Assembly (NCBI RefSeq): GCF_001940455.1
Contig: NZ_MKQR01000032.1
Coordinates: 124,001-188,000 of the forward strand
DNA length: 64,000 bases
Direction: 5' to 3'
From: Actinokineospora bangkokensis
GTDB taxonomy: Bacteria; Actinomycetota; Actinomycetes; Mycobacteriales; Pseudonocardiaceae
Positions 1-64,000 of the stretch are shown one piece after another. The notes under the pieces were generated by a model, which worked only from the letters and a program-made list of their open reading frames with translations, did no database searches and was not told the DNA's origin. Every line of letters begins with the position of its first letter. Positions within the stretch are counted from its first letter, which is position 1. A program made the position numbers and the translations under genes.

Positions 1-3000
1 TCCAGTGCCCACAATATAGAAACCAAGGTTGGATGTGTCTCTGTCAGGAAAAACTTGCGCGAGCTGATAGGTCCTATTGATTAGAGTAGGGTCGCGGTAA
101 ACATGGGTGCGCATAAAAGGCCGATACATCGCGACCGCATAAGACTCTTCGTTAACAGCCATCTTTCGGCCACTCGTAAGCATCTTCAGTGGCGCTACGT
201 CCCAGCTGAACTTGACTGGATCGCGATCAACAAAGGTGCCCGCAGAGCCAGCCCCTAGGCCGGACTTCCCGAATCGATCCACCTCAGAGTTAAAGAAGCG
301 AACCGACCGTTGCACGTTCTTCTTGAGGCTATACTGGGAGAAGTTGTACGCCCAGGCATCCCGACTAGTATTGAGACCCCCGGAGTTGACGCGCATCATG
401 GCGATCCCGTCTTTGGACGTCAATGGGGTAAACTTCGTATAATCGCCTCGCCTTTGATTGATCCAATCTCCGTACTCGTTCGGTTGGATCATTTTCCATT
501 CGATATTACCTAGAAGATTGCTGTTCACGATTTCAAGCTTCTGTTCACGTGATAGACAGTCGCCAATATCACGGTAATACAGCGTTGCGGGAACGCCGTT
601 GTCCTTCTGTTCGGTCTTGATCAGAAAAACGATCGCAACCGTCGCCCGGCTTCCCCCGCCAAAGATCTTGCCCCCTTCTTTGCGCGATAGTTCGCCCGCC
701 GTACGCTGGTTGCCACGTAGATTGTAGACGTAAATCTTGTCAAACTCGCCGATCAGACATTTTCTCAGGCCGTCGGCCGCGTTAGAATCAACGAAGCCGC
801 CGTTGGAAACAAAAGAGACAATCCCGCGATTACCGACACGATCAGACGCCCATCGGATTGCCCGAATGTAGGAATCGTATAGTGAGTTCTTTAGCTTCGC
901 AGATGAGTTCCTACCGTAAGACCTTTCGATTCTTGCGTCAAGCGTCGGATACTTCAGGTTCGCATTATCGTCGTTCGCGCTCGTTTGTCCTGCCGAGTAC
1001 GGCGGGTTCCCGACAATCACCCTAATGTCGGTCGCCTTCTGACGAACGACGCGATCGTTGTTCCGCGTGAACACCTCGGCGTCGAGGGTGTCGTCGTTCT
1101 CGTGCATTTGAAAAGTGTCGGTGAGGACAATTCCCTCAAACGGCAAGTACTCGCTGGTTCCTTCCTGCTTCAGACCGTGGAACGTAGCTTCAATGTTGAC
1201 CGCGGCTACGTAGTAGGCAAGCAAATTGATCTCGTTGGCGTGCAACTCCTGGGTGTACTTGTGCAGGAGGTTGCCCGGACTGATGATGCCGGACTGCAAC
1301 AGCCTCACGATGAAGGTCCCTGTGCCCGCAAAGGGATCAAGCACATGGACGCCCGCGTCGTTGAGCGACGCGCCGAACTCGGTGTCGAGAAGGTGCTCGA
1401 CCGACCGGAGGATGAAGTCGACGATCTCGATCGGGGTGTAGACGATGCCGAGCGACTCGGCCGCCTTTGGGAAGGCGTTCTTGAAGAACTTCTCATAGAG
1501 TTCGGTGATGATGCGTTGCTTGCCCTCGGCGTTGTCAATTCCTTCGGCTCGCATCCGTACCGAGTTGTAAAACTTGTCGAGACTCTCGCTCTCCTTTTCG
1601 ATGCCCTGGTTGTCTAGGGCATCGAGCATGTCTTGCATGACCAGCGAGACGGGGTTGTGTTGCGCGAAGGCGTAGCCCTCGAAGAGAGCATCGAACACCG
1701 GCTTGGTGATAATGTGTTGCGCCAGCATCTCGATGGCGTTGTTGCGGGTAATGCCATCATTCAAATTGCCCCGCAGGCCAGCGTGGAACTTCTCGAACTT
1801 GGGATGGATACCAAGCGAGTCGTCATCGAGAAGCGCCTTGATCCGGGTGATGTGCGCCTCGGCGATCTTGGCGATGTCGCGGGCCCAATCCTCCCAGTAC
1901 GCTTTCTCTCCCACCTTTGTGACGATCTTGGCGTAGATCGCGTCGCGCCACTCGTCCGACCAGGCCAAGGCAAGTTGGGTCTGCCGATCCACGTTGTCGG
2001 TCCGGCGCTCCTGATCGTCAAACCCGATGCCGATGACCTGAAGCTTGTCGTCACGGTTTCGGTTCAGCTCGATCTTGTTAATCATCGCGTTGAAGCGCTC
2101 GTCGTGCGCACGGAGCGCCTGAAGCACCTGCCAGACGACTTTGTACTTCTTGTTGTCGGCGAGCGCCACCTCGGGCGGCATGTCCACGGGTACGCCGATA
2201 GGCAGAATGACGTATCCGTACTTCTTGTCGGTCTCCCTGGATAGCCGCATAACACGGCCAACCGACTGCACGACGTCAACGACGGAGTTTCGTGGGTTGA
2301 GGAAGAGTACTGCATCGAGCGCGGGCACGTCGACGCCCTCGGAGAGGCAGCGGGCGTTAGTGAGAATTCGGCACTCGTTCGTCCCGGCATCCTGGTCTGC
2401 CTTCAGCCAGTCGAGACGGCGATTGCGCTCCAAGACATTGAAGGTGCCGTCGACGTGTTGCGCTTGGAGGACCAACGGGTCGTCCTCGTCGCTGTCCTGC
2501 CCCATCTGCTCACCGACTACTTCGAGCATTTGAGCAACGCGCTGGGACACCGCAATGTTTTCGGCGAAGGCCACGGCTCGGCGCATCGGCTCGGCATCGA
2601 CGTGAAGACGTTGCTCATCGAGGCCGCGCTTAGCCAAGCCATTCCAGCATCCAACCAGCTTGGCCACGTCATCGAGCTTCAGCTCATTGTTCTCGTCGGC
2701 GAGCAGCGACTGAAACTGCCGGGACACCTTGCTCTCGTCGACAGCCAGAACTAGCACCTTGTAGTCGCTGAGCAGGCCACGGTCGACCGCCTCGCCGAAA
2801 CCGAGACGATGGAACTCTGGACCGTAATCTTCGATCTTGTTCATGTCGGTGACCAGCGCTGCGGACTCGGCAGCCTTCACGCGCGTCTCATCGCGGTAGA
2901 TCCGCGGTGTCGCAGTCATATAGAGCCGCTTCTTGGCCTTCAAGAACTTCTGGTCATGCACACGCACGAAGGCCGACTCGTCCTCACCGGCAAGCGTGAC

Positions 3001-4020
3001 ACCGGTAGTCCGATGCGCCTCGTCGCAGATGACCATGTCGAACGCGCCGAGGCCCGCTGCTTGAGCATCGGCCACCACCTGAATCGACTGGTAGGTCGAA
3101 AAGATGACGGTCATTTTGCCCGTGGGCGAGGTCCGACCCAAGCGCTGCAGCAGCTTCGCGGCGTTGGTGGTGGCGGGCTCGGCGAGGTCGACGACACCCA
3201 TGTCCTCGGTCTGTTTGCGGCCAACGCGGACGTCGGAGCAGACGGCGAACGGGCGTAGCTCGACCGCGGCCTCCTGCGTCCACTCTCGGAGGGTCTGGGA
3301 CAGCAGCGAGATCGACGGGACGAGGAAAAGCACGGTGCCGTCGGAGCCGACCGCCTCCTCGGCGATCTTCAGCGACGTGAACGTCTTGCCGGTCCCGCAG
3401 GCCATGATGAGTTGGCCGCGGTCGTGGTGCTCGAACTTCTCGATGACCGTATCGAGCGCTTCTTGCTGGTGTGGGCGTAGCGACTTCGACTTGCGCGTCG
3501 GCATGACCGAGGGGGTCGCCAATGAGTACCTCGACCAGTCAACGACTGACTCACTCAAGATCGAAACATCAAGCCGCTGGGTCGGGACTTGCTGGTCAGC
3601 GAGCGCCTCTTCAGCGTTCTTAGACCACTTGTCGCTGGTCGATACGATGATCCGGCGTGTGAAGCCGATCTTGCCCGAGGCAGTGAAGAACGAGTCGATG
3701 TCGCTCTTCTGCACACTGTGGTGCGGCGCGTAGAACTTGCACTGGATCGCGGTGCGCTCTCCGGTTTCCCGGCTCACCGCCACCAGGTCGATGCCTGTGT
3801 CCGGCCTACCGTCACGCCCAGGCCACTCCGACCACAACCAGACGTCGCTGAACTGCAGGGCCCACTCCGGGTCGGCTCGGAAGTACCCCTGCATCAGACG
3901 CTCGAACTTCTCACCCTTGTCTCGCTCGTCCAAGGCGCTGGCACGGAGCTCGTGGAGGATGTCGTGGATCGTCGTGGACATGGACGCATCATGCCGCAAG
4001 TCTGTGACAGCGTTGGTCAT
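1..4020 (-). CDS. Type ISP restriction-modification enzyme (nuclease-helicase-methylase), C-terminus beyond window edge
   Basis: A single polypeptide that should cut and methylate DNA, like the LlaGI/LlaBIII (type ISP) enzymes. The 1340 codons visible stay open to the left edge. Reading from the start: an Mrr-like PD-(D/E)xK nuclease signature (GIDLV about residue 76, QCK about 93), a Walker A CGTGKT (K about 212), a DEAH helicase box (D about 333) and the adenine-methylase motif NPPYS (about 1005). Known members are about 1500-1650 residues, so most of the target-recognition region is probably missing here. ATG at 4020 is the first in-frame start; ATG at 3981 is an alternative. It begins 22 bases after the stop of the NYN gene, so the two are probably cotranscribed. 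Seen: motifs and order. Inferred: function as a phage-restriction enzyme. Confidence 0.85.
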   Translation of the reverse strand, partial: MTNAVTDLRHDASMSTTIHDILHELRASALDERDKGEKFERLMQGYFRADPEWALQFSDVWLWSEWPGRDGRPDTGIDLVAVSRETGERTAIQCKFYAPHHSVQKSDIDSFFTASGKIGFTRRIIVSTSDKWSKNAEEALADQQVPTQRLDVSILSESVVDWSRYSLATPSVMPTRKSKSLRPHQQEALDTVIEKFEHHDRGQLIMACGTGKTFTSLKIAEEAVGSDGTVLFLVPSISLLSQTLREWTQEAAVELRPFAVCSDVRVGRKQTEDMGVVDLAEPATTNAAKLLQRLGRTSPTGKMTVIFSTYQSIQVVADAQAAGLGAFDMVICDEAHRTTGVTLAGEDESAFVRVHDQKFLKAKKRLYMTATPRIYRDETRVKAAESAALVTDMNKIEDYGPEFHRLGFGEAVDRGLLSDYKVLVLAVDESKVSRQFQSLLADENNELKLDDVAKLVGCWNGLAKRGLDEQRLHVDAEPMRRAVAFAENIAVSQRVAQMLEVVGEQMGQDSDEDDPLVLQAQHVDGTFNVLERNRRLDWLKADQDAGTNECRILTNARCLSEGVDVPALDAVLFLNPRNSVVDVVQSVGRVMRLSRETDKKYGYVILPIGVPVDMPPEVALADNKKYKVVWQVLQALRAHDERFNAMINKIELNRNRDDKLQVIGIGFDDQERRTDNVDRQTQLALAWSDEWRDAIYAKIVTKVGEKAYWEDWARDIAKIAEAHITRIKALLDDDSLGIHPKFEKFHAGLRGNLNDGITRNNAIEMLAQHIITKPVFDALFEGYAFAQHNPVSLVMQDMLDALDNQGIEKESESLDKFYNSVRMRAEGIDNAEGKQRIITELYEKFFKNAFPKAAESLGIVYTPIEIVDFILRSVEHLLDTEFGASLNDAGVHVLDPFAGTGTFIVRLLQSGIISPGNLLHKYTQELHANEINLLAYYVAAVNIEATFHGLKQEGTSEYLPFEGIVLTDTFQMHENDDTLDAEVFTRNNDRVVRQKATDIRVIVGNPPYSAGQTSANDDNANLKYPTLDARIERSYGRNSSAKLKNSLYDSYIRAIRWASDRVGNRGIVSFVSNGGFVDSNAADGLRKCLIGEFDKIYVYNLRGNQRTAGELSRKEGGKIFGGGSRATVAIVFLIKTEQKDNGVPATLYYRDIGDCLSREQKLEIVNSNLLGNIEWKMIQPNEYGDWINQRRGDYTKFTPLTSKDGIAMMRVNSGGLNTSRDAWAYNFSQYSLKKNVQRSVRFFNSEVDRFGKSGLGAGSAGTFVDRDPVKFSWDVAPLKMLTSGRKMAVNEESYAVAMYRPFMRTHVYRDPTLINRTYQLAQVFPDRDTSNLGFYIVGTG

Positions 4021-4042
4021 ACGGGTCTCCCCGGCGGCTCGG

Positions 4043-5305
4043 TCAGATCTGAGCCCCTCCCTGCCCTCCTTGGATCCACTGTCGGACTTCGGCCTGTTCG
4101 TCGTCGGTCAGCGCCATCTGCGCATCTGCTGCCAGCTTGAGCATGCTGTCGGCAAACTGGCTCGCCAGCACGTTGGCATCCCACTCGGGAGTGGTCCACG
4201 AGATCCCGTTGTAGCTGTAGTTCACAAGCACGAAGTGCACGGCCTGGCGAGAGACTGTCTCCCCCCGTTCAGCGCAGATGTCCCGGGCGGCACGTTCCAC
4301 TGCGACTTGCCCGCTGCCAGCCATGCTGCGCGCATCTCCTGCCAGAACGTCGAACAAGCACGTGTAGGCCGAAGTCGGCAGCAGCGGTGCCCTCACCACG
4401 TGGTTGATCCGTCGTGCTACCTCCGGCACGTCAACGGCCGACGCCTCGACCTCAGGTGGGGTGTGCCGCGTTGGATCGAAGAGCCAACCAGGGCTCCTAC
4501 CAATCGCGACTTGCAGGTGCTCGTCCACGATGCCAGCGACAAACTTTCCGAAGCTGCCCGACCCCGCCCAGGCGGTCGTGTCGACTGCTGAACCTGCCAC
4601 CTTACGAACTTCGTGTGCGGCCTTGGCCATCGCAATCGGCGACTTGGACTCAGCGACAAGGTCACGAACGATGGACTGGATCTTTGTGTGCAGCGCATCG
4701 TCAGGAGAGTCGTGGTCAGGCTGCTTGATTGTCGCAGCTTCCGGTTCGGCCTCTGGTTCACCAAGTCCGAGTGCCTCGTCCAAGAAAATCACGTCCGGGA
4801 TAGCGAAGTCACAGGCCGCGTGCATGGCCGCCGCCGCAGGGTTGGCCGTAAGAATCGCGGACCGCCTGTCGTGTTCGCGCAGCCGCTGGAGCACGGGCGT
4901 GAAGTCCGCATCAGCCGAGAGAACGATGAATTCGTCGTAGTACACGGGATGGGTAAGTGTATCTAGGATGTCGAGCACCATATGGATGTCAGCGCTGTTC
5001 TTGCCCATCGAGGTAAGAGAGGGGCAATCCACCACCCGGAAGCCGGCTCTGGTAAAATATACCCGATACTTGCCGGAACGTGCCGGATCAAGATAGCAGA
5101 TCCGACGCAGCAGTTTTCGCGGCTGCTCCTCTGCGTCGATCATGAGTGGGCCTAGGGAGTTCTCAAGCCAGTCCACCCACAAGCCGGGTTGGGTAGCGAA
5201 TCTATGCCCGGCCTCGGCGCTCGACGTGGTAAGTCCGATATGAATGTTCTCAAAGTCGACAAATAGTGCAGCGCGTCGGTAAGCGATATCTGGATGGTTG
5301 CTCAT
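4043..5305 (-). CDS. NYN-domain (PIN-like RNase) protein, about 420 aa
   Basis: The N-terminal 160 residues fit an NYN/LabA-type (DUF88) nuclease fold: an Asp in the VDFENIHIGL strand, KNSADIHMVLDILD, and a DADF-containing strand followed by a predicted AIL strand, giving the acidic residues expected of a metal-dependent RNase. The remaining 240 residues contain a helical region around VRDLVAESKSPIAMAKAA that could be an OST-HTH/LOTUS-like module, then unknown sequence. I chose ATG 5305 because GAGGG lies about six bases upstream; an in-frame ATG at 5338 would add 11 residues. The restriction-modification gene follows after 22 bases. Role in RNA degradation during infection is inference from family and context. 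Confidence 0.75.
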   Translation of the reverse strand: MSNHPDIAYRRAALFVDFENIHIGLTTSSAEAGHRFATQPGLWVDWLENSLGPLMIDAEEQPRKLLRRICYLDPARSGKYRVYFTRAGFRVVDCPSLTSMGKNSADIHMVLDILDTLTHPVYYDEFIVLSADADFTPVLQRLREHDRRSAILTANPAAAAMHAACDFAIPDVIFLDEALGLGEPEAEPEAATIKQPDHDSPDDALHTKIQSIVRDLVAESKSPIAMAKAAHEVRKVAGSAVDTTAWAGSGSFGKFVAGIVDEHLQVAIGRSPGWLFDPTRHTPPEVEASAVDVPEVARRINHVVRAPLLPTSAYTCLFDVLAGDARSMAGSGQVAVERAARDICAERGETVSRQAVHFVLVNYSYNGISWTTPEWDANVLASQFADSMLKLAADAQMALTDDEQAEVRQWIQGGQGGAQI

Positions 5306-5460
5306 ATATCCCTCATCTGTGGGTAGGGTCGGCTTCAACTGGATACCTTCGGCAAGGCTTGAGCTATCGTTACATGCTCACACCTCGTTCGGGCGGAGAG
5401 TGCGTTGACTGTAACGGGGACTGCAGGCCAACGATGCACCACTGAACGACCTACCAGAGG

Positions 5461-5823
5461 GTGGCGATTGTGACAATCGGAGCTGATGACGAGCTTGCGA
5501 CACGGGCTCGTGAGTTCCATGACGAGATGCTTGACGGCTACCGATACCTGGTCCGCACGATCAGGTACACGGCGAAGTCGTTCCTACACATGCTGACCAT
5601 GCAGGGGGGTGTCGACACGGCGAAGACCCTGTTGCGGGGGACGAGTACCTCGGACGGCTTCGTCAGGCTCTGGGAGGAGAACATGCTGGCCCACAGCGTG
5701 GAGGCGTCGGTCATCAAACCCCAGTACGAACTGCTCTTCACCGATCAGGAACGACGTACCGCTCAGATGCGACTCCAGGCCCACGGCTTTGATGTCGAGG
5801 GCTTCCTTCGCTCCCTCAACTGA
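5461..5823 (+). CDS. Hypothetical protein, 120 aa, next to a DUF262 remnant
   Basis: Small mainly helical soluble protein starting at GTG (MAIVTIGADDELATRAREFHD). No catalytic motif is evident. It is transcribed away from the NYN/restriction operon, and a decayed DUF262 gene follows directly on the same strand, so it may be the surviving partner of a former DUF262-based locus. No signal peptide or membrane segment. A conserved unknown; function not assigned. Confidence 0.6.
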   Translation: MAIVTIGADDELATRAREFHDEMLDGYRYLVRTIRYTAKSFLHMLTMQGGVDTAKTLLRGTSTSDGFVRLWEENMLAHSVEASVIKPQYELLFTDQERRTAQMRLQAHGFDVEGFLRSLN

Positions 5824-5852
5824 TCGTGTCCGGCGCAGTGCTCCGTGCTTAG

Positions 5853-6082
5853 ATCTGCACCGGACCGTCGATTCATGAGGAAGCGATACAGGCCGAAACG
5901 CTGACGCCGCAAAGACTCTTCGAACCGCAGGCGCGTTACATCATCCCGGTGTTCCAACGCCCCTACGTGTGGTCGGTCGAGAAGCAGTGGGAACCGCTGT
6001 GGGATGACGTTCGGGCGGTGCCGAGGAACTCTTGGATGGTGGCAGAACGAGTCCACGAACACCGGTGGCGACGGTTCGCTGA
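5853..6082 (+). pseudogene. Decayed DUF262 (GmrSD N-domain-like) gene fragment
   Basis: The reading frame from 5853 carries TPQRLFEPQARY and then IPVFQRPYVW with WEPLWDDV, the hallmark of DUF262 proteins such as the nuclease half of GmrSD type IV restriction enzymes. No ATG, GTG or TTG start precedes it in frame. After about residue 50 the family-like reading (AEELLDGG) continues only in another frame, which stops with TGA at 6080. The downstream conserved motifs of the family are absent. A frameshift plus loss of the start and most of the 3' portion therefore explains what is seen. About 350 bases downstream lie the excisionase and integrase genes, so a mobile element may have caused the truncation (inference). 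Confidence 0.65.
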
Positions 6083-6219
6083 GCACGTCCGGCGGCTGCG
6101 TCGGAGGAACCTGGACCTACCGCGGTATGTACGAGTCGGCTGGCCGCACGTCGGTCAGTACCGAGTCCCGGATCAGCTGCTGATCCCAACTGGCCTTGGA
6201 TCGGCTGAGCAGCCAGTAG

Positions 6220-6265
6220 ACACGGGCGAGCCTGGCGGGCCTACGCGGCCCAGGCTCGCCCGTGT
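6220..6265. terminator. 16-bp perfect stem-loop before the excisionase gene
   Basis: ACACGGGCGAGCCTGG (6220-6235) is exactly complementary to 6250-6265, with a 14-base loop. There is no U-tract, which is common for actinobacterial terminators. It closes the DUF262 remnant region and insulates the following integration genes. It could instead be a recombinase-related site. Apart from it I see no supported gene in 6083-6427. Confidence 0.5.
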
Positions 6266-6427
6266 GCTGATCCACCAGCATCAACCACGGAGCGTGGTTC
6301 AGTCGAGCTGCAAATGCCCAACCGCTCGTCTGCTCAGCACCGGCACTTACCAATCGCCACCCGATCGTGCCTCCCCTCCTCCCGCAGGCTGGACCCGCAG
6401 AACCAGCCCACACGGAGGGAGACCGCC

Positions 6428-6694
6428 ATGACCAACCAGCAGCCGCTCGTCTACTCGGTGCACCAGACCGCCAGCCAGCTTGGTGTTGACCCAGCCACGC
6501 CCTACCGGGCGATCCGGGAGGACGCCTTCCCTGCTCTCAAGATCCGTTCCCGTTACGCCGTACCGACCAAGGCTATGGAGATGCTGATGGACGAGGCGGT
6601 CGACCGAGGTGGCCTGGTAGACGTGGCCGAGCTGGTGCGGCAGCGCCGGGATGAGAAGGAGCTCAACCGTTTGTCGCCTGGTTGGCGCCGGTGA
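6428..6694 (+). CDS. Excisionase-like helix-turn-helix protein, 88 aa
   Basis: ATG follows a strong GGAGGGAG ribosome-binding site. The segment VHQTASQLGVDPATPYRAI-REDAFPALKI has the layout of the MerR/excisionase winged helix used by actinobacterial Xis and AlpA-type proteins. Its stop codon overlaps the GTG of the tyrosine recombinase (GTGA), so the two are translationally coupled, as expected for an xis-int pair. Role in directing excision is inferred from fold and neighbour. Confidence 0.75.
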   Translation: MTNQQPLVYSVHQTASQLGVDPATPYRAIREDAFPALKIRSRYAVPTKAMEMLMDEAVDRGGLVDVAELVRQRRDEKELNRLSPGWRR

Positions 6695-7824
6695 GCGACA
6701 CGTCTCCAGCGGTTCGTCGGGTCGATACTGACGCCTCGGCGGCCTCGAGCTGGCAGGGCAAGCAGTTCGGCCAGCGTGAGCGGCTGGAGCTCGCTAAGCC
6801 GCCCTTGGTCGATCTGACACTGGCCCGGCAGGTGATCGCCCGATTGGGGATCACGGCCCAGGACTTGCTCCTGGCCGAGGACACCGAGGCGGCGGTACCG
6901 ACGATCGCCGAGTTCATCCCGGTGGTCTCGGCCGCGGTCAGCCCGAACACCCGCAAGGTCTACGTCTACTACTGGCGCAAGATCGAGGAGCGCTGGGGCG
7001 ACCGGCGCTTGGACCAATTGCTGCCGAGCGAGATCAAGGAGTTCTCCTACGAGCTCCGCACCAAGGTCGTCCAGCGGCGCAACGCCCGCGGCGGCCTGTC
7101 GACGTCGGAGCACCTGATCGGTGCCCTGCGCTGCCTGTACCACCACGCCGTGCTGGACGGGGTAATCCCGCAGCGGCACAACCCGGCGATCCGGGTCAAC
7201 AAGCCGCGGCGGCAGCCCAACGACCGCCGGGCGCTGTCGGCCGGGATGCTGGCGGTGATCCGCTCGGTGGCCTCGGAGTCGGGCAACGACCCGGAGCTGG
7301 ACCTGCTGATCATCGACCTGCACTGGGAGACGGCTGCCCGTCGACAAGGGGGTACCAACCTCCAGGTCGACGAGTTGGACCCGGAGAACTGCGTAGTCGG
7401 GCTTCGGGAGAAGGCCGGGAGCTTCCGCTGGCAGCCTGTGTCTCCTTCCCTGATGCGCCGTCTGGTCAAGCATGTCGAGTCCCGGCCGGGGATCACGAAC
7501 AAGGTGTTGCGCTACCGGGATGGCAGGCCGATCACGTACCGGCGCTACGACTACATCTGGCGACGGATGGCTCAGCAGGTACCTGCGGTGGCCAACGAGC
7601 ACATCTCGACGCACTGGCTGCGCTACACCACCTTGACCTGGGTAGAGCGGCGCTTCGGGTTCGGGGTGGCCCGAGCCTTCGCCGGGCATCAGACCCCGAG
7701 GCCGTTCGACAGCTCGGTGACGACGACCTACATCCGGGCAGGGCTAGACGAGGTGGCGGTAGCGCTAGCGGCGATGACGGGGGAGGGGCATCCGCTGACC
7801 AGCACCGATGGCCGACCCGGATGA
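6691..7824 (+). CDS. Tyrosine site-specific recombinase/integrase, 377 aa
   Basis: Catalyses strand exchange between att sites. The catalytic set can be read: Arg in ETAARRQGG (about residue 217), HWLRY (about 308), the GH of AFAGHQT (about 333) and the nucleophile Tyr in TTTYIRA (about 347). An N-terminal SAM-like core-binding region (residues 70-160) precedes the catalytic half. GTG 6691 is preferred because it overlaps the excisionase stop; TTG 6682 is also possible. It is one of two unrelated integrases in the window. It points into the element interior, and I found no att site next to it. Confidence 0.85.
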   Translation: MSDTSPAVRRVDTDASAASSWQGKQFGQRERLELAKPPLVDLTLARQVIARLGITAQDLLLAEDTEAAVPTIAEFIPVVSAAVSPNTRKVYVYYWRKIEERWGDRRLDQLLPSEIKEFSYELRTKVVQRRNARGGLSTSEHLIGALRCLYHHAVLDGVIPQRHNPAIRVNKPRRQPNDRRALSAGMLAVIRSVASESGNDPELDLLIIDLHWETAARRQGGTNLQVDELDPENCVVGLREKAGSFRWQPVSPSLMRRLVKHVESRPGITNKVLRYRDGRPITYRRYDYIWRRMAQQVPAVANEHISTHWLRYTTLTWVERRFGFGVARAFAGHQTPRPFDSSVTTTYIRAGLDEVAVALAAMTGEGHPLTSTDGRPG

Positions 7825-7882
7825 CAGCTGGAATCTGTGCTGGATATTTGACATGGCTTCTGCAACCTGTCACGATCTCCGA

Positions 7883-8503
7883 GTGACCAAGTCGTCCCTG
7901 ATGACGCGCGAGCAGGCCGAGCTCGCCCTTGCCGATCACGTCGGTGTGCTGAACAAGTGCTTCGAGCTCGCTTGGAAGCGCTGGTGCGAGTGGCTTCATG
8001 ACTTGCCAGGGTCACCTGCGGATGTGACTGCCAATGCCCGCGCGCAGACCTTGCACGGGTTCATCGTGGCCGAGGTGCGTCGGAGCATGTCCGGCCGCGA
8101 GGGCGTACAGGTGTTCCACAAGAACGGCTTGTGGCTAGTGCGGATTCAAGATCGTCTTGTCATCCGGTTCAAGAAGTTTCGGAACGGCGCCTACAAGACC
8201 TCGTCCAATGTCAATCAGCAAAGCATTGCCTTCGACTCGCAGCAGCTTTCGCTTGAAGCTGGCTTGCTGACGCAGATGACCCATCTAGTGATGGGCTACT
8301 TGCTCGACGAGGTCGAGACCTCAATGAAGACTGTAGCTGTCACGTGCGTGGTCGATGGGAAGCACTACTGGGCCCCCATTGAGCTTTCCACCACAACGGG
8401 TGACCAAGGCGCGACAATTCTCGGCGGACCCGCTAAGGTTGACCCCACTGCCGCCAAGCCCCGTGTACGCAGCAAGGGGCGTAAGAGGAAGCTAGAGGAG
8501 TAG
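7883..8503 (+). CDS. Hypothetical protein paired with XRE-ImmA/IrrE regulator, about 206 aa
   Basis: Unknown soluble protein. The middle contains an alternating strand pattern (VFHKNGLWLVRIQDRLVIRFKK) and the tail is very basic (RVRSKGRKRKLEE). The start is uncertain: GTG 7883 is given, with in-frame ATGs at 7808 (overlapping the integrase end), 7853 and 7913. The gap to the XRE-ImmA gene is one base, so they form one operon. The layout recalls two-gene systems in which an HTH-ImmA protein neutralises an unknown toxin (RosmerTA-type organisation). That comparison is inference from gene order only. Confidence 0.6.
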   Translation: MTKSSLMTREQAELALADHVGVLNKCFELAWKRWCEWLHDLPGSPADVTANARAQTLHGFIVAEVRRSMSGREGVQVFHKNGLWLVRIQDRLVIRFKKFRNGAYKTSSNVNQQSIAFDSQQLSLEAGLLTQMTHLVMGYLLDEVETSMKTVAVTCVVDGKHYWAPIELSTTTGDQGATILGGPAKVDPTAAKPRVRSKGRKRKLEE

Positions 8504-8504
8504 C

Positions 8505-9554
8505 ATGAACCCGCGCATGCTGACAACGGCTCGGGATGCGCAAGGGCTCACGCAGAAAGAGCTTGGTGAGGCGTGTAGAATCCCGCAATCGCGCTTGAGT
8601 AAGGCAGAGTCTGGAATCGTTGAACTGACGTCAGACGAGTTGCAACGTTTGGCGAAGCGACTTGACGTAACAGTTGCCCTTCTGAGTTGGTCCGATGAAG
8701 TGCATGGCTTTGGTAGCGCCAGCTTCTTTCATCGCAAGCAGCAAAGCTTGAGTCAGAAGACTCTGCGAAAGATTCAAGCCCAGGTCAACTTTTTGCGGAT
8801 GAGATTGCAACGCCTCTACCAGGGTATCGAAGTAGACGCAGATCGTGCTATCCCTAGCATGAACCCCGACGAACACGACGGCCCTGAAGAAGTTGCGCGA
8901 AGGCTCAGGGCCTACTGGCAACTTCCTATGGGCCCTGTTGGCAACATGGTCAATGCCATTGAAAATGCTGGTGGCGTCATTTTTCGTAACGACTTCGGCA
9001 CCCATCGCATCAACGCGATTAGCGTATGGCACCCGGGCGCCCCTGCGCTTTTCGTCGTGAACTCAACCTTGACTCCGGAGCAGCAGCGATTCGTACTTGC
9101 TCACGAACTCGGCCATATGGTGATGCATGAGGGTTTTCCGCCTCGCGATTACGCTGAACGTGAGGCAGATCGGTTCGCCGAAGAGTTCTTGATGCCTGCT
9201 GCCTCGGTGACAAGCGATCTACGAGGCATTGACCTAAAAAGGGCCGCCACGCTCAAGCCGTACTGGAAAGTTTCAATGCAGTCTCTGATACTGCGGGCGG
9301 AACATCTAGGTCTCATCAACTCCGGGCGCTGCCGTAGTCTTCATGCCTATATGAACAAGCTTGGTTATCTGCCAGTCGAGCCGTTTCCGGTTGAACGTGA
9401 AGAACCGAGTGTGCTTGTTGATATGGTGCAGGTTCATCTAGACGACCACGAGTACACTACAAAAGAACTTGCAGACGTGCTAGGAATGCCCCGAAACAAG
9501 ATGCTGGACGACTTTACGAAACGAGGTCAGCGGCCTCTCCGAGTCGTGAGTTAG
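8505..9554 (+). CDS. XRE-family HTH plus ImmA/IrrE metallopeptidase (COG2856), 349 aa
   Basis: Residues 5-60 form a lambda-repressor-type HTH (LTQKELGEACRIPQSRLSKAE). About residue 200 is the zinc-protease motif HELGHMVMH, followed by EREADRFAEEFLMP supplying the third ligand, as in ImmA and IrrE. The C-terminal 100 residues look like a second DNA-binding helical domain. In known members the peptidase cleaves or senses a partner repressor or toxin, and the HTH autoregulates the operon. Third-position GC is visibly lower here than in flanking genes, consistent with acquisition. It directly follows the unknown partner gene. Confidence 0.85.
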   Translation: MNPRMLTTARDAQGLTQKELGEACRIPQSRLSKAESGIVELTSDELQRLAKRLDVTVALLSWSDEVHGFGSASFFHRKQQSLSQKTLRKIQAQVNFLRMRLQRLYQGIEVDADRAIPSMNPDEHDGPEEVARRLRAYWQLPMGPVGNMVNAIENAGGVIFRNDFGTHRINAISVWHPGAPALFVVNSTLTPEQQRFVLAHELGHMVMHEGFPPRDYAEREADRFAEEFLMPAASVTSDLRGIDLKRAATLKPYWKVSMQSLILRAEHLGLINSGRCRSLHAYMNKLGYLPVEPFPVEREEPSVLVDMVQVHLDDHEYTTKELADVLGMPRNKMLDDFTKRGQRPLRVVS

Positions 9555-9617
9555 AGAGCGGAAAACCGTCGCTGCATACAAACCGGATGGACTCACGACG
9601 AGGTAGAGATTTGTTTG

Positions 9618-10262
9618 TTATTGGACAGAAGAATCTTTCCTGTCGGCTGCGCGCTTCTTCGTTCGCTTGATCCGCGAGAGGTAGACTAATCCGTCGCAGA
9701 GTTCGAGAGTGACATCGTAGAGCCACCCGTTGCCATCATCAAGCACCACGCGGGCTTGGCCCTCTGCGTCTAGGTCTGTCTCGACAACCTGGAGTTGATC
9801 CACGGGCGTGTCGTAGCGGCTGGCCACTAGCCACCGTGTGCGTTCAATTGCCTCGTGCTCATTCAGGTCGGTCTCAATCATGCCGGGGTGCTCAGCTTTG
9901 AGCCTAACCGCCATCTCTTTGGAAACAATCTTGAGAAGATCCCACGCTGCGCTGGTTGCCGCCCAGGTAGAGATGCCAAGCAGGATCTCATAGGTCGCCG
10001 AGTCTGCGCCCCAACTGGTGCGGTTCTCCGTGGAGGTTAGGATATACGGCGCGCTGCCCAGTTCAGAGTTGGTACTGAGCGGGATGGACTCTACCTTGCG
10101 TAGCAGCCAGTCCGGGGTCCAAGCGGCCCCGTGCGAGATTACGATCCATTGCTCAAGGTGCTCCAGCGCCGATGGGTTATCCATCGGCGTGACGACGATC
10201 TGCACCTGATCGGCGTAGCCGCGGTGCTCAGCCCACTGCTCATCTGACATTTGGTAGCTCAT
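9618..10262 (-). CDS. Hypothetical protein, 214 aa, second gene of a membrane-protein operon
   Basis: No family recognised. Soluble, acidic N-terminal half with a strand-rich pattern (QVQIVVTPM, EQWIVISHG), a central helix containing TWAATSAAWDLLKIVSKEM, and a lysine/arginine-rich tail. Its ATG overlaps the stop of the upstream membrane protein (ATGA), so the two products are probably made in fixed ratio and may interact. It converges on the XRE-ImmA gene with 63 bases between stops. Confidence 0.6.
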   Translation of the reverse strand: MSYQMSDEQWAEHRGYADQVQIVVTPMDNPSALEHLEQWIVISHGAAWTPDWLLRKVESIPLSTNSELGSAPYILTSTENRTSWGADSATYEILLGISTWAATSAAWDLLKIVSKEMAVRLKAEHPGMIETDLNEHEAIERTRWLVASRYDTPVDQLQVVETDLDAEGQARVVLDDGNGWLYDVTLELCDGLVYLSRIKRTKKRAADRKDSSVQ

Positions 10263-11311
10263 GGCTTCTTTCTACCCGTAACCCACACAAACGCCACCCC
10301 GCTTTGTGCCAGCACCCAGCCGTCGAACCCGATGTCCACCCGTGCCGCGGTGGCCGTGCTGTCGGTGCGCTCGATGCGGACCGGCTGGGCTCCGGCGATG
10401 TAGTCGAGCGTGGTGACGTGCTGGATGCCGGTGCCGTCGTAGTCAAGGTGGATGCGGAGGTTGTGGCTTGGTTGGTTGAGGTTCAGGTAGAGGACGTTGC
10501 CGCGTTGCTGGACCAGGATGCGGTAGGTGTAGCTCAGGACGACTTCCCTGCCCGCGGTGGTGCCGAGGTCGGCGGTGAAGACCTGTCCCTGCTTGCGGCG
10601 GCTGCGGCGTACGGGACGGGTTTTGCCATCGACGGCCAGGTGCTGGACGTCGAAGGTGTCCCTGGAGCTGGCATCCAACTCGGAGAACCAGACCGAGGCC
10701 ACGGTGGGGTCGTTCAGGAGGGTGCGGTACTCGTCGAGGTCGGAGACGCAGGCGAAGCGCAGCACCGGCGTGGCTGGGGTGACGCGGTACTCCCAGCGGA
10801 TGGTGGCCTCGAAGAAGTCGGCTGAGCTGGTTGCGTTCCGCGGTGTCCAGGGGCGTAGTGACACGGAGATGGAAACGTCGTGCCAGCGTTCCTCGGTGGT
10901 GCCGAGCTGGAACTGGAGGTCGCGGTAGGCGTCGGCTGCCAGGGCTGGGTTTCCGAGCCGGAGTCCGAGGGCGTTGACCGCCAAGCGGTCGAGGGTTTCA
11001 GGTGAGGCAACCTGCTTCAGGGCCTCTGGCCTGAAGGCGAGGCTGTCCAGGACAGCATCGCGGATGGCGGGGGCTTCCTGCCGGACGGCACTGCGCATGA
11101 GCTCGGCCTGGCGACGTTCACTGACGCCGTCGACGACGATCTGCACGATGACCGACAGCAGGCCGCCTTGGAGGGCGGCTGAACCAAGGTCGCGCACCCA
11201 GCTGGCGTTGGTGTAGCTGCCGACGACGAGGCCGAGGATGCCCGCGGCTACCAAGCTGACCCCGATGAGGAGCATCTTGGCGCGGTAGAGCTGACGGAGC
11301 AGGTCGAGCAT
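10259..11311 (-). CDS. Membrane protein with large cytosolic domain, 350 aa
   Basis: The start is taken at ATG 11311 (MLDLLRQLYRAKMLL), where a hydrophobic N-terminus begins; sequence upstream in the same frame is Arg/His-rich and overlaps a terminator and another reading frame. Two membrane segments (about 12-33 and 45-62) are followed by ERRQAELMRSAVRQEAPAIRDAVL, a coiled-coil-like helix, and about 250 residues of beta-rich sequence without recognisable motifs. A membrane anchor plus a large domain, coupled to a soluble partner in a defence-rich region, is compatible with a membrane-associated defence pair, but there is no direct evidence. Confidence 0.6.
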   Translation of the reverse strand: MLDLLRQLYRAKMLLIGVSLVAAGILGLVVGSYTNASWVRDLGSAALQGGLLSVIVQIVVDGVSERRQAELMRSAVRQEAPAIRDAVLDSLAFRPEALKQVASPETLDRLAVNALGLRLGNPALAADAYRDLQFQLGTTEERWHDVSISVSLRPWTPRNATSSADFFEATIRWEYRVTPATPVLRFACVSDLDEYRTLLNDPTVASVWFSELDASSRDTFDVQHLAVDGKTRPVRRSRRKQGQVFTADLGTTAGREVVLSYTYRILVQQRGNVLYLNLNQPSHNLRIHLDYDGTGIQHVTTLDYIAGAQPVRIERTDSTATAARVDIGFDGWVLAQSGVAFVWVTGRKKP

Positions 11312-11354
11312 GTTCAAGATCAAGTATACGACTATCCTGGTTGCCTGACCAGCA

Positions 11355-11391
11355 CGAACGCCCTGGCCGGTGGGGTTGGCCAGGGCGTTCG
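11355..11391. terminator. 14-bp perfect stem-loop
   Basis: CGAACGCCCTGGCC (11355-11368) pairs exactly with 11378-11391 across a 9-base loop. It lies 28 bases past the stop of the 20-residue Gly-rich reading frame and just ahead of the membrane-protein start, so it would end that short transcript or attenuate transcription into the operon. Confidence 0.6.
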
Positions 11392-11418
11392 CGGTGTTCG
11401 GAAGGTGGTGCGTGCGGG

Positions 11419-11481
11419 TTAGCGGCTGCCGCCGCCGGTGCCCCCGCTGCCGCCGCCTCCACCGTTGTTTTGCCTGCTCAT
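11419..11481 (-). CDS. Very short Gly-rich reading frame, 20 aa
   Basis: ATG to TAA encodes MSRQNN, then an unbroken Gly/Ser/Thr stretch ending in an arginine. AAGGGA lies about ten bases before the ATG, and a 14-bp terminator hairpin lies 28 bases after the stop, so it has the parts of an independent small gene. It is divergent from the XRE gene, whose putative operator sits between the two. Gly-rich frames arise easily in GC-rich DNA; the ribosome-binding site and terminator are the only support for coding. Confidence 0.4.
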   Translation of the reverse strand: MSRQNNGGGGGSGGTGGGSR

Positions 11482-11533
11482 GGGCCACGTCCCTTCTCTT
11501 GGTGGGTGGTGACGCCTCTCGACACGACAGACG

Positions 11534-11552
11534 ATATCCGATTTTGGGATAT
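11534..11552. promoter_or_regulatory. Putative XRE operator, ATATCC-N7-GGATAT
   Basis: An AT-rich inverted repeat in GC-rich surroundings lies 28 bases before the GTG of the small XRE gene and between two divergent reading frames. This is the usual place for a lambda-repressor-type operator. The same half-site recurs at 33893-33923 ahead of the recombinase operon. Confidence 0.45.
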
Positions 11553-11579
11553 TGACCAAGGGGGCAGTGCGCTGGGCGG

Positions 11580-11813
11580 GTGGACAAGTCCATCTACTCG
11601 GCGGAGTACCAGCAGCTGTGCCAGCTGCTGCGGCGTCTCCGCCTCGAGGCTGGACTGACGCAGGTGCAGGTGGCTGAACGGCTCGGGGAGCCGCAGTCGT
11701 TCGTGAGCAAGTACGAGTCCGGCGAGCGGCGACTGGACGTGGTGGAGCTGCGGTATGTGGCGGAGGCGGTTGGTTCTACCATCGACGAGGTAGTTGCCAG
11801 CCTAGACAAGTAG
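11580..11813 (+). CDS. Small XRE-family repressor, 77 aa
   Basis: Almost the whole protein is one Cro/CI-type HTH: LRRLRLEAGLTQVQVAERLG, then PQSFVSKYESGERRLDVVEL. GTG start. No effector or peptidase domain, so it is probably a simple repressor of the element. The inverted repeat just upstream suggests autoregulation. It converges on the type VII cassette with about 10 bases between stops. Confidence 0.8.
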   Translation: MDKSIYSAEYQQLCQLLRRLRLEAGLTQVQVAERLGEPQSFVSKYESGERRLDVVELRYVAEAVGSTIDEVVASLDK

Positions 11814-11823
11814 TCGAGTTCGA

Positions 11824-12195
11824 CTACTTCTTGCTAAAATCAACAAATCCAGGAGCGCCGACACGGAGCACTGAGCCGTCATCTTTGATAGTTACCATGA
11901 GAATTGCATCGTCAACTGAATAGTAGCCATATTGGTCACCATAATATGGCGAACTTCCGAAGGAATATTCTATCCGCTTCAGTGATTGTCGTGTCTTTAA
12001 TCCTCTACAGTCGACTGCACTGTTGGTTTTGGTGCAATACCTATACGCCGATTGCATTGCTATATCTTCTAAATTAGCTTGAGGTAGCTTCCTGGGCAAA
12101 TTTGCCCAGGACCAAATGACTACACCTGAGAGCGCCACTAAAAGTGTTACAATCATCCATACGAACTTCTTGCTAATTGATCGTACCACTTTCAT
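11824..12195 (-). CDS. Small membrane-anchored protein, 123 aa, last gene of the type VII cassette
   Basis: One N-terminal membrane segment (VWMIVTLLVALSGVVIWSW, about residues 12-30) and an outside domain with two Cys (YCTKTNSAVDC) that could form a disulfide. Base composition is strikingly AT-rich compared with the window. The first 23 bases overlap the end of the secreted-protein gene, so translation is coupled. Position after a WXG100 partner and an effector-like protein suggests an immunity or accessory protein. This is inference; the domain is not recognised. Confidence 0.55.
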   Translation of the reverse strand: MKVVRSISKKFVWMIVTLLVALSGVVIWSWANLPRKLPQANLEDIAMQSAYRYCTKTNSAVDCRGLKTRQSLKRIEYSFGSSPYYGDQYGYYSVDDAILMVTIKDDGSVLRVGAPGFVDFSKK

Positions 12196-13279
12196 GTATA
12201 CTTATACTACCACTAATGTAATTCTTGTAAACCTGTGCGGTATCGGGCGTCGGTAGAGCATTTACCGCAACCCCACCAAGATAGCCTATCCAGGTTGAAA
12301 CCTCGGGTCCGAGTTCCCGTGCCGGTCGTCCGGTCAGGAGGGCGGTATCGAAGTCGTAATCATCGGCAGACGGCGACGAGACCGATCCCGTGAACTCCCA
12401 AGAGTTTCCACTAATAGTCAACGTTCCTGTGGGTGCCACGGATATCGGACTTCCGATGATCGACTTGCCCAGAGTGTCTGGCGTAAGCAAGATCCTTCCG
12501 TTATCTCCTAGGCTGGCCGGAGTGACACTGTAAGTGCCATCAGTAAGAGAGTTGCTCTTGATGTAGGGTACCAAGATGTCGGCCAGAGACCCCGCCGTCC
12601 AGTTGAAGCTGTTTATGTTCGTAACAGTGTCCCTACCGCTTCCGAACAGGTAGTTAAGGTAGTAGCCAACTGGCCATGTCAGCTTGGCCGCTTTATCCAA
12701 CAGGGTTGGTGTGACTGGAGCGTCACTTGCGGCATCTCGCAGCTTGCATGTTGCATCATTGGCGGCGTCGAAAAGTTCACGACGCGCTCGCACTACCTTG
12801 TCGACTGCTTGACGGCGTAGTTCCAGGCCAGGGTCGTTAAGGAGGCGTGAAGTGAATACAGTTCCGGTGAACGATATTCCGGTGGAGTCTTTTGGCACAC
12901 CGGCGGGCAGCAGTCCCGATGCTTCGGTCTTCGCTACGCCCTCTTTCCACAAAGCAATAGCCTCGGCAGCTTCCTTCTGCGCCCAATCAAGAGTATGGGC
13001 GTACTCGTCGAGTGTTTTCGCCGCGCTGTCGAATCGGTCGCTTGCCGTCAGCCACCGCTTCGGCTGATGGTCGAAGCAACCTCGGAATCTAACGGCCGCT
13101 GGACCTTCCCACTCTCCAGCATCCACCACTTTGAGTCCGGCGCCGATTGCATCCAAGTCGGCAGCGCGCCTCTTCACGGCCCGCACGGAATTCCAGATAG
13201 AACCGGGGTTTCCGGGGAAGATGTCTGTGGCCTTCTTGGCTTTGGACAATTCAAACTGTACTGCAGGATTCTCGTTCAC
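12173..13279 (-). CDS. Putative type VII secretion substrate with WXG-type N-domain, 368 aa
   Basis: Residues 1-110 form a helical hairpin with W-E-G at the turn (GEWEGPAAVRFR) and a second long helix (KTLDEYAHTLDWAQKEAAEAIALW), as in actinobacterial T7SS-signal proteins. A linker region follows, then about 180 residues (from about 190) rich in Ser, Thr and Asn with no recognised toxin motif. Its ATG overlaps the stop of the 98-aa WXG100 partner (ATGA). Probably co-secreted with that partner through a chromosomal ESX-type machine; none is encoded in this window. GC falls toward the 3' end, suggesting a recently acquired C-terminal module. Confidence 0.65.
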   Translation of the reverse strand: MNENPAVQFELSKAKKATDIFPGNPGSIWNSVRAVKRRAADLDAIGAGLKVVDAGEWEGPAAVRFRGCFDHQPKRWLTASDRFDSAAKTLDEYAHTLDWAQKEAAEAIALWKEGVAKTEASGLLPAGVPKDSTGISFTGTVFTSRLLNDPGLELRRQAVDKVVRARRELFDAANDATCKLRDAASDAPVTPTLLDKAAKLTWPVGYYLNYLFGSGRDTVTNINSFNWTAGSLADILVPYIKSNSLTDGTYSVTPASLGDNGRILLTPDTLGKSIIGSPISVAPTGTLTISGNSWEFTGSVSSPSADDYDFDTALLTGRPARELGPEVSTWIGYLGGVAVNALPTPDTAQVYKNYISGSISIHESGTIN

Positions 13280-13572
13280 GGCTGATCTCCACCGAGGTTG
13301 TTCACAGCTTCTTGCTCGGCTTGTCGATAAGCTTCGGCTGTCTCGTGCAGATTGACGGCGATCGTGCCTGCGTCTTGCAGAAGGCTATTGAGACCGCGAC
13401 TCCACCGATCGAAGAATTCTTCAGCTGCGGCCGCAAGTTCAGCATGACCGAGGTCGGCTTCAGACGGATCGAGCCCGTCGGTGGGTTGTTCAGCTACTTG
13501 CTTCACCAAGTCGACGATGCTGCGTCCAGCCTCAGTCAGTTGGTCGACGTTGACTGTATAGCCCTCGCTCAA
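13276..13572 (-). CDS. WXG100/ESAT-6-like protein, 98 aa
   Basis: About 100 residues with two helices around a central turn (FFDRWSRGLNSLL, a W-x-x-G variant of the WXG motif) and a hydrophilic tail: the size and layout of type VII secretion partners. It heads a three-gene coupled cassette and probably forms a heterodimer with the product of the following gene. Confidence 0.65.
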   Translation of the reverse strand: MSEGYTVNVDQLTEAGRSIVDLVKQVAEQPTDGLDPSEADLGHAELAAAAEEFFDRWSRGLNSLLQDAGTIAVNLHETAEAYRQAEQEAVNNLGGDQP

Positions 13573-14085
13573 GACTGCTCACCCCACGGGTTGGTCAGCG
13601 GGTACCTAGTGACCAAACGATGGCAAGGACAGATGGTTACCGCCAGCCTGGCGGATCTTTATCCGCGGTCCGAATCCCGCTGGCAGCGCCGCGAACCGCT
13701 CTACCTGTCGCCGGGTGGCCTCGTCCACCAAGCCGCGCATCACCGACTTGCCCAGCGGTTGGCGGGGACGCTAGTCCGGGGCGAGTCGCCTGGCTTCATC
13801 GAGATGTACGAGTGCTACTTGGCCCTGGTGAAGCTGGGCTGCGGCTTGGGCTGGGTGGGAACTGGTGTCGGCTTCCCAGAAAGCAGGGACGTTCCCCGCG
13901 GAAGCGGGGGCCGTCTCCGCTCCAGCGTAGGTCCCCATCCGGCATGCCGGGCCGTACTGGTTCAGCGATCTGCTGCAGCGCCGCGCCTGTTCCCCAGCGA
14001 TCTCGCCTAGCGAGTGCCACCAGCACCACCACGAACCACCTTCGGCAAGATGCCTCCTGACACCCCGCGCGGACACAGGAGCGAC
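13573..14085. other. Intergenic stretch without a supported gene
   Basis: Several overlapping frames are open on both strands but none has a convincing ribosome-binding site or recognisable product. A CCGCC/GGCGG stem near 13642-13656 may end transcription into this region. A single hairpin CCCCGC-GGAA-GCGGGG near 13894-13909 resembles one type I-E CRISPR repeat, but it is not repeated. Confidence 0.4.
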
Positions 14086-14751
14086 ATGGCGCAGATCAAG
14101 GCGGTCTTCTTCGACGTCGGTGAGGTGCTGGTGGACGAGAGCCGCGAGTACGGCACCTGGGCCGACTGGCTGGGGGTGCCCCGGCACACCTTCTCGGCGG
14201 TCTTCGGGGCGGTCATCGCCCGCGGCGGCGACTACCGGGACACCTTCCAGGTGTTCCAGCCGGGCTTCGACTTGGCGGCCGAGCGGGAGCGGCGGGCGGC
14301 GGCTGGGCAGCCGGAGTCGTTCGGCGAGGAGAACTTGTACCCGGATGTCCGCCCGTGCCTGGCTGCCCTGCGGGAGCAGGGGCTGCGCGTCGGCATCGCC
14401 GGGAACCAGACGGCGCGGGCCGAGGGCATCCTGCGCGAGTTGGCGTTGCCGACCGACGTGCTGGGCACCTCGGACAGCTGGCAGGCGGAGAAGCCGTCGC
14501 TGGCCTTCTTCGAGCGGGCCATCGCGGAGGCAGGAGTCCCGGCGGCGTCACTGCTCTACGTCGGTGACCGGCTGGACAACGACGTCCGCCCGGCCCAGCA
14601 GCTCGGGATTGCCACTGCCCTGCTACGCCGCGGGCCCTGGGGCCACATCCTGTCCGACGCCGAGGTCGAGGCACGCTGCTTGTTCAAGCTGGACAGCCTG
14701 GCCGAGCTGCCGGAACTCGTGGCCAAGCACAACCAGGACCAGACGGCCTAG
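14086..14751 (+). CDS. HAD-superfamily hydrolase, 221 aa
   Basis: Haloacid-dehalogenase-fold phosphatase-type enzyme. Motif I FFDVGEVLVDES, motif II GIAGNQT, the conserved Lys in EKPS, and motif IV YVGDRLDNDV are all in order, with an alpha-helical cap between motifs I and II. ATG 14086 has AGGAG upstream. Substrate unknown; relatives act on phosphorylated small molecules. It ends convergently, overlapping the XRE regulator stop by four bases. Confidence 0.85.
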   Translation: MAQIKAVFFDVGEVLVDESREYGTWADWLGVPRHTFSAVFGAVIARGGDYRDTFQVFQPGFDLAAERERRAAAGQPESFGEENLYPDVRPCLAALREQGLRVGIAGNQTARAEGILRELALPTDVLGTSDSWQAEKPSLAFFERAIAEAGVPAASLLYVGDRLDNDVRPAQQLGIATALLRRGPWGHILSDAEVEARCLFKLDSLAELPELVAKHNQDQTA

Positions 14752-16103
14752 GACTCAGCGGCTGGTGCCAGCGCCTGGACCCGTTCGTCAAGTTCGGCCA
14801 GGTACGGCGTGGCCGTCAGGGCGGTCCGCAACGCTGGCACCCGGTCGAGGGCGGCGGCGTACCAGGAGGTGTTCAGGGCGTCACAGGCGCCGTGCACCGC
14901 GGCCAGCGCGTGCTCGGCGTCGGTGGCGGCGCGGGCAGCAGCCAGGTCGAACAGCAGCACCGACCGCTGCTTGGACTCGGCGTCGGCCAGTCCGGAGATT
15001 GCCGCCTCCAAGCGGATGGCAGCTTGGTCGTGCTGTCCACCGAGCAGCAGGGCATTGCCTGCGAAGCCGTCGAGGCGGGCGCTGTTGTAGAAGTCGAGCC
15101 AGACCGGGTCCTGGCCGTCGCTGGCTAGGGCGTCTTCGGCTAGCCGGATGCGGCTGAGGCTGTCGCTGGCACGGCCGGTGCGCGCCAGCAGCTCGGCCTG
15201 CACGCAGTACAGCCAGCTCTTGAGCTGCGGGCTGGTGGTGTAGCGCAGGTGAGCGGTGGCGGCGTCGAGATGGGCGTCGGCTTGGGCACCATCGCCAGCG
15301 AACCCCGGCACGAAGGCCTGGTGGGCGGCGACAGCGGCAGCCAGGGCGTGGTCCTCGGCCAGGGCGGCGGCCTTCTCCGCTACCTCGAAGGCCTGGGCCG
15401 CCAACGGCAAACGCTGCAGGTCGAAGAAGGCCAGCCGGGCGGTCAGCAGCGCCGACTCGGCGACGGCAGCAGCCAGACGCCTGGTGGTGTGGTCGCGGCC
15501 GACGCGGCTGTCGAGCAGGTCTTGGCCGAGCTGGGCGTGGGCGGCGACCGAGGCCACCAGCTCCTGGGGCGTGCTGCGCCAGTACAGCTGTCGGTGGGCG
15601 GCGGTGATCTCGCTGTAGGCGTCGACCGAGCGCGGGTCGAGCTGGACGCTGGCTGCACCGCGGAGTGCTGGCAGACCGGACGGCTCCCCGACGCCGTGGC
15701 GGACCAGCGACACCAGGCTGGTGTCGAGCAGGCTGCGCCCGCGCTTCCCCTCGAACAGCGCCATCACGACCTCCCTCACGATCGACTCCACCATACGTTC
15801 GGGTGAACCGGAAGCGAGTGGTGACGGGCTCAGCGGCAAGGGGTGCAGCGCCAGCTCGTCGGCGGTCAGCAGGCCGAGTTCGCTGGCGGGCAGCCCGAAC
15901 AGCAACACCAGGTGCTTGCGGAAGCGCGGCTCGGGCCAGCGGTCACCGGACTCCCAGCGGCGCACGGTTTCGGCGGTCAGCCCGGACTCCGCCTCGAAGC
16001 AGGCGGCCATGCTCTGCTTGATCTGGGCGACCAGCTCTTCCCTGCTCCAGCCACGTTGCAGTCGTTGCCAGGCCAGCTGGGTGTTGGGGGCGTACTTGGC
16101 CAT
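14748..16103 (-). CDS. XRE regulator with TPR-like C-terminal domain, 451 aa
   Basis: ATG 16103 has CAAGGAGGG ahead of it. Residues 10-70 contain an HTH (WSREELVAQIKQSM, ETVRRWESGDRWPEP) and the rest is Ala/Leu-rich helical hairpins resembling tetratricopeptide repeats, a common actinobacterial regulator layout. The repeats may bind a peptide or partner protein. An 18-bp inverted repeat lies in the divergent gap upstream. Confidence 0.75.
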   Translation of the reverse strand: MAKYAPNTQLAWQRLQRGWSREELVAQIKQSMAACFEAESGLTAETVRRWESGDRWPEPRFRKHLVLLFGLPASELGLLTADELALHPLPLSPSPLASGSPERMVESIVREVVMALFEGKRGRSLLDTSLVSLVRHGVGEPSGLPALRGAASVQLDPRSVDAYSEITAAHRQLYWRSTPQELVASVAAHAQLGQDLLDSRVGRDHTTRRLAAAVAESALLTARLAFFDLQRLPLAAQAFEVAEKAAALAEDHALAAAVAAHQAFVPGFAGDGAQADAHLDAATAHLRYTTSPQLKSWLYCVQAELLARTGRASDSLSRIRLAEDALASDGQDPVWLDFYNSARLDGFAGNALLLGGQHDQAAIRLEAAISGLADAESKQRSVLLFDLAAARAATDAEHALAAVHGACDALNTSWYAAALDRVPALRTALTATPYLAELDERVQALAPAAES

Positions 16104-16250
16104 GAGCCCTCCTTGGCGCCGCACACACCGGACGACGGCGAGCTTACGGCCGTAGCTGCTGCCCGCCGCCCGCTTGGAGGCCAATGGCGGGGTGGTGGCG
16201 GGGAGCTGGCAGGTACGTCACCAGCAGGTTTGTCGGTTGACTCGCTGCCA

Positions 16251-16348
16251 GGCACCCAGCCTTGGCAGACCAAACCAGCCGGTGACGCCTTTCGACGAGG
16301 ATTCTTCCCGCCGCTGGCCGGTTGCCAGCGCTGCCAGGGCTGGGTGCC
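16251..16348. repeat. Widely spaced 18-bp inverted repeat between divergent genes
   Basis: GGCACCCAGCCTTGGCAG at 16251-16268 and its reverse complement at 16331-16348 differ by one base, with 62 bases between. It lies between the XRE-TPR gene (leftward) and the resolvase-like operon (rightward), so it may be a two-site operator. Confidence 0.5.
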
Positions 16349-16382
16349 TCCCACCGATATCCGCACGGGAGGCAGGCCAGGC

Positions 16383-16826
16383 ATGACCGCGATGGCAGAC
16401 ACCAGCACGTCCACCAGGCTGCGGGAGCAGCCGTTGCCGTGCCCGCAGGCCCAGGCCTTCCCCTCGGAGATGGTCTTCGGCTACGTGCGCTCGGTCAGCG
16501 ACCGGCCCGGATACCTGGCGGCCTGCCGGGAGCAGTTGGCCATCTGGTGTGCCCGGCAGGGGTGGGAGCTGCGGGCGGTCTTCACCGACACCTGCTCCGG
16601 GTTGGACGTGGAGGACCGGCCGGGCTTCCGGGGGCTGTTGGCGGCGCTGGCTGACCATCAGGCCGCGGCGGTGGTGCTGCCAGACGGTGGGCACTTGTCG
16701 CGCACGGTCGAGGTCGTCGACGTGCTGGCGGCGCAGCTGCTGGCGCACGGGGTGGAGCTGCGCGTCATGGACGGCGGTCTTCCGCCGGTGGTGGTGCGCC
16801 AGCTGGCGCACCTGGCCCTGTCGTAG
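16383..16826 (+). CDS. Degenerate serine-resolvase-domain protein, 147 aa
   Basis: Residues 30-140 follow the resolvase N-terminal fold: MVFGYVRSVSDRPGYLAACREQL, a strand ending FTDTCSGLDVEDRPGF, then AAVVLPDGGHLSRTV where active enzymes have the DRLSR arginines. The Asp-Arg pair is replaced by Gly-His and the YVRVS block has an extra residue, so catalysis is doubtful. No C-terminal DNA-binding domain. A second, likewise altered protein precedes the large serine recombinase. It heads a run of closely spaced small genes. Confidence 0.6.
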   Translation: MTAMADTSTSTRLREQPLPCPQAQAFPSEMVFGYVRSVSDRPGYLAACREQLAIWCARQGWELRAVFTDTCSGLDVEDRPGFRGLLAALADHQAAAVVLPDGGHLSRTVEVVDVLAAQLLAHGVELRVMDGGLPPVVVRQLAHLALS

Positions 16827-16839
16827 CCGCAGCCGTGCC

Positions 16840-17031
16840 GTGACCCGCCGCGCCGATCCGCCCGAACCGGAGCCGACCAGGCCGGTGACGGTCCACCTGA
16901 CGGCCAAGGAGCGGCAGCAGATGGCGCGGGCGACCTGGGTGGTCACGGCGCTGGGGGAGTCGGGTGAGGTCAACGCCATGGACCGGGCGATCCGCAAGCT
17001 CCGCCAGGCCGCGGGCGGCCCGAGTGGCTGA
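16840..17031 (+). CDS. Small hypothetical protein, 63 aa
   Basis: GTG start 13 bases after the resolvase-like stop. Pro/Glu-rich N-terminus, then TVHLTAKERQQMARATWVV and a short amphipathic helix. No family recognised. Kept because the frame is open, gene spacing is tight and the amino acid pattern is helical and non-random. Confidence 0.45.
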   Translation: MTRRADPPEPEPTRPVTVHLTAKERQQMARATWVVTALGESGEVNAMDRAIRKLRQAAGGPSG

Positions 17032-17059
17032 GGTCGGCCCACACGCACGAGAGGAACCG

Positions 17060-17353
17060 ATGGACCCGTCGATGCTGCCCAGCCGCATGCCGAGTTCGTG
17101 GCGGGACGACCAAGTGCTGCTGGCGGGCTTGGCGCAGCTGAACGTGGCGCTGTCGTCCTACCTCGAGCACGTCATCCGGCAGCACACCGAGGGCGCCCCG
17201 CCGCTGCCCGCCACGGTGGTGGCCGGGCTGGGCACGCACATGGTCGAGGTCGGGGCGGCCTTGGCGAGCCGCATCGTCACCGTCCTGCCGGACTACTTTC
17301 CTGCACCGCCGTTCCCGGGCGATCCGGGTCCCACGCCCGGTTCGCCGCAGTGA
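17060..17353 (+). CDS. Small hypothetical protein, 97 aa
   Basis: ATG with GAGAGGAA upstream. Helical centre (DDQVLLAGLAQLNVALSSYL, VEVGAALASRIVTVL) and a Pro/Gly-rich tail. The stop overlaps the GTG of the following gene. No recognised motif; probably part of the same operon as the preceding two genes. Confidence 0.5.
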   Translation: MDPSMLPSRMPSSWRDDQVLLAGLAQLNVALSSYLEHVIRQHTEGAPPLPATVVAGLGTHMVEVGAALASRIVTVLPDYFPAPPFPGDPGPTPGSPQ

Positions 17354-17946
17354 CCCGCCACGACGGTAGTCAGCGGCGGGCGGTGCCTGCGGTGGCGTTG
17401 TTGTCGCGTTTTGGCTGCGGTGGTGGCCGGGTCTGGTCGGGGCGCGACACCGGCGAGGTCGTTCCCTGGCTGCGTCAGACGCAGCTGCCTTCCCCGCGCA
17501 CCATGCAGGTGGAGGCGATCGCCAGCGGGCCGGGGTGGTTCCGCGGGCGGCTCGACCTGTCGCAGCACGAGCTCGTCCCGGTCAGCGGCGGGTGGACGTC
17601 GCCGCTGACGGGGATGCGCACCGACCTGGCCACGATGCAGCGGGTGCTGGCCGGGCTGCGGCGGCTGGCCAGAGCGCCGAACGGAGACACGACGTGTCAG
17701 GGGATGCGGGGCCTGGCCCCGGATGTCAGCTCACCCTGCGTTAACAGGCGGGCGGGCAGCTGGTTGCGTGCGACCTCTAACGGGCTAACCCGGGTGAGCG
17801 GTGGGACGTCAAGACAATCTTGCATAGACGCAGCTCAGCGCTGCATAACCATGGGAGACACGGAAACCGGCAATCTGCAAGATCCTTCGGCGCAGGTACC
17901 GGAAGGTGTAGGACCGCCAGCTCAGGCGTCACGGCCGTGCAGATGA
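17350..17946 (+). CDS. Hypothetical protein, up to 198 aa, C-terminal third doubtful
   Basis: GTG start overlaps the upstream stop. The first 115 residues look like genuine protein (LPSPRTMQVEAIASGPGWFRG, LATMQRVLAGLRRLARA). From about residue 118 (base 17700) composition turns irregular and Cys/Ser-rich, as if the original stop had been lost through an indel. No family recognised. Confidence 0.45.
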   Translation: MTRHDGSQRRAVPAVALLSRFGCGGGRVWSGRDTGEVVPWLRQTQLPSPRTMQVEAIASGPGWFRGRLDLSQHELVPVSGGWTSPLTGMRTDLATMQRVLAGLRRLARAPNGDTTCQGMRGLAPDVSSPCVNRRAGSWLRATSNGLTRVSGGTSRQSCIDAAQRCITMGDTETGNLQDPSAQVPEGVGPPAQASRPCR

Positions 17947-18091
17947 CACGTTTGTTTGCATGTGAACACCTGCGGGAAGAGCCTCCCGGATGACCGACCG
18001 AGGGGAGTGGCGTCTCTTCGAATGCAGTGACGACCGCCCGCCCGGAGCCAGCGAAGCATGGCCGGGCGGCCGTCACCTCCTAGCAGGGGGT

Positions 18092-18122
18092 GGTCTGCCG
18101 CTGGTAACCGCAGCGGCAGACC
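18092..18122. terminator. 12-bp perfect stem-loop
   Basis: GGTCTGCCGCTG pairs with CAGCGGCAGACC across seven bases. A second GC-rich hairpin lies just before it (about 18035-18072). Together they separate the rightward small-gene operon from the leftward membrane gene. I see no gene in 17947-18145. Confidence 0.55.
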
Positions 18123-18145
18123 GCTCCCGTCTTACATTCCGGCGG

Positions 18146-18502
18146 TTAGACGTGCCACCCCCGGACGAACAGCACCCAGGTGGAGAAAGCGGTGCCGAAG
18201 CTGGCTGGACCGACGACGGCGAGCGTCTCCGGCACCAGCCAGGCCGTGAACAACATGCAGGTCACCCAGACGCTCCAGACGACCGCGGACTTGACCACGA
18301 AGGACGTCGTCCTGCTGCGCCGGGGGGTGTTGTGCTGGGCAACCAGCTTATCGATCTCCCGCTGGTGGTCCTGCTGGCCGAGGCGCAGCAGCTCCCGCAA
18401 GGAGACCGAGGTGGCGTCGTTCGACGTCGGAGCGTCGTCCGATCCGGGGATACCCCGGCTTCGGCTGTCGCCGTCGAAGTCGTCGCCCGATAGGGTGTGC
18501 AC
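18146..18502 (-). CDS. Small membrane protein with two C-terminal TM segments, 118 aa
   Basis: GTG 18502 is preceded by GAGAAAGG. An acidic N-terminal region and the helix LLRLGQQDHQREIDKLVAQH are followed by two hydrophobic stretches (FVVKSAVVWSVWVTCMLFTAW and LAVVGPASFGTAFSTWVLF). The layout, a short cytosolic helix plus a hairpin membrane anchor, is common for unknown proteins on conjugative elements. No family assigned. Confidence 0.55.
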   Translation of the reverse strand: MHTLSGDDFDGDSRSRGIPGSDDAPTSNDATSVSLRELLRLGQQDHQREIDKLVAQHNTPRRSRTTSFVVKSAVVWSVWVTCMLFTAWLVPETLAVVGPASFGTAFSTWVLFVRGWHV

Positions 18503-19133
18503 GTGACTGGGCCTTTCTCCAGTGTTCTTTGCGGGGCATTGCAAGGCACGGTCATCGGAGGGGCGTGGTGCTCGGGGTTGCCGCCCCGATGCACCGCGTC
18601 CTTCCCCTCAAAGGGGGGACTCCGGCGACCGTTCCGTTGGTAAAGAACGAAGCAGATGTGGGCTGGATACCAACCTGACACTAGTTCCAGACGAGCGGCA
18701 CCGCGGTAGCGGTGAGCGGTCATGTGGGGAACATGTGCAGGGAGATAACGACACGATCCGTTCGCAGGGCAGAGCGTACCCCCGCGCAGGCGCTCAAGGG
18801 GGCACGCGGCAGGCTTGCATACCAAACGCCACCCGATCGGGTTGTTAATGCACAGGAACAACCGACCGGGGCGCGTGTCGCGCCATCTGCGGTCAGTCTC
18901 GGTCCCATGTTTCTGCGGCGTTACGCAGGATTAGACCTCTAAGGTTCAGGACAGGAGGCTAGCGGGCTAGAACGTCTTACCGCGTCTCAGTATCTCAGTA
19001 TCTCAGTAGATCCACCCGATCGAGTGACAACGCTTTGCGAAGAAGATTTGTCTTAGGTGGTCGTGCTGCGCTTCCTGGGTGAGCTGACGCATTTTTGTCG
19101 TGCTTCGCCACCTAGATAGCCAAGCGTCAGGTG
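18503..19133. other. Long non-coding stretch with a triple 8-bp repeat
   Basis: No frame here is supported by a ribosome-binding site or recognisable product. The only structure I see is TCTCAGTA three times in perfect tandem at 18985-19008. Confidence 0.4.
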
Positions 19134-19436
19134 CTACCGCCCCTCGCGCGCCCGCCACAGCTGATCGGCGGCCCTGGAGATGAAACTGGACAGATCGCCA
19201 AGCCGGGCTAGGTCGTTCGCTGCCGAGGACAGCTTGCTGGCGGCCTCGTGGAGTGCGGCCAGACGGCCAGTCGCCCGGTTCATCAGCTCGGCCGCGCCGT
19301 GGTCGGAGAACCGCGGACCAGTACTGCGGAGTTCGTGGACTTCGGCAAGCAGTTCCCGTAGGACCGCGGCAGCCTCGGCGTCGCTGGCCTCAAGCCTGGC
19401 GAGCGTGTCACCGACGCGCCAGCACTACTCGGCCAT
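19134..19436 (-). pseudogene. Small helical-protein gene with an early amber codon, about 100 codons
   Basis: Read on the minus strand from ATG 19436 the frame is M-A-E-TAG, then about 95 sense codons of clearly protein-like, Ala/Leu/Glu-rich helix (EAAAVLRELLAEVHELRS, AALHEAASKLSSAANDLARL) to a TAG at 19134. The stop at 19425-19427 may be a one-base change of a Tyr codon. No other early start exists in frame; the next ATG would give only a 48-residue protein. Either a recent nonsense mutation or translation from an unusual start. Confidence 0.5.
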
Positions 19437-19590
19437 GATGTTGCTCAGGACCTGCTGCAGGGGAAAGTTCGTTGATGTCGTCGGTTGTACAAGCCCTTAC
19501 TGGTGCCTGGTCTCCGATGCGTCGTCCACTCGGTCAGTTCGGTGATGGTGAAGTCCGGCGTGAAGACGGTCGACGATGAGGTGATGCGAG

Positions 19591-19851
19591 GTGCAGCAGC
19601 CAAGCCAGGAACAGGTGCCTCAAGAGAAGGCGACGAGCACTGCGCGGGTTCCGGCCGAAGAGTGCACGGTTTGTGGACACGTTCTCCAGGCTGGCACACG
19701 GCACAAGGATGGCTTGACCTTGGCGACGGTGCGAGAGGGGAAGCTGTCCCAGAGGTGCATCGGTTCCTACTCGGTGACTGTCGCGGCATGTCTGATTCCC
19801 ACCAAACGACTCGCAGACTTGCTTGCGATTGTATGCTTCACGTCGGCGTAG
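19591..19851 (+). CDS. Possible small CxxC protein, 86 aa
   Basis: GTG start with a purine-rich leader. Contains CTVCGHVL, one zinc-knuckle-like pair without a clear second pair, and a short tail ending just before the next gene. Coding is uncertain; it fills the gap between two better-supported genes. Confidence 0.25.
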   Translation: MQQPSQEQVPQEKATSTARVPAEECTVCGHVLQAGTRHKDGLTLATVREGKLSQRCIGSYSVTVAACLIPTKRLADLLAIVCFTSA

Positions 19852-19870
19852 ATTTCGGGAGAGGGTTTCA

Positions 19871-20602
19871 TTGGAAGATCTTCTCAAGTGGGTTCAGGAC
19901 AACCTGCTTTCTCTGGATGATCTCATCGAGTCGGGCATCACAACCTATCTCGGCACCGGCATTCTAGTGCTATTCCTTATATATGGTTTCGTGTCATCTT
20001 GGCTTGGCGTGGCCAAAGGGTCAAGAACCCTTTTTCGAAACGCAAGTAAGGCCTACGCTTTGACACGGAACACTATCGAACGATCTCCGCGCGCGAAGTT
20101 TATAGCACTTACCTTCACCTTTTTGTTGTTCTTGATATGCCTAACCGCATGGGCGCTGCTTCTCATTGCTACGGGAGCGATGTCCATGTTCATTTACCGA
20201 AGTCTGGCCAGGAACACTAAATGGTCAGAGGAGTCATTCCTTGATCTCCCCCTTCCGTCTGGGTGGTTTCAATTTGACCAGGCTATTGAGATCTACCTTG
20301 CGGCAGGTATCACGACCGTTCTCGTCGCCGCAGTCTGGTTTGAATCGAACGCATTTATTGCATTCTTGACTACCTTTTCTGGGTTCTGCCTGGTGGTTGT
20401 CCACATTGGTTCAGCGCTTGTGTTGACATTTTCCCTGATGCTAGAGATTCTCAAGCTTCTATCTTACAGTTCAGAACAGCCAGCTATGGGGTGGCAGCTT
20501 ACGTTTGCCGCTGGTCTGCTACTGCAAGCCTTCGCAACTTACGCGATGATCAGTTTTGCGGCAGAATTGCGATCAATGGTGAAACGAACTTTAGTTAAAT
20601 AA
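19871..20602 (+). CDS. Polytopic membrane protein, 243 aa
   Basis: TTG 19871 is chosen because GGGAGAGGG precedes it; an upstream ATG at 19823 would add a very basic leader. About five hydrophobic segments are visible (for example YLGTGILVLFLIYGFV, FIALTFTFLLFLICLTAWALLL, ITTVLVAAVWF). Low GC for this genome. No family recognised; it stands alone on the element. Confidence 0.65.
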   Translation: MEDLLKWVQDNLLSLDDLIESGITTYLGTGILVLFLIYGFVSSWLGVAKGSRTLFRNASKAYALTRNTIERSPRAKFIALTFTFLLFLICLTAWALLLIATGAMSMFIYRSLARNTKWSEESFLDLPLPSGWFQFDQAIEIYLAAGITTVLVAAVWFESNAFIAFLTTFSGFCLVVVHIGSALVLTFSLMLEILKLLSYSSEQPAMGWQLTFAAGLLLQAFATYAMISFAAELRSMVKRTLVK

Positions 20603-20806
20603 CATTCTGACTCAAGTAGAAATTCGGTGTGCTTTGCACATCACCAGCGAACCCACGGTTGCTCGCTCTGGCGACTTGAGCGATAACTAGGGCAGCCCTG
20701 GCGGCAGTGCGTTGCCGGGGAGCAGCTCCTCGTCGGTGTACCGCGGCCTACTCGATGAACCCACTCGAGGGTTCGTCGGCCGCATGGCACCGAGGAGGGA
20801 GCTCGC

Positions 20807-21178
20807 ATGAGCGAGCAGGCATTCTCTACTTCAGGCGGCGTGAAGCCGCTCGCCGTCAGGCTGAGCGACGACATGCGCGCCCAGCTCGACGTCCTGGCCC
20901 AAGTTGGCGGCCACTCTACCACCGAGGAGATCCGCCTGGCGCTGGTCGCCTGGATCGAACAGCGCAAGACGGACCCGACGGTCCTGGCCAAGGCTGCGGC
21001 CCTGCGGGCCGAGATCGAGGCCGAGGCGCAGAAGCGCGAGCGGGCGATCGCGGCGATCTTCGGGGCTAGCCAGCCGGACGCCGCGAACCCTTCGGAGCCC
21101 GGGGAGCCGCCATCGAACGATGGACGTGATGCCCCAGTCGCTCCTCCGCGTCGCAGTGAAGCCCGTCGACCGAAGTAG
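20807..21178 (+). CDS. Ribbon-helix-helix DNA-binding protein, 123 aa
   Basis: ATG preceded by GAGGAGGGAG. Residues 12-52 fit the Arc/MetJ/ParG class: a short strand (KPLAVRLSDDM), helix (RAQLDVLAQVGG) and second helix (TTEEIRLALVAWIEQR), then a charged helix and a Pro-rich tail. Such proteins on mobile elements repress transfer or partition genes. The target is not known; the phased TGTCA cluster at 25215-25303 is one candidate. Confidence 0.65.
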   Translation: MSEQAFSTSGGVKPLAVRLSDDMRAQLDVLAQVGGHSTTEEIRLALVAWIEQRKTDPTVLAKAAALRAEIEAEAQKRERAIAAIFGASQPDAANPSEPGEPPSNDGRDAPVAPPRRSEARRPK

Positions 21179-21241
21179 CTCCCGCCACCGCCTCTTGTGT
21201 TTGCCTACTCGTGTAGAGCGGCAGACACAGGAGGCTTTACT

Positions 21242-23068
21242 CTAGGGAAACTCAGGCAAATCACCGCAAGTGATTCCGGCTTTGCGTATGGGTTCTGTGC
21301 CGAGAAGGTAAGTCTTCTCCCGCGGCCCTTCTGTTACCATCCTCCCCTTCTCATTCGCCATATAGTTTGTCTCGGTTCCTGAAAAAAGTTCTGCCTGTGG
21401 GTCGCTCGTGCCGAGTCCAAACACAGTCAAAGTCGGCAACTTGGTCGACGGGTCAAAGCTACAAATAAATCCGGCCATCGCAGTACTCGACGAATCCAGA
21501 AGTAGGCCATCCTCGGGAATCCCCGGTACTGGTCGCAGATCCCCGCTCTTCAAAGTTAGTACTTGCACATTGCTAGACCTGTCGTCACCGGACAGCTTAA
21601 CAAAAACATCTTGCGCACCATCTCCGTTGACGTCGTAGTTGCCGAGATAACCGACATCAGAACGGTCGCTCAAGATCTCGCTTGTAAACTGCCTGAAGCC
21701 ATAAATCGAGGAGTTGGCTTCGACGATGAGGAATCGAGACCCGTTAAGTCGTGTAGCGACGAGGATCCTCAACTGCTCGTCCTGTTTATCGCCGTCAAGG
21801 TCGACATCTTTGATATTGCAAGCGGTCATCTGACGCGGGCAACTACTAGACGGCAACTGAGTGCTGCCCTCTGGCACGCAGAACTCGTCGAACACCTTGC
21901 ACATGTCGGCCTGTACGGGCTTCGCAAAGTGAAAAGGCGAGCGCCAGAATGCGTATTGGTATCCAGTTGCAACCAAGTGTTGTTCGCCGCCGTATTGCAA
22001 GACAAGTTGGGAGTTAAGAGCGAGATTTCCTCGGGACAGTAGTGCGTATGAAGAGTTCAGTTGGATGGTACGAACTTGTGGCGCTGGAGTTGCTTGCCAC
22101 TTTTTGCCCGCGCGTATCCACGACTGTGCTACACCAGAACCACTTTCGTTAGTGCAATCAAACAAGACCCCGTTAACGATTGGCTTATCAAATCGATCGA
22201 TCTGCGGGGTGGCAATGGCTATACCGTCGAGTAGAAACTCCTTGTCGGAGACATCTATGACCTTGCCATCATAGATATAGAAGAAGTCTGGATAGCCGGA
22301 ACAACCGTCGTCGGTGCGATATTCGGCAACGGCAAAGAATGCTGGCGGCTCTTCTGAAAGACCGCTCGCGGCTAACACGGACACGATACGATTGATTGGT
22401 TGGCTGCTTGCGAACGGAGAAGTAGTCGGGAGGCTTCCATCAATCTTAATTGCGTGCGCGTTACTGTCAACGACAAAGAACGATTCTCTATCTAACTCGA
22501 CGTCAAAGGTGCTTGCTAAGGCCCACCGGCCGCCGGACGCACCGCGGATACGAATGCGGCTAACCCAATCATCGGTAAGGTCTACGTTCAATCTTGAGGC
22601 CTTGTTCTGTCTGGCAAGATCAAATCTGAGAAGCGCGCCGGAAGGTTCGTCTGAAAAGGGATGCAGGCTTACAAGCACTTTGTCTTCATCGACCGCCGCA
22701 GCGCGCTGACACATGCTGCATGGTAGTTCGGAGACCCGCCGCTCTTCGCTGTCAAGAACGAGTAATTTGCGCTTCTGCATCATGGCGGTGGTAACATCGT
22801 CCGCGGTCGCGTCACGCTCCTGCGGATCGACAATCAACGTAAAAGCAAAGCGACCCGAGTTAGTCATACTGACAGGCTGTATGTGTCGATCAGGTTCAAC
22901 ATGAGATCGGACGAGCTCAGTCGTGCCTTCTAGCAATACAACGTACTGGTCTGCCGTGTACCCCCAGACTGGCGACCGCGGCCCAGACGACGCAACGAGC
23001 GGAAGTCCCACCGCGACGAGCACGACAATCAGCGCAAGGGCCTTTGGCTTCGGGAAATTTCGCTTCAT
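21242..23068 (-). CDS. Secreted or membrane-anchored beta-propeller-like protein, 608 aa
   Basis: An N-terminal hydrophobic segment (ALALIVVLVAVGLPLV) acts as signal or anchor. The body is strand-rich and includes two Asp-rich loops, DVDLDGDKQDEQ and DVNGDGAQDVF, the FG-GAP/VCBS or dockerin-like calcium-loop pattern. Several Cys pairs fit an extracytoplasmic location. It starts 15 bases after the stop of the 487-aa membrane protein; the two probably form a surface complex. Codon use is AT-richer than the chromosome. Confidence 0.6.
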   Translation of the reverse strand: MKRNFPKPKALALIVVLVAVGLPLVASSGPRSPVWGYTADQYVVLLEGTTELVRSHVEPDRHIQPVSMTNSGRFAFTLIVDPQERDATADDVTTAMMQKRKLLVLDSEERRVSELPCSMCQRAAAVDEDKVLVSLHPFSDEPSGALLRFDLARQNKASRLNVDLTDDWVSRIRIRGASGGRWALASTFDVELDRESFFVVDSNAHAIKIDGSLPTTSPFASSQPINRIVSVLAASGLSEEPPAFFAVAEYRTDDGCSGYPDFFYIYDGKVIDVSDKEFLLDGIAIATPQIDRFDKPIVNGVLFDCTNESGSGVAQSWIRAGKKWQATPAPQVRTIQLNSSYALLSRGNLALNSQLVLQYGGEQHLVATGYQYAFWRSPFHFAKPVQADMCKVFDEFCVPEGSTQLPSSSCPRQMTACNIKDVDLDGDKQDEQLRILVATRLNGSRFLIVEANSSIYGFRQFTSEILSDRSDVGYLGNYDVNGDGAQDVFVKLSGDDRSSNVQVLTLKSGDLRPVPGIPEDGLLLDSSSTAMAGFICSFDPSTKLPTLTVFGLGTSDPQAELFSGTETNYMANEKGRMVTEGPREKTYLLGTEPIRKAGITCGDLPEFP

Positions 23069-23083
23069 GTCTGACCGCTACCC

Positions 23084-24547
23084 TTACTCGTCCGCCATGC
23101 AGTGGCGCTCGTACTCGGCAACGTTATCTTGATACTGCCAGACTCGGCCCGAGGCAAGAACTATCTCTGCGACTCGCGCATAGTGGACGGTATTGACTAG
23201 ATTGCGTTGATTATCCCGCAGGCGCGGAGAGTTTCTCTGCTGAGGACACGCCTCACCTGTGATGCGAAATGGTTGGCCGCTTCGGTTGAGATTTGCTTTC
23301 CGGAGTTCACCGTCATCCGTATACTCAATATTGATTGTGAACTCATATGCCGACAAACCTAGAAAGAACTGCAAAGAAAAGGTTTCAGTAGCTCCGGGAG
23401 CAATTGAAATTGTCTGATCCTTGAAGTACGGGTACGGGTCAGAGTAGCCGCTCTCTCGCTTGTACCCCTCGGGCGCAGTTTCGTCGAGATCAAACTCGAT
23501 CAGGCGCTTATCTCCGCCGAGGGGAAGATCGTCGATCAATATGGCTTGCTCGACCGGGATTGGTACTTCCTTCTTGTCGATGTGGATAGCGTAGACAGAT
23601 ATTTCATGCTCTCCGACATTGGTTACCTCAAACGATACCTCCGCGTCTCTGACCAGGAACGCGCCAGCGTCCAATTGACCTTTGAGCAAAGTGTCACGGT
23701 TGTGAATATCATCAAGAAGTTCTCCGGTAGCGAGACGCTGGATATCGGAGGGCGAAGCGGCACGAGGCTGATTAGCGTAAGCGACGCGAATGCCGCCACC
23801 TGTCGACTGGGAAGTGCCGATCAAAGTGGTGCGTACTGATGGAGCTGACTCTCCACTAAAGACCCCTGCGCCGTAGAGGGTGGCGGCCGCAGCCACAACG
23901 ACTGCGACAGCAGCAAGGCTCCCGATTCTCCACGGTTTACGGGCCGTGCTACTAGGCGGATCCGATTGCGGTGTGTAGATGGGCTGCGGGCCGCGTGTGC
24001 CGATGATTTTATCAACTAGACCCGAGTCGGTTTTCCACTGCTCGAGGGCGTTGCCGAGATGATAGAAGGACTCTCTATACGGCCCGCGCCCCAAGCTTGA
24101 CCGAAACTCTTGCTCGCCGTATTCTGCCCACACGACCGCACGTCGACGGCGCTGTACGCCTAGGGTTGTACCTGGCTTCTTCCAAACGTCCGCGAACGTA
24201 GACAATTTCAGCGCCTCGGCGAACTGGTCCTCGTAAAGATCCGCGCCCCTTAGATCCAACAGTTCACATGCCGCAGCCGCAAGACAACTTGGATTTCCTC
24301 TGTCGTGCTTCTCAGTTCTCAGATGTTTAAGTGCGGTCGCGCGTACCACGGTTGCAACTTGCTCCAGCGCTGCTGTTAGTAGCAGACCCCGCGCACCGGG
24401 CGGAACCTCCCAGTTCGCAACTCCAGCAAGTTCTAGGACAAGGTCGCCCAAGGAATCGGCTTGCTCGTAGTCGCCGCCTTCGGCAATTTGTTGCAGTTCC
24501 AAGCCGTAGTCGTCGGAAGCGTTGGGCTGCAGAGGTGGCACGAGCAC
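23084..24547 (-). CDS. Single-pass membrane protein with cytosolic and outside domains, 487 aa
   Basis: Residues 1-205 are helical and soluble (EQVATVVRATALKHLR). A TM helix (IGSLAAVAVVVAAAATLYGAGV, about 208-228) follows, then about 250 outside residues rich in strands with an Ig-like feel (VRDAEVSFEVTNVGEHEISVYAI; APGATETFSLQFFL). No catalytic motif. Operon partner of the secreted propeller-like protein. Could link an outside signal to a cytosolic helical domain; inference only. Confidence 0.6.
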   Translation of the reverse strand: MLVPPLQPNASDDYGLELQQIAEGGDYEQADSLGDLVLELAGVANWEVPPGARGLLLTAALEQVATVVRATALKHLRTEKHDRGNPSCLAAAACELLDLRGADLYEDQFAEALKLSTFADVWKKPGTTLGVQRRRRAVVWAEYGEQEFRSSLGRGPYRESFYHLGNALEQWKTDSGLVDKIIGTRGPQPIYTPQSDPPSSTARKPWRIGSLAAVAVVVAAAATLYGAGVFSGESAPSVRTTLIGTSQSTGGGIRVAYANQPRAASPSDIQRLATGELLDDIHNRDTLLKGQLDAGAFLVRDAEVSFEVTNVGEHEISVYAIHIDKKEVPIPVEQAILIDDLPLGGDKRLIEFDLDETAPEGYKRESGYSDPYPYFKDQTISIAPGATETFSLQFFLGLSAYEFTINIEYTDDGELRKANLNRSGQPFRITGEACPQQRNSPRLRDNQRNLVNTVHYARVAEIVLASGRVWQYQDNVAEYERHCMADE

Positions 24548-24622
24548 GTCTCCCTAGATCAGAGCTAGCCTCATGATAGATGCAGCAACGCTCTGCATGG
24601 AAGCCCAAGCAACTAGTTGCAC

Positions 24623-24651
24623 TTGCAATGACATTGCGTTTATGTTATAAG
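24623..24651 (+). promoter_or_regulatory. Vegetative-type promoter TTGCAA-17-TATAAG
   Basis: A -35-like TTGCAA and -10-like TATAAG are separated by 17 bases in an AT-rich island, about 40 bases before the ATG of the next rightward gene and divergent from the membrane-protein operon. Confidence 0.5.
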
Positions 24652-24692
24652 AATGAATGGGGTCGACCTTCACTAATATGGAGGTTCGACAA

Positions 24693-25121
24693 ATGCTTGC
24701 TCACTACAACGGGCTGCGTTACGCTTCGGTGCACTCTTTTCTGGAGTTTGTTCACCGCACGCCGCCATCCGAGTTGTCACCCGACAATTTGGCCGACTAC
24801 ATCCGCGCCTGGATGCTCGACGGTAGTGGCGTCTGGGCCTGTCGCTACCAGTTCGCCAAATTGCAGATCGCCATCCATTTTGTCGTGGATCGCTGGCAAC
24901 GCTACCCGTCCTCGCTCAGCTACTGGCTGACGCCAGGAGATCCGAGTTCGAAAAAGATCGAGCGCGTAGCCGACCGGTTCTTGCCGGTCGGCACGTCCTA
25001 CCACGGCGAACTCCACGACATCCACAACTACGGCTTCTTTGCAACCTGTGTGGAGACCGACTGGGCTCGCCGCCTGGAGCGCTACCACGAAAAGAAGCGG
25101 CTGAAGCGCCTGGGCGTCTAA
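24693..25121 (+). CDS. Hypothetical protein, 142 aa
   Basis: ATG 24693 is preferred because GGAGG lies eight bases upstream; in-frame ATGs at 24657 and 24678 are further from any ribosome-binding site. Soluble, aromatic-rich helical protein (YNGLRYASVHSFLEFVHR, WACRYQFAKLQIAIHFVVD) with a basic C-terminus (KKRLKRLGV). No family recognised. It has its own promoter and is followed by the TGTCA cluster. Confidence 0.6.
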   Translation: MLAHYNGLRYASVHSFLEFVHRTPPSELSPDNLADYIRAWMLDGSGVWACRYQFAKLQIAIHFVVDRWQRYPSSLSYWLTPGDPSSKKIERVADRFLPVGTSYHGELHDIHNYGFFATCVETDWARRLERYHEKKRLKRLGV

Positions 25122-25214
25122 CGGTGTCCAGGCCGCGCTGCACCTGTCCCTGGTCGACCCCACCCCCTGCCCGTTCTGACGCTGTTGGAGCGGGCTTTTC
25201 ACTGGTCGGGGGCG

Positions 25215-25303
25215 TGTCACAGGCTTGTCATGGCGTGTCACGCGACCGGCGCGGCCTGGGATTTTGCGGAGATGTCGTGACAAAACGCTGGGTTGCCGTG
25301 ACA
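25215..25303. repeat. Five TGTCA sites in helical phase
   Basis: TGTCA occurs at 25215, 25226 and 25236 (steps of 11 and 10 bases) and inverted as TGACA at 25278 and 25299 (step 21). Each is embedded in the related context (G)YG-TGTCA-(C/T). Spacing by whole helical turns suggests a protein-binding array such as an iteron, partition or transfer-origin site. The rest of 25122-25423 shows no gene. Confidence 0.45.
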
Positions 25304-25423
25304 TCTGGCCTGATGTTCTTGCGGCGGCTGAAATCTGTTGAGAGGGTTTTCCCAGCGGCCTCTCCGGCCCGCTTGGCCCCGGCTCTCGGGGGACCTTGAT
25401 AACCAAAGACAGGAGTCGTACAC

Positions 25424-25456
25424 GTGACCCACGATTCTGTGGGGTGTTGTTCGTGA
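25424..25456 (+). CDS. Possible 10-codon leader peptide
   Basis: GTG with AGGAG nine bases upstream opens a frame of ten codons (VTHDSVGCCS) whose TGA overlaps a GTG that starts the following membrane protein. Coupled leader translation would supply the ribosomes for that gene, which lacks its own clear ribosome-binding site. Short, so tentative. Confidence 0.3.
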   Translation: MTHDSVGCCS

Positions 25457-25638
25457 TTGTCCTCATCGTGGTGGCAGTTGTGCTGCTGATCCTGCTTGGT
25501 GTGCTGCTCGGTATAGCGGGCACCGAGAAGGTCTTTCAGCGGCGTGACCGCCAACAGGCTGCGGCGCAAAAGCGCATCAACGAAGAGTGGAAGTTGCTGC
25601 GCGCGGTGCGCGAGGAGAACGACGACCCCGAACAGTAG
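25453..25638 (+). CDS. Small single-TM protein, about 61 aa
   Basis: A strongly hydrophobic N-terminus (VIVLIVVAVVLLILLGVLLGI) is followed by a charged cytosolic helix (RRDRQQAAAQKRINEEWKLL). Starts considered are GTG 25453, coupled to the leader peptide, and GTG 25444. It begins the transfer-region gene run. Confidence 0.5.
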   Translation: MIVLIVVAVVLLILLGVLLGIAGTEKVFQRRDRQQAAAQKRINEEWKLLRAVREENDDPEQ

Positions 25639-25646
25639 TTGCCCAC

Positions 25647-25678
25647 GGGTCGGGAGCGGCCAGCGTCGCTCCTGACCC
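25647..25678. terminator. Near-perfect 12-bp stem-loop
   Basis: GGGTCGGGAGCG pairs with CGCTCCTGACCC with one mismatch and an eight-base loop, eight bases after the stop of the single-TM gene. Confidence 0.5.
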
Positions 25679-25753
25679 CCTCACTTCTTGCTCGGCCATT
25701 AGCGGTCCGAGCGTTCGTCACCGGCTCATCCGAATTCAGCAGAGGGGACACCT

Positions 25754-25978
25754 ATGCCCAGGAACCGCTTCACCAGAGACATTCGCAAACGCGAACTGGC
25801 GCAGCTCGGCAAGCAGGAGCAGGAGCTCCTGGTCATCGGCAAGCGGCTGCGGCTGCAGCCGGATGGCCCGGCCGAGCTGGCGGAGGTCAGCGAGCACAAG
25901 CGCAGGCGTCAGCTGCGCATCGGCACCAAGCAGAAGTTCAAGAAGCCGCACCCGGCCGCGGTGCCAGCGGCCTCGTAA
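25754..25978 (+). CDS. Small very basic protein, 74 aa
   Basis: ATG with AGAGGGGA upstream. Lys/Arg-rich throughout (RNRFTRDIRKRELAQLGKQEQELL; RRRQLRIGTKQKFKKPH) with one amphipathic helix. It may bind nucleic acid. It lies between two terminators, so it is transcribed alone. No family assigned. Confidence 0.55.
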   Translation: MPRNRFTRDIRKRELAQLGKQEQELLVIGKRLRLQPDGPAELAEVSEHKRRRQLRIGTKQKFKKPHPAAVPAAS

Positions 25979-25983
25979 CCCTC

Positions 25984-26027
25984 CGGTGCTGGGGAGACGG
26001 TCCTGCCCGGCTGCTTCCCCAGCACCG
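25984..26027. terminator. 12-bp perfect stem-loop after the basic-protein gene
   Basis: CGGTGCTGGGGA pairs with TCCCCAGCACCG across 20 bases, directly after the TAA, and is followed by T-rich sequence. Confidence 0.6.
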
Positions 26028-26059
26028 TTCCTTACCGGTACGCACAGAGAGGAGTTCGT

Positions 26060-26860
26060 ATGCACGGTTCTCGTAACGCATTCGCCCGCGGCCTGGTGGT
26101 CGTGGTGATGTCGCTGTTCATGCTGCTCACGGCCTGCTCGTCGGGCAGTGGTGGTTCGCAGGGTGAGCTGGGCCAGCTCCAGCAGTTGGCCGGACGCTGC
26201 GACCCGGCCGCGCCACCCGCCAGCTTCATCGGCATCGACGGCAGCGGCTCCAGCAGCGCCGAGGCCATCACGGCCGAGCGGATGGCGGCCATCGAGTCGG
26301 TGGTGACGGAGACGGCCGTCTGTAGCGGCACGCTGTCGGTCGTCGGCTTCTCCGGCTCCAGCGGCAGCACCATCCAGCTGTTCTCCAGCTCGCTGGCCCA
26401 GGAAGGGGCCACGCTCAACGCCCGCCTGAAGCGGGTGCCCGCCGCGGTCGACACTGCCATAGAGACCATCCGGTCCGGCTACGTCGAGGCACTGGGCGCG
26501 CTGCCGCAGAACGGCAGCGACATCGTCGGGGTGCTGCGGCTGGGGGCCGAGTACGCCGCCCAGCTCGGTGCGCCCTTCCAGCTGCGCCTGGTCATCCTGA
26601 GCGACGGCGTGCAGACGACGGGCGTCGACCTCGGTTCCCGGATCTCCACGTCCGGGGAGCTGGAGCAGCTGGCTGACGGGCTGGCGGTGCCCCAGCTCTC
26701 CGGCGCCACGGTCACGGTGGCCGGGCTCGGCAAGATCTCGACCGGTTCGTACCCGACGCCGCTGGTGGAGGGGCTGGTCGTCTTCTACACCCGGCTCTGC
26801 GCTCGGACCGGGGCTGCCCGCTGCTCGGCGGTGACCGACTACGTGGTGGCGGGCCGGTGA
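26060..26860 (+). CDS. VWA-like lipoprotein, 266 aa
   Basis: A basic N-terminus, hydrophobic core and lipobox LTAC give a cysteine-anchored lipoprotein after cleavage about residue 25. A von Willebrand A-type strand follows with a MIDAS-like D-G-S-G-S (FIGIDGSGSS), later LRLVILSDGVQTTG, matching the fold's second metal-site strand. The GTG of the next gene overlaps its stop. It is the first of three coupled genes (VWA lipoprotein, membrane protein, cytosolic VWA), so the operon places VWA domains on both sides of the membrane. Confidence 0.7.
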   Translation: MHGSRNAFARGLVVVVMSLFMLLTACSSGSGGSQGELGQLQQLAGRCDPAAPPASFIGIDGSGSSSAEAITAERMAAIESVVTETAVCSGTLSVVGFSGSSGSTIQLFSSSLAQEGATLNARLKRVPAAVDTAIETIRSGYVEALGALPQNGSDIVGVLRLGAEYAAQLGAPFQLRLVILSDGVQTTGVDLGSRISTSGELEQLADGLAVPQLSGATVTVAGLGKISTGSYPTPLVEGLVVFYTRLCARTGAARCSAVTDYVVAGR

Positions 26861-27930
26861 TCAACGCCAGCCGCGAGCCGTCGGTGGCCTTCTGGACCCG
26901 GCAGGCCGACGCCATCCAGGTGGGAAACCCGCCCAAGGTGCAGATGCAGCCGCGTCTGCCAGTCATGGGCCAGTCCTACGTCGAGCAGGAGTACGCCGCC
27001 TTGGCCGCAGAGCAGCCGCTGCTCTGGTCCGCCGAGGGCGAGCTGGCTGCCCGCCGCTCCCGGATGGCGGCGGAGCAGCTGGGGGTGCCCGCCTCGGCGT
27101 CCGGCTTCTTGCTGGAGCAGCACCAGCGGGCAGTGACCGAGGCCCAGGGTGACTACCACCTGACGGTCCAAGTCCTGGCGCCCTACGTCTGCGTCCAGCC
27201 CAAAGCCAAGCTGCGCTACTGGGTAGTCGCCCCGATCCTGGCCCTCGGCGACGCGGTGGCGGTCTGGTCGACCTCTGTGGCCTTCGGGGAGGTGCCGGAG
27301 ATCGCCTTCGGGCAGGCCTTGGCGGCGGGCTTGGCAGCCGGTGCCGCCGGGCTGGTCGGCAGTGAGCTGCGGAACTACCAGCTGGCCAAGCTGCGGCAGC
27401 GCGACCTGAGGTCCCTCTCGGCCGACGAGCAGCGCTTCGCGCGCTTCTTCACCGGGACGACCGGCGGCTTCGGGATGGTCAAGCTCGTCGGCGGGTTGTC
27501 GCTGGTGGTGACGCTGCTGGTGGCGGTCGGCATCGGCCTGTTGCGGGCCAGCGTCGAGGGTGCCGCCGCCGGGCTGACCTTCGGCCTGTTGGCAGCGGCG
27601 ACGGCGGTCGGTTCGGCGCTGCTGGGTTACAGCGCTGCCGACGAGGTGGCCGACCAGATCGACCGCAGCTTCGGGCGCTGGCAGCAGGCCATGATGCGGC
27701 ACCAGACGTTGGCCTCCTGCCCGCACACCAAGCAGCGCGCCCGGGCGATGGAGGCGGTGGCCTCGATCCGCGCCGAGCACGAGCTGCGCGGCACGGCTGC
27801 CAGCAAGCGGGTCGACTCGCTTGCCTTCCGGGTCCAGCGGCGGCAGCCGCAGGTCTTCGGGCACGGCGCTCCGGCCGGTGAGGTCAGCGGCCAGATCGGG
27901 CGGCGCCCGCGGCGGGGGGACCGGTCGTGA
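26857..27930 (+). CDS. Membrane protein of the VWA operon, 357 aa
   Basis: About 110 soluble residues, then hydrophobic segments (WVVAPILALGDAVAVW; AFGQALAAGLAAGAAGLVG) and, after a charged loop with the helix LAKLRQRDLRSLSADEQRFARF, two more (LVGGLSLVVTLLVAVGIGLL; LTFGLLAAATAVGSALLGY). The C-terminus is basic. Coupled by four-base overlaps to VWA genes on both sides. No family recognised; probably the membrane hub for the VWA proteins. Confidence 0.6.
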   Translation: MINASREPSVAFWTRQADAIQVGNPPKVQMQPRLPVMGQSYVEQEYAALAAEQPLLWSAEGELAARRSRMAAEQLGVPASASGFLLEQHQRAVTEAQGDYHLTVQVLAPYVCVQPKAKLRYWVVAPILALGDAVAVWSTSVAFGEVPEIAFGQALAAGLAAGAAGLVGSELRNYQLAKLRQRDLRSLSADEQRFARFFTGTTGGFGMVKLVGGLSLVVTLLVAVGIGLLRASVEGAAAGLTFGLLAAATAVGSALLGYSAADEVADQIDRSFGRWQQAMMRHQTLASCPHTKQRARAMEAVASIRAEHELRGTAASKRVDSLAFRVQRRQPQVFGHGAPAGEVSGQIGRRPRRGDRS

Positions 27931-28604
27931 TGCGGGCCCGGCAGCTTCGCACCAGCCGCCTGCTGACCTCCAGGCTGCTGGGCGAGGTGGGCCACGCCGA
28001 GCATGACGCGGAGCTGGTTCTCGGCGAAGCCGGTGGCCCTGCCGAGGTGCCGACGCTGGTGGTCGTCATCGTCGACGACTCCGGCTCGGTGACCAGCACC
28101 AGCGGCAGCGACCCGCAGTCCAACCGCTACCAGGAGATCCGGCAGGCCTTCCGGGCGGTCGCCCGGGCAGGGGCCGGGGATGAGCGGGCGGTGGTGCTGC
28201 ACTTCGACGTGCAGCGCCGGGCCCGGACCCACCGCCTGAACACCGTCGGGCTCTGGTCGCTGGAGGCGCAGCTGTCAGTGCCTCACGGTGCGGGCAGCAG
28301 CCAGCTCGGCCCCAGCCTGGGCCAGGCCGAGCGGCTGGTGCAGCGTTTCCACCGTCACCGGAGTTCGGTGGTGTTGTTCTCCGACTTCGCCTTGGCCGAC
28401 GACGACCCGGCCGCGGCGCTGGCCCGCTTCGCGAGCCTGCCCGGCAGGCATCGGGCGGTGGTGCTCGGCAGCGGCCAGCCGGAGCTGCCGGAGGGCATCG
28501 CCGTCAGCCGGATCACCGAGGACAGCACGCCGGGGGCGGTGGCCCGCACCGTCTTCGGCGAGCTGGTGGCGCACCGGCCCGGCAGCATCGCCTACGTGGA
28601 CTGA
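27927..28604 (+). CDS. Cytosolic VWA-domain protein, 225 aa
   Basis: GTG overlaps the previous stop. Residues 38-55 hold the first VWA strand with the MIDAS motif D-x-S-x-S (VIVDDSGSVTS), followed by the expected helix (EIRQAFRAVARAG), second strand (RAVVLHFDV) and a later SSVVLFSDFALADDD strand. No signal peptide. VWA proteins often scaffold AAA ATPases or metal-dependent complexes; no ATPase is adjacent here. Confidence 0.7.
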   Translation: MMRARQLRTSRLLTSRLLGEVGHAEHDAELVLGEAGGPAEVPTLVVVIVDDSGSVTSTSGSDPQSNRYQEIRQAFRAVARAGAGDERAVVLHFDVQRRARTHRLNTVGLWSLEAQLSVPHGAGSSQLGPSLGQAERLVQRFHRHRSSVVLFSDFALADDDPAAALARFASLPGRHRAVVLGSGQPELPEGIAVSRITEDSTPGAVARTVFGELVAHRPGSIAYVD

Positions 28605-28675
28605 GGTGCATTCCACAACAGCCCATCTCGTGCAGCCTGCTGCGCCGAAACTGTGCCCGTAACAGTGGTCGGTGA

Positions 28676-28723
28676 CCGTGGCTTCGGGCGAACATTCGCC
28701 CGGACCTTCGCCCGAAGCCACGG
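28676..28723. terminator. 17-bp perfect stem-loop ending the VWA operon
   Basis: CCGTGGCTTCGGGCGAA is exactly complementary to 28707-28723 with a 14-base loop. It is the strongest hairpin in the element and separates the VWA operon from the methyltransferase gene. Confidence 0.7.
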
Positions 28724-28809
28724 TTCCCTTATCCAGCAACACTCCCCATAACAGGAGGCGATAGCTAACGCGTCCCGTCCAGGGCGCACAACGAAAGGAG
28801 ACCACCTCT

Positions 28810-29409
28810 ATGCACCAACTCCCGCTGCCGATCCCGGCAGCCCCAACGGCGCGACGCTACGGGGCACTGCTCGTCGATCCGCCGTGGCAACTCGGCCAGA
28901 CCGGAGACCGCGGGGCTGAGCGACACTACCCGCTCATGTCCCTGGAGCGCATCAAGGCCATGCCGGTGGCCGACCTGGCTGCCAACAACAGCTTCCTGTT
29001 CCTCTGGGTCACCAACGCGACCCTGCGCGACGGCTACGACGTCGCCGAGGGCTGGGGGTTCACGGTCAAGAACCAGATCACGTGGATCAAGTTCCGCCTC
29101 GGGCTTGGCAACCCGATCCGCAACGCCACCGAGCACCTGCTGGTGGCCACCAAGGGCAAGCCGCAAGTCAAGATGCGCTCGCAGCCGAGCTGGATCAACG
29201 CCCCGGTGCAGGCGCATTCCCACAAGCCCGAGGAGCAGTACGCCCTCATCGAGCGGTTGGCGGACGGCCCGTACCTGGAGCTGTTCGCCCGGCGGCGGCC
29301 GTCCTCTTCAGCCGACTGGGCGGTCTGGGGCAACCAGATCGACGACAGCGACATCACCATCCCCGGCTACCCGGTGCCAAGCGACCGCAGGTCCCGTGAT
29401 GGCCGGTGA
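28810..29409 (+). CDS. MT-A70-type adenine-N6 methyltransferase, 199 aa
   Basis: GAAAGGAG precedes the ATG. Motif IV DPPW (LLVDPPWQLG, about residue 23) marks the MT-A70 family; the surrounding LFLWVTNATLRDGYDVAEGWGF and ATEHLLVATKG fit the core fold. No cognate endonuclease is adjacent, so an orphan DNA methylase protecting or marking the element is likely (inference). Its stop overlaps the GTG of a small membrane gene. Confidence 0.8.
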   Translation: MHQLPLPIPAAPTARRYGALLVDPPWQLGQTGDRGAERHYPLMSLERIKAMPVADLAANNSFLFLWVTNATLRDGYDVAEGWGFTVKNQITWIKFRLGLGNPIRNATEHLLVATKGKPQVKMRSQPSWINAPVQAHSHKPEEQYALIERLADGPYLELFARRRPSSSADWAVWGNQIDDSDITIPGYPVPSDRRSRDGR

Positions 29410-29606
29410 GCGAGGGCAACCCGCTCAAGCGCGGCCTGTGGCTGGTGCTGCGCGGCTACGTGCTGCTCATGGCGATCATCTTCAGCCTGCTGTGGGCCAT
29501 CGAGTCGTTGGGGCCGTACCTGCCCTGGATCGGCGGTCTCATCGCCCTCGGCACCGTGACGTGGATCGCGATCGCCGTCATTCGCTGGCGGCGCTCGCGT
29601 TGGTAG
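29406..29606 (+). CDS. Small two-TM protein, 66 aa
   Basis: Hydrophobic hairpin: LVLRGYVLLMAIIFSLLWAI and WIGGLIALGTVTWIAIAVI with a basic C-terminus. GTG start coupled to the methyltransferase stop. Function unknown; size and place fit a transfer-region accessory. Confidence 0.55.
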   Translation: MSEGNPLKRGLWLVLRGYVLLMAIIFSLLWAIESLGPYLPWIGGLIALGTVTWIAIAVIRWRRSRW

Positions 29607-29658
29607 CGCCACCTCCATCGGCGTAGGTCATGTGTTGTTGTAAAAGCGACAAACACTC

Positions 29659-29687
29659 TTGACGAACTGTTCAATGTAGTTCATAAG
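29659..29687 (+). promoter_or_regulatory. Promoter with embedded inverted repeat
   Basis: TTGACG and CATAAG are 17 bases apart and flank GAACT-N9-AGTTC, an inverted repeat that lies inside the promoter spacer: a likely repressed promoter for the transfer-ATPase operon. The surrounding AT-rich sequence (29610-29760) has no gene. Confidence 0.5.
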
Positions 29688-29760
29688 AAGGCTCGAATAG
29701 CGCTGGCTGACCCTCTAGCAGCACCTGAGAGCACAAGCAATCGTAAGTGAGAGGAGGAAG

Positions 29761-29994
29761 ATGACTATGCAACCACAGCAACCCGAACGACGACGACGTC
29801 GGGCGCTTGGCAACCAGCCGCGCTACTACGTCCATGGTGTTCGCCGCGATCCGCTCGACCTGAAGAAGTTCAGCCGCGCCCTGCTGGCCTTGGTCGAGGC
29901 CGACCTGGAGACGCAGGCCCTGAGCGAGCACCAGCCAAGCCCGGAGTTCCCGGCCGAGTCCGAGGCTTCGCGCCGAGGTGGCCGCCATGGCTGA
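29761..29994 (+). CDS. Small hypothetical protein before the transfer ATPase, 77 aa
   Basis: GAGAGGAGGAAG lies directly ahead of the ATG. Arg-rich N-terminus (PERRRRRALGNQPRYYVHGV) and a short helix (DLKKFSRALLALVEADLE). Its end overlaps the start of the ATPase gene by eight bases, so it is translated with it. No family recognised. Confidence 0.55.
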   Translation: MTMQPQQPERRRRRALGNQPRYYVHGVRRDPLDLKKFSRALLALVEADLETQALSEHQPSPEFPAESEASRRGGRHG

Positions 29995-32143
29995 CCCCTC
30001 GGCGCTGGTCTTCTCCAGCCTGCACCTGCCGCGGCCCATGGAGGCCGCTGACCTCGCAAGCTTCTTGCACCGTCTGGCCGCCGACCGCCAAGCGCCGCGC
30101 CTGGTGCTGGAGGCCCGTGCTGACCAGGGTGGTGTGCGGTACCTGCTGGGCGCGGCGCGTGCCCACCTGACTGGACTGCGGCGGCTTCTGGTCGACCTGC
30201 TGCCGGGCAGCAGCCTGGCCAAGGCCAGCCCGCGCTTGGCCGTCGATACCGCCGTGCGCCTCAAGCTCAGCCCCCGCAGCCTGCCGCTGCTGACCGATCG
30301 CCCGGAGGCCACGACCCGGGCGCTGCTCTCGGCCTTGTCGGTCATCACCAAGAAGGGCGAGCAGCTCGTTCTCCAGGTGGTCCTTGGTCCGCGGCGGGCC
30401 CCGGTCACAGTGGCCGAAGGCACAGCCGACCCGGATACCAGCCTGACGCGGCTGGTGCTCGGCATGCCGACCAAGGCCAGTCCCGAGACCCGCCAGCGCC
30501 TCAAGGCCCGGGTGTCGCACAGCGGCTTCGCCCTGACCATCCGCTTGGGCGTCACCGCTGCCGACCCTGCCCGCCGCCAACGCCTCGTGCTGGGACTGCT
30601 GAGCGCCATCGCCACGGCGCAGTCGCCGGGTGTGCGGATCTCGACTCGCAGGCAGCACCCGCGCGCCATCGAGCGCGCCGAGCAGCCACTGCGCTGGCCG
30701 CTCCGGCTGGCCGTCGACGAGCTGGTCGGCCTGTTGGCCTTGCCCATCGGTGGCGGCGAACTGCCGGGGTTGCCGCCACTGCACCCCAAGCCGCTCCGGG
30801 CGGCCAAGTCGGTGCACGGCGACGAGCGCGTCTTCGTGCAGAGCGCCGTGCCCGGCGACGACCGCACCCTCGGCATTTCCGCCAAGGACCAGACCTTCCA
30901 CGGCATCACCTACGGCCCGTCGGGGAGTGGCAAGACCACGGCCATGCTGTCGCTGATCATGGCCGACATCAACGCCGGACGGGCGGTTGCCGTGCTTGAT
31001 CCGAAACGGCAGCTCATCGACGACATCCTTGCCCGCACACCGAAATCCCGCTGGGACGATGTCGTCGAGATCAACCCCGGCGAGCCGGGCCCGGTCACCT
31101 TCAACCCGCTCGACGTCTCCGGCCGCGACCCGGACGTGGTGGTCGACGGCATCCTGGCTGTCTTCGAGCACGTCTTCCACGACGGCTGGGGGCCGAGGAG
31201 CAGCGACATCTTCAGCGCCACCCTTCGCACCCTGGCGAGGGCAGCGGCCAAGGGACTGCCCGCGACTCTGCTCGACCTGCCGCAGCTGCTGGTCGATCCG
31301 GCCGTGCGACGGCGCTACGTCGGGCACAGCCAGGACGACCTCGCCCTGGCGGGCTTCTGGGCCTGGTACGAAAGCCAGAGCCCGCAGGCGCAGGCAGCGG
31401 CCATCGCCGCGCCGCTCAACAAGCTGAGGCAGTTCCTGCTCCGCCCGGCGCTGACACGGATCCTGGGCGATCCCGAGCCGCGCTTCAAGCTGCGCAACCT
31501 GTTCCGCGACAAGCGCATCCTGTTGGTACCGCTCAACGATGGCCTGATCGGCCCTGGCACCGCCTCCTTACTCGGCAGCCTGATCATCGCTGACCTCTGG
31601 CAGGCCACACAGGAGCGAGCCGCTGAACCCGACGCCAACGCCCACCCGGCCACCATCGTCGTCGACGAGGCCCCGCGCTTCCTGCACCTCGGCGTCGGCT
31701 TGGCCGATGCCCTGGCGGTCAGCCGTTCTCTGTCGGTGGGGTGGTTTTTGGCGGCACAGTTCCGCGACCAGTTCCCACCGGCGCTGCGCTCGGCGGTGGA
31801 CATGAACGCCCGCTCCAAGCTGATCTTCGCCACCGAGTACGACGACGCCCGCGACATGGCGCGGCTGGCCCGCGAGCTGAGCGTGGAGGACTTCACCAGC
31901 CTGCCCCGGTGGCACGCCTACGCCAACCTGGTGGCCCAGGGACACCCGTCCGGCTGGGCCTTGGTCAAGACGCTGCCGCCCTCACCGCCGATCACCGATC
32001 CGGCCGAGGTCCGGGCGCGCATCGCTGCCAACTTCGCACCACTGGCGCCACCGTCTAGCACCGGCGCCACCCCGACGACCTCACCGCCTACGCTAGCCAA
32101 CCCGATGAACCCAGTGGTGGGGCGAAAGCGCAGGTCGTCATGA
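29987..32143 (+). CDS. TraG/VirD4-like conjugative coupling ATPase, 718 aa
   Basis: Pumps or recruits DNA for transfer. Walker A GPSGSGKTT is about residue 310, Walker B IVVDEA about 558, with AVLDPKRQLIDDIL after the P-loop and a Gln-rich finger FLAAQFRDQF later, as in TraD/TraG/HerA-related ATPases. The N-terminal 290 residues are Arg/Leu-rich without obvious TM helices, so membrane binding may depend on the small upstream membrane proteins. ATG 29987 overlaps the preceding gene; GTG 29978 is possible. With the following replication-relaxation gene it forms the element's transfer core. Confidence 0.75.
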   Translation: MADPSALVFSSLHLPRPMEAADLASFLHRLAADRQAPRLVLEARADQGGVRYLLGAARAHLTGLRRLLVDLLPGSSLAKASPRLAVDTAVRLKLSPRSLPLLTDRPEATTRALLSALSVITKKGEQLVLQVVLGPRRAPVTVAEGTADPDTSLTRLVLGMPTKASPETRQRLKARVSHSGFALTIRLGVTAADPARRQRLVLGLLSAIATAQSPGVRISTRRQHPRAIERAEQPLRWPLRLAVDELVGLLALPIGGGELPGLPPLHPKPLRAAKSVHGDERVFVQSAVPGDDRTLGISAKDQTFHGITYGPSGSGKTTAMLSLIMADINAGRAVAVLDPKRQLIDDILARTPKSRWDDVVEINPGEPGPVTFNPLDVSGRDPDVVVDGILAVFEHVFHDGWGPRSSDIFSATLRTLARAAAKGLPATLLDLPQLLVDPAVRRRYVGHSQDDLALAGFWAWYESQSPQAQAAAIAAPLNKLRQFLLRPALTRILGDPEPRFKLRNLFRDKRILLVPLNDGLIGPGTASLLGSLIIADLWQATQERAAEPDANAHPATIVVDEAPRFLHLGVGLADALAVSRSLSVGWFLAAQFRDQFPPALRSAVDMNARSKLIFATEYDDARDMARLARELSVEDFTSLPRWHAYANLVAQGHPSGWALVKTLPPSPPITDPAEVRARIAANFAPLAPPSSTGATPTTSPPTLANPMNPVVGRKRRSS

Positions 32144-32161
32144 CCGGTGCGCCGAAGCCAT

Positions 32162-32182
32162 GTCGGGCAACGCCTGCCCGAC
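32162..32182. terminator. Short 8-bp stem-loop after the ATPase gene
   Basis: GTCGGGCA-N5-TGCCCGAC starts about 19 bases after the TGA; it is small and may only be partial. No gene is seen in 32144-32312. Confidence 0.4.
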
Positions 32183-32312
32183 GGTTCGCCCGTGCCTTCG
32201 TGTTGCCCGCCTGTCGGCGTTATGCCTGTACACGGGCGGTGAGGGCGGCGAGCTGGGATGGGACTGACTCCCATCCTGGGAGTCACGGCGGCCACCAGGC
32301 CGAGGGCTGCCG

Positions 32313-33221
32313 ATGAGTCCAGACGCCACCAGCACCCTGCTGGCTCGCCTGTCCGACCGTGACGTTGCCATCCTCGAATCACTCTCCTGTTTCCGACTCC
32401 TGACCACCGCCCAGATCCGGCGGCTGCACTTCCATGACCACGCCAACCAAGGCGCGGCCTCCACTGCGGCGATGCGAGTGCTCGACCGCCTCGAAGCCCG
32501 CAACCTGGTGGCCCGCCTCAAGCGGCGTATCGGCGGAGTACGGGCGGGCAGCAGCGGCATCTCCTGGCAGCTCGGCGCGGTGGGCGAGCGGCTGCTGCGT
32601 GTCCGGCACGGTGGCACCGCCCGACGGCGCTACCTGGAGCCGTCAGCGGCCTTCGCTGACCACACCTTGGCGGTGGCCGACGCTGCCATCGAGCTGTGGG
32701 AGCTGCAGCGCACCGGAGCGCTGGACGAGCTCACCATCGAGACCGAGCCCTACAACTGGCGTTCGTTCGTCGGCCCGCTCGGCACCACCGAGTGGCTCAA
32801 GCCGGACTTGTTCGCCATCACCACCAGCGGCGACTTCGAGGATCACCGGTTCATCGAGGTCGACTTGGCCACCGAGCACCCGCCGGTGGTGCTGCGCAAG
32901 GCCAAGGCCTACCAGCGCTACGCCGCCACTGGTGCCCATCAAGCCCAGCACGGCCTGTTCCCGGCCGTGGTCTGGCTGGTGCCGGACGAACGCCGCCAGC
33001 GGTCGCTCGAGTACGCCTTCGAGCGCGACGCCGCCATCCAACCCGAGCTGTTCCGAGTCATCACCCGCGACCAGCTCACTGCCGTGGCAACCAACCAACT
33101 ACCTGAACCCCCAACGAAAGGAGGACCTACACCATCGAACGACACCCATTCTTCAACCCCGACGAGCCAGGCCGGCTCGGGCCAACCCCAGAACGCCTCC
33201 AGTACGGCGAGATCGACCTGA
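32313..33221 (+). CDS. Replication-relaxation family protein (Replic_Relax), 302 aa
   Basis: Winged-helix N-terminus (LSDRDVAILESLSCFRLLTTAQI; RVLDRLEARNLVARL) followed by a conserved body with HTLAVADAAIELW and an acidic strand (DLFAITTSG; RFIEVDLATE), the pattern of actinobacterial and plasmid Replic_Relax proteins thought to act at plasmid origins. The last 40 residues are low-complexity Ser/Thr/Pro and overlap the start of the next gene by 88 bases, so the true end may lie earlier or a frameshift may have extended it. Confidence 0.75.
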   Translation: MSPDATSTLLARLSDRDVAILESLSCFRLLTTAQIRRLHFHDHANQGAASTAAMRVLDRLEARNLVARLKRRIGGVRAGSSGISWQLGAVGERLLRVRHGGTARRRYLEPSAAFADHTLAVADAAIELWELQRTGALDELTIETEPYNWRSFVGPLGTTEWLKPDLFAITTSGDFEDHRFIEVDLATEHPPVVLRKAKAYQRYAATGAHQAQHGLFPAVVWLVPDERRQRSLEYAFERDAAIQPELFRVITRDQLTAVATNQLPEPPTKGGPTPSNDTHSSTPTSQAGSGQPQNASSTARST

Positions 33222-33910
33222 CCGGCAGCGTCGAGCAGGCCGACGACCTGGCCGACGTCATCGCCGACGCCCTCGTCGATGCCGAAGCCAGCGGCCAGCT
33301 GCCGGAGTACGGGGCCCGCACGATCGCCCGCGACCTGGCCAACAACATGGCCGATCCGGTCAGCGCCCTGCACCAGTTCGCCATCTCCGGCCGCATCGAC
33401 CGTGAACGCATCACCGACGAACTGGCAACCATCTACAGCTACCTCGACGACGACGCCGAGGAACCCGCCTGGGTCGAGTGGCTGACGCGCTACGTCGTCG
33501 CCGCGACTGAGGCCACGCTGCCCGCCGACCAGCAGGCCGACCCCCGAACGCTGACGGACCTGCGCACCAGGCTGGACGGCTCCCTGCGCGACCACCGCGG
33601 AGCGTTCCGGGCCTACCTGCGCCTTCCCGGCGTCCGCATCGACCGCCCCGACATGATGACCCACTTCGCCGATGTCCACCTCGGCAGCTTCGAGAACATC
33701 ACGGCCGTCCTGGAACACCTGGTCGAACGCTACCCACGTCTCTCACCAACTGTCGGCAGGCAGGTCAAACTCATCCCCAACCCCATGGGCGAGTGGCACA
33801 TCACGCTCGACACCGGCCAGCGCTTCCACACCACCCCGATCGACAAGCGCCTCGAAGTCTTCATCGACGACCGGCCGGTCGAAGCAGGGCCTGGGATATC
33901 TGACGAATGA
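33134..33910 (+). CDS. Hypothetical protein with probable ATC start, about 258 aa
   Basis: The frame is open from a TGA just upstream, and convincing protein starts at once (ERHPFFNPDEPGRLGP). The only candidate start is ATC 33134, nine bases after a near-perfect AAAGGAGG; the first ATG (33347) would lose 71 good residues. Acidic helical N-terminal half and strand-rich C-terminus (EWHITLDTGQRFHTTPIDKRLEVF). No family recognised. It overlaps the end of the replication-relaxation frame. Confidence 0.55.
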   Translation: MERHPFFNPDEPGRLGPTPERLQYGEIDLTGSVEQADDLADVIADALVDAEASGQLPEYGARTIARDLANNMADPVSALHQFAISGRIDRERITDELATIYSYLDDDAEEPAWVEWLTRYVVAATEATLPADQQADPRTLTDLRTRLDGSLRDHRGAFRAYLRLPGVRIDRPDMMTHFADVHLGSFENITAVLEHLVERYPRLSPTVGRQVKLIPNPMGEWHITLDTGQRFHTTPIDKRLEVFIDDRPVEAGPGISDE

Positions 33911-33951
33911 ATTCGGATATCCCAAAAATGTCATTTCAGCTTCATTTTTGG
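33893..33951. promoter_or_regulatory. Two nested inverted repeats before the recombinase operon
   Basis: GGGATATC (33893) pairs with GATATCCC (33916), and CCAAAAATG (33922) pairs with CATTTTTGG (33943). The region is AT-rich and lies about 80 bases before the resolvase-like start. It is probably the operator/promoter that keeps the integrase genes off; the GGATAT half-site matches the one ahead of the small XRE gene. Confidence 0.5.
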
Positions 33952-34032
33952 ACATGCTCGGAATTAACGCAATTCGGAGCTATTATCGAAGGGATTGCCA
34001 TATAGGCAAACAAAGAACGAAAGGGGGTTCAG

Positions 34033-34449
34033 ATGAAAGCCGAAGCAGGACTGCGAAATGCCTTTGTGTATGTCCGCGTGGAGGGTGACGATGCCAGCAC
34101 GCGGATGGCCGACGACCAGCGCGCCGTCTGCTCCGAACTGGCCAACAGGCACGGTCTGCGCGTGGTGGGCGAGTACGTCGACCACGGCCCGGCCGTGGCC
34201 AGTCGGCAAGGTGAGCTGCAGCGGCTGATCGACGACGTCACCAGCCAGGCGGTCTGCGCAGTGCTGGTGTACGACCTGGCACGCCTGGCGGGCGACCTGG
34301 TGCGGCTCGAAACCATCTTGGCGGAACTGAAGGCTCGTGGTGCTGACGTCCTGACGGTCATGGGGGTGGAGGTCGCCGAGCGCTTTGTGGCTGCCCAGCG
34401 GATGCGTGAGGCGTTCCGGCGGCTGCCACAGGTCGGAGGTGCCGAGTGA
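34033..34449 (+). CDS. Serine-less resolvase-fold protein coupled to the integrase, 138 aa
   Basis: The resolvase catalytic fold is visible (NAFVYVRVEGDDASTRMADDQRAV; VVGEYVDHG; AVLVYDLARLAGDLVRLETILAELK), but the catalytic Ser of YVRVS is Glu and the DRLSR arginine block reads DLARLAG. It ends without a DNA-binding domain. GTGA overlap couples it to the large serine recombinase, AAAGGGGG gives its ribosome-binding site. It could pair with the active recombinase as a regulatory subunit or directionality factor (inference). Confidence 0.65.
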   Translation: MKAEAGLRNAFVYVRVEGDDASTRMADDQRAVCSELANRHGLRVVGEYVDHGPAVASRQGELQRLIDDVTSQAVCAVLVYDLARLAGDLVRLETILAELKARGADVLTVMGVEVAERFVAAQRMREAFRRLPQVGGAE

Positions 34450-36200
34450 GCGGCTCGCTGCGTGCCTATGCCTACCTGCGGGTCAGCACCAAGGAGCAGG
34501 CGGCCAAGGGTGGCCAGGACGAGGGCTACTCCATCCCGGCGCAGCGGGAGGCGGTCTACCGCAAAGCCCAGGAGTTGGGTGCGGTGGTGGTCGGAGAGTT
34601 CGTCGATGCCGGGGAGTCGGCCAAGTCGGCGGATCGGCCGGACTTGCAGCGGATGTTGGTGGCGCTCCGTTCGGAGCCGGTGGATCTGGTGCTGGTGCAC
34701 AAGGTCGACCGGTTGGCGCGCAACCGGATGGACGACGTGACGATCACGATGGCCATCCGTGCCGCGGGCGCCAAGTTGGTCTCGGTGATGGAGAACATCG
34801 ACGAGACGCCGAGCGGCATGCTGATGCACGCCATGCTGTCAGGGTTCGCGGAGTACTACTCGCACAACCTGGCCGTCGAGGTCCACAAGGGCATGAGCCA
34901 GAAGGCGCTGCGGGGCGGGACCAACAACAAGGCGCCGCTGGGCTACCGCAACACCGGCAAGCTCAGCGACGAGGGCCGTGAGGTGCGGACGGTGGTGGTC
35001 GACGAGGAGCGGGCCGAGCTGATCTGCTGGGCGTTCCAGGCGTATGCCACTGGCGAGTGGACGTTGCGGTCCATGGCCGCCGAGCTGGAGGTGCGTGGGC
35101 TGCGGACCCGGCGGACGCCGAAGCTGCCGGAGAAGGTGATCCAGCCGAGCATCCTGCACAACATCTTGACCAACCGGTACTACCTGGGCGAGGTCCGCTA
35201 CCAGGGGGTGTGGCACCCGGGGAACCATCCACCGCTGGTGGATGCGGTGACGTGGCAGAAGGTGCAGGAGGTACTGCGCGAGCATCTGCTCGGCGAGCGC
35301 CAACGTGAGCACCGGCATTACCTCAAATCGTCGGTGTTCTGCGGTGACTGTCTCTCGCGATTGACGATCACCAACGCCAAGAACCGTCACGGCGTGGTCT
35401 ACCCGTACTTCGTCTGCCTGGGCCGTCACGCCAAACGGACGGATTGCCGTCGCAAGGCCATCCTGATCTCCACTGTCGAGCAGATGGTGGAGGACTACTG
35501 GTCCCGGGTGGAGCTGACGCCAGCTGTGCGGGCGCTGGTGGAGGCCGATCTGCACCGGACCCTGGCTGCCACCCGCGCCGAAGCCAAGCGAGCACGGGAA
35601 CAGTTGCAGCGCGAACGACAGGCGGCCGAGGCGAAGCAGAAGAAGCTGGTGGAGGCGATCTACGCCGGAGCCATGCCACTGGACTTAGTGGCGAAGGAGC
35701 AGCAAGCGCTTGCTGGCCAGTTGGCCCGCATCGACGAGCGGCTGGCTGCCACCGACGTGGCCTTCGTGGAGCTTGAACGCAACCTGGCGGTAGCGCTGGA
35801 GCTGGCAAGCAACTGCCACCGGGCCTACCTGGCGGCTCCACCGGCGACTCGCCGGTTGTTCAACCAGGCGTTCTTCGAACGACTGGAGATTCGCCAGGAG
35901 GGCGTGGGCGCTACCGTGGCGGCTCCATTCGAGCAGATGCTCGGCATAGCCCGACGAGTGCAACTTCCACCCGAACGAGCGATGCCGGACGTGAGCGATG
36001 TCACGACCGTGGCTGATGTACTGCAACGAGGGCAGAACGACGAACTCCCCAGCGCACCTGACGGTGCGTCTGGGGAGTTCTCTGTTCTGACCTCGGGATC
36101 TACTTTTTTGGCCGAGGGTTCGGATAAGCACGCTTTGGTGCCCCTGGCAGGACTCGAACCTGCGGCCAAGAGCTTAGAAGGCTCCTGCTCTATCCGCTGA
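34446..36200 (+). CDS. Large serine recombinase (integrase), 584 aa, ending inside the tRNA gene
   Basis: Catalytic N-domain with Ser14 in AYLRVSTKEQ and the arginines of HKVDRLARNRM; a recombinase domain (LGYRN, about residues 165-280); a zinc ribbon (CGDC about 298, then CLGRH and C); and a coiled coil (RAEAKRAREQLQRERQAAEAKQKKL). The last 22 residues (ALVPLAGLEPAAK onward) are the antisense reading of the tRNA-Arg gene, so that part arose by integration or is read-through. A terminator-like hairpin lies about 120 bases before the stop. It is the enzyme that most likely inserted the element here. Confidence 0.85.
   Translation: MSGSLRAYAYLRVSTKEQAAKGGQDEGYSIPAQREAVYRKAQELGAVVVGEFVDAGESAKSADRPDLQRMLVALRSEPVDLVLVHKVDRLARNRMDDVTITMAIRAAGAKLVSVMENIDETPSGMLMHAMLSGFAEYYSHNLAVEVHKGMSQKALRGGTNNKAPLGYRNTGKLSDEGREVRTVVVDEERAELICWAFQAYATGEWTLRSMAAELEVRGLRTRRTPKLPEKVIQPSILHNILTNRYYLGEVRYQGVWHPGNHPPLVDAVTWQKVQEVLREHLLGERQREHRHYLKSSVFCGDCLSRLTITNAKNRHGVVYPYFVCLGRHAKRTDCRRKAILISTVEQMVEDYWSRVELTPAVRALVEADLHRTLAATRAEAKRAREQLQRERQAAEAKQKKLVEAIYAGAMPLDLVAKEQQALAGQLARIDERLAATDVAFVELERNLAVALELASNCHRAYLAAPPATRRLFNQAFFERLEIRQEGVGATVAAPFEQMLGIARRVQLPPERAMPDVSDVTTVADVLQRGQNDELPSAPDGASGEFSVLTSGSTFLAEGSDKHALVPLAGLEPAAKSLEGSCSIR
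36042..36080. terminator. Terminator-like hairpin inside the integrase 3' end
   Basis: GAACTCCCCAG and GCACC pair with GGTGC and CTGGGGAGTTC around a TGAC loop. Followed by a run of six T about 35 bases later. Its place within the open frame suggests that the functional end of the integrase message precedes the tRNA. Confidence 0.5.
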
Positions 36201-36211
36201 GCTACAGGGGC
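36136..36211 (-). tRNA. tRNA-Arg (anticodon UCU), element attachment site
   Basis: A full cloverleaf is readable: acceptor GCCCCTG/CAGGGGC, D-arm TAGCTCAGCGG, anticodon loop CTTCTAA, T-arm with GGTTCGAGTCC, encoded CCA. The gene runs leftward so its 3' end faces the mobile region, and the recombinase is directly adjacent: the usual geometry for integration at a tRNA 3' end. No second copy of the 3' segment is visible, so the other junction is outside the window. Confidence 0.95.
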
Positions 36212-36388
36212 GCGGGGGCGGACTGCCGAGGGTGCACAGTAGTCCGTTCCTCTTGGTTGATCGCTGGAGACGGGCCCGGCGTTTCTCCCCGGCGGCGTGG
36301 TGGGGGCGTTCGGGGGAGGGTGGGGGGCCGTTCGGGGGGTGGGGTGGCTTGTCACGGTGGGTGGTGGGGAGGCGTCTACGCTCTGGTT

Positions 36389-38407
36389 GTGGCTGGTGAT
36401 GGCGTGACTGAGCGTGAGGTGGCTCGGGGGCCCCGCGGGGTGGGCGGGGTGGTCGGGCTCGTGGTGGTGGGCGTGCTCGCGGCGGGTGTTGTCGCCGTGG
36501 TGCTGCTCACGCTGACGGGTGGGGCCGCGGAGGTGTTGCCGGGGTTGCCGCAGTCCGATGCCTTCACCGGGTATGCGTTGACGCTCGTTCGGGTGGTTGC
36601 CGAGGCGGGCAGTGTGGTCACGATCGGGGGGTTGTTGTTCGCGGCCTTCTTCGTGCCGCCGCAGCGGTCGGGTGTGCTGGACGTCGGGGGGTACGGGGCG
36701 CTGCGGATGGCGGGGTGGGGGGCCGCCGTGTGGTTCCTCGGATCGCTGCTGCTCGCCCCGCTGACGGCGGCGGACGCGGCGGGGTTGGGCGTGGGGGACG
36801 TGCTGCGGACGGATGTGCTGGTCGACCTGGTGGGCGGGTTGGAGCAGCCGAAGGCGTGGCTGTTCACCGCCGGGTTCGCGCTGGTGGTGTGGGTCGGGAC
36901 GCGGTTCGTGCTGAGCTGGGGGTGGACGGCGGCGCTGTTCTTCGTGTCCGTCGCGGGGGTGGCGCCGGTGGCGCTGACCGGGCACTCGGCCAGCGGCGGG
37001 TCGCACGACATGGCGACCAACAGCCTGTTGTTCCACCTGCTCGCGGCCGCGCTGTGGGTCGGGGGGCTGATCGCGCTGCTGGTGCACGGGCGGCGCGGTG
37101 GGGCGCACCTGGGGTTGGCCGCGGCGCGGTTCTCGAAGGTCGCGCTGGTGTGCTGGGTGGTGATGGCCGCGTCCGGGGTCGTCAACGCGTTGATCCGGCT
37201 GCCGGTGCGCGACCTGTTCACGTCGAGCTATGGGCTGCTGATCGTCGCCAAGACCGCTCTCCTCGTGGTGCTGGGCGTGTTCGGCTATTTCCAGCGCGAG
37301 CGGGGCGTCAAGGGCGTCGTGGAGCGGGGTGACCGGGGGGCGCTGCTGCGGCTCGCCGGGGTCGAGGTGCTGGTCATGCTGGTGACGATCGGGGTGGCCT
37401 CGGCGCTGGCGCGCACGGCGCCGCCCGCGTCGGTGCAGGTGCAGCCCGACCGCACGGAGATCCAGCTCGGCTACACCCTCGACGGGCCGCCCACCGCCGT
37501 GCGGCTGCTGTTCGACTGGCGGTTCGACCTGGTCTTCGGCACCGCCGCGCTGGTGCTCGCCGGGCTCTACGCGGTGGGGTACCGGCGGCTGCGGGCGCGG
37601 GGGATCAGTTGGCCGGTCGGGCGGGTGATCGCCTGGATGGCGGGCTGCTTCGTGATCCTCTTCGCGACCTCCTCCGGCGTCGGCCGGTACTCGCCGGCGG
37701 TGTTCAGCGTGCACATGGAAGCGCACATGATGCTCTCCATGCTGGCGCCGGTGCTGCTGGTGCTGGGCGCCCCGGTGACCCTCGCGCTGCGCGTGCTGCC
37801 GACCGCGGGCCGGGACAACCCGCCCGGGCCGCGCGAGTGGCTGCTGGCGGCGGTGCACTCGCCGGTGTCGAAGGTGCTGACGAACCCGGTGGTCGCGCTG
37901 GTGCTGTTCGTCGGGTCGTTCTACGGGCTGTACCTGACCGGGTTGTTCGACGCGGCGCTGCCCGAGCACTGGGCGCACCTGCTGATGAACGCGCACTTCC
38001 TGCTGGTGGGCTACATCTTCTACTGGCCGGTGATCGGGGTGGACCCGGCGCCGAACCGGCTGCCGCACCTGGGCCGGTTGGGCCTGGTGTTCGCGTCGAT
38101 GCCGTTCCACGCGTTCTTCGGCGTGATCATCATGGGCATGGACACCGTGGTGGGCCTGACCTTCTACCAGTCGCTCGGGCTCACCTGGAACGCCGACCTG
38201 GTCGGCGACCAGCGCCTCGGCGGCGGCATCGCCTGGGCGTCCGGGGAGATCCCGCTGCTGCTGGTGCTGATCGCGCTGCTGGCGCAGTGGTCGCGGGCCG
38301 ACGAGCGCGAGGCGCGCCGCACCGACCGCCGGGTGGACGAGGGCGGGTCGGACGACCTGGAGGCCTACAACGCCATGCTGCGCCAGATGGCCCGCGACAA
38401 GCGGTAG
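36389..38407 (+). CDS. Fused CopD / cytochrome c oxidase assembly (CtaG-type) membrane protein, 672 aa
   Basis: About 16 hydrophobic segments. The first half resembles CopD copper-resistance proteins (GHSASGGSHDMATNSLLFHLLAAALWVGGL with conserved His). The second half resembles Caa3_CtaG (FSVHMEAHMMLSMLAPVLLVLG; HWAHLLMNAHFLLVGYIFYWPVIGVDP; PFHAFFGVIIMGMD), where the His and Met probably bind copper for oxidase assembly. GTG 36389 is chosen just before the first TM; GTG 36257 and 36404 are alternatives. First chromosomal gene after the element; no gene in 36212-36388. Confidence 0.85.
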   Translation: MAGDGVTEREVARGPRGVGGVVGLVVVGVLAAGVVAVVLLTLTGGAAEVLPGLPQSDAFTGYALTLVRVVAEAGSVVTIGGLLFAAFFVPPQRSGVLDVGGYGALRMAGWGAAVWFLGSLLLAPLTAADAAGLGVGDVLRTDVLVDLVGGLEQPKAWLFTAGFALVVWVGTRFVLSWGWTAALFFVSVAGVAPVALTGHSASGGSHDMATNSLLFHLLAAALWVGGLIALLVHGRRGGAHLGLAAARFSKVALVCWVVMAASGVVNALIRLPVRDLFTSSYGLLIVAKTALLVVLGVFGYFQRERGVKGVVERGDRGALLRLAGVEVLVMLVTIGVASALARTAPPASVQVQPDRTEIQLGYTLDGPPTAVRLLFDWRFDLVFGTAALVLAGLYAVGYRRLRARGISWPVGRVIAWMAGCFVILFATSSGVGRYSPAVFSVHMEAHMMLSMLAPVLLVLGAPVTLALRVLPTAGRDNPPGPREWLLAAVHSPVSKVLTNPVVALVLFVGSFYGLYLTGLFDAALPEHWAHLLMNAHFLLVGYIFYWPVIGVDPAPNRLPHLGRLGLVFASMPFHAFFGVIIMGMDTVVGLTFYQSLGLTWNADLVGDQRLGGGIAWASGEIPLLLVLIALLAQWSRADEREARRTDRRVDEGGSDDLEAYNAMLRQMARDKR

Positions 38408-38435
38408 TTGTCCACAGCCCCCCGAGCTGTCCACA
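38408..38435. promoter_or_regulatory. Pair of DnaA-box-like sequences
   Basis: TTGTCCACA, the actinobacterial DnaA-box consensus, at 38408-38416 and CTGTCCACA, one mismatch, at 38427-38435, same orientation, between the CopD/CtaG and SSB genes. Confidence 0.45.
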
Positions 38436-38509
38436 GGCCGCGAGCGCGGCTGGCCCCGGCCGCGCGCACCCGGCACCGTTGTCCGTACCGACGAGGGACG
38501 GAGACGGAC

Positions 38510-38896
38510 GTGAACGAGACGATGGTGACGCTCACCGGTTGGGTCGTGGCCCCGGTGGAGCAGCGGCGCTACGAGGAGGGCAAGACGCTCTCCCGCTTCC
38601 GCATGGTCAGCAAGGAGCGGCGTTACGACGCCGACACCGCCGCCTGGGTCGACGGGCACCAGTTCTACTGCGAGGTGCAGTGCTGGGACCGCTTCGGCGA
38701 GAACGTGGCCGCAGGCCTGGGGCGCGGTGACCCGGTGGTGGTGCACGGCAGGCTGCGGGTGGAGGAGTACGAGTGGGAGGGCGCCCAGCGCACCACGCTC
38801 GTCGTCCGGGCCTCCGCGGTCGGCCGCAACCTGCGCTTCCCCCGGCCCGCCGACGCCGAGCCGATCGGCGCCGACGCGGCCGCGGACGCGGCGTGA
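38510..38896 (+). CDS. Single-stranded DNA-binding protein paralogue, 128 aa
   Basis: OB-fold pattern: MVTLTGWVVAPVEQRRYEEGKTLSRFRMVSK-type strands, FYCEVQCWDRFGENVAAGLGRGDPVVVHGRLRVEEYEW, the SSB core with its aromatic residues. The usual long Gly-rich linker and DDDIPF-like tip are missing, so it is likely an accessory SSB (as in SsbB/competence-type paralogues) rather than the essential one. GTG with GGAGACGGAC upstream. Confidence 0.8.
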   Translation: MNETMVTLTGWVVAPVEQRRYEEGKTLSRFRMVSKERRYDADTAAWVDGHQFYCEVQCWDRFGENVAAGLGRGDPVVVHGRLRVEEYEWEGAQRTTLVVRASAVGRNLRFPRPADAEPIGADAAADAA

Positions 38897-38970
38897 GGGG
38901 TGTTTGCCGTGGTCACGACGGGGGAAGCCCCCAGGCGGGAGTTCCGACGAGCAGCAGGAGGAGCGACGCC

Positions 38971-39225
38971 GTGGCGAGCAGCATCAAGGACGAGAAGACC
39001 TACCGGGAGCTGCGGGACAAGGGCGAGTCGAAGGAGAAGGCCGCCCGCATCGCCAACGCCTCCGCCGCGCGCGGCAAGCGGGCCGTGTCGGCCAAGGGCG
39101 GGCACAGCGGCTCGTACGAGGACTGGACCGTGCAGCAGCTGCGCAAGCGCGCGGGGGAGATCGGCATCGACGGGCGCTCCGGCATGCGCAAGGAAGAACT
39201 GGTCAGGGCGCTGCGGGAGCACTGA
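38971..39225 (+). CDS. DUF7218/Rho-N-like small protein, 84 aa
   Basis: AGGAGGAG precedes the GTG. N-terminal half (DEKTYRELRDKGESKEKAARIANA) is a conserved charged helix; C-terminal half (YEDWTVQQLRKRAGEIGIDGRSGMRKEELVRALRE) matches the Rho N-terminal/SAP-like nucleic-acid-binding helix pair. Common actinobacterial protein, role unknown. Confidence 0.75.
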   Translation: MASSIKDEKTYRELRDKGESKEKAARIANASAARGKRAVSAKGGHSGSYEDWTVQQLRKRAGEIGIDGRSGMRKEELVRALREH

Positions 39226-39307
39226 CGGGCGCTCGGGCCGCCCCCGGGCGCGGGCGAAGCCCCTGCCGCGCTCACGGCGCCGGGCCGACCACTCTACGAT
39301 CGCGGGC

Positions 39308-40984
<1,677 letters not shown>

Positions 40985-40996
40985 GGGGCCTGCGAC

Positions 40997-43900
40997 GTGG
41001 CGGCCTGGAACACCGAGCCCGCGGTGGTCGACGCGGACGAGCGCGCGGCGCTCGTCCGCGGGGCGGACCGGCTGCGGTGGAGCGCACCGGAGGTCGCGGT
41101 GCCCTTCGCCCAGCGCGCCCTCGCCGGTGCCGACGCCGCCACCGCGACCCGGGTCCGGGTCCTGCTGACCACCGCGCTGGTCCGCCTCGGCCGCCCGGCC
41201 GAGGCGGTCCGGCACGGGGTCGCCGCGCTGCGCCCGCCCGCGGGCCCGGTCGACGCCGCCGGGGTCGAGTCCGAGGCCACGGTCCGCACCGCCCTGGCCG
41301 CGGCCGCCCTCGCCCTGGGCGACCCGCTGGTCGGCGTGGAGCTGCTGCGGCCGGTGCTGGCCTCCGAGGCCGTCCGCGAGGCGACCAGGGCCGACGCCCT
41401 CACCGGGTTGGCGGCGTGCACCACGCACGTCGGCGGCCGCGACGACCTGGAAGACGCCTTGGCCGAGGCCGACCGGCTGCTGGCCGCCGACGCCGCCCTG
41501 GACCAGGACGAGCGGCGGCTGCGGCGGGCGCTGCTCGCCGCGGGCACCGCCGCCTACCACCGCCGCCACGGCGACCCGGAGGCGGCGGAGGAGACGGCCA
41601 GGGACGGGCTCTCGCTGCTCAACCGGGTGTCCGGGGCGGCGCCCGACGGCGGGCTCGTCCGGGCCCGGCTGACCTGGGAGTTGGTCGGCGCCGTGCTCGA
41701 CGAGGGCGACCTCGCCGAGGCGGAGGCGCTGGCCGCGGACGCGCTCGCCCTGCCGGTCCGGGCGGCCGCCGCGCCCGCTCTCGGCCGGGTGCGGTTGGCG
41801 CTGGCCACCCGGGTGCACCTGCCCGCGGGGCGGGCGGAGACCGGGCGGGCGCTGCTGGTCGACGTCGTCCGCGCGGCCGAGCGGCACGGGCTGCACTCGC
41901 TGCTGGCCGACGCGTGGACGCTGCTCGCCGGGGCCGAGGAGGAGGCCGGGCACCCCGTGGAGGCGCTGCACGCGCTGCGCTCGGCGCGGGCCGCCGAGTA
42001 CCGCACCCTCACCACCGCCCAAGAGGCGCGGGCGCTGCTCACCACGGCTGTCAGCGGTGCGACGGACGCCGAGCAGGCCGTGGAGCTGCTGCGCGACACC
42101 GTCGTCCGCCCACCCACCTACTCCCCGCCGCACCAGGTCCCGTCCCCGCGCCCCGCGCCCGCCGAACCGGACGCGGACCCCGGGCCGCCCGCGGGCGCGG
42201 AACCGGCGGCGCAGAGCGGGAAGGCTGAACCGCAGGAGCAGGCTCCCGAGCCGGACACCGAGTACGCGCTGACCCTGGTGCGGATCGTGGCGCAGCCCGG
42301 GGACCAGGCGCCGGTCGGCCTGGAGGCGCTGCTCAACGCGCTGGCGACGCACGTGCGCGGCCTGGCGCCGGACAACGCCGAGCTGATCCGCGGCGACCAG
42401 GGCGAGTTCGCCGTCCTGCTGCCCGGGGCGCCGCGCACGGCCGCCGAGTGGTTGGCCGACACCGTGCGCGAGGCGGGCGGCGGCGACTGGTTGCCCGAGC
42501 GCGCGGGCAGGCCGGTCGGGGTCGCCACCGGCGTCGCGACCCGGCTGGGCAGCGTGGACGGGCCGGTCGGCGGGGTCGACGCCCTGCTGGTCGCCGCACG
42601 CGCCGCGCTCACCGAGCCCCGCTTCACCGCCCCCAAACCCCAGCAGCCCGAGCCCCAGCAGCCTGAGCCCCCGCAGCCCGAGCCGCGGACCGCGCCCGCC
42701 GAGGCGGCGGCCGAGCCGTCGACCCACCCGATCCCGCCCCCGGGCACGCTCGGGCGCCGGGCCTCGCGGCGGGCGAGCGAGGAGATCCGCAGGCCGTCGG
42801 CCGCCGAGCTGTCCGCCGCGGCCGACAGCGAGGACGTGGCCTCGGTGCTGTCGCGCTCGGGTGTCCTCGGCACGCCCACCAGCGGGGGCAGGCGCCGGGC
42901 CGAGGACCTGCCGTTCGGGGGCGAGGACCCCACGGTGCTGCCGGAGGTCGAGGGGCCCGCGGCCGCCCAGGCGACCGAGGCGGCCCCGGCGAGCGGTGCG
43001 GACGGCGCGGCCGGGGACGCCGAGTCCCGGCACGCCGACGGCACCGACGCCCAGGCCATCCTGCGCCGGTTCGACAGCGCCGAGATCCGCCGCGCCACCG
43101 GCCGCGCGCCCCGCTCCGAAGGCGGGGTGCGGCACCGGCCGGAGACCACCGGCGGCCAGCGGCGCGCCGACCGCACCGGCGCGGGCACCAGCGACACCGA
43201 CCGCCTGCGGCGCCGGTCGCAGACCCCCGACGCCGACGCCCGCTCGGTGCTGCGCCGCTTCGACACCGCCGAGCTGCGCCGCCGGGTGCAGCAGGCCAGC
43301 GCCAAGGCCGAGGCGAGCAGGCGCACCGACACCGCCAGCGTCCGCAGGCGCGGCCAGGACGCGGTCGCGGGCCCCAACACCGACCCGACGACCGGGCCGG
43401 TCGACGTGCAGTCGGTGCTGCGCCGGATGGACTCGGCCGACACCCCGGCGGACCCGGCCGGGACGGCTGCCGACGCGCAGCCCGCGCCCACCGGCCCCGC
43501 TGACCCGGTCGAGCACGCCCCGCCCGCCGCCAAGCCCGCCGACAAGGTGCCCACGCCGCCCACGGGCATCGACGTGCAGGAAGTGCTGCGCAAGTTCGAC
43601 AGCGGCGAGATCCGCTTCGGCGGGCGCAGACCCGCCGCGCCCCAGCAGGCCGCCGCGCCCCAGCAGGCCGCCGCGCCCCCGCCCGCCCCCGAGCCCGCAG
43701 CGGGCAAGGCCCAGCAGGTCAGCGACGCGCAGTCCGTGCTCGACCGCTTCGGCCTCACCCCGGGCGAGGGCGGGCGCAGGCGTGCCCCGGACGAGGGGTC
43801 CCCCGAGGCCGGCGCGGACCTGCCCGCCACGCCGCTGCCGGAACCCGCGGTCGCGCTGCCCCCGTTCCCCGCCCTGTCGGACACCCCGTCGCTGGCGCTG

Positions 43901-44452
43901 CCGGAGCCGCCCCCGCTGCCCGCCGCCACCGTGCCGACCCCGCCCGGGTCCCCGGACGTGCCGACCCCGCCGAACCCGGACACCCAGCCCACCCCGCCCG
44001 AGGTCGCGCCCCCGCCCGGCAGCGACGAGCCGGTCGGGGACCCCCTCCTCGACCCGCCCACGAGCCCGGTGCCCGCCCTGCCGAGCCCGGTCGAGCCCGT
44101 GCCGGACAACGTCGCCCGGCTCGCCGACCGGCGCTCGATCGACTTCTCCGCCCGGCTGCGCGGCCTGCCGCGCCCGCCGGAGGTCGAGGCCCGCCCCGCC
44201 GACGCGCCCGCGGCCGAGGCGCCCGCCAAGCGCGGTGGCAGGCGCGAGCGCACCGCCTCCAGCGACCTGGCCGACCTGCTCGCGGAGGCGATGGCCGCCT
44301 ACCAGGCCACCCAGCCCGACGAGCGCGACGGCTGGCGCGGCGGCGAGCAGGCCGACGAGCAGCAGGTGTCCGGTCGACCCGTGCCGCCGCCCGGCGCGCG
44401 CGGGCGGCACCGGTCCTCCGAGTGGGCGCCCGCCGACTTCGACAGCGGGTGA
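40997..44452 (+). CDS. Large TPR / GGDEF-like / disordered protein with repeated helical motif, 1151 aa
   Basis: Residues 1-370 are Ala/Leu/Glu helical hairpins (TPR-like). Around 420-540 is a domain whose centre LIRGDQGEFAVLLPG strongly recalls GGDEF diguanylate cyclases, but with RGDQGEF in place of the GGDEF signature, so it is probably an inactive sensor. From about 555 the chain is Pro/Ala/Glu-rich and likely disordered, with five copies of a motif like D-x-Q-x-V-L-R-R-F-D-S-A-E-I-R (about 684, 747, 803, 859 and 911). GTG start 12 bases after ettA. No TM. Family not known to me; probably a scaffold or signalling protein. Confidence 0.65.
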   Translation: MAAWNTEPAVVDADERAALVRGADRLRWSAPEVAVPFAQRALAGADAATATRVRVLLTTALVRLGRPAEAVRHGVAALRPPAGPVDAAGVESEATVRTALAAAALALGDPLVGVELLRPVLASEAVREATRADALTGLAACTTHVGGRDDLEDALAEADRLLAADAALDQDERRLRRALLAAGTAAYHRRHGDPEAAEETARDGLSLLNRVSGAAPDGGLVRARLTWELVGAVLDEGDLAEAEALAADALALPVRAAAAPALGRVRLALATRVHLPAGRAETGRALLVDVVRAAERHGLHSLLADAWTLLAGAEEEAGHPVEALHALRSARAAEYRTLTTAQEARALLTTAVSGATDAEQAVELLRDTVVRPPTYSPPHQVPSPRPAPAEPDADPGPPAGAEPAAQSGKAEPQEQAPEPDTEYALTLVRIVAQPGDQAPVGLEALLNALATHVRGLAPDNAELIRGDQGEFAVLLPGAPRTAAEWLADTVREAGGGDWLPERAGRPVGVATGVATRLGSVDGPVGGVDALLVAARAALTEPRFTAPKPQQPEPQQPEPPQPEPRTAPAEAAAEPSTHPIPPPGTLGRRASRRASEEIRRPSAAELSAAADSEDVASVLSRSGVLGTPTSGGRRRAEDLPFGGEDPTVLPEVEGPAAAQATEAAPASGADGAAGDAESRHADGTDAQAILRRFDSAEIRRATGRAPRSEGGVRHRPETTGGQRRADRTGAGTSDTDRLRRRSQTPDADARSVLRRFDTAELRRRVQQASAKAEASRRTDTASVRRRGQDAVAGPNTDPTTGPVDVQSVLRRMDSADTPADPAGTAADAQPAPTGPADPVEHAPPAAKPADKVPTPPTGIDVQEVLRKFDSGEIRFGGRRPAAPQQAAAPQQAAAPPPAPEPAAGKAQQVSDAQSVLDRFGLTPGEGGRRRAPDEGSPEAGADLPATPLPEPAVALPPFPALSDTPSLALPEPPPLPAATVPTPPGSPDVPTPPNPDTQPTPPEVAPPPGSDEPVGDPLLDPPTSPVPALPSPVEPVPDNVARLADRRSIDFSARLRGLPRPPEVEARPADAPAAEAPAKRGGRRERTASSDLADLLAEAMAAYQATQPDERDGWRGGEQADEQQVSGRPVPPPGARGRHRSSEWAPADFDSG

Positions 44453-44613
44453 CCGGCAAGGGGGTCCACGTGGTTTCTCAGCCACCGGATCAGGCATGAA
44501 AACTGACATTATCCGGAGATTCACCGGGAGCGGGCCGCTTCCGGCGTAGGATCTCGCGCGCGAGCCGTTCGTGGCACAACGACGTGCCACCACCGATGTG
44601 GAGCTGAACAACC

Positions 44614-47600
44614 ATGACCTCGACTGGTTCCCCGACCCGCCTCGACGCAGCCGCCCCCGGCACGCAGGCGGGACGACCGGTCACCAGCAGCCCCGAGCAG
44701 ACCCGCGACGACCTGATCGAGCGCGCCGCCGCCCACGCGCCCGACATCGCCGACCTCATCCGCCTCTACTACCGCCACCTGCCGCCGGAGGACGTCCTCG
44801 ACGCCGACCCGGTCGACCTCGTCGGCGCCGTGCGCGCGCACGCCGACCTGGCCGCCGCCCGCGTCCCCGGCCGCGCCACGGTGCGCCTGGTGAACCCCAC
44901 CGCGGGCACCGACGGGTGGTCCTCGCGCGGCACCGTCGTGCAGCTGGTCACCGACGACATGCCCTACCTGGTCGAGTCGGTGACCGCCGAGCTGGTGCGC
45001 TGCGGCCTGCAGGTGCACCGCGTCGTCCACCCGATCGTCGTGGTGCGCCGCGACGTGGCGGGCGCGCTGCGCGAGGTGCTGCCCACCGCCGACCCGATCA
45101 CCCCGCCCGAGGGCGCCTTCGCCGAGTCCTGGATCGACATCGAGGTCCTGGACCTGGTCACCGATGGCAGCCGGGCGCGCGAGGTGGAGAACGCCCTGCA
45201 CTCGGTGCTCACCGACGTCCGCGAGGTCGTCGAGGACACCGCGCGGATGACCGAGACCGCGCTGGCGCTGGCCGCCGAGCTGACCGACGCCCCGCCGCCG
45301 CTGGACCCCGAGGTCGTCGCCGACGGCGCCGCCCTGCTGCGCTGGCTGGCCGACGGGCACTTCACCTTCCTCGGCTACCGGCGCAACGAGCTGGTGCGCC
45401 CCGACGGCGCCGCCGAACCCGCGGTGCGCGCCGTGCTGGCCAGCGGCCTGGGCGTGCTGCGCCAGGACAGCCTGGCCGCGCGCAGCCTCACCGCGGGCCC
45501 GGACGCGCTCGCCCACGCCCTCGGCAAGAACCTGCTCGTGCTCACCGAGGCCAGCGCGCCGTCGACGGTGCACCGCTCCACCTACCCCTACTACGTCGGC
45601 GTGAAGACCTTCGACGCCGACGGCGAGGTCACCGGCGAGCACCGCTTCCTCGGCGTGTTCACCACCAGCGCGCTGCACGAGGACGTCCTCGACATCCCCG
45701 TGGTGGAGCGGCGGGTGCGCACGGTCATCCACCGCGCGGGCTTCCCGATGGACTCCTACTCCGGGCAGCGGATGCTGGAGGTCATCCAGAACTGGCCGCG
45801 CGCGGAGCTGTTCTCCACCGAGACCGAGGCGCTCTACGCCACCGCCACCGGCGTCATCGCCCTGGCCGACCGGCGCAGGCTGCGGCTGTTCCTGCGCCGC
45901 GACACCTACAACCGCTTCTACACCTGCCTGATCTTCCTGCCGCGCGACCGGTACACCACCACCTCGCGCATCGCCATGCAGGGCGTGCTGCTGGAGGAGC
46001 TGCGCGGCACCAGCGTGGAGTTCAGCACCCGGCTGGGCGAGTCGCCGCTGGCGCAGGTGTACTTCATCGTCCACACCGACCCCGCCCGCACCACCGCGGC
46101 CGACGTCACCCGCATCCAGGAGCGGCTGACCGAGGCGGTGCGCGGCTGGGACGACCGGATGGTCGAGGCGCTGCTGGCCGAGCAGCGCAGCCGGGTCGAG
46201 GTCGGCGGCGCGATCGGCGCCGAGTCGGCCACCGAGCAGGGCCAGCGCTTCGCGGAGGTGTTCCCGGAGGCCTACAAGGAGGACTTCAGCGCCGACGTGG
46301 CCCTGGCCGACCTGCGCGAGCTGCAGGAGATCGGCTCCAGCGGGCAGCTGCGGATGTCGTTCTACGTGCCCGAGGACGCCGCCGCGGGCGAGCGCCGGTT
46401 CAAGCTCTACCTCGCGGGCGCGGGCATCACCCTGTCCGACGTGCTGCCGGTGTTGCAGCGCATGGGCGTCACCGTCGTCGACGAGCGGCCCTACGAGCTG
46501 CGCGGCGAGGGCGGCACCCGCTGGTGGGTCTACGACTTCGGCCTGCGCATCGACCCGGCGCTGCTGGAGGCCCGCCGCGACGAGGACCCGGAGCGGCTGC
46601 GCGCGGACTTCCAGGAGGCCTTCGCCGCCACCTGGCGCGGCGACGCCGAGTCCGACCGGTTCACCGGCCTGGTGCTGCGCGCGGGCCTGACCTGGCGGCA
46701 GGCGTCGGTGCTGCGCGCCTACTCCCGCTACCTGCGCCAGGCCGGGGTGCCCTACAGCCAGGAGTACATCGAGGACGCGGTGCTCGCCCACACCCGGGTG
46801 GCCACCGCCCTGGTGCGGCTGTTCGAGACCTCGTTCGACCCGGCGCTGCCCGCGGCGGGCCGCGAGCAGCAGGTGGCCACCCAGGTCGCCGAGATCACCG
46901 AGATGATCGACGAGGTCACCAGCCTCGACCAGGACCGCATCCTGCGCAGCCTGCTCACCGTCATCCGGGCCACCCTGCGCACCAACTACTTCGTCCGCGG
47001 CGACGACGGCGCGCCCCGGCCCTACCTGGCGGTGAAGCTGGAGCCGCGGGCGATCCCGGACCTGCCCGAGCCCCGGCCGCGGTTCGAGATCTTCGTCTGC
47101 TCGCCCCGGGTCGAGGGCGTGCACCTGCGCTTCGGCGCGGTGGCCCGCGGCGGGCTGCGCTGGTCCGACCGCCGGGAGGACTTCCGCACCGAGGTGCTGG
47201 GCCTGGTCAAGGCGCAGGCGGTGAAGAACGCGGTGATCGTGCCGGTGGGCGCCAAGGGCGGGTTCGTCGTCAAGCGCCCGCCCGCCCCGACCGGCGACCC
47301 CGGCCTGGACCGCGAGGCGTTCGGCGCCGAGGGCGTGGCCTGCTACCGGATGTTCATCTCCGGCCTGCTCGACCTCACCGACAACCTCAGCCAGGGCGAG
47401 ACCGTCCCGGCCAAGGACGTGGTGCGCTACGACGGCGACGACAGCTACCTGGTCGTGGCCGCCGACAAGGGCACGGCCACCTTCTCCGACATCGCCAACG
47501 AGGTCGCCTGCTCCTACGGGTTCTGGCTGGGCGACGCGTTCGCCTCCGGCGGCTCGGTGGGCTACGACCACAAGGCCATGGGCATCACCGCCAAGGGCGC

Positions 47601-49584
47601 GTGGGAGTCGGTCAAGCGGCACTTCCGCGAGCTGGGGGTGGACACCCAGTCCGAGCCGTTCACCGTGGTCGGCGTCGGGGACATGTCCGGTGACGTGTTC
47701 GGCAACGGCATGCTGCTCTCCGAGCACATCCGGTTGGTGGCCGCCTTCGACCACCGGCACGTCTTCCTCGACCCCGAGCCCACCACCGCCGAGGCGTTCG
47801 CCGAGCGCAAGCGGCTGTTCGAGCTGCCGCGCTCGTCCTGGGACGACTACGACCGGTCGAAGATCAGCGAGGGCGGCGGGGTGTGGCCGCGCACGCTCAA
47901 GTCGATCCCGGTCAGCCCGCAGGCCGCCCGCGCGCTGGGCCTCGACGAGTCCGTGGGCAGGCTCTCGCCGCAGGAGCTGATGAAGGCGATCCTGCTGGCC
48001 GAGGTGGACCTGCTGTGGAACGGCGGCATCGGCACCTACGTCAAGGCGAGCACCGAGACCCACGCCGACGTGGGCGACAAGGCCAACGACGCGCTGCGCG
48101 TGGACGGGGCCGCGCTGCGGGTCAAGGTCGTCGGCGAGGGCGGCAACCTGGGGCTGACCCAGCGCGGGCGGATCGAGTTCGCCAAGGCGGGCGGCAAGGT
48201 CAACACCGACGCGCTGGACAACTCCGCCGGGGTCGACTGCTCCGACCACGAGGTCAACATCAAGATCCTGCTCGACCACCTGGTGCGCGAGGGCGAGCTG
48301 GACCGGGCCCAGCGCGACGAGCTGCTGGCGGAGATGACCGACGAGGTCGGTGAGCTGGTGCTGGCCGACAACTACCGGCAGAACGCGGTGCTCGGCATCG
48401 GCCGCGCGCACGCCGCGGCGATGCTGCCGGTGCACGCCCGCCTGGTGGAGTGGCTGGAGCGGGACAAGGGCCTGGACCGCAGGTTGGAGGCGCTGCCGAG
48501 CAAGGAGGGCTTCCGCGCGCTGGACAAGGCCGACGAGGGCCTGACCTCGCCGGAGCAGGCCACCCTGCTCGCGCACGTCAAGCTCTCGCTCAAGGAGGAG
48601 CTGCTGGCCTCCGACCTGCCCGAGCAGGACGTGTTCGCCCGCAGGCTGCCCGACTACTTCCCGACCCGGCTGCGCGAGCGGTTCGGCCAGGCCGTCCCGG
48701 CGCACCCGCTGCACAAGCAGATCACCACGACGCTGCTGGTCAACGAGGTCGTCGACGGCGCGGGGGTGACCTTCGCGTTCCGGCTGGCCGAGGAGCTCAA
48801 CGCCAGCGCCACCGACGCCGTGCGCGCCTACGCGGTGGTCACCAGGATCTTCGACCTGCCCGCCCTGTGGCGCGAGGTCGACGCCCTGGACAACGCCGTG
48901 CCCACCGCCACCGCCGACGCGATGGTGCTGGAGACCCGCAGGCTGCTCGACCGGGCCGCCCGCTGGCTGCTGACGCACCGGCCGCAGCCGCTGCAGGTCG
49001 GCGCGGAGATCACCCGGTTCCGCGAGCGGGTGGGCCTGCTCGCCGGGGCGGTGCCGGGGCTGCTGCGCGGGCCCGCCCGCGACGAGTCCGCCGCCCAGGT
49101 GGAGGCGTGGGTGGCCGAGGGCGTGCCCGCCGAGCTGGCCACCCGGGTGGCCACCCTGCTCGACGCCTACGGCCTGCTCGACGTGGTCGAGGTGGCCGAG
49201 CTGGCCGAGCGCGACGGCGAGGTCGAGGTGGAGCGCGGCGCGCTGGAGACCGCCGAGCTGTACTACGCGCTGTCCGACCACCTGGACTTCGACGTGCTGC
49301 TCACCTCCATCAGCGGCCTGGAGCGCGGCAACCGCTGGCACGCGCTGGCCCGGCTGGCCCTGCGCGACGACCTCTACACCTCGCTGCGCGCGATCACCCT
49401 CGACGTGCTGGGGCGGGCCGACCCCGGCGACCCGGCGGACACCAAGATCCAGGTGTGGGAGCAGGCCAACGCCTCCCGGCTCGCCAGGGCCCGGTCGGCG
49501 CTGGCGGAGATCCGCGGTTCTGGCAGGCTGGACCTGGCCACCCTGTCGGTGGCCGCCCGCCAGCTGCGCGGCATGGTCCGGTGA
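44614..49584 (+). CDS. gdh: NAD-specific glutamate dehydrogenase, 180-kDa (L_180) class, 1656 aa
   Basis: Converts glutamate to 2-oxoglutarate with NAD. The length matches the Streptomyces clavuligerus class (about 1650). The catalytic core shows GGLRWSDRREDFRTEVLGLVKAQ, then VPVGAKGGFVVK and the GVGDMSGDVFGNGML nucleotide-binding segment; the long N-terminal part carries ACT-like domains typical of the class. ATG 44614; a GTGGCA-N8-TGCCAC inverted repeat about 30 bases upstream may be regulatory. Confidence 0.93.
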   Translation: MTSTGSPTRLDAAAPGTQAGRPVTSSPEQTRDDLIERAAAHAPDIADLIRLYYRHLPPEDVLDADPVDLVGAVRAHADLAAARVPGRATVRLVNPTAGTDGWSSRGTVVQLVTDDMPYLVESVTAELVRCGLQVHRVVHPIVVVRRDVAGALREVLPTADPITPPEGAFAESWIDIEVLDLVTDGSRAREVENALHSVLTDVREVVEDTARMTETALALAAELTDAPPPLDPEVVADGAALLRWLADGHFTFLGYRRNELVRPDGAAEPAVRAVLASGLGVLRQDSLAARSLTAGPDALAHALGKNLLVLTEASAPSTVHRSTYPYYVGVKTFDADGEVTGEHRFLGVFTTSALHEDVLDIPVVERRVRTVIHRAGFPMDSYSGQRMLEVIQNWPRAELFSTETEALYATATGVIALADRRRLRLFLRRDTYNRFYTCLIFLPRDRYTTTSRIAMQGVLLEELRGTSVEFSTRLGESPLAQVYFIVHTDPARTTAADVTRIQERLTEAVRGWDDRMVEALLAEQRSRVEVGGAIGAESATEQGQRFAEVFPEAYKEDFSADVALADLRELQEIGSSGQLRMSFYVPEDAAAGERRFKLYLAGAGITLSDVLPVLQRMGVTVVDERPYELRGEGGTRWWVYDFGLRIDPALLEARRDEDPERLRADFQEAFAATWRGDAESDRFTGLVLRAGLTWRQASVLRAYSRYLRQAGVPYSQEYIEDAVLAHTRVATALVRLFETSFDPALPAAGREQQVATQVAEITEMIDEVTSLDQDRILRSLLTVIRATLRTNYFVRGDDGAPRPYLAVKLEPRAIPDLPEPRPRFEIFVCSPRVEGVHLRFGAVARGGLRWSDRREDFRTEVLGLVKAQAVKNAVIVPVGAKGGFVVKRPPAPTGDPGLDREAFGAEGVACYRMFISGLLDLTDNLSQGETVPAKDVVRYDGDDSYLVVAADKGTATFSDIANEVACSYGFWLGDAFASGGSVGYDHKAMGITAKGAWESVKRHFRELGVDTQSEPFTVVGVGDMSGDVFGNGMLLSEHIRLVAAFDHRHVFLDPEPTTAEAFAERKRLFELPRSSWDDYDRSKISEGGGVWPRTLKSIPVSPQAARALGLDESVGRLSPQELMKAILLAEVDLLWNGGIGTYVKASTETHADVGDKANDALRVDGAALRVKVVGEGGNLGLTQRGRIEFAKAGGKVNTDALDNSAGVDCSDHEVNIKILLDHLVREGELDRAQRDELLAEMTDEVGELVLADNYRQNAVLGIGRAHAAAMLPVHARLVEWLERDKGLDRRLEALPSKEGFRALDKADEGLTSPEQATLLAHVKLSLKEELLASDLPEQDVFARRLPDYFPTRLRERFGQAVPAHPLHKQITTTLLVNEVVDGAGVTFAFRLAEELNASATDAVRAYAVVTRIFDLPALWREVDALDNAVPTATADAMVLETRRLLDRAARWLLTHRPQPLQVGAEITRFRERVGLLAGAVPGLLRGPARDESAAQVEAWVAEGVPAELATRVATLLDAYGLLDVVEVAELAERDGEVEVERGALETAELYYALSDHLDFDVLLTSISGLERGNRWHALARLALRDDLYTSLRAITLDVLGRADPGDPADTKIQVWEQANASRLARARSALAEIRGSGRLDLATLSVAARQLRGMVR

Positions 49585-49592
49585 CCCGCTGA

Positions 49593-49629
49593 CCCCGGTG
49601 CCCGGCCGCGCGGCGGTCGGGCACCGGGG
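49593..49629. terminator. 12-bp perfect stem-loop after the glutamate dehydrogenase gene
   Basis: CCCCGGTGCCCG pairs with CGGGCACCGGGG across 13 bases, eight bases past the stop. Confidence 0.65.
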
Positions 49630-49714
49630 CGGACGGGCCCCGGGAGCGGGGATTCGGGGAAAGGGAGGAGCGCTCCCCCTGTCGGCGGCGCCCGAGCGCC
49701 GGCACGGTGGAGAC

Positions 49715-50710
49715 ATGGACATGCGGTTCGCGGCGGCCACCTGCACGGCACTGGGTGCGCGGGAGACGAACGAGGACTCCGCGGCCGCGGGGTCGCACGT
49801 CCTCGCGCTGGCCGACGGCGTCGGCGGCGCCCCCGCGGGGGAGGTCGCCTCCGCCGTGGCGGTCACCGCCGCGGTCGGCGCCCCGGCGGGCACCCCGCCC
49901 CAGGAGCTGGTGCGGGCGGCGAACCAGGCGGTGCGCGCGCACGCCCGCGCGCACCCGGAGACCGAGGGCATGGCCGCCACCCTGGAGGTCGTCGCCCTCG
50001 TGCGGACCGCGGCCGGGTGGGCGGTGCAGGGCGCTCACCTGGGCGACAGCACCACCCTGGTGCAGCCGCCGCCGCGCGAGGAGCCGCCCACCGCGGCCAT
50101 CCCGGTGCAGTCGCAGACCACCACCGAGCTGCCGGTGCCCGAGCCCGCGCCCGACCGGCCGCTGTCGATCGGGGACGCGCTGACCCCGCGGCCCGCCCAG
50201 GCGCCCCGGGCGAGCTCGATCGAGGACGCCCTGGCCCCGGCGCCCGGCGCCGTGGACGCCCAGGCCCGGCCGCCGATCCCCGCCCAGCGCCCGGGCGCCG
50301 AGGAGGTCGACGCCGACGACCTGCCCACCGCCGCCATCCCGGTGCAGTCCTTCGGCATCGTGCGGATGGGCAGGCCGCACACCCTGGCCGAGGAGATGCT
50401 GGCCGCGGGCCTGCTCAGCCAGGAGGAGGCGGCCAAGCACCCGAACCGGTCGGCACTCATGCGGGCCATCGGCCTGGAGGCCGAGGCGGTGCCCGAGCTG
50501 TGGTCGCACGCGGCCGTGGTGGGCACCCGCTACCTGCTCAGCAGCGACGGCCTGTTCGACGCGCTCAGCACGACCACCGTGCACAAGCTGCTGGAGTCCT
50601 TCCGCGCCGACGCCCCCGAGGACGTGGCGCGGATGCTCGTGGAGTCGGCCTGCGCGGCGGGTGCCCGGGACAACGTGACCGTGGTGGTCGCGGAGGTCGT
50701 GGCGGAGTAG
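49715..50710 (+). CDS. PP2C-like serine/threonine phosphatase with internal insert, 331 aa
   Basis: PP2C metal-binding residues are present: ARETNEDS, LALADGVGG, HLGDST (about 110), SSDGLFD and ARDNVTVVV. Between HLGDST and GRPHTLAEEM (about residues 118-218) is a Pro/Ala/Glu-rich insert containing TAAIPVQS twice and the related SIGDALTP / SIEDALAP, absent from ordinary PP2C proteins. No signal peptide or TM. Substrate unknown. Confidence 0.8.
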   Translation: MDMRFAAATCTALGARETNEDSAAAGSHVLALADGVGGAPAGEVASAVAVTAAVGAPAGTPPQELVRAANQAVRAHARAHPETEGMAATLEVVALVRTAAGWAVQGAHLGDSTTLVQPPPREEPPTAAIPVQSQTTTELPVPEPAPDRPLSIGDALTPRPAQAPRASSIEDALAPAPGAVDAQARPPIPAQRPGAEEVDADDLPTAAIPVQSFGIVRMGRPHTLAEEMLAAGLLSQEEAAKHPNRSALMRAIGLEAEAVPELWSHAAVVGTRYLLSSDGLFDALSTTTVHKLLESFRADAPEDVARMLVESACAAGARDNVTVVVAEVVAE

Positions 50711-50778
50711 GCGGTGTTCGCCCAACCTGCCTGCCCGATAGGGTCGGGGCCGCAGAGCAGGCAGGGGGAGGTCCCGGG

Positions 50779-51207
50779 GTGGGTGTCTTCGTGGCGCAGG
50801 TGCGCCCGCGGTGGTCGGACATGGACGCCTACGGACACGTCAACCACGCGCGCACCGTCACCCTGATGGAGGAGGCCCGCGTGCAGATGCTGTTCCGCGG
50901 CGCCGCCGCCCAGGCCGCGGGCGAGCTGTCCAAGGGCCTGATCGTGGTCAAGCTCGACGTCCACTACCGCGCCCCGCTGTTCACCGACGTCGAGTCGCTG
51001 CGCACCGAGATCGCGGTGACCCGCCTGCAGGTCTCGAACTTCGTCCTGCGCTACGCCATCCACACCGGGCCCGCCGAGGCCGACCCGGTGGGCGTCACCG
51101 CCACCACGACGATGGCCGCGTTCGACTTCGAGCGCCAGGCCCCCCGCCGCATCACCGAACCCGAACGCGCCTTCCTCGCGACCTGGCTGGAGCTCCCGAG
51201 TGCCTGA
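50779..51207 (+). CDS. Hotdog-fold acyl-CoA thioesterase, 142 aa
   Basis: 4-hydroxybenzoyl-CoA thioesterase-type pattern: RPRWSDMDAYGHVNHARTVTLMEEAR with the catalytic Asp and the H-V-N-H-A helix, then HYRAPLFTDVESLRTEI. GTG start at the GGGGAGG-like leader. Its end overlaps the following gene by eight bases, so the two are cotranscribed. Acyl specificity unknown. Confidence 0.85.
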   Translation: MGVFVAQVRPRWSDMDAYGHVNHARTVTLMEEARVQMLFRGAAAQAAGELSKGLIVVKLDVHYRAPLFTDVESLRTEIAVTRLQVSNFVLRYAIHTGPAEADPVGVTATTTMAAFDFERQAPRRITEPERAFLATWLELPSA

Positions 51208-51835
51208 GCTGGTCTTCACCGACCCCGCCGAGCGCAACGACCTCGGCGCCTTCGTCGCCAGGGCCGTCCGCCTCGACCAGCAGGCCGTGGTGCGCCTGAA
51301 GGCCCGCGGCGGCGACACCGTCGACGCCTGGGTCTCCACCCCGTTCGACGTGCTCGCCACCCGCTCGGCCACCGCGGCGCTGGACCCCGGCGACGTCACC
51401 GTCTCCGGCAACGAGCTGCTGGCCGCCCTCGCCGTCGTCCGCGGCGACCGCCTCGACCCCGGCCACCCCCAGGACATGCTCTGGCGGGCCGCCCTGCCGC
51501 CCACCAAGCACTGGCAGCGGGTCGACACCCTGCCCGCCCGCGTCGTCGCCGACCTCGCCGACCGCGGCCTGGCGCTGGCCCGCGAGAACACCGGCCCGCA
51601 CGGCACCCCGCCCGCGTCGCTGCTCGACCAGACCGTCCTGACCGTCACCGGCGACGGCATGGAGGTCAAGGTCCCCCTCCGCTGCCTGTTCGCCCTCTCC
51701 GGCATGGGCTTCCTGGCCGACCCGGACGCCACCGAGGAGATCCGGGTGACCGCCACCGACTCCTGGCTGCGCCTCGACGCCCGCTACGGCGCCGTCGTCC
51801 GCCGCAGGCACGCCCTGCTGCCCCTGCTCGTCTGA
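51200..51835 (+). CDS. Conserved actinobacterial hypothetical protein, 211 aa
   Basis: No motif recognised. Soluble, regularly alternating strands and helices (VVRLKARGGDTVDAWVSTPFDVLATR; TVTGDGMEVKVPLRCLFALSGMGFL). Coupled to the thioesterase. The pattern of conserved short runs and no TM fits a cytosolic protein of unknown role. Confidence 0.65.
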   Translation: MPELVFTDPAERNDLGAFVARAVRLDQQAVVRLKARGGDTVDAWVSTPFDVLATRSATAALDPGDVTVSGNELLAALAVVRGDRLDPGHPQDMLWRAALPPTKHWQRVDTLPARVVADLADRGLALARENTGPHGTPPASLLDQTVLTVTGDGMEVKVPLRCLFALSGMGFLADPDATEEIRVTATDSWLRLDARYGAVVRRRHALLPLLV

Positions 51836-51904
51836 CGCGCCGCCACCCGTTCGACGCTGCTCAACCCCTCAGCTGAGCACGGGGTCGCGCGGCGTCGCAA
51901 GCGC

Positions 51905-51988
51905 TTGTCCACAGGCCCGGGGAACCCCCGACATCCATCCTGCCGCGGGGGAGTGACGACCCCGGGGGCGGACGGCGGGTTGTCCACA
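51905..51988. promoter_or_regulatory. Two DnaA-box consensus 9-mers in a convergent gap
   Basis: TTGTCCACA occurs at 51905-51913 and 51980-51988, both on the plus strand, in the only 155-base gap between two convergent genes. A CAAGCGCTTG palindrome lies just before the first. Possible DnaA titration site. Confidence 0.4.
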
Positions 51989-51990
51989 GG

Positions 51991-53559
51991 TCAGACGAGC
52001 CAGGCGGCGGTCTCCGGGGGGAGTTCCTCGCCGTCGAGGGGGCCGCTGGCGAGCAGGGTGGTGCCCGGGGGGAGGGGGACGGGGGCGTCGGAGGTGTTGA
52101 GGGCGCAGATGAGGCCGCCGCCCTTGCGGCGGAAGGCGAAGCAGCCGGGCGGGGCGCCGTACCACTCCAGCTCGGTGCCCGCGAAGGCCTCGGAGGTCTT
52201 GCGCAGCTCGATGGCGTGCCGGTACAGCGACAGCATGGAGCCCGGGTCCTCCAGCTGGGACTCGACGGTGTGGGCGGCCCACTCGGGGGGCATGGGGAGC
52301 CAGGACTTGTCGCCGGGGGAGAAGCCGTAGGTGGGGGGCGGGCCCTCCCAGGGGAGGGGGACGCGGCAGCCGTCGCGGCCGCGCTCGGCGCCGCCGGTGC
52401 GCTCGAAGATGGGGTCCTGCAGGGCCCACTCGGGCAGGTCGGCGTTGGGCAGGCCCAGTTCCTCGCCGTTGTAGAGGAAGGCGACGCCGGGCAGCGCCAG
52501 TTCGACCAGGGCCATCGCGCGGGCGCGGCGCAGGCCGACCTCGCCGCCGCCGTAGCGGGTGACGTGGCGCTCGACGTCGTGGTTGGACAGGGTCCAGGTG
52601 GGGGTGCCCGCGCCGACCGCGGCCACCGAGCGCTCCACCGCCCGGCGCACCGAGTCGGCGTCGAAGGCGGTGGTGGCCAGGGCGAAGTTGAAGCCCAGGT
52701 GCAGCTCGTCGGGGCGGACGTAGCGGGCGAAGCGCTCGTCGGTCTCCACCCAGATCTCCCCGATCGTCACCGCGCCGGGGTGGCGGTCGACGACCTGGCG
52801 GATCATCCGGTGGACGTCGTGCACCTCGTCGTTGTCGAAGCGCGGGTCGGCGGCCGGGTGGGCGTGCGCGCCGGTCAGCACCGGCACCACCGCGGGGTCG
52901 AGGTCGGGCAGGCCGGGGGCCTTGGCCATCCCGTGCGCCACGTCGATGCGGAAGCCGTCGACGCCGCGGTCGAGCCAGAACCGCAGGGTGCGCACCAGGT
53001 CGGCGCGCACGTCGGCGTCGTCCCAGTTCAGGTCCGGCTGCTCGGGGGCGAACAGGTGCAGGTACCAGGAGCCGTCCGGGGTGCGGGTCCACGCCGGGCC
53101 GCCGAACACGCTGGTCCAGTTGTTCGGCGGCTGCTCCCCGCCCGGGCCGCGGCCGGGGCGGAAGTGGTAGCGGGCGCGCTCCGGGCCGCCGCGCAGCGCC
53201 GCCTGGAACCACGGGTGCTGGTCGCTGGTGTGGTTGGGCACCAGGTCGACGGTCACCCGGATGCCGTGCCCGTGCGCGTCGGCCACCAGCCGGTCGAACG
53301 CCGCGAGGTCGCCGAAGAGCGGGTCGACGTCGCGCGGGTCGGCCACGTCGTAGCCGTGGTCGGCCATCGGCGAGCGGTAGAACGGGGTGAGCCAGAGCGC
53401 GTCCACGCCCAGCAGCTCCAGGTAGCCCAGGCGGGAGCGGATGCCCTCCAGGTCACCGACGCCGTCGCCGTCGGAGTCCGCGAACGACCGGACGTAGACC
53501 TGGTAGAACACCGCGTCCTGCCACCACGGCACCGCGGCGTCGTCGGCCGTTGTTCCCAC
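51991..53559 (-). CDS. GH13 alpha-glucosidase-type enzyme, 522 aa
   Basis: Hydrolyses alpha-1,4/1,6 glucosides. The GH13 landmarks are in order: ADHGYDVADP, VDLVPNHTSDQHPW, nucleophile Asp in GFRIDVAHGM, acid Glu in TIGEIWV and Asp in LSNHDVERH. C-terminal beta-sandwich domain ends the protein. Oligo-1,6-glucosidase/AglA-type by overall look. No signal peptide, so intracellular. Confidence 0.9.
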   Translation of the reverse strand: MGTTADDAAVPWWQDAVFYQVYVRSFADSDGDGVGDLEGIRSRLGYLELLGVDALWLTPFYRSPMADHGYDVADPRDVDPLFGDLAAFDRLVADAHGHGIRVTVDLVPNHTSDQHPWFQAALRGGPERARYHFRPGRGPGGEQPPNNWTSVFGGPAWTRTPDGSWYLHLFAPEQPDLNWDDADVRADLVRTLRFWLDRGVDGFRIDVAHGMAKAPGLPDLDPAVVPVLTGAHAHPAADPRFDNDEVHDVHRMIRQVVDRHPGAVTIGEIWVETDERFARYVRPDELHLGFNFALATTAFDADSVRRAVERSVAAVGAGTPTWTLSNHDVERHVTRYGGGEVGLRRARAMALVELALPGVAFLYNGEELGLPNADLPEWALQDPIFERTGGAERGRDGCRVPLPWEGPPPTYGFSPGDKSWLPMPPEWAAHTVESQLEDPGSMLSLYRHAIELRKTSEAFAGTELEWYGAPPGCFAFRRKGGGLICALNTSDAPVPLPPGTTLLASGPLDGEELPPETAAWLV

Positions 53560-53663
53560 GGTCGGTCATCCTGCCGGCCGATCGCGCTCCGCACCCGGCT
53601 TTTGGCCGCCGGTGTGATCTTCCGGTCCTGATCGGCGCCCGGACGCCCCTCGCCCGCCCCCGC

Positions 53664-54065
53664 TCAGACCCAGCTGTTCATCATGCTGTTGGCGGCCATC
53701 TCCAGGTACGCCCACAGCTGCTTGCGCAGGTCCTCGGGCAGGCCCTGCTCGTCGACGGCGATCCGCATGCAGCGCAGCCAGGCGTCGCGCTCGATCGGCC
53801 CGATGGTGAACGGGTTGTGCCGCATCCGCAGCCGGGGGTGCCCGCGCTGGTCGGAGTAGGTGTGCGGCCCACCCCAGTACTGGATGAGGAACAGCCGCAG
53901 CCGCTCCTCGGCCGGACCGAGGTCCTGCTCCGGGTACATCGGCCGCAGGACCTCGTCCTCGGCCACCTCGGCGTAGAACCGGGCCACGATCCTGGTGAAG
54001 GTCGCTTCGCCGCCGACCGCGTCGTAGAAGGTCTCCGGTGTGCCCACCGACCCATCCTCGCTCAT
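53664..54065 (-). CDS. glbO: Truncated haemoglobin, GlbO (group II) type, 133 aa
   Basis: Binds haem and O2. [37 protein letters not shown], then [24 protein letters not shown] with the proximal His in [11 protein letters not shown], are GlbO marks. ATG 54065 (MSEDGS) is favoured; ATG 54077 would add four residues. Ends just before the glucosidase on the same strand. Confidence 0.93.
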
Positions 54066-54102
54066 CGCGCGCGGCACGGGTGACCCCGGGGGCCGGGCGG
54101 TG

Positions 54103-55089
54103 CTAGACGGTGGGCCGGGGGAACAGCCTGCCCATCGGCGGGTCGACGTCGGCGGCCTCCAGCTCGGCCATCGCCCGCGCGCGCAGCGCCCGCTGCACCG
54201 CCCACTGCCTGCCGGGGCGCACCTTGACCGTCATCCGGATGGTGACGCTCTCCGGGGTCACCTTCTCCACGCCCAGCACCTCGGGCTTCTCGATCACGTC
54301 GTGCGAGGCGGGCTCCTCGCCGGTGACCTCGGCGCCGACCCGGTCGAGGATCTCGGTGACCTGGCTGACGTCGGCGCTGTAGCCCACCGGGATGTCGACC
54401 ACGGCCACGGCGAAGCCCTGGCTGGAGTTGCCGACGCGCAGGATCTCGCCGTTGCGCACGTACCAGACCGTGCCGTTGACGTCGCGCAGCGTGGTGACCC
54501 GCAGCCCGACCGCCTCGATGGTGCCGCTGGCCTCGCCGACGTCGACCACGTCGCCCACCCCGTACTGGTCCTCCAGCATCATGAAGATCCCGGACAGGAA
54601 GTCCTTGACCAGGTTCTGCGCGCCGAAGCCCAGCGCGACGCCGACGATGCCCGCCGAGGCGATGATCGGGCCCAGGTTCAGCCCCAGCTCGCCCAGCGCC
54701 AGCACGAACGCCAGGCCGTAGACGATGAAGGTCACCACCGACTTGAGCACCGAGCCGATGGTCTTGGCCCGCTGCTGGCGCCGCTCGGAGACCAGGTTGC
54801 CCAGGCCGGGGGCGCGCTCCTTGAGCGGCTTGAGGATGGTCGGGACCTTGCCGTCGCCGTTGGTCACCCGGTCGATGAGCCTGCGGGCCGCGGTCCGCAC
54901 CAGGAACGCCACGGCCAGGATGAGCAGGATCTTCAGCGGCTTGGCGACCAGCCAGCCCGCCGAGGCCGCCAGCCACTCGTTGTGGGTCACCCGCCAGACC
55001 TGCGCGCACCAGGAGGAGGCGTCCTCGGCGACGCAGCCGGGTGTCTCGGTTCCGAACAGGGGCAACTGGGAGGCGGCGATCGCGTTCAT
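54103..55089 (-). CDS. Mechanosensitive ion channel, MscS family, 328 aa
   Basis: TM helices ([44 protein letters not shown]) and the pore helix region ([32 protein letters not shown]), then the beta domain with [27 protein letters not shown]: the MscS core. Protects against hypo-osmotic shock. ATG 55089 begins before the first TM. Confidence 0.9.
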
Positions 55090-55258
55090 CGGGGCCGACG
55101 ATAGCGACGCCCCCGCGGGCGGTCGAAGGCCGGGACGGGGTCCGCATGCCGTCCACCCGGGGTCCGTATGTCGTCCGAACCGGGACGCGTGCGAGAACAC
55201 ACGTGCGCGAACGGCCCCTGGTGTGGTCGACTTAGGCAGCACCGGTGGAGGTGGTCGA

Positions 55259-55951
55259 GTGCCAGAGCGACAACCGACCCGCCGCGGCGCGCCCCCAGGG
55301 CTCGCGTCGCGGCCGACGCTGTGCCCGCCCCAGGCAGGCCCCGATGGCCTCACCCTGGTCGCGCAGGCGCGCGCCGACCCCGCTCCGATCCCGCTGCCCA
55401 CCCCCGTCGCGACGCCGTTACCGGCTCCCGCGCCGACGTGGGGCCGCAGGCGGGTGCTCCTGCTCAACACCACCTTCGAGCCGCTGACGGCGCTGCCGCT
55501 GCGGCGGGCGGTGGTGCTCGTGGTCTGCGGCAAGGCCGAGGTCGTGCACGGCGACCCGACCGGGCTGGTCGTGCACTCGGCCGCGCACAGCGTCGCCGTG
55601 CCCTCGGTCATCCGGCTCAGCAGCTACGTCCGCGTCCCCTACCGGGGGCGGGTGCCGCTGACCAGGGCCGGGCTGATGCACCGCGACCGCTACCGCTGCG
55701 CCTACTGCGGTGGTCGAGCGGAGACGATAGACCACGTGATCCCGCGCTCCCGAGGGGGGCAGCACACGTGGCAGAACTGCGTGGCCTGCTGCGCGAAGTG
55801 CAACCACCGCAAGGCCGACAAGATGCTCACCGAGCTGGGCTGGCGGCTGCGCGTGGTGCCCACCGCGCCGCGCGGCCCGCACTGGCGGCTGCTGGCGGGC
55901 GTGACCGACGCCGACCCGCTCTGGCTGCCCTACCTCGGCGAGGCCGCCTGA
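55259..55951 (+). CDS. HNH endonuclease domain protein, 230 aa
   Basis: GTG 55259 has GGAGGT upstream. The first 50 residues are Pro/Ala-rich. Then LLLNTTFEPLTALPLRRAVVLV, an HNH-associated N-fold common in actinobacteria, and the nuclease site: CAYCGG, DHVIPRSRGG, and NCVACCAKCNHRKADKML with two zinc-binding Cys pairs. Commonly annotated HNH protein in actinobacteria; physiological role unknown. Converges on the GTRVT-repeat gene with 12 bases between stops. Confidence 0.85.
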   Translation: MPERQPTRRGAPPGLASRPTLCPPQAGPDGLTLVAQARADPAPIPLPTPVATPLPAPAPTWGRRRVLLLNTTFEPLTALPLRRAVVLVVCGKAEVVHGDPTGLVVHSAAHSVAVPSVIRLSSYVRVPYRGRVPLTRAGLMHRDRYRCAYCGGRAETIDHVIPRSRGGQHTWQNCVACCAKCNHRKADKMLTELGWRLRVVPTAPRGPHWRLLAGVTDADPLWLPYLGEAA

Positions 55952-55963
55952 CCGGCGGCCGCC

Positions 55964-56926
55964 TCAGGCGGTGACCCGGGTCCCGCGGGTGACCCGCGTG
56001 CCGCGCGCGGTGACCCGGGTGCCCCTGGTGACCCGGGTGCCGCGCTCCTGGAGGGTGACGCGGGTGCCCCGGGTGACGCGCGTGCCCCGGTGCTCGGCGG
56101 TGACCCGCGTGCCCATCGTGACCCTGGTGCCGCGCTCGACCGCGGTGACGCGGGTGCCCATGGCGGTGACCCGGGTGCCGCGGGTGACCCGCGTCCCGCG
56201 CGTCACACGGGTGCCCATCGCCGTCACGCGGGTGCCCCTGGTGACGCGGGTGCCCATGGCGGTGACGCGGGTTCCGCGGGTGACGCGGGTGCCCATGGCC
56301 GTCACCCTGGTCCCCCGGGTGACGCGGGTGCCCCTCGTGACGCGCGTGCCCATGGTGACGCGGGTGCCGCGCTCGACGGCGGTGACGCGGGTGCCGTTGA
56401 CCAGCAGCGAGGTGACCCGGGTGCCCCTGGTGACGCGGGTGCCCATGGCGGTGACCCTGGTGCCGCGGGTGACCCGGGTGCCGCGCTCGACGGCGGTGAC
56501 GCGGGTGCCGTTGACCAGCAGGGACGTGACGCGGGTACCCCTCGTGACCCGCGTGCCCGTGGCCGTGACGCGGGTGCCGCGCTCGACGGCGGTGACCCTG
56601 GTGCCCATCGCGGTGACCCTCGTGCCGCGGGTGACGCGCGTGCCCATCGCGGTGACCCGGGTGCCCTGGGCGGTGACCCGGGTGCCCCTGGTGACCCGGG
56701 TGCCGCGGGTGACGCGGGTCCCGGCCGTGACCCGCGTGCCGCGCGTCACGCGGGTGCCGCGCGCCACGTCCTCCGCCCAGAGGGCGCGGAAGGCGGCGGG
56801 CGCCGCGAGGTCGCTGGAAGCGGTGACCCGGGTGCCCCGCAGGGCGAGGTGAAGGCCACTCTGACGCACGATCTCACCCGATCGGGTGATAGCGGCGGCC
56901 GCGTCAACGGAAGCAGAGGTGTACAT
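55964..56926 (-). CDS. GTRVT-repeat protein, 320 aa, previously unrecognised repeat family
   Basis: ATG follows a perfect CAGGAGG ribosome-binding site. A 30-residue N-terminus (MYTSASVDAAAAITRSGEIV...) leads to one GTRVT, a 21-residue spacer, then about 38 further GTRVT units in near-tandem to the very end. The units are joined by few spacers: R, A, M, AQ, AM, AT, AR, AVER, AEHR, LQER and SLLVN. The synonymous codons vary between copies (Arg as CGG, CGC and AGG; Thr as ACC and ACG), so selection appears to act on the peptide, not only on the DNA. No Cys, TM or signal peptide. The plus strand is also open, but without a comparable start. Function unknown; high Arg content would suit nucleic-acid or other polyanion binding. 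Confidence 0.75.
   Translation of the reverse strand: MYTSASVDAAAAITRSGEIVRQSGLHLALRGTRVTASSDLAAPAAFRALWAEDVARGTRVTRGTRVTAGTRVTRGTRVTRGTRVTAQGTRVTAMGTRVTRGTRVTAMGTRVTAVERGTRVTATGTRVTRGTRVTSLLVNGTRVTAVERGTRVTRGTRVTAMGTRVTRGTRVTSLLVNGTRVTAVERGTRVTMGTRVTRGTRVTRGTRVTAMGTRVTRGTRVTAMGTRVTRGTRVTAMGTRVTRGTRVTRGTRVTAMGTRVTAVERGTRVTMGTRVTAEHRGTRVTRGTRVTLQERGTRVTRGTRVTARGTRVTRGTRVTA
56874..56889. promoter_or_regulatory. Perfect 16-bp palindrome in the 5' end of the GTRVT gene
   Basis: TCACCCGATCGGGTGA is a self-complementary 16-mer about 40 bases inside the GTRVT reading frame. Candidate operator for feedback control, or simply a chance palindrome. Upstream of the gene (56927-57254) I see only a small CCTT-CCGC-AAGG hairpin near 56978 and no gene. 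Confidence 0.4.
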
Positions 56927-57254
56927 AGTGTGGCCTCCTGAGGGGCGGAAACGCGTCTAGTGGGCGGGTCGACCCTTCCGCAAGGGCCGTACAGGTGAAA
57001 AGCTATGACCCCGACCCGTCACCGACAAGACGTTGTCCGGCTCCGCAGTCCGCCACCAGGCCAGATGGGGCCGTTCGCCCCTTGGCGATAGGCAGAACGA
57101 GCTACCTCGGGTGGGGGCACTCGGCCGATCAGCCTTACCAGGAGAGCACCAACGATCACCCGCAGCGACGCGGGCGGCCACCGCGTCCGCGCCGCGCACC
57201 CGGTCGGCGGGACTCGGCGCACCGGGCCCGACCTCGTCCGTTACGGTTGCACCC

Positions 57255-57512
57255 GTGACGCCCGTCGAGACCGTCCTCGTCTTCGCGGTGATCCCGCTGG
57301 CCCTTTACGGCGTGATCACCCTGGTGACGCTGCGCGACAAGTTCGCCAAGTCGCCCCGATACCGCCCCGGTCAGCAGTGGACCCACGACCCGGTCTGGTG
57401 GTCGGCCAACCCCGCGGGCCTCGGCTCGGCGCACCCCGCCGCGCACGCCGCCCCCGGTGCCGACGCCGAGACCACCCGCACGGCCAAGGGAGGCGCCCGT
57501 GGGAACTGGTGA
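57255..57512 (+). CDS. CtaJ-like aa3 oxidase accessory membrane protein, 85 aa
   Basis: One TM segment (TVLVFAVIPLALYGVITLVTL) followed by a conserved cytosolic RYRPGQQWTHDPVWW motif. Size, topology and motif resemble the small actinobacterial cytochrome aa3 oxidase subunit CtaJ. GTG start. The last 14 bases overlap the DUF5130 gene. Confidence 0.6.
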   Translation: MTPVETVLVFAVIPLALYGVITLVTLRDKFAKSPRYRPGQQWTHDPVWWSANPAGLGSAHPAAHAAPGADAETTRTAKGGARGNW

Positions 57513-57987
57513 GCTCGTCCCGACCCCGGTGGTCGAGGATCCCGAGCACGGCATCGGCGTGGCCCGCACCGCCTCCGGCCGCCTCTCGGTGGCCAGGGAG
57601 AAGGTCCCGGCCAAGCCCGGCCTGCCGTTCACCCCGCAGCAGCTGGCCCGCCTCGACGAGGCGCTGACGCTCGCCTCGCGCGACACCGGCATCGGCTTCT
57701 CGGTCTACCTGGGCGACCTCGGCGAGGACACCCGCGACCGCGCGGAGGAGCTGCACGCCTCCATCGGCGCCGCCTCCACCGACTCGGTGCTGATCGCGGT
57801 GTCCCCGGGGCAGCGCAAGGTCGAGGTCGTCTCCGGCGCGGAGGCCGCGCGCAGGCTGCCCGACCGCGGGTGCAACCTCGCGGTGATGAGCATGGTCGCC
57901 TCCTTCAAGGAGGGCGACCTGACCGGTGGGCTGGTCAGCGGGCTGCGGATGCTGGCCGACCAGGCGGGGCACGCGCCCCGGCGGTGA
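57499..57987 (+). CDS. DUF5130 family protein, 162 aa
   Basis: GTG start overlapping the CtaJ-like gene. Contains a TPM-domain-like core: FTPQQLARLDEALTLASRDTGIGFSVYLGDL and DSVLIAVSPGQRKVEVVSGAEAARRL. Such proteins accompany respiratory or membrane-stress genes in actinobacteria; biochemical role unknown. Followed by a terminator with a T-tract. Confidence 0.75.
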   Translation: MGTGELVPTPVVEDPEHGIGVARTASGRLSVAREKVPAKPGLPFTPQQLARLDEALTLASRDTGIGFSVYLGDLGEDTRDRAEELHASIGAASTDSVLIAVSPGQRKVEVVSGAEAARRLPDRGCNLAVMSMVASFKEGDLTGGLVSGLRMLADQAGHAPRR

Positions 57988-58063
57988 TGTCCCTGCGGTG
58001 AAGTCTCGGTGCGGCGGCCCGGGGTCCTTGCGGATCCCGGGCCGTTCGCTGTTCCTGGGGGGC

Positions 58064-58085
58064 ATCGGGCTTCGCCCGATCTTTT
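58064..58085 (+). terminator. Intrinsic terminator with T-tract
   Basis: ATCGGGC-TTC-GCCCGAT followed directly by CTTTT, about 77 bases after the DUF5130 stop on the plus strand. Confidence 0.65.
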
Positions 58086-58104
58086 CGGGATTTGGGGGGC
58101 GGGC

Positions 58105-58247
58105 TCGATGTGGTGGTTGCGCTTGGTCGGGGCCCCTACGGCGATCATGCGCTGCGGGCGGGGAAAAGGCGGGCTGAAAAGACGCCCGCCCGTCCCGTTG
58201 GGTAGCACATGATCGCCTCCCCCGACCAAGCACAACCACCCCATCGA
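58105..58247. repeat. Long imperfect inverted repeat with internal hairpin, possible palindromic element
   Basis: Arms 58105-58153 and 58204-58247 match along TCGATG-GGTGGTTG-GCTTGGTCGGGG-...-GGCGATCATG-GCT, with three single-base differences and one unequal 7/3-base block. The loop carries its own GGCGGGC/GCCCGCC stem. There is no coding support here. Could be a miniature inverted-repeat element, a cruciform or a structured RNA. Confidence 0.6.
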
Positions 58248-58315
58248 GCAGGGGCGTAGCCGGGCCGCCTGCTGCTTGGGGGGTTGCGCTGGGAGGTGGC
58301 TTGGGAAAGACAGAA

Positions 58316-58359
58316 CTGACCCCTCGGGTGGGTGCTGGGGCACCTGCCCGAGGGGTCAG
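58316..58359 (-). terminator. 13-bp perfect stem-loop after the aminopeptidase gene
   Basis: CTGACCCCTCGGG pairs with CCCGAGGGGTCAG, 13 bases beyond the stop of the leftward aminopeptidase gene. Confidence 0.65.
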
Positions 58360-58372
58360 TGTCTTGCGGGGG

Positions 58373-60928
<2,556 letters not shown>

Positions 60929-61125
60929 GGAACACCTCGGCGGACTCGTCGATCTCGGAACTGACAATCGCATCCAATCACGACCGGACGACGCGGGGTG
61001 GTCGACGGCGGTCGGCGGGTGCCCCGGGCGGGAAGGTTTCGCCGCCGCCGGGCGTTGCACCGGGGTGCGGGCACCGGGGGTGCCCGGCGAGCAACCAGCA
61101 GATCGAGCGGACGGAGCCGCGCCCC

Positions 61126-61743
61126 ATGACCACCACCGAGACCAGGACCAAGGTCGACTTCTACTTCGACCCCGCCTGCCCCTTCGCGTGGATCACCTCC
61201 CGCTGGATCCTGGAGGTGGAGAAGCAGGTCGACCTCGACCTGCGCTTCCGCATCATGAGCCTGTCGGTGCTCAACGAGGGCCGCGACCTCGACCCGGGCT
61301 ACCGGGAGCTGCTGGACAAGGCGTGGGGCCCGGTGCGGGTCGCCATCGCCGCCGCCGAGGCGCACGGCGAGCACGTGCTGCGCGACCTCTACACCGCCCT
61401 GGGCACCCGCATCCACAACCAGGGCAACAAGGACTACGACGCCGTCGTCGCCGAGGCGCTGGCCGAGGTGGGCCTGCCCGCCGAGCTGGCCAAGGCCGCG
61501 CACACCGACGAGCACGACGCCGCGCTGCGCAAGTCCCACCACGAGGGCATGGACCCGGTGGGCGACGAGGTGGGCACCCCCACGATCCACATCGACGGGG
61601 TGGCGTTCTTCGGGCCGGTGCTCAGCTCGATCCCGCGCGGCGAGGACGCGGTGAAGGTGTTCGAGGGCGCCCGGCTGCTGGCGGGCTACCCGGACTTCTT
61701 CGAGCTCAAGCGCTCGCGCACCGGTGGCCTGAACTTCGACTGA
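61126..61743 (+). CDS. DsbA-family protein, Rv2466c-like, 205 aa
   Basis: Thioredoxin-like DsbA/FrnE fold ([19 protein letters not shown] at the start; [21 protein letters not shown] with the cis-Pro). The active-site motif here is C-P-F-A: a single Cys instead of the CPWC reported for mycobacterial Rv2466c, so if it reduces substrates with mycothiol it would use a monothiol mechanism. ATG 61126. Confidence 0.8.
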
Positions 61744-61757
61744 CCGCCCGCCACGCC

Positions 61758-61789
61758 GCTGACCGGACCGCCGGGGTGGTCCGGTCAGC
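61758..61789. terminator. 12-bp perfect stem-loop
   Basis: GCTGACCGGACC pairs with GGTCCGGTCAGC across eight bases just after the DsbA-family gene. Confidence 0.65.
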
Positions 61790-61943
61790 GCCGTGTGACC
61801 GAAGCGGTCGTGGTCCCGTCAGCGGGGTTGTGCCAGGGTGGGGGAGGGCCGCCGGGCGCCGTCGCGGGTCCCCCGCGCCGCGCCGGTGGGGCCGCAGCGC
61901 CGGGCGAGCCGCCGCGCTGACGTCGACGTGAGGGGAAGGGTCC

Positions 61944-63374
61944 ATGGCTGCTCCGGTCACCGCGCGCACCGGCCACGTGATCGGCGGGTCGCTGGTCGAG
62001 GGGTCGGGCGAGCGCATCGAGGTGGTCGACCCGACCACCGAGGAGATCATCGCCCACGTCCCGGCCGGCACCCCCGCCGACGTCGACGCCGCCGTGGACG
62101 CGGCCACCTCGGCGTTCGCGTCCTGGTCGCAGGTCGACCCGCGCGAGCGCGCGGCCGCCGTGCTGGCGGTGGCCCAGGCCATCCACGCGCGCCGCGACGA
62201 GTTCGCCGCCACGATCACCGCCGAGATGGGCGCGCCCATCACCTTCGCCACCAAGGTGCAGGCGGGCCTGCCCACGGCCACCTCGATGGCCACGGCGAAG
62301 CTGGTCCTGGAGGGCGGCTACGACTTCACCGAGGAGATCGGCAACTCGCTCATCGTGCGCGAGCCGGTGGGCGTGGTCGGCGCGATCACCCCGTGGAACT
62401 ACCCGCTGCACCAGATCGTCGCCAAGGTCGCCCCGGCGCTGGTCGCGGGCAACACCGTGGTGCTCAAGCCCAGCGAGGTGGCCCCGCTCAACGCCAACCT
62501 GTTCCTCCAGGTGCTGGCCGAGGCGGGCATCCCGGACGGGGTGGTGAACCTCGTGCACGGCACCGGCCCCGTCGTCGGCGACGCCATCTCCGGGCACCCG
62601 GGGATCGACATGGTGTCCTTCACCGGGTCGACCGCCGCGGGCAAGCTCGTGCAGGTCAACGCCGCGGGCACGGTCAAGAAGGTGGCGCTGGAGCTGGGCG
62701 GCAAGTCCGCCAGCGTCATCCTCGACGACGCCGACCTGGAGAAGGCGGTCAAGGTCAGCCTGGGCAACACCTTCATCAACGGCGGCCAGACCTGCTCGGC
62801 CTGGACCCGCTGGGTGGTCCCGGCGGCCCTGCACGACCAGGTCGTCGAGATCGCCGCCGCCAACGCGGCCAAGTACGGCGTGGGCGACCCGACCCTGGAG
62901 ACCACCCGGATCGGCCCGATGTCCTCGGCCGCCCAGCGCGACCGGGTGCTCGGCTACATCGAGGCGGGCAAGGCCGAGGGCGCCCAGGTGGCCTTCGGCG
63001 GCAGCACCGACGGCCTGCCTGCCACGGGCGCGTTCGCGCCCCCGACGGTGTTCGCAGGCGTGCGGGCGGACATGCGCATCGCCCAGGAGGAGATCTTCGG
63101 CCCGGTGGTGTCGATCCTGCCCGCCGCCGACGAGGACGAGGCCGTCGCGATCGCCAACTCCACCATCTACGGCTTGGCGGGCGCGGTGTTCTCCGGCGAC
63201 GGCGAGCGGGCGCTGCGGGTGGCCAAGCGGTTGCGCACGGGCCAGGTCGACGTCAACGGCGGCGCCTACAACCCGGCCGCCCCCTTCGGCGGCTACCGCC
63301 AGTCCGGCAACGGCCGCGAGCTGGGCAAGTTCGGCCTGGAGGAGTTCACCGAGGTCAAGTCCATCCAGCGCTGA
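61944..63374 (+). CDS. NAD(P)-dependent aldehyde dehydrogenase, 476 aa
   Basis: Oxidises an aldehyde to the acid. The ALDH landmarks are complete: TPWNYPL (oxyanion Asn), FTGSTAAG, ELGGKSASVIL with the general-base Glu, and NGGQTCSAW with the catalytic Cys, then EEIFGPVVSILP. Substrate not deducible from sequence. ATG with GGGGAAGG upstream. Confidence 0.92.
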   Translation: MAAPVTARTGHVIGGSLVEGSGERIEVVDPTTEEIIAHVPAGTPADVDAAVDAATSAFASWSQVDPRERAAAVLAVAQAIHARRDEFAATITAEMGAPITFATKVQAGLPTATSMATAKLVLEGGYDFTEEIGNSLIVREPVGVVGAITPWNYPLHQIVAKVAPALVAGNTVVLKPSEVAPLNANLFLQVLAEAGIPDGVVNLVHGTGPVVGDAISGHPGIDMVSFTGSTAAGKLVQVNAAGTVKKVALELGGKSASVILDDADLEKAVKVSLGNTFINGGQTCSAWTRWVVPAALHDQVVEIAAANAAKYGVGDPTLETTRIGPMSSAAQRDRVLGYIEAGKAEGAQVAFGGSTDGLPATGAFAPPTVFAGVRADMRIAQEEIFGPVVSILPAADEDEAVAIANSTIYGLAGAVFSGDGERALRVAKRLRTGQVDVNGGAYNPAAPFGGYRQSGNGRELGKFGLEEFTEVKSIQR

Positions 63375-63381
63375 CCCACCA

Positions 63382-63417
63382 CCGAGGGGCCCCGGCGAGC
63401 GCGCCGGGGCCCCTCGG
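63382..63417. terminator. 16-bp perfect stem-loop after the aldehyde dehydrogenase gene
   Basis: CCGAGGGGCCCCGGCG pairs exactly with 63402-63417, four-base loop. It serves the rightward dehydrogenase gene and may also end the leftward hydrolase gene. Confidence 0.75.
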
Positions 63418-63467
63418 CGTCAGCACCCAGTCCACAGAGGACGGACCTGCGGGCTTCGGCCCCGCCC

Positions 63468-64000
63468 TCAGCGGACGAGCCGGGCCAGCTCCGCCCGCTG
63501 GGCCGCGACGAACGCGGTGTCGACCGGCTCCCCGTGGCCCGGCACCACCACCCGCGGCGACCCGATCCGCCCCAGCACCGCCACCCACGACGCCACGTCC
63601 GCGTCCGGCCCGACCGCGGGCGGGGCGCCCTGCTCCACCAGGTCCCCCGCGAACAGCACGTCACCCGCCCGCACCAGCACGTCCCCGGGCGTGTGCCCGG
63701 GGCCCAGGTGCAGCAGCTCCACCGAGCGGCCGCCGAGGTCCAGCTCCACCCGGTCGCGCACCTCGCGGTCCGGGAGGACCACCGGGGCCGCTGCGAGGCG
63801 GTCGGCCCGCCGCGGCTCCCGCTCCGACCACTCCGCGACCTGCGCGGCCGTCCCGTGCTCGACCTCGTGCCGGGCGGCCGGGTGCGCCCACACCGGCGCG
63901 GGCAGGAAGGCCGACGTGCCGAGGTGGTGGTCCCAGTGCGCGTGGGTGATCACCACGTCCCACGGCAGCGGCGTCACCGCCCGCACCGCCGCGGCCCAGC
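63468..64000 (-). CDS. Metallo-beta-lactamase-fold hydrolase, cut by the right window edge
   Basis: The zinc motif THAHWDHH, later HLGPGHTPGDVLV and DVLFAGDLVEQG, and VVVPGHGEPV mark an MBL-fold hydrolase (glyoxalase II/RNase Z relatives). The visible 172-177 residues hold the C-terminal zinc-binding half; the start lies beyond the window. Substrate unknown. Confidence 0.85.
   Translation of the reverse strand, partial: WAAAVRAVTPLPWDVVITHAHWDHHLGTSAFLPAPVWAHPAARHEVEHGTAAQVAEWSEREPRRADRLAAAPVVLPDREVRDRVELDLGGRSVELLHLGPGHTPGDVLVRAGDVLFAGDLVEQGAPPAVGPDADVASWVAVLGRIGSPRVVVPGHGEPVDTAFVAAQRAELARLVR

Follow-up and report, generated by a model that had tools for sequence, protein, structure and literature searches.

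Pentapeptide repeat proteins are built of A(D/N)LXX units that fold into a quadrilateral beta-helix, and multicore RiPP and peptide-pheromone precursors consist of a short leader followed by many identical cores, with free spacers between them and with cores that differ between lineages. In triangular beta-helices each coil is made of three hexapeptides, and the left-handed form (LbH) follows the rule [LIV]-[GAED]-x-x-[STAV]-x in tandem, according to the part of the source available to us (PMC12081914). Knotted solenoids conserved in Brevundimonas, as described in the accessible part of another report (PMC13123833), belong to a different family from the one considered here. Finally, the available portion of a further source states that ALAA ends are recognised by ClpX and ClpA (PMC3985003).

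In the window, i.e., the whole stretch of 64,000 nucleotides of Actinokineospora bangkokensis DNA that was analysed, we identified a gene for a protein composed almost entirely of GTRVT pentapeptides (Table 1). The original prediction of a 320-residue minus-strand frame with a single ATG, a ribosome-binding site and about 39 GTRVT units was confirmed, with 39 units that are all exact. The first unit comprises residues 31–35, inside the N-terminal region, and the continuous array begins at residue 57. The spacers are R (16 times), AM (7), AVER (4), SLLVN (2), M (2), and seven more that occur once each, giving unit-to-unit steps of 6, 7, 9, and 10 residues plus a single step of 26, and the protein ends in ...GTRVTA. 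Searches of this protein against Pfam, NCBIfam, PDB sequences, PADLOC, and PHROGs returned nothing useful, and none of the anti-phage defence families of PADLOC was matched by three array proteins. The full-text literature (mostly non-subscription), searched by the pentapeptide words and related descriptions and judged from titles, held no paper on the array family. The family is undescribed and without a family model in the sources searched, in agreement with the earlier remark that no described family with this repeat is known.

Table 1. Features of the array locus (positions in the window)
Feature	Position	Strand	Basis
HNH endonuclease gene, convergent	55421..55951	(+)	Pfam HNH_5 7.2e-13; synteny
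Array gene, 320 aa, 39 x GTRVT	55964..56926	(-)	ATG start; ORF and unit count
Repeat region, residues 31-319	55970..56836	(-)	Unit positions
N-terminal leader, residues 1-30, with phi-T-[RLHQ]-[SP] (here ITRS)	56837..56926	(-)	Recurring element
Shine-Dalgarno AGGAGG	56934..56939	(-)	Window sequence; frequent in relatives too
TTTCACCTGTACGGCCCTTGC, strongly conserved 21-nt block at predicted transcription start	56980..57000	(-)	Alignments, genome searches
Predicted -10 TAGCTT	57000..57005	(-)	Best-fit consensus reading
Predicted -35 TTGTCG, 17 nt from -10	57023..57028	(-)	Best-fit consensus reading
DUF5130 gene, divergent, opposite flank	57457..57987	(+)	Pfam DUF5130 1.6e-37; synteny
PepN, beyond DUF5130	58373-61060	(-)	Pfam Peptidase_M1 8.1e-57; synteny

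The array gene is found family-wide in the Pseudonocardiaceae, a group of soil actinobacteria, and is not a lone oddity, which extends the original prediction. By tblastn it is present in all 16 Actinokineospora genomes searched, with 16 to 60 units, and a GTRVT query matches 114 of 249 Pseudonocardiaceae genomes and 28 of 46 genera (about nine candidates scored per genome). Proteins of the family contain between 2 and 60 units, the smallest number being found in L105, so that the array can shrink. Among the matches listed in genomes of the order outside the family, most are low-identity Thr/Arg repeats, and the best of those listed (81% over 42 residues) lies in a 51-aa frame where both strands match. 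Plasmid and phage records gave no match to the window protein at 1e-5.

Upstream of the gene stands a predicted sigma-70-type promoter, whose hexamers are the best fit to the consensus over several positions. Hexamers resembling TTGTCN-N17-TAGCTT precede the 21-nt block in the upstream alignments, and because the predicted hexamers stand just before it, transcription should start within the block. To describe the family we used a set of 100 distinct proteins defined by the block (up to three mismatches) and at least two units, which leaves out the arrays L075–L077 of genus g34 behind a changed block. The sequence TTTCACCTGTAYGGRYCTTGC lies 70–75 nt upstream of the ATG in 94 of these proteins and 52–53 nt upstream in six SVRIT proteins (see below), distances that are to be read with a start-codon choice favouring 66–76 nt. 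At up to two mismatches, the block occurs in 176 of the 249 family genomes and 36 of the 46 genera, nearly always once, against two control hits. The remaining 73 genomes are without it at this threshold, and some of them (g34 and some of g25) carry arrays behind a changed block. The genomes searched from genera g3, g5, and g43 have neither the block nor a GTRVT match, and thus the array gene seems dispensable. An exact 15-mer core of the block was found in 44 of 397 genomes of the order, all of them Pseudonocardiaceae. In a sample of the class it was present in 5 of 296 genomes, two being Actinokineospora and three lying outside the family; as there were also four control hits, the block is at chance level outside the family (3 hits, 294 genomes). 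Single-sequence folds of 20 5' leaders revealed no common RNA element by eye, and a pairing of block positions 11 and 21 (CG 76, CA 9, TG 9, TA 5, CC 1) was too weak to claim. The block reads as a DNA or initial-transcript element, operator-like in character. Further blocks common to the genus lie at 57000–57260 (GGTTGGTGCTCTCCTGGTAAGGC; GCCTATCG.CAAGGGGCGAAC) and may be sites for an activator or belong to the promoter of the divergent small gene.

The array occupies a fixed chromosomal slot, lying between the MscS and DUF5130 genes in 34 of 36 Pseudonocardiaceae loci. In the other two the MscS or the DUF5130 gene was not called, in one case owing to the end of the contig. For this survey the array was located by its own ORF; the gene caller chose it in 5 of the 36 loci, preferring antisense frames. 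The conserved neighbour clusters include PepN (36 loci), MscS (35), DUF5130 (35), an alpha-amylase type (28), HNH (24), and a globin (23), and another conserved neighbour is an Rv2466c-like reductase. Of 13 conserved clusters examined, 11 were named by Pfam, from window genes or one representative, and two had no Pfam match; the identity of the HNH cluster rests on length and gene order. Rfam models around the locus gave one sub-threshold match, to a twister-sister ribozyme at 55523–55590 within the HNH coding region (24.1 bits against a gathering score of 34), which is probably due to chance. To the left of this housekeeping region, positions 1–36200 have a lower and uneven GC content (0.54–0.72 per 2-kb bin) and include a large serine recombinase gene (34410–36197, Pfam Resolvase/Recombinase) and a match to T4SS-type DNA transfer (29924–32140), and are probably an integrated conjugative element. 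The single 2-kb bin at 36001–38000, adjoining the recombinase gene, has a strong AT skew (-0.368).

Behind the block, genomes without GTRVT carry arrays of other words, namely GVRIS, SVRIT, GVRVT, GVRIE, GIRVN, GVRVN, GVRIH, and one GTRIT. The 100 proteins divide into 52 GTRVT, 17 SVRIT, 17 GVRIS, five GIRVN, four GVRVT, and two GVRVN proteins, with GTRIT, GVRIE, and GVRIH represented once each, and together demonstrate a unit code with the consensus [GS][TVI]R[VI][TSNEH]. Position 3 of the type word is Arg in all 100 proteins; position 1 is G in 83 and S in 17, position 2 is T in 53, V in 42, and I in 5, position 4 is V in 63 and I in 37, and position 5 is T in 74, S in 17, N in 7, E in 1, and H in 1. 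Since some lineages have Asn, Glu or His here, a phosphosite reading of R-x-[ST] was dropped. Within each protein the word is nearly invariant and the spacers are variable: 1682 units match the type of their own protein exactly, 39 differ by one residue and 38 by two. The use of one lineage-dependent version of the word along the whole array points to a repeat protein under strong selection.

To follow the history of these words we used a tree of the neighbouring DUF5130 protein, for which 79 of the 100 loci gave a match and 77 distinct rows, none of them GIRVN, GVRVN or GVRIH. On this tree, in which 38 of the 74 inner branches are open, the array type changes 7 times, against 25.6 times after shuffling, and the types are thus largely inherited and rarely switched. 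One such switch is seen in genus g21, where genome G072 has 13 GTRVT units and its sister species G035 has 12 GVRVT units plus a single GVPVT; the DNA upstream of the two genes is similar and their tail, RSEYALAA, is identical. All four Gly codons occur among the 13 GTRVT units and GGC alone in all 12 GVRVT units, suggesting that the array was re-amplified from one changed unit.

The spacing of the units is also constrained. Over 1582 gaps the step from one unit to the next is never smaller than six residues, so that units never abut. A three-unit period of 18 residues, with joining residues in the order x-R-R-x-R-R, is seen in 26 GTRVT arrays that keep a strict six-residue step: pairs of the same class three units apart number 182 of 261, against 127.6 after shuffling (z 7.5), and the 19 distinct strings of these arrays still give z 4.5, all z values reported here being upper guides because shared descent is not accounted for in the shuffles. 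At the DNA level, the units of the strict arrays have no three-unit period overall (2.78 differences at distance three, 2.86 overall), and an identity of 90% or more is reached by 4 of 202 neighbouring 54-nt trimers; duplication at the DNA level is seen in two strict arrays, at six units in L053 and at three and six in L100. In the Actinokineospora arrays short and long spacers alternate with a two-unit period (z 4.8, as an upper guide) and there is no three-unit period. In the SVRIT and GVRIS arrays most spacers are 3–4 residues long and most steps 8–9, and a three-unit period is not clear (z 1.3 and -0.3), and four of the five GIRVN arrays show spacer runs of 2, 2, 7, which group the units in threes or fours.

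AlphaFold predictions gave scattered strands and no confident fold, with a mean pLDDT of 40.7 for a three-row alignment and 46.2 for a single 134-residue segment, which is weak evidence either way because the input was shallow. The beta-solenoid proposed in the original prediction is supported in part: the 18-residue period of the strict arrays speaks for it, but AlphaFold did not yield a confident fold. In Pfam, both the SVRIT and the GVRIS arrays match, among others, DUF2345 and Sarcoglycan_1, and GVRIS alone also matches NosD; all three we take to be beta-helical. An SVRIT protein matches DUF2345 with an E-value of 4.5e-24 and its NCBIfam matches are below cut-off; since as many as 30 Pfam families match it at E ≤ 1, the DUF2345 score is partly repeat bias, and membership of DUF2345 was rejected.

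From these sequence patterns we tentatively favour the reading that the array is cytosolic and forms a homotypic stack, similar to a beta-solenoid, with a ladder of arginines, and that its amount and lifetime would be controlled. Each [GS]-[TVI]-R-[VI]-[TSNEH] pentapeptide would form one short beta-strand of a cytosolic rod or fibre, with the beta-branched positions 2 and 4 directed towards the core, and the invariant Arg at position 3 and the lineage letter at position 5 pointing outwards to form ladders along the rod. The units would stack like on like, which would explain both the letters shared within a genome and their array-wide change. The Arg ladder may bind a partner or a polyanion, the predicted promoter of the gene and its operator-like block would set the amount, and the ssrA-like LAA tail present in many lineages (see below) would hand the protein to Clp proteases and so limit its lifetime. 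Part of this explanation is that the array gene constitutes a mostly single-copy, vertically inherited family of the Pseudonocardiaceae. The beta-stack reading accounts for the classes of residues, for the homogeneity of the arrays, and for the period of 18 residues; the variable spacers of Actinokineospora it does not explain, and a beta-strand unit stacking on its own copies is, in our view, the most economical interpretation. It is unlikely that the arrays are polymers of self-recognition, with one five-letter word containing an invariant Arg per lineage, neighbours that must match, and wholesale exchange by re-amplification, forming a lineage-specific code at a fixed locus.

The same observations have to be weighed for a disordered bead-on-string docking array or decoy, in which the pentapeptide would be a linear motif binding many copies of one partner; its Arg, flanked by beta-branched residues, would be added as a strand to a groove of the partner, and the lineage letters would follow that partner. 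A strictly kept unit among spacers of 1 to more than 20 residues, the low-confidence AlphaFold models, and a copy number varying between 2 and 60 are all consistent with such an arrangement, and whole-array switching would fit co-evolution with a receptor. However, the constraint on spacer geometry, with at least one residue between units in every one of the 1582 gaps, and the 18-residue period of the strict arrays argue against it, and we regard it as somewhat unlikely.

The ends of the proteins and the neighbouring genes bear on the possibility of a multi-copy peptide precursor, from which intracellular proteases would release the pentapeptide, or unit plus junction, out of a leader-plus-array polyprotein; Clp would act through the LAA tail, and the product would be a signal or a modified peptide with lineage-specific letters. 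The leader motif is present in a loose form in 58 of the 100 proteins. Among the 97 closed proteins the C-terminus is LAA in 31, AA in 53, and A in 65, the window protein being without LAA and having a single A. The LAA tails are often preceded by [DE][FY][AS], and on the tree (74 rows) LAA endings require 8 changes. In 25 family genomes the tmRNA tag ends in ALAA (24 genomes) or SLAA (one); genome G098, for instance, has a protein tail CQSDFSLAA and a tmRNA tag AEPKSQREFALAA. Co-variation of tail and tag was considered and dropped: the Phe/Tyr residue agrees with that of the host tag in 11 of 16 comparable genomes and disagrees in 5, with a Tyr tail meeting a Tyr tag in one of five cases, so that there is no simple correspondence between tail and tag.

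A leader, identical cores, and variable spacers resemble multicore precursors, core letters that differ by lineage recall pheromones, and the degron-like tail and the presence of PepN two genes away would also suit a precursor. In contrast, none of the 11 linked conserved clusters named by Pfam in the 36 loci is an exporter or a modifying enzyme of the RiPP type, the best 12-residue hydropathy (median 0.68, with a mean above 1.6 in 4 of 100 proteins) gives little sign of a secretion signal, and the junction is often Arg, the same residue as inside the unit. We thus consider a precursor improbable. The earlier statement that tailoring enzyme and protease genes are missing next to the array holds for those typical of precursors, as none is found among the named neighbours, but a general aminopeptidase, PepN, is present.

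An Arg-rich protein coating DNA or RNA, as the original prediction also suggested, or condensing them, would agree with the mean net charge of the GTRVT (+27.8) and GVRVT (+25.2) arrays. However, the 17 SVRIT arrays in the same slot are near neutral, with a mean net charge of -1.1, i.e., the unit is conserved and the overall charge is not, which makes this role very unlikely as a general one.

In the comparison of reading frames, the peptide is better conserved in the sense than in the best antisense frame for all three types compared, the units having been chosen by peptide likeness, which is a bias toward the sense frame: one peptide accounts for 97.7% against 87.5% of 1105 GTRVT-like units, and conservation is 97.7% against 59.4% for SVRIT and 96.2% against 41.5% for GVRIS. 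An orthologue with the minus frame broken and the plus frame kept had been named as evidence against a minus-strand gene; the opposite is seen, with the minus frame better conserved in relatives. The 39 units of the window have 18 DNA spellings, in which all varying bases are synonymous, including CGN/AGG for Arg, and the 859 GTRVT units of 33 loci have 201 spellings, with 14 one-residue variants. Together, the synonymous spellings and the sense-frame conservation support selection acting on the array at the protein level, as had been proposed from codons that differ while the peptide is kept. The alternative that selection acts on the antisense VTRVP frame, or on a DNA-level repeat serving as a binding array or recombination hot spot, could draw on a nearly self-complementary unit with a ACCCGGGT core and on an antisense frame open for 293 aa in the window. 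It is largely refuted, and left hardly credible, by the lower conservation of the antisense peptide and by the codons of the 859 units, among which each of the four codons for Gly, Thr, and Val and each of the six for Arg is used.

The GTRVT units are enriched in rare codons, with GGA at 17 versus 5%, ACT at 10 versus 2%, and AGG at 10.5 versus 4.6%; over the family, GGA, ACT, CGA, and AGG are about 2–4 times commoner in these units than in long neighbouring genes. For Val, GTC is favoured over GTG (GTC 76 versus 47.5%). The idea that codons are scrambled to counter recombination was rejected, as adjacent units show 2.811 differences and shuffled ones 2.813, with 23 of 47 genes above.

The array gene is thus a family-wide gene of well-known antibiotic producers that has neither a description nor a family model in the sources searched. 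Its protein word evolves in concert and with extreme purity, and the sister species of g21 offer a natural swap experiment. This makes the question of why all copies match testable, and bears on the design of repeat proteins, on homotypic beta assembly, and on regulated proteolysis in actinobacteria.

Compared with known systems, the LAA ends (31/97) resemble the ALAA and SLAA ssrA tags of the hosts, but the array tail is encoded in the gene, is missing from the window protein, and has an aromatic residue that tracks the tag unreliably. The array proteins share with multicore RiPP and pheromone precursors the repeated cores behind a leader, the free spacers, and the cores that differ between lineages, but are without named linked modifying or export genes and without an obvious export signal. 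Like pentapeptide repeat proteins they have a five-residue unit as the conserved word, but their units do not abut and so form no continuous five-residue period, their letters differ, and there is no Pfam match. With regard to the left-handed beta-helix, the original prediction saw a resemblance to its hexapeptide rule, which is not borne out in formal terms: taking the rule as given in the accessible part of PMC12081914, three hexapeptides in a row occur in none of the 52 GTRVT proteins and in 1 of the 100 overall. In GTRVT arrays the i+1 position, [GAED] in the rule, is Thr, the SVRIT and GVRIS arrays have their longer steps, and two GTRVT proteins had no Pfam match over the cut-off, one match to LbH_EIF2B (E 0.093) falling below it. 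On the other side of this comparison, the strict GTRVT arrays resemble the left-handed beta-helix in their six-residue step and 18-residue period, a period that is absent from the Actinokineospora arrays and not clear in SVRIT and GVRIS, and a relaxed rule, with an aliphatic residue at i and a small one at i+4, fits 51 of the 52 GTRVT proteins, against 88 of 1040 shuffled sequences.
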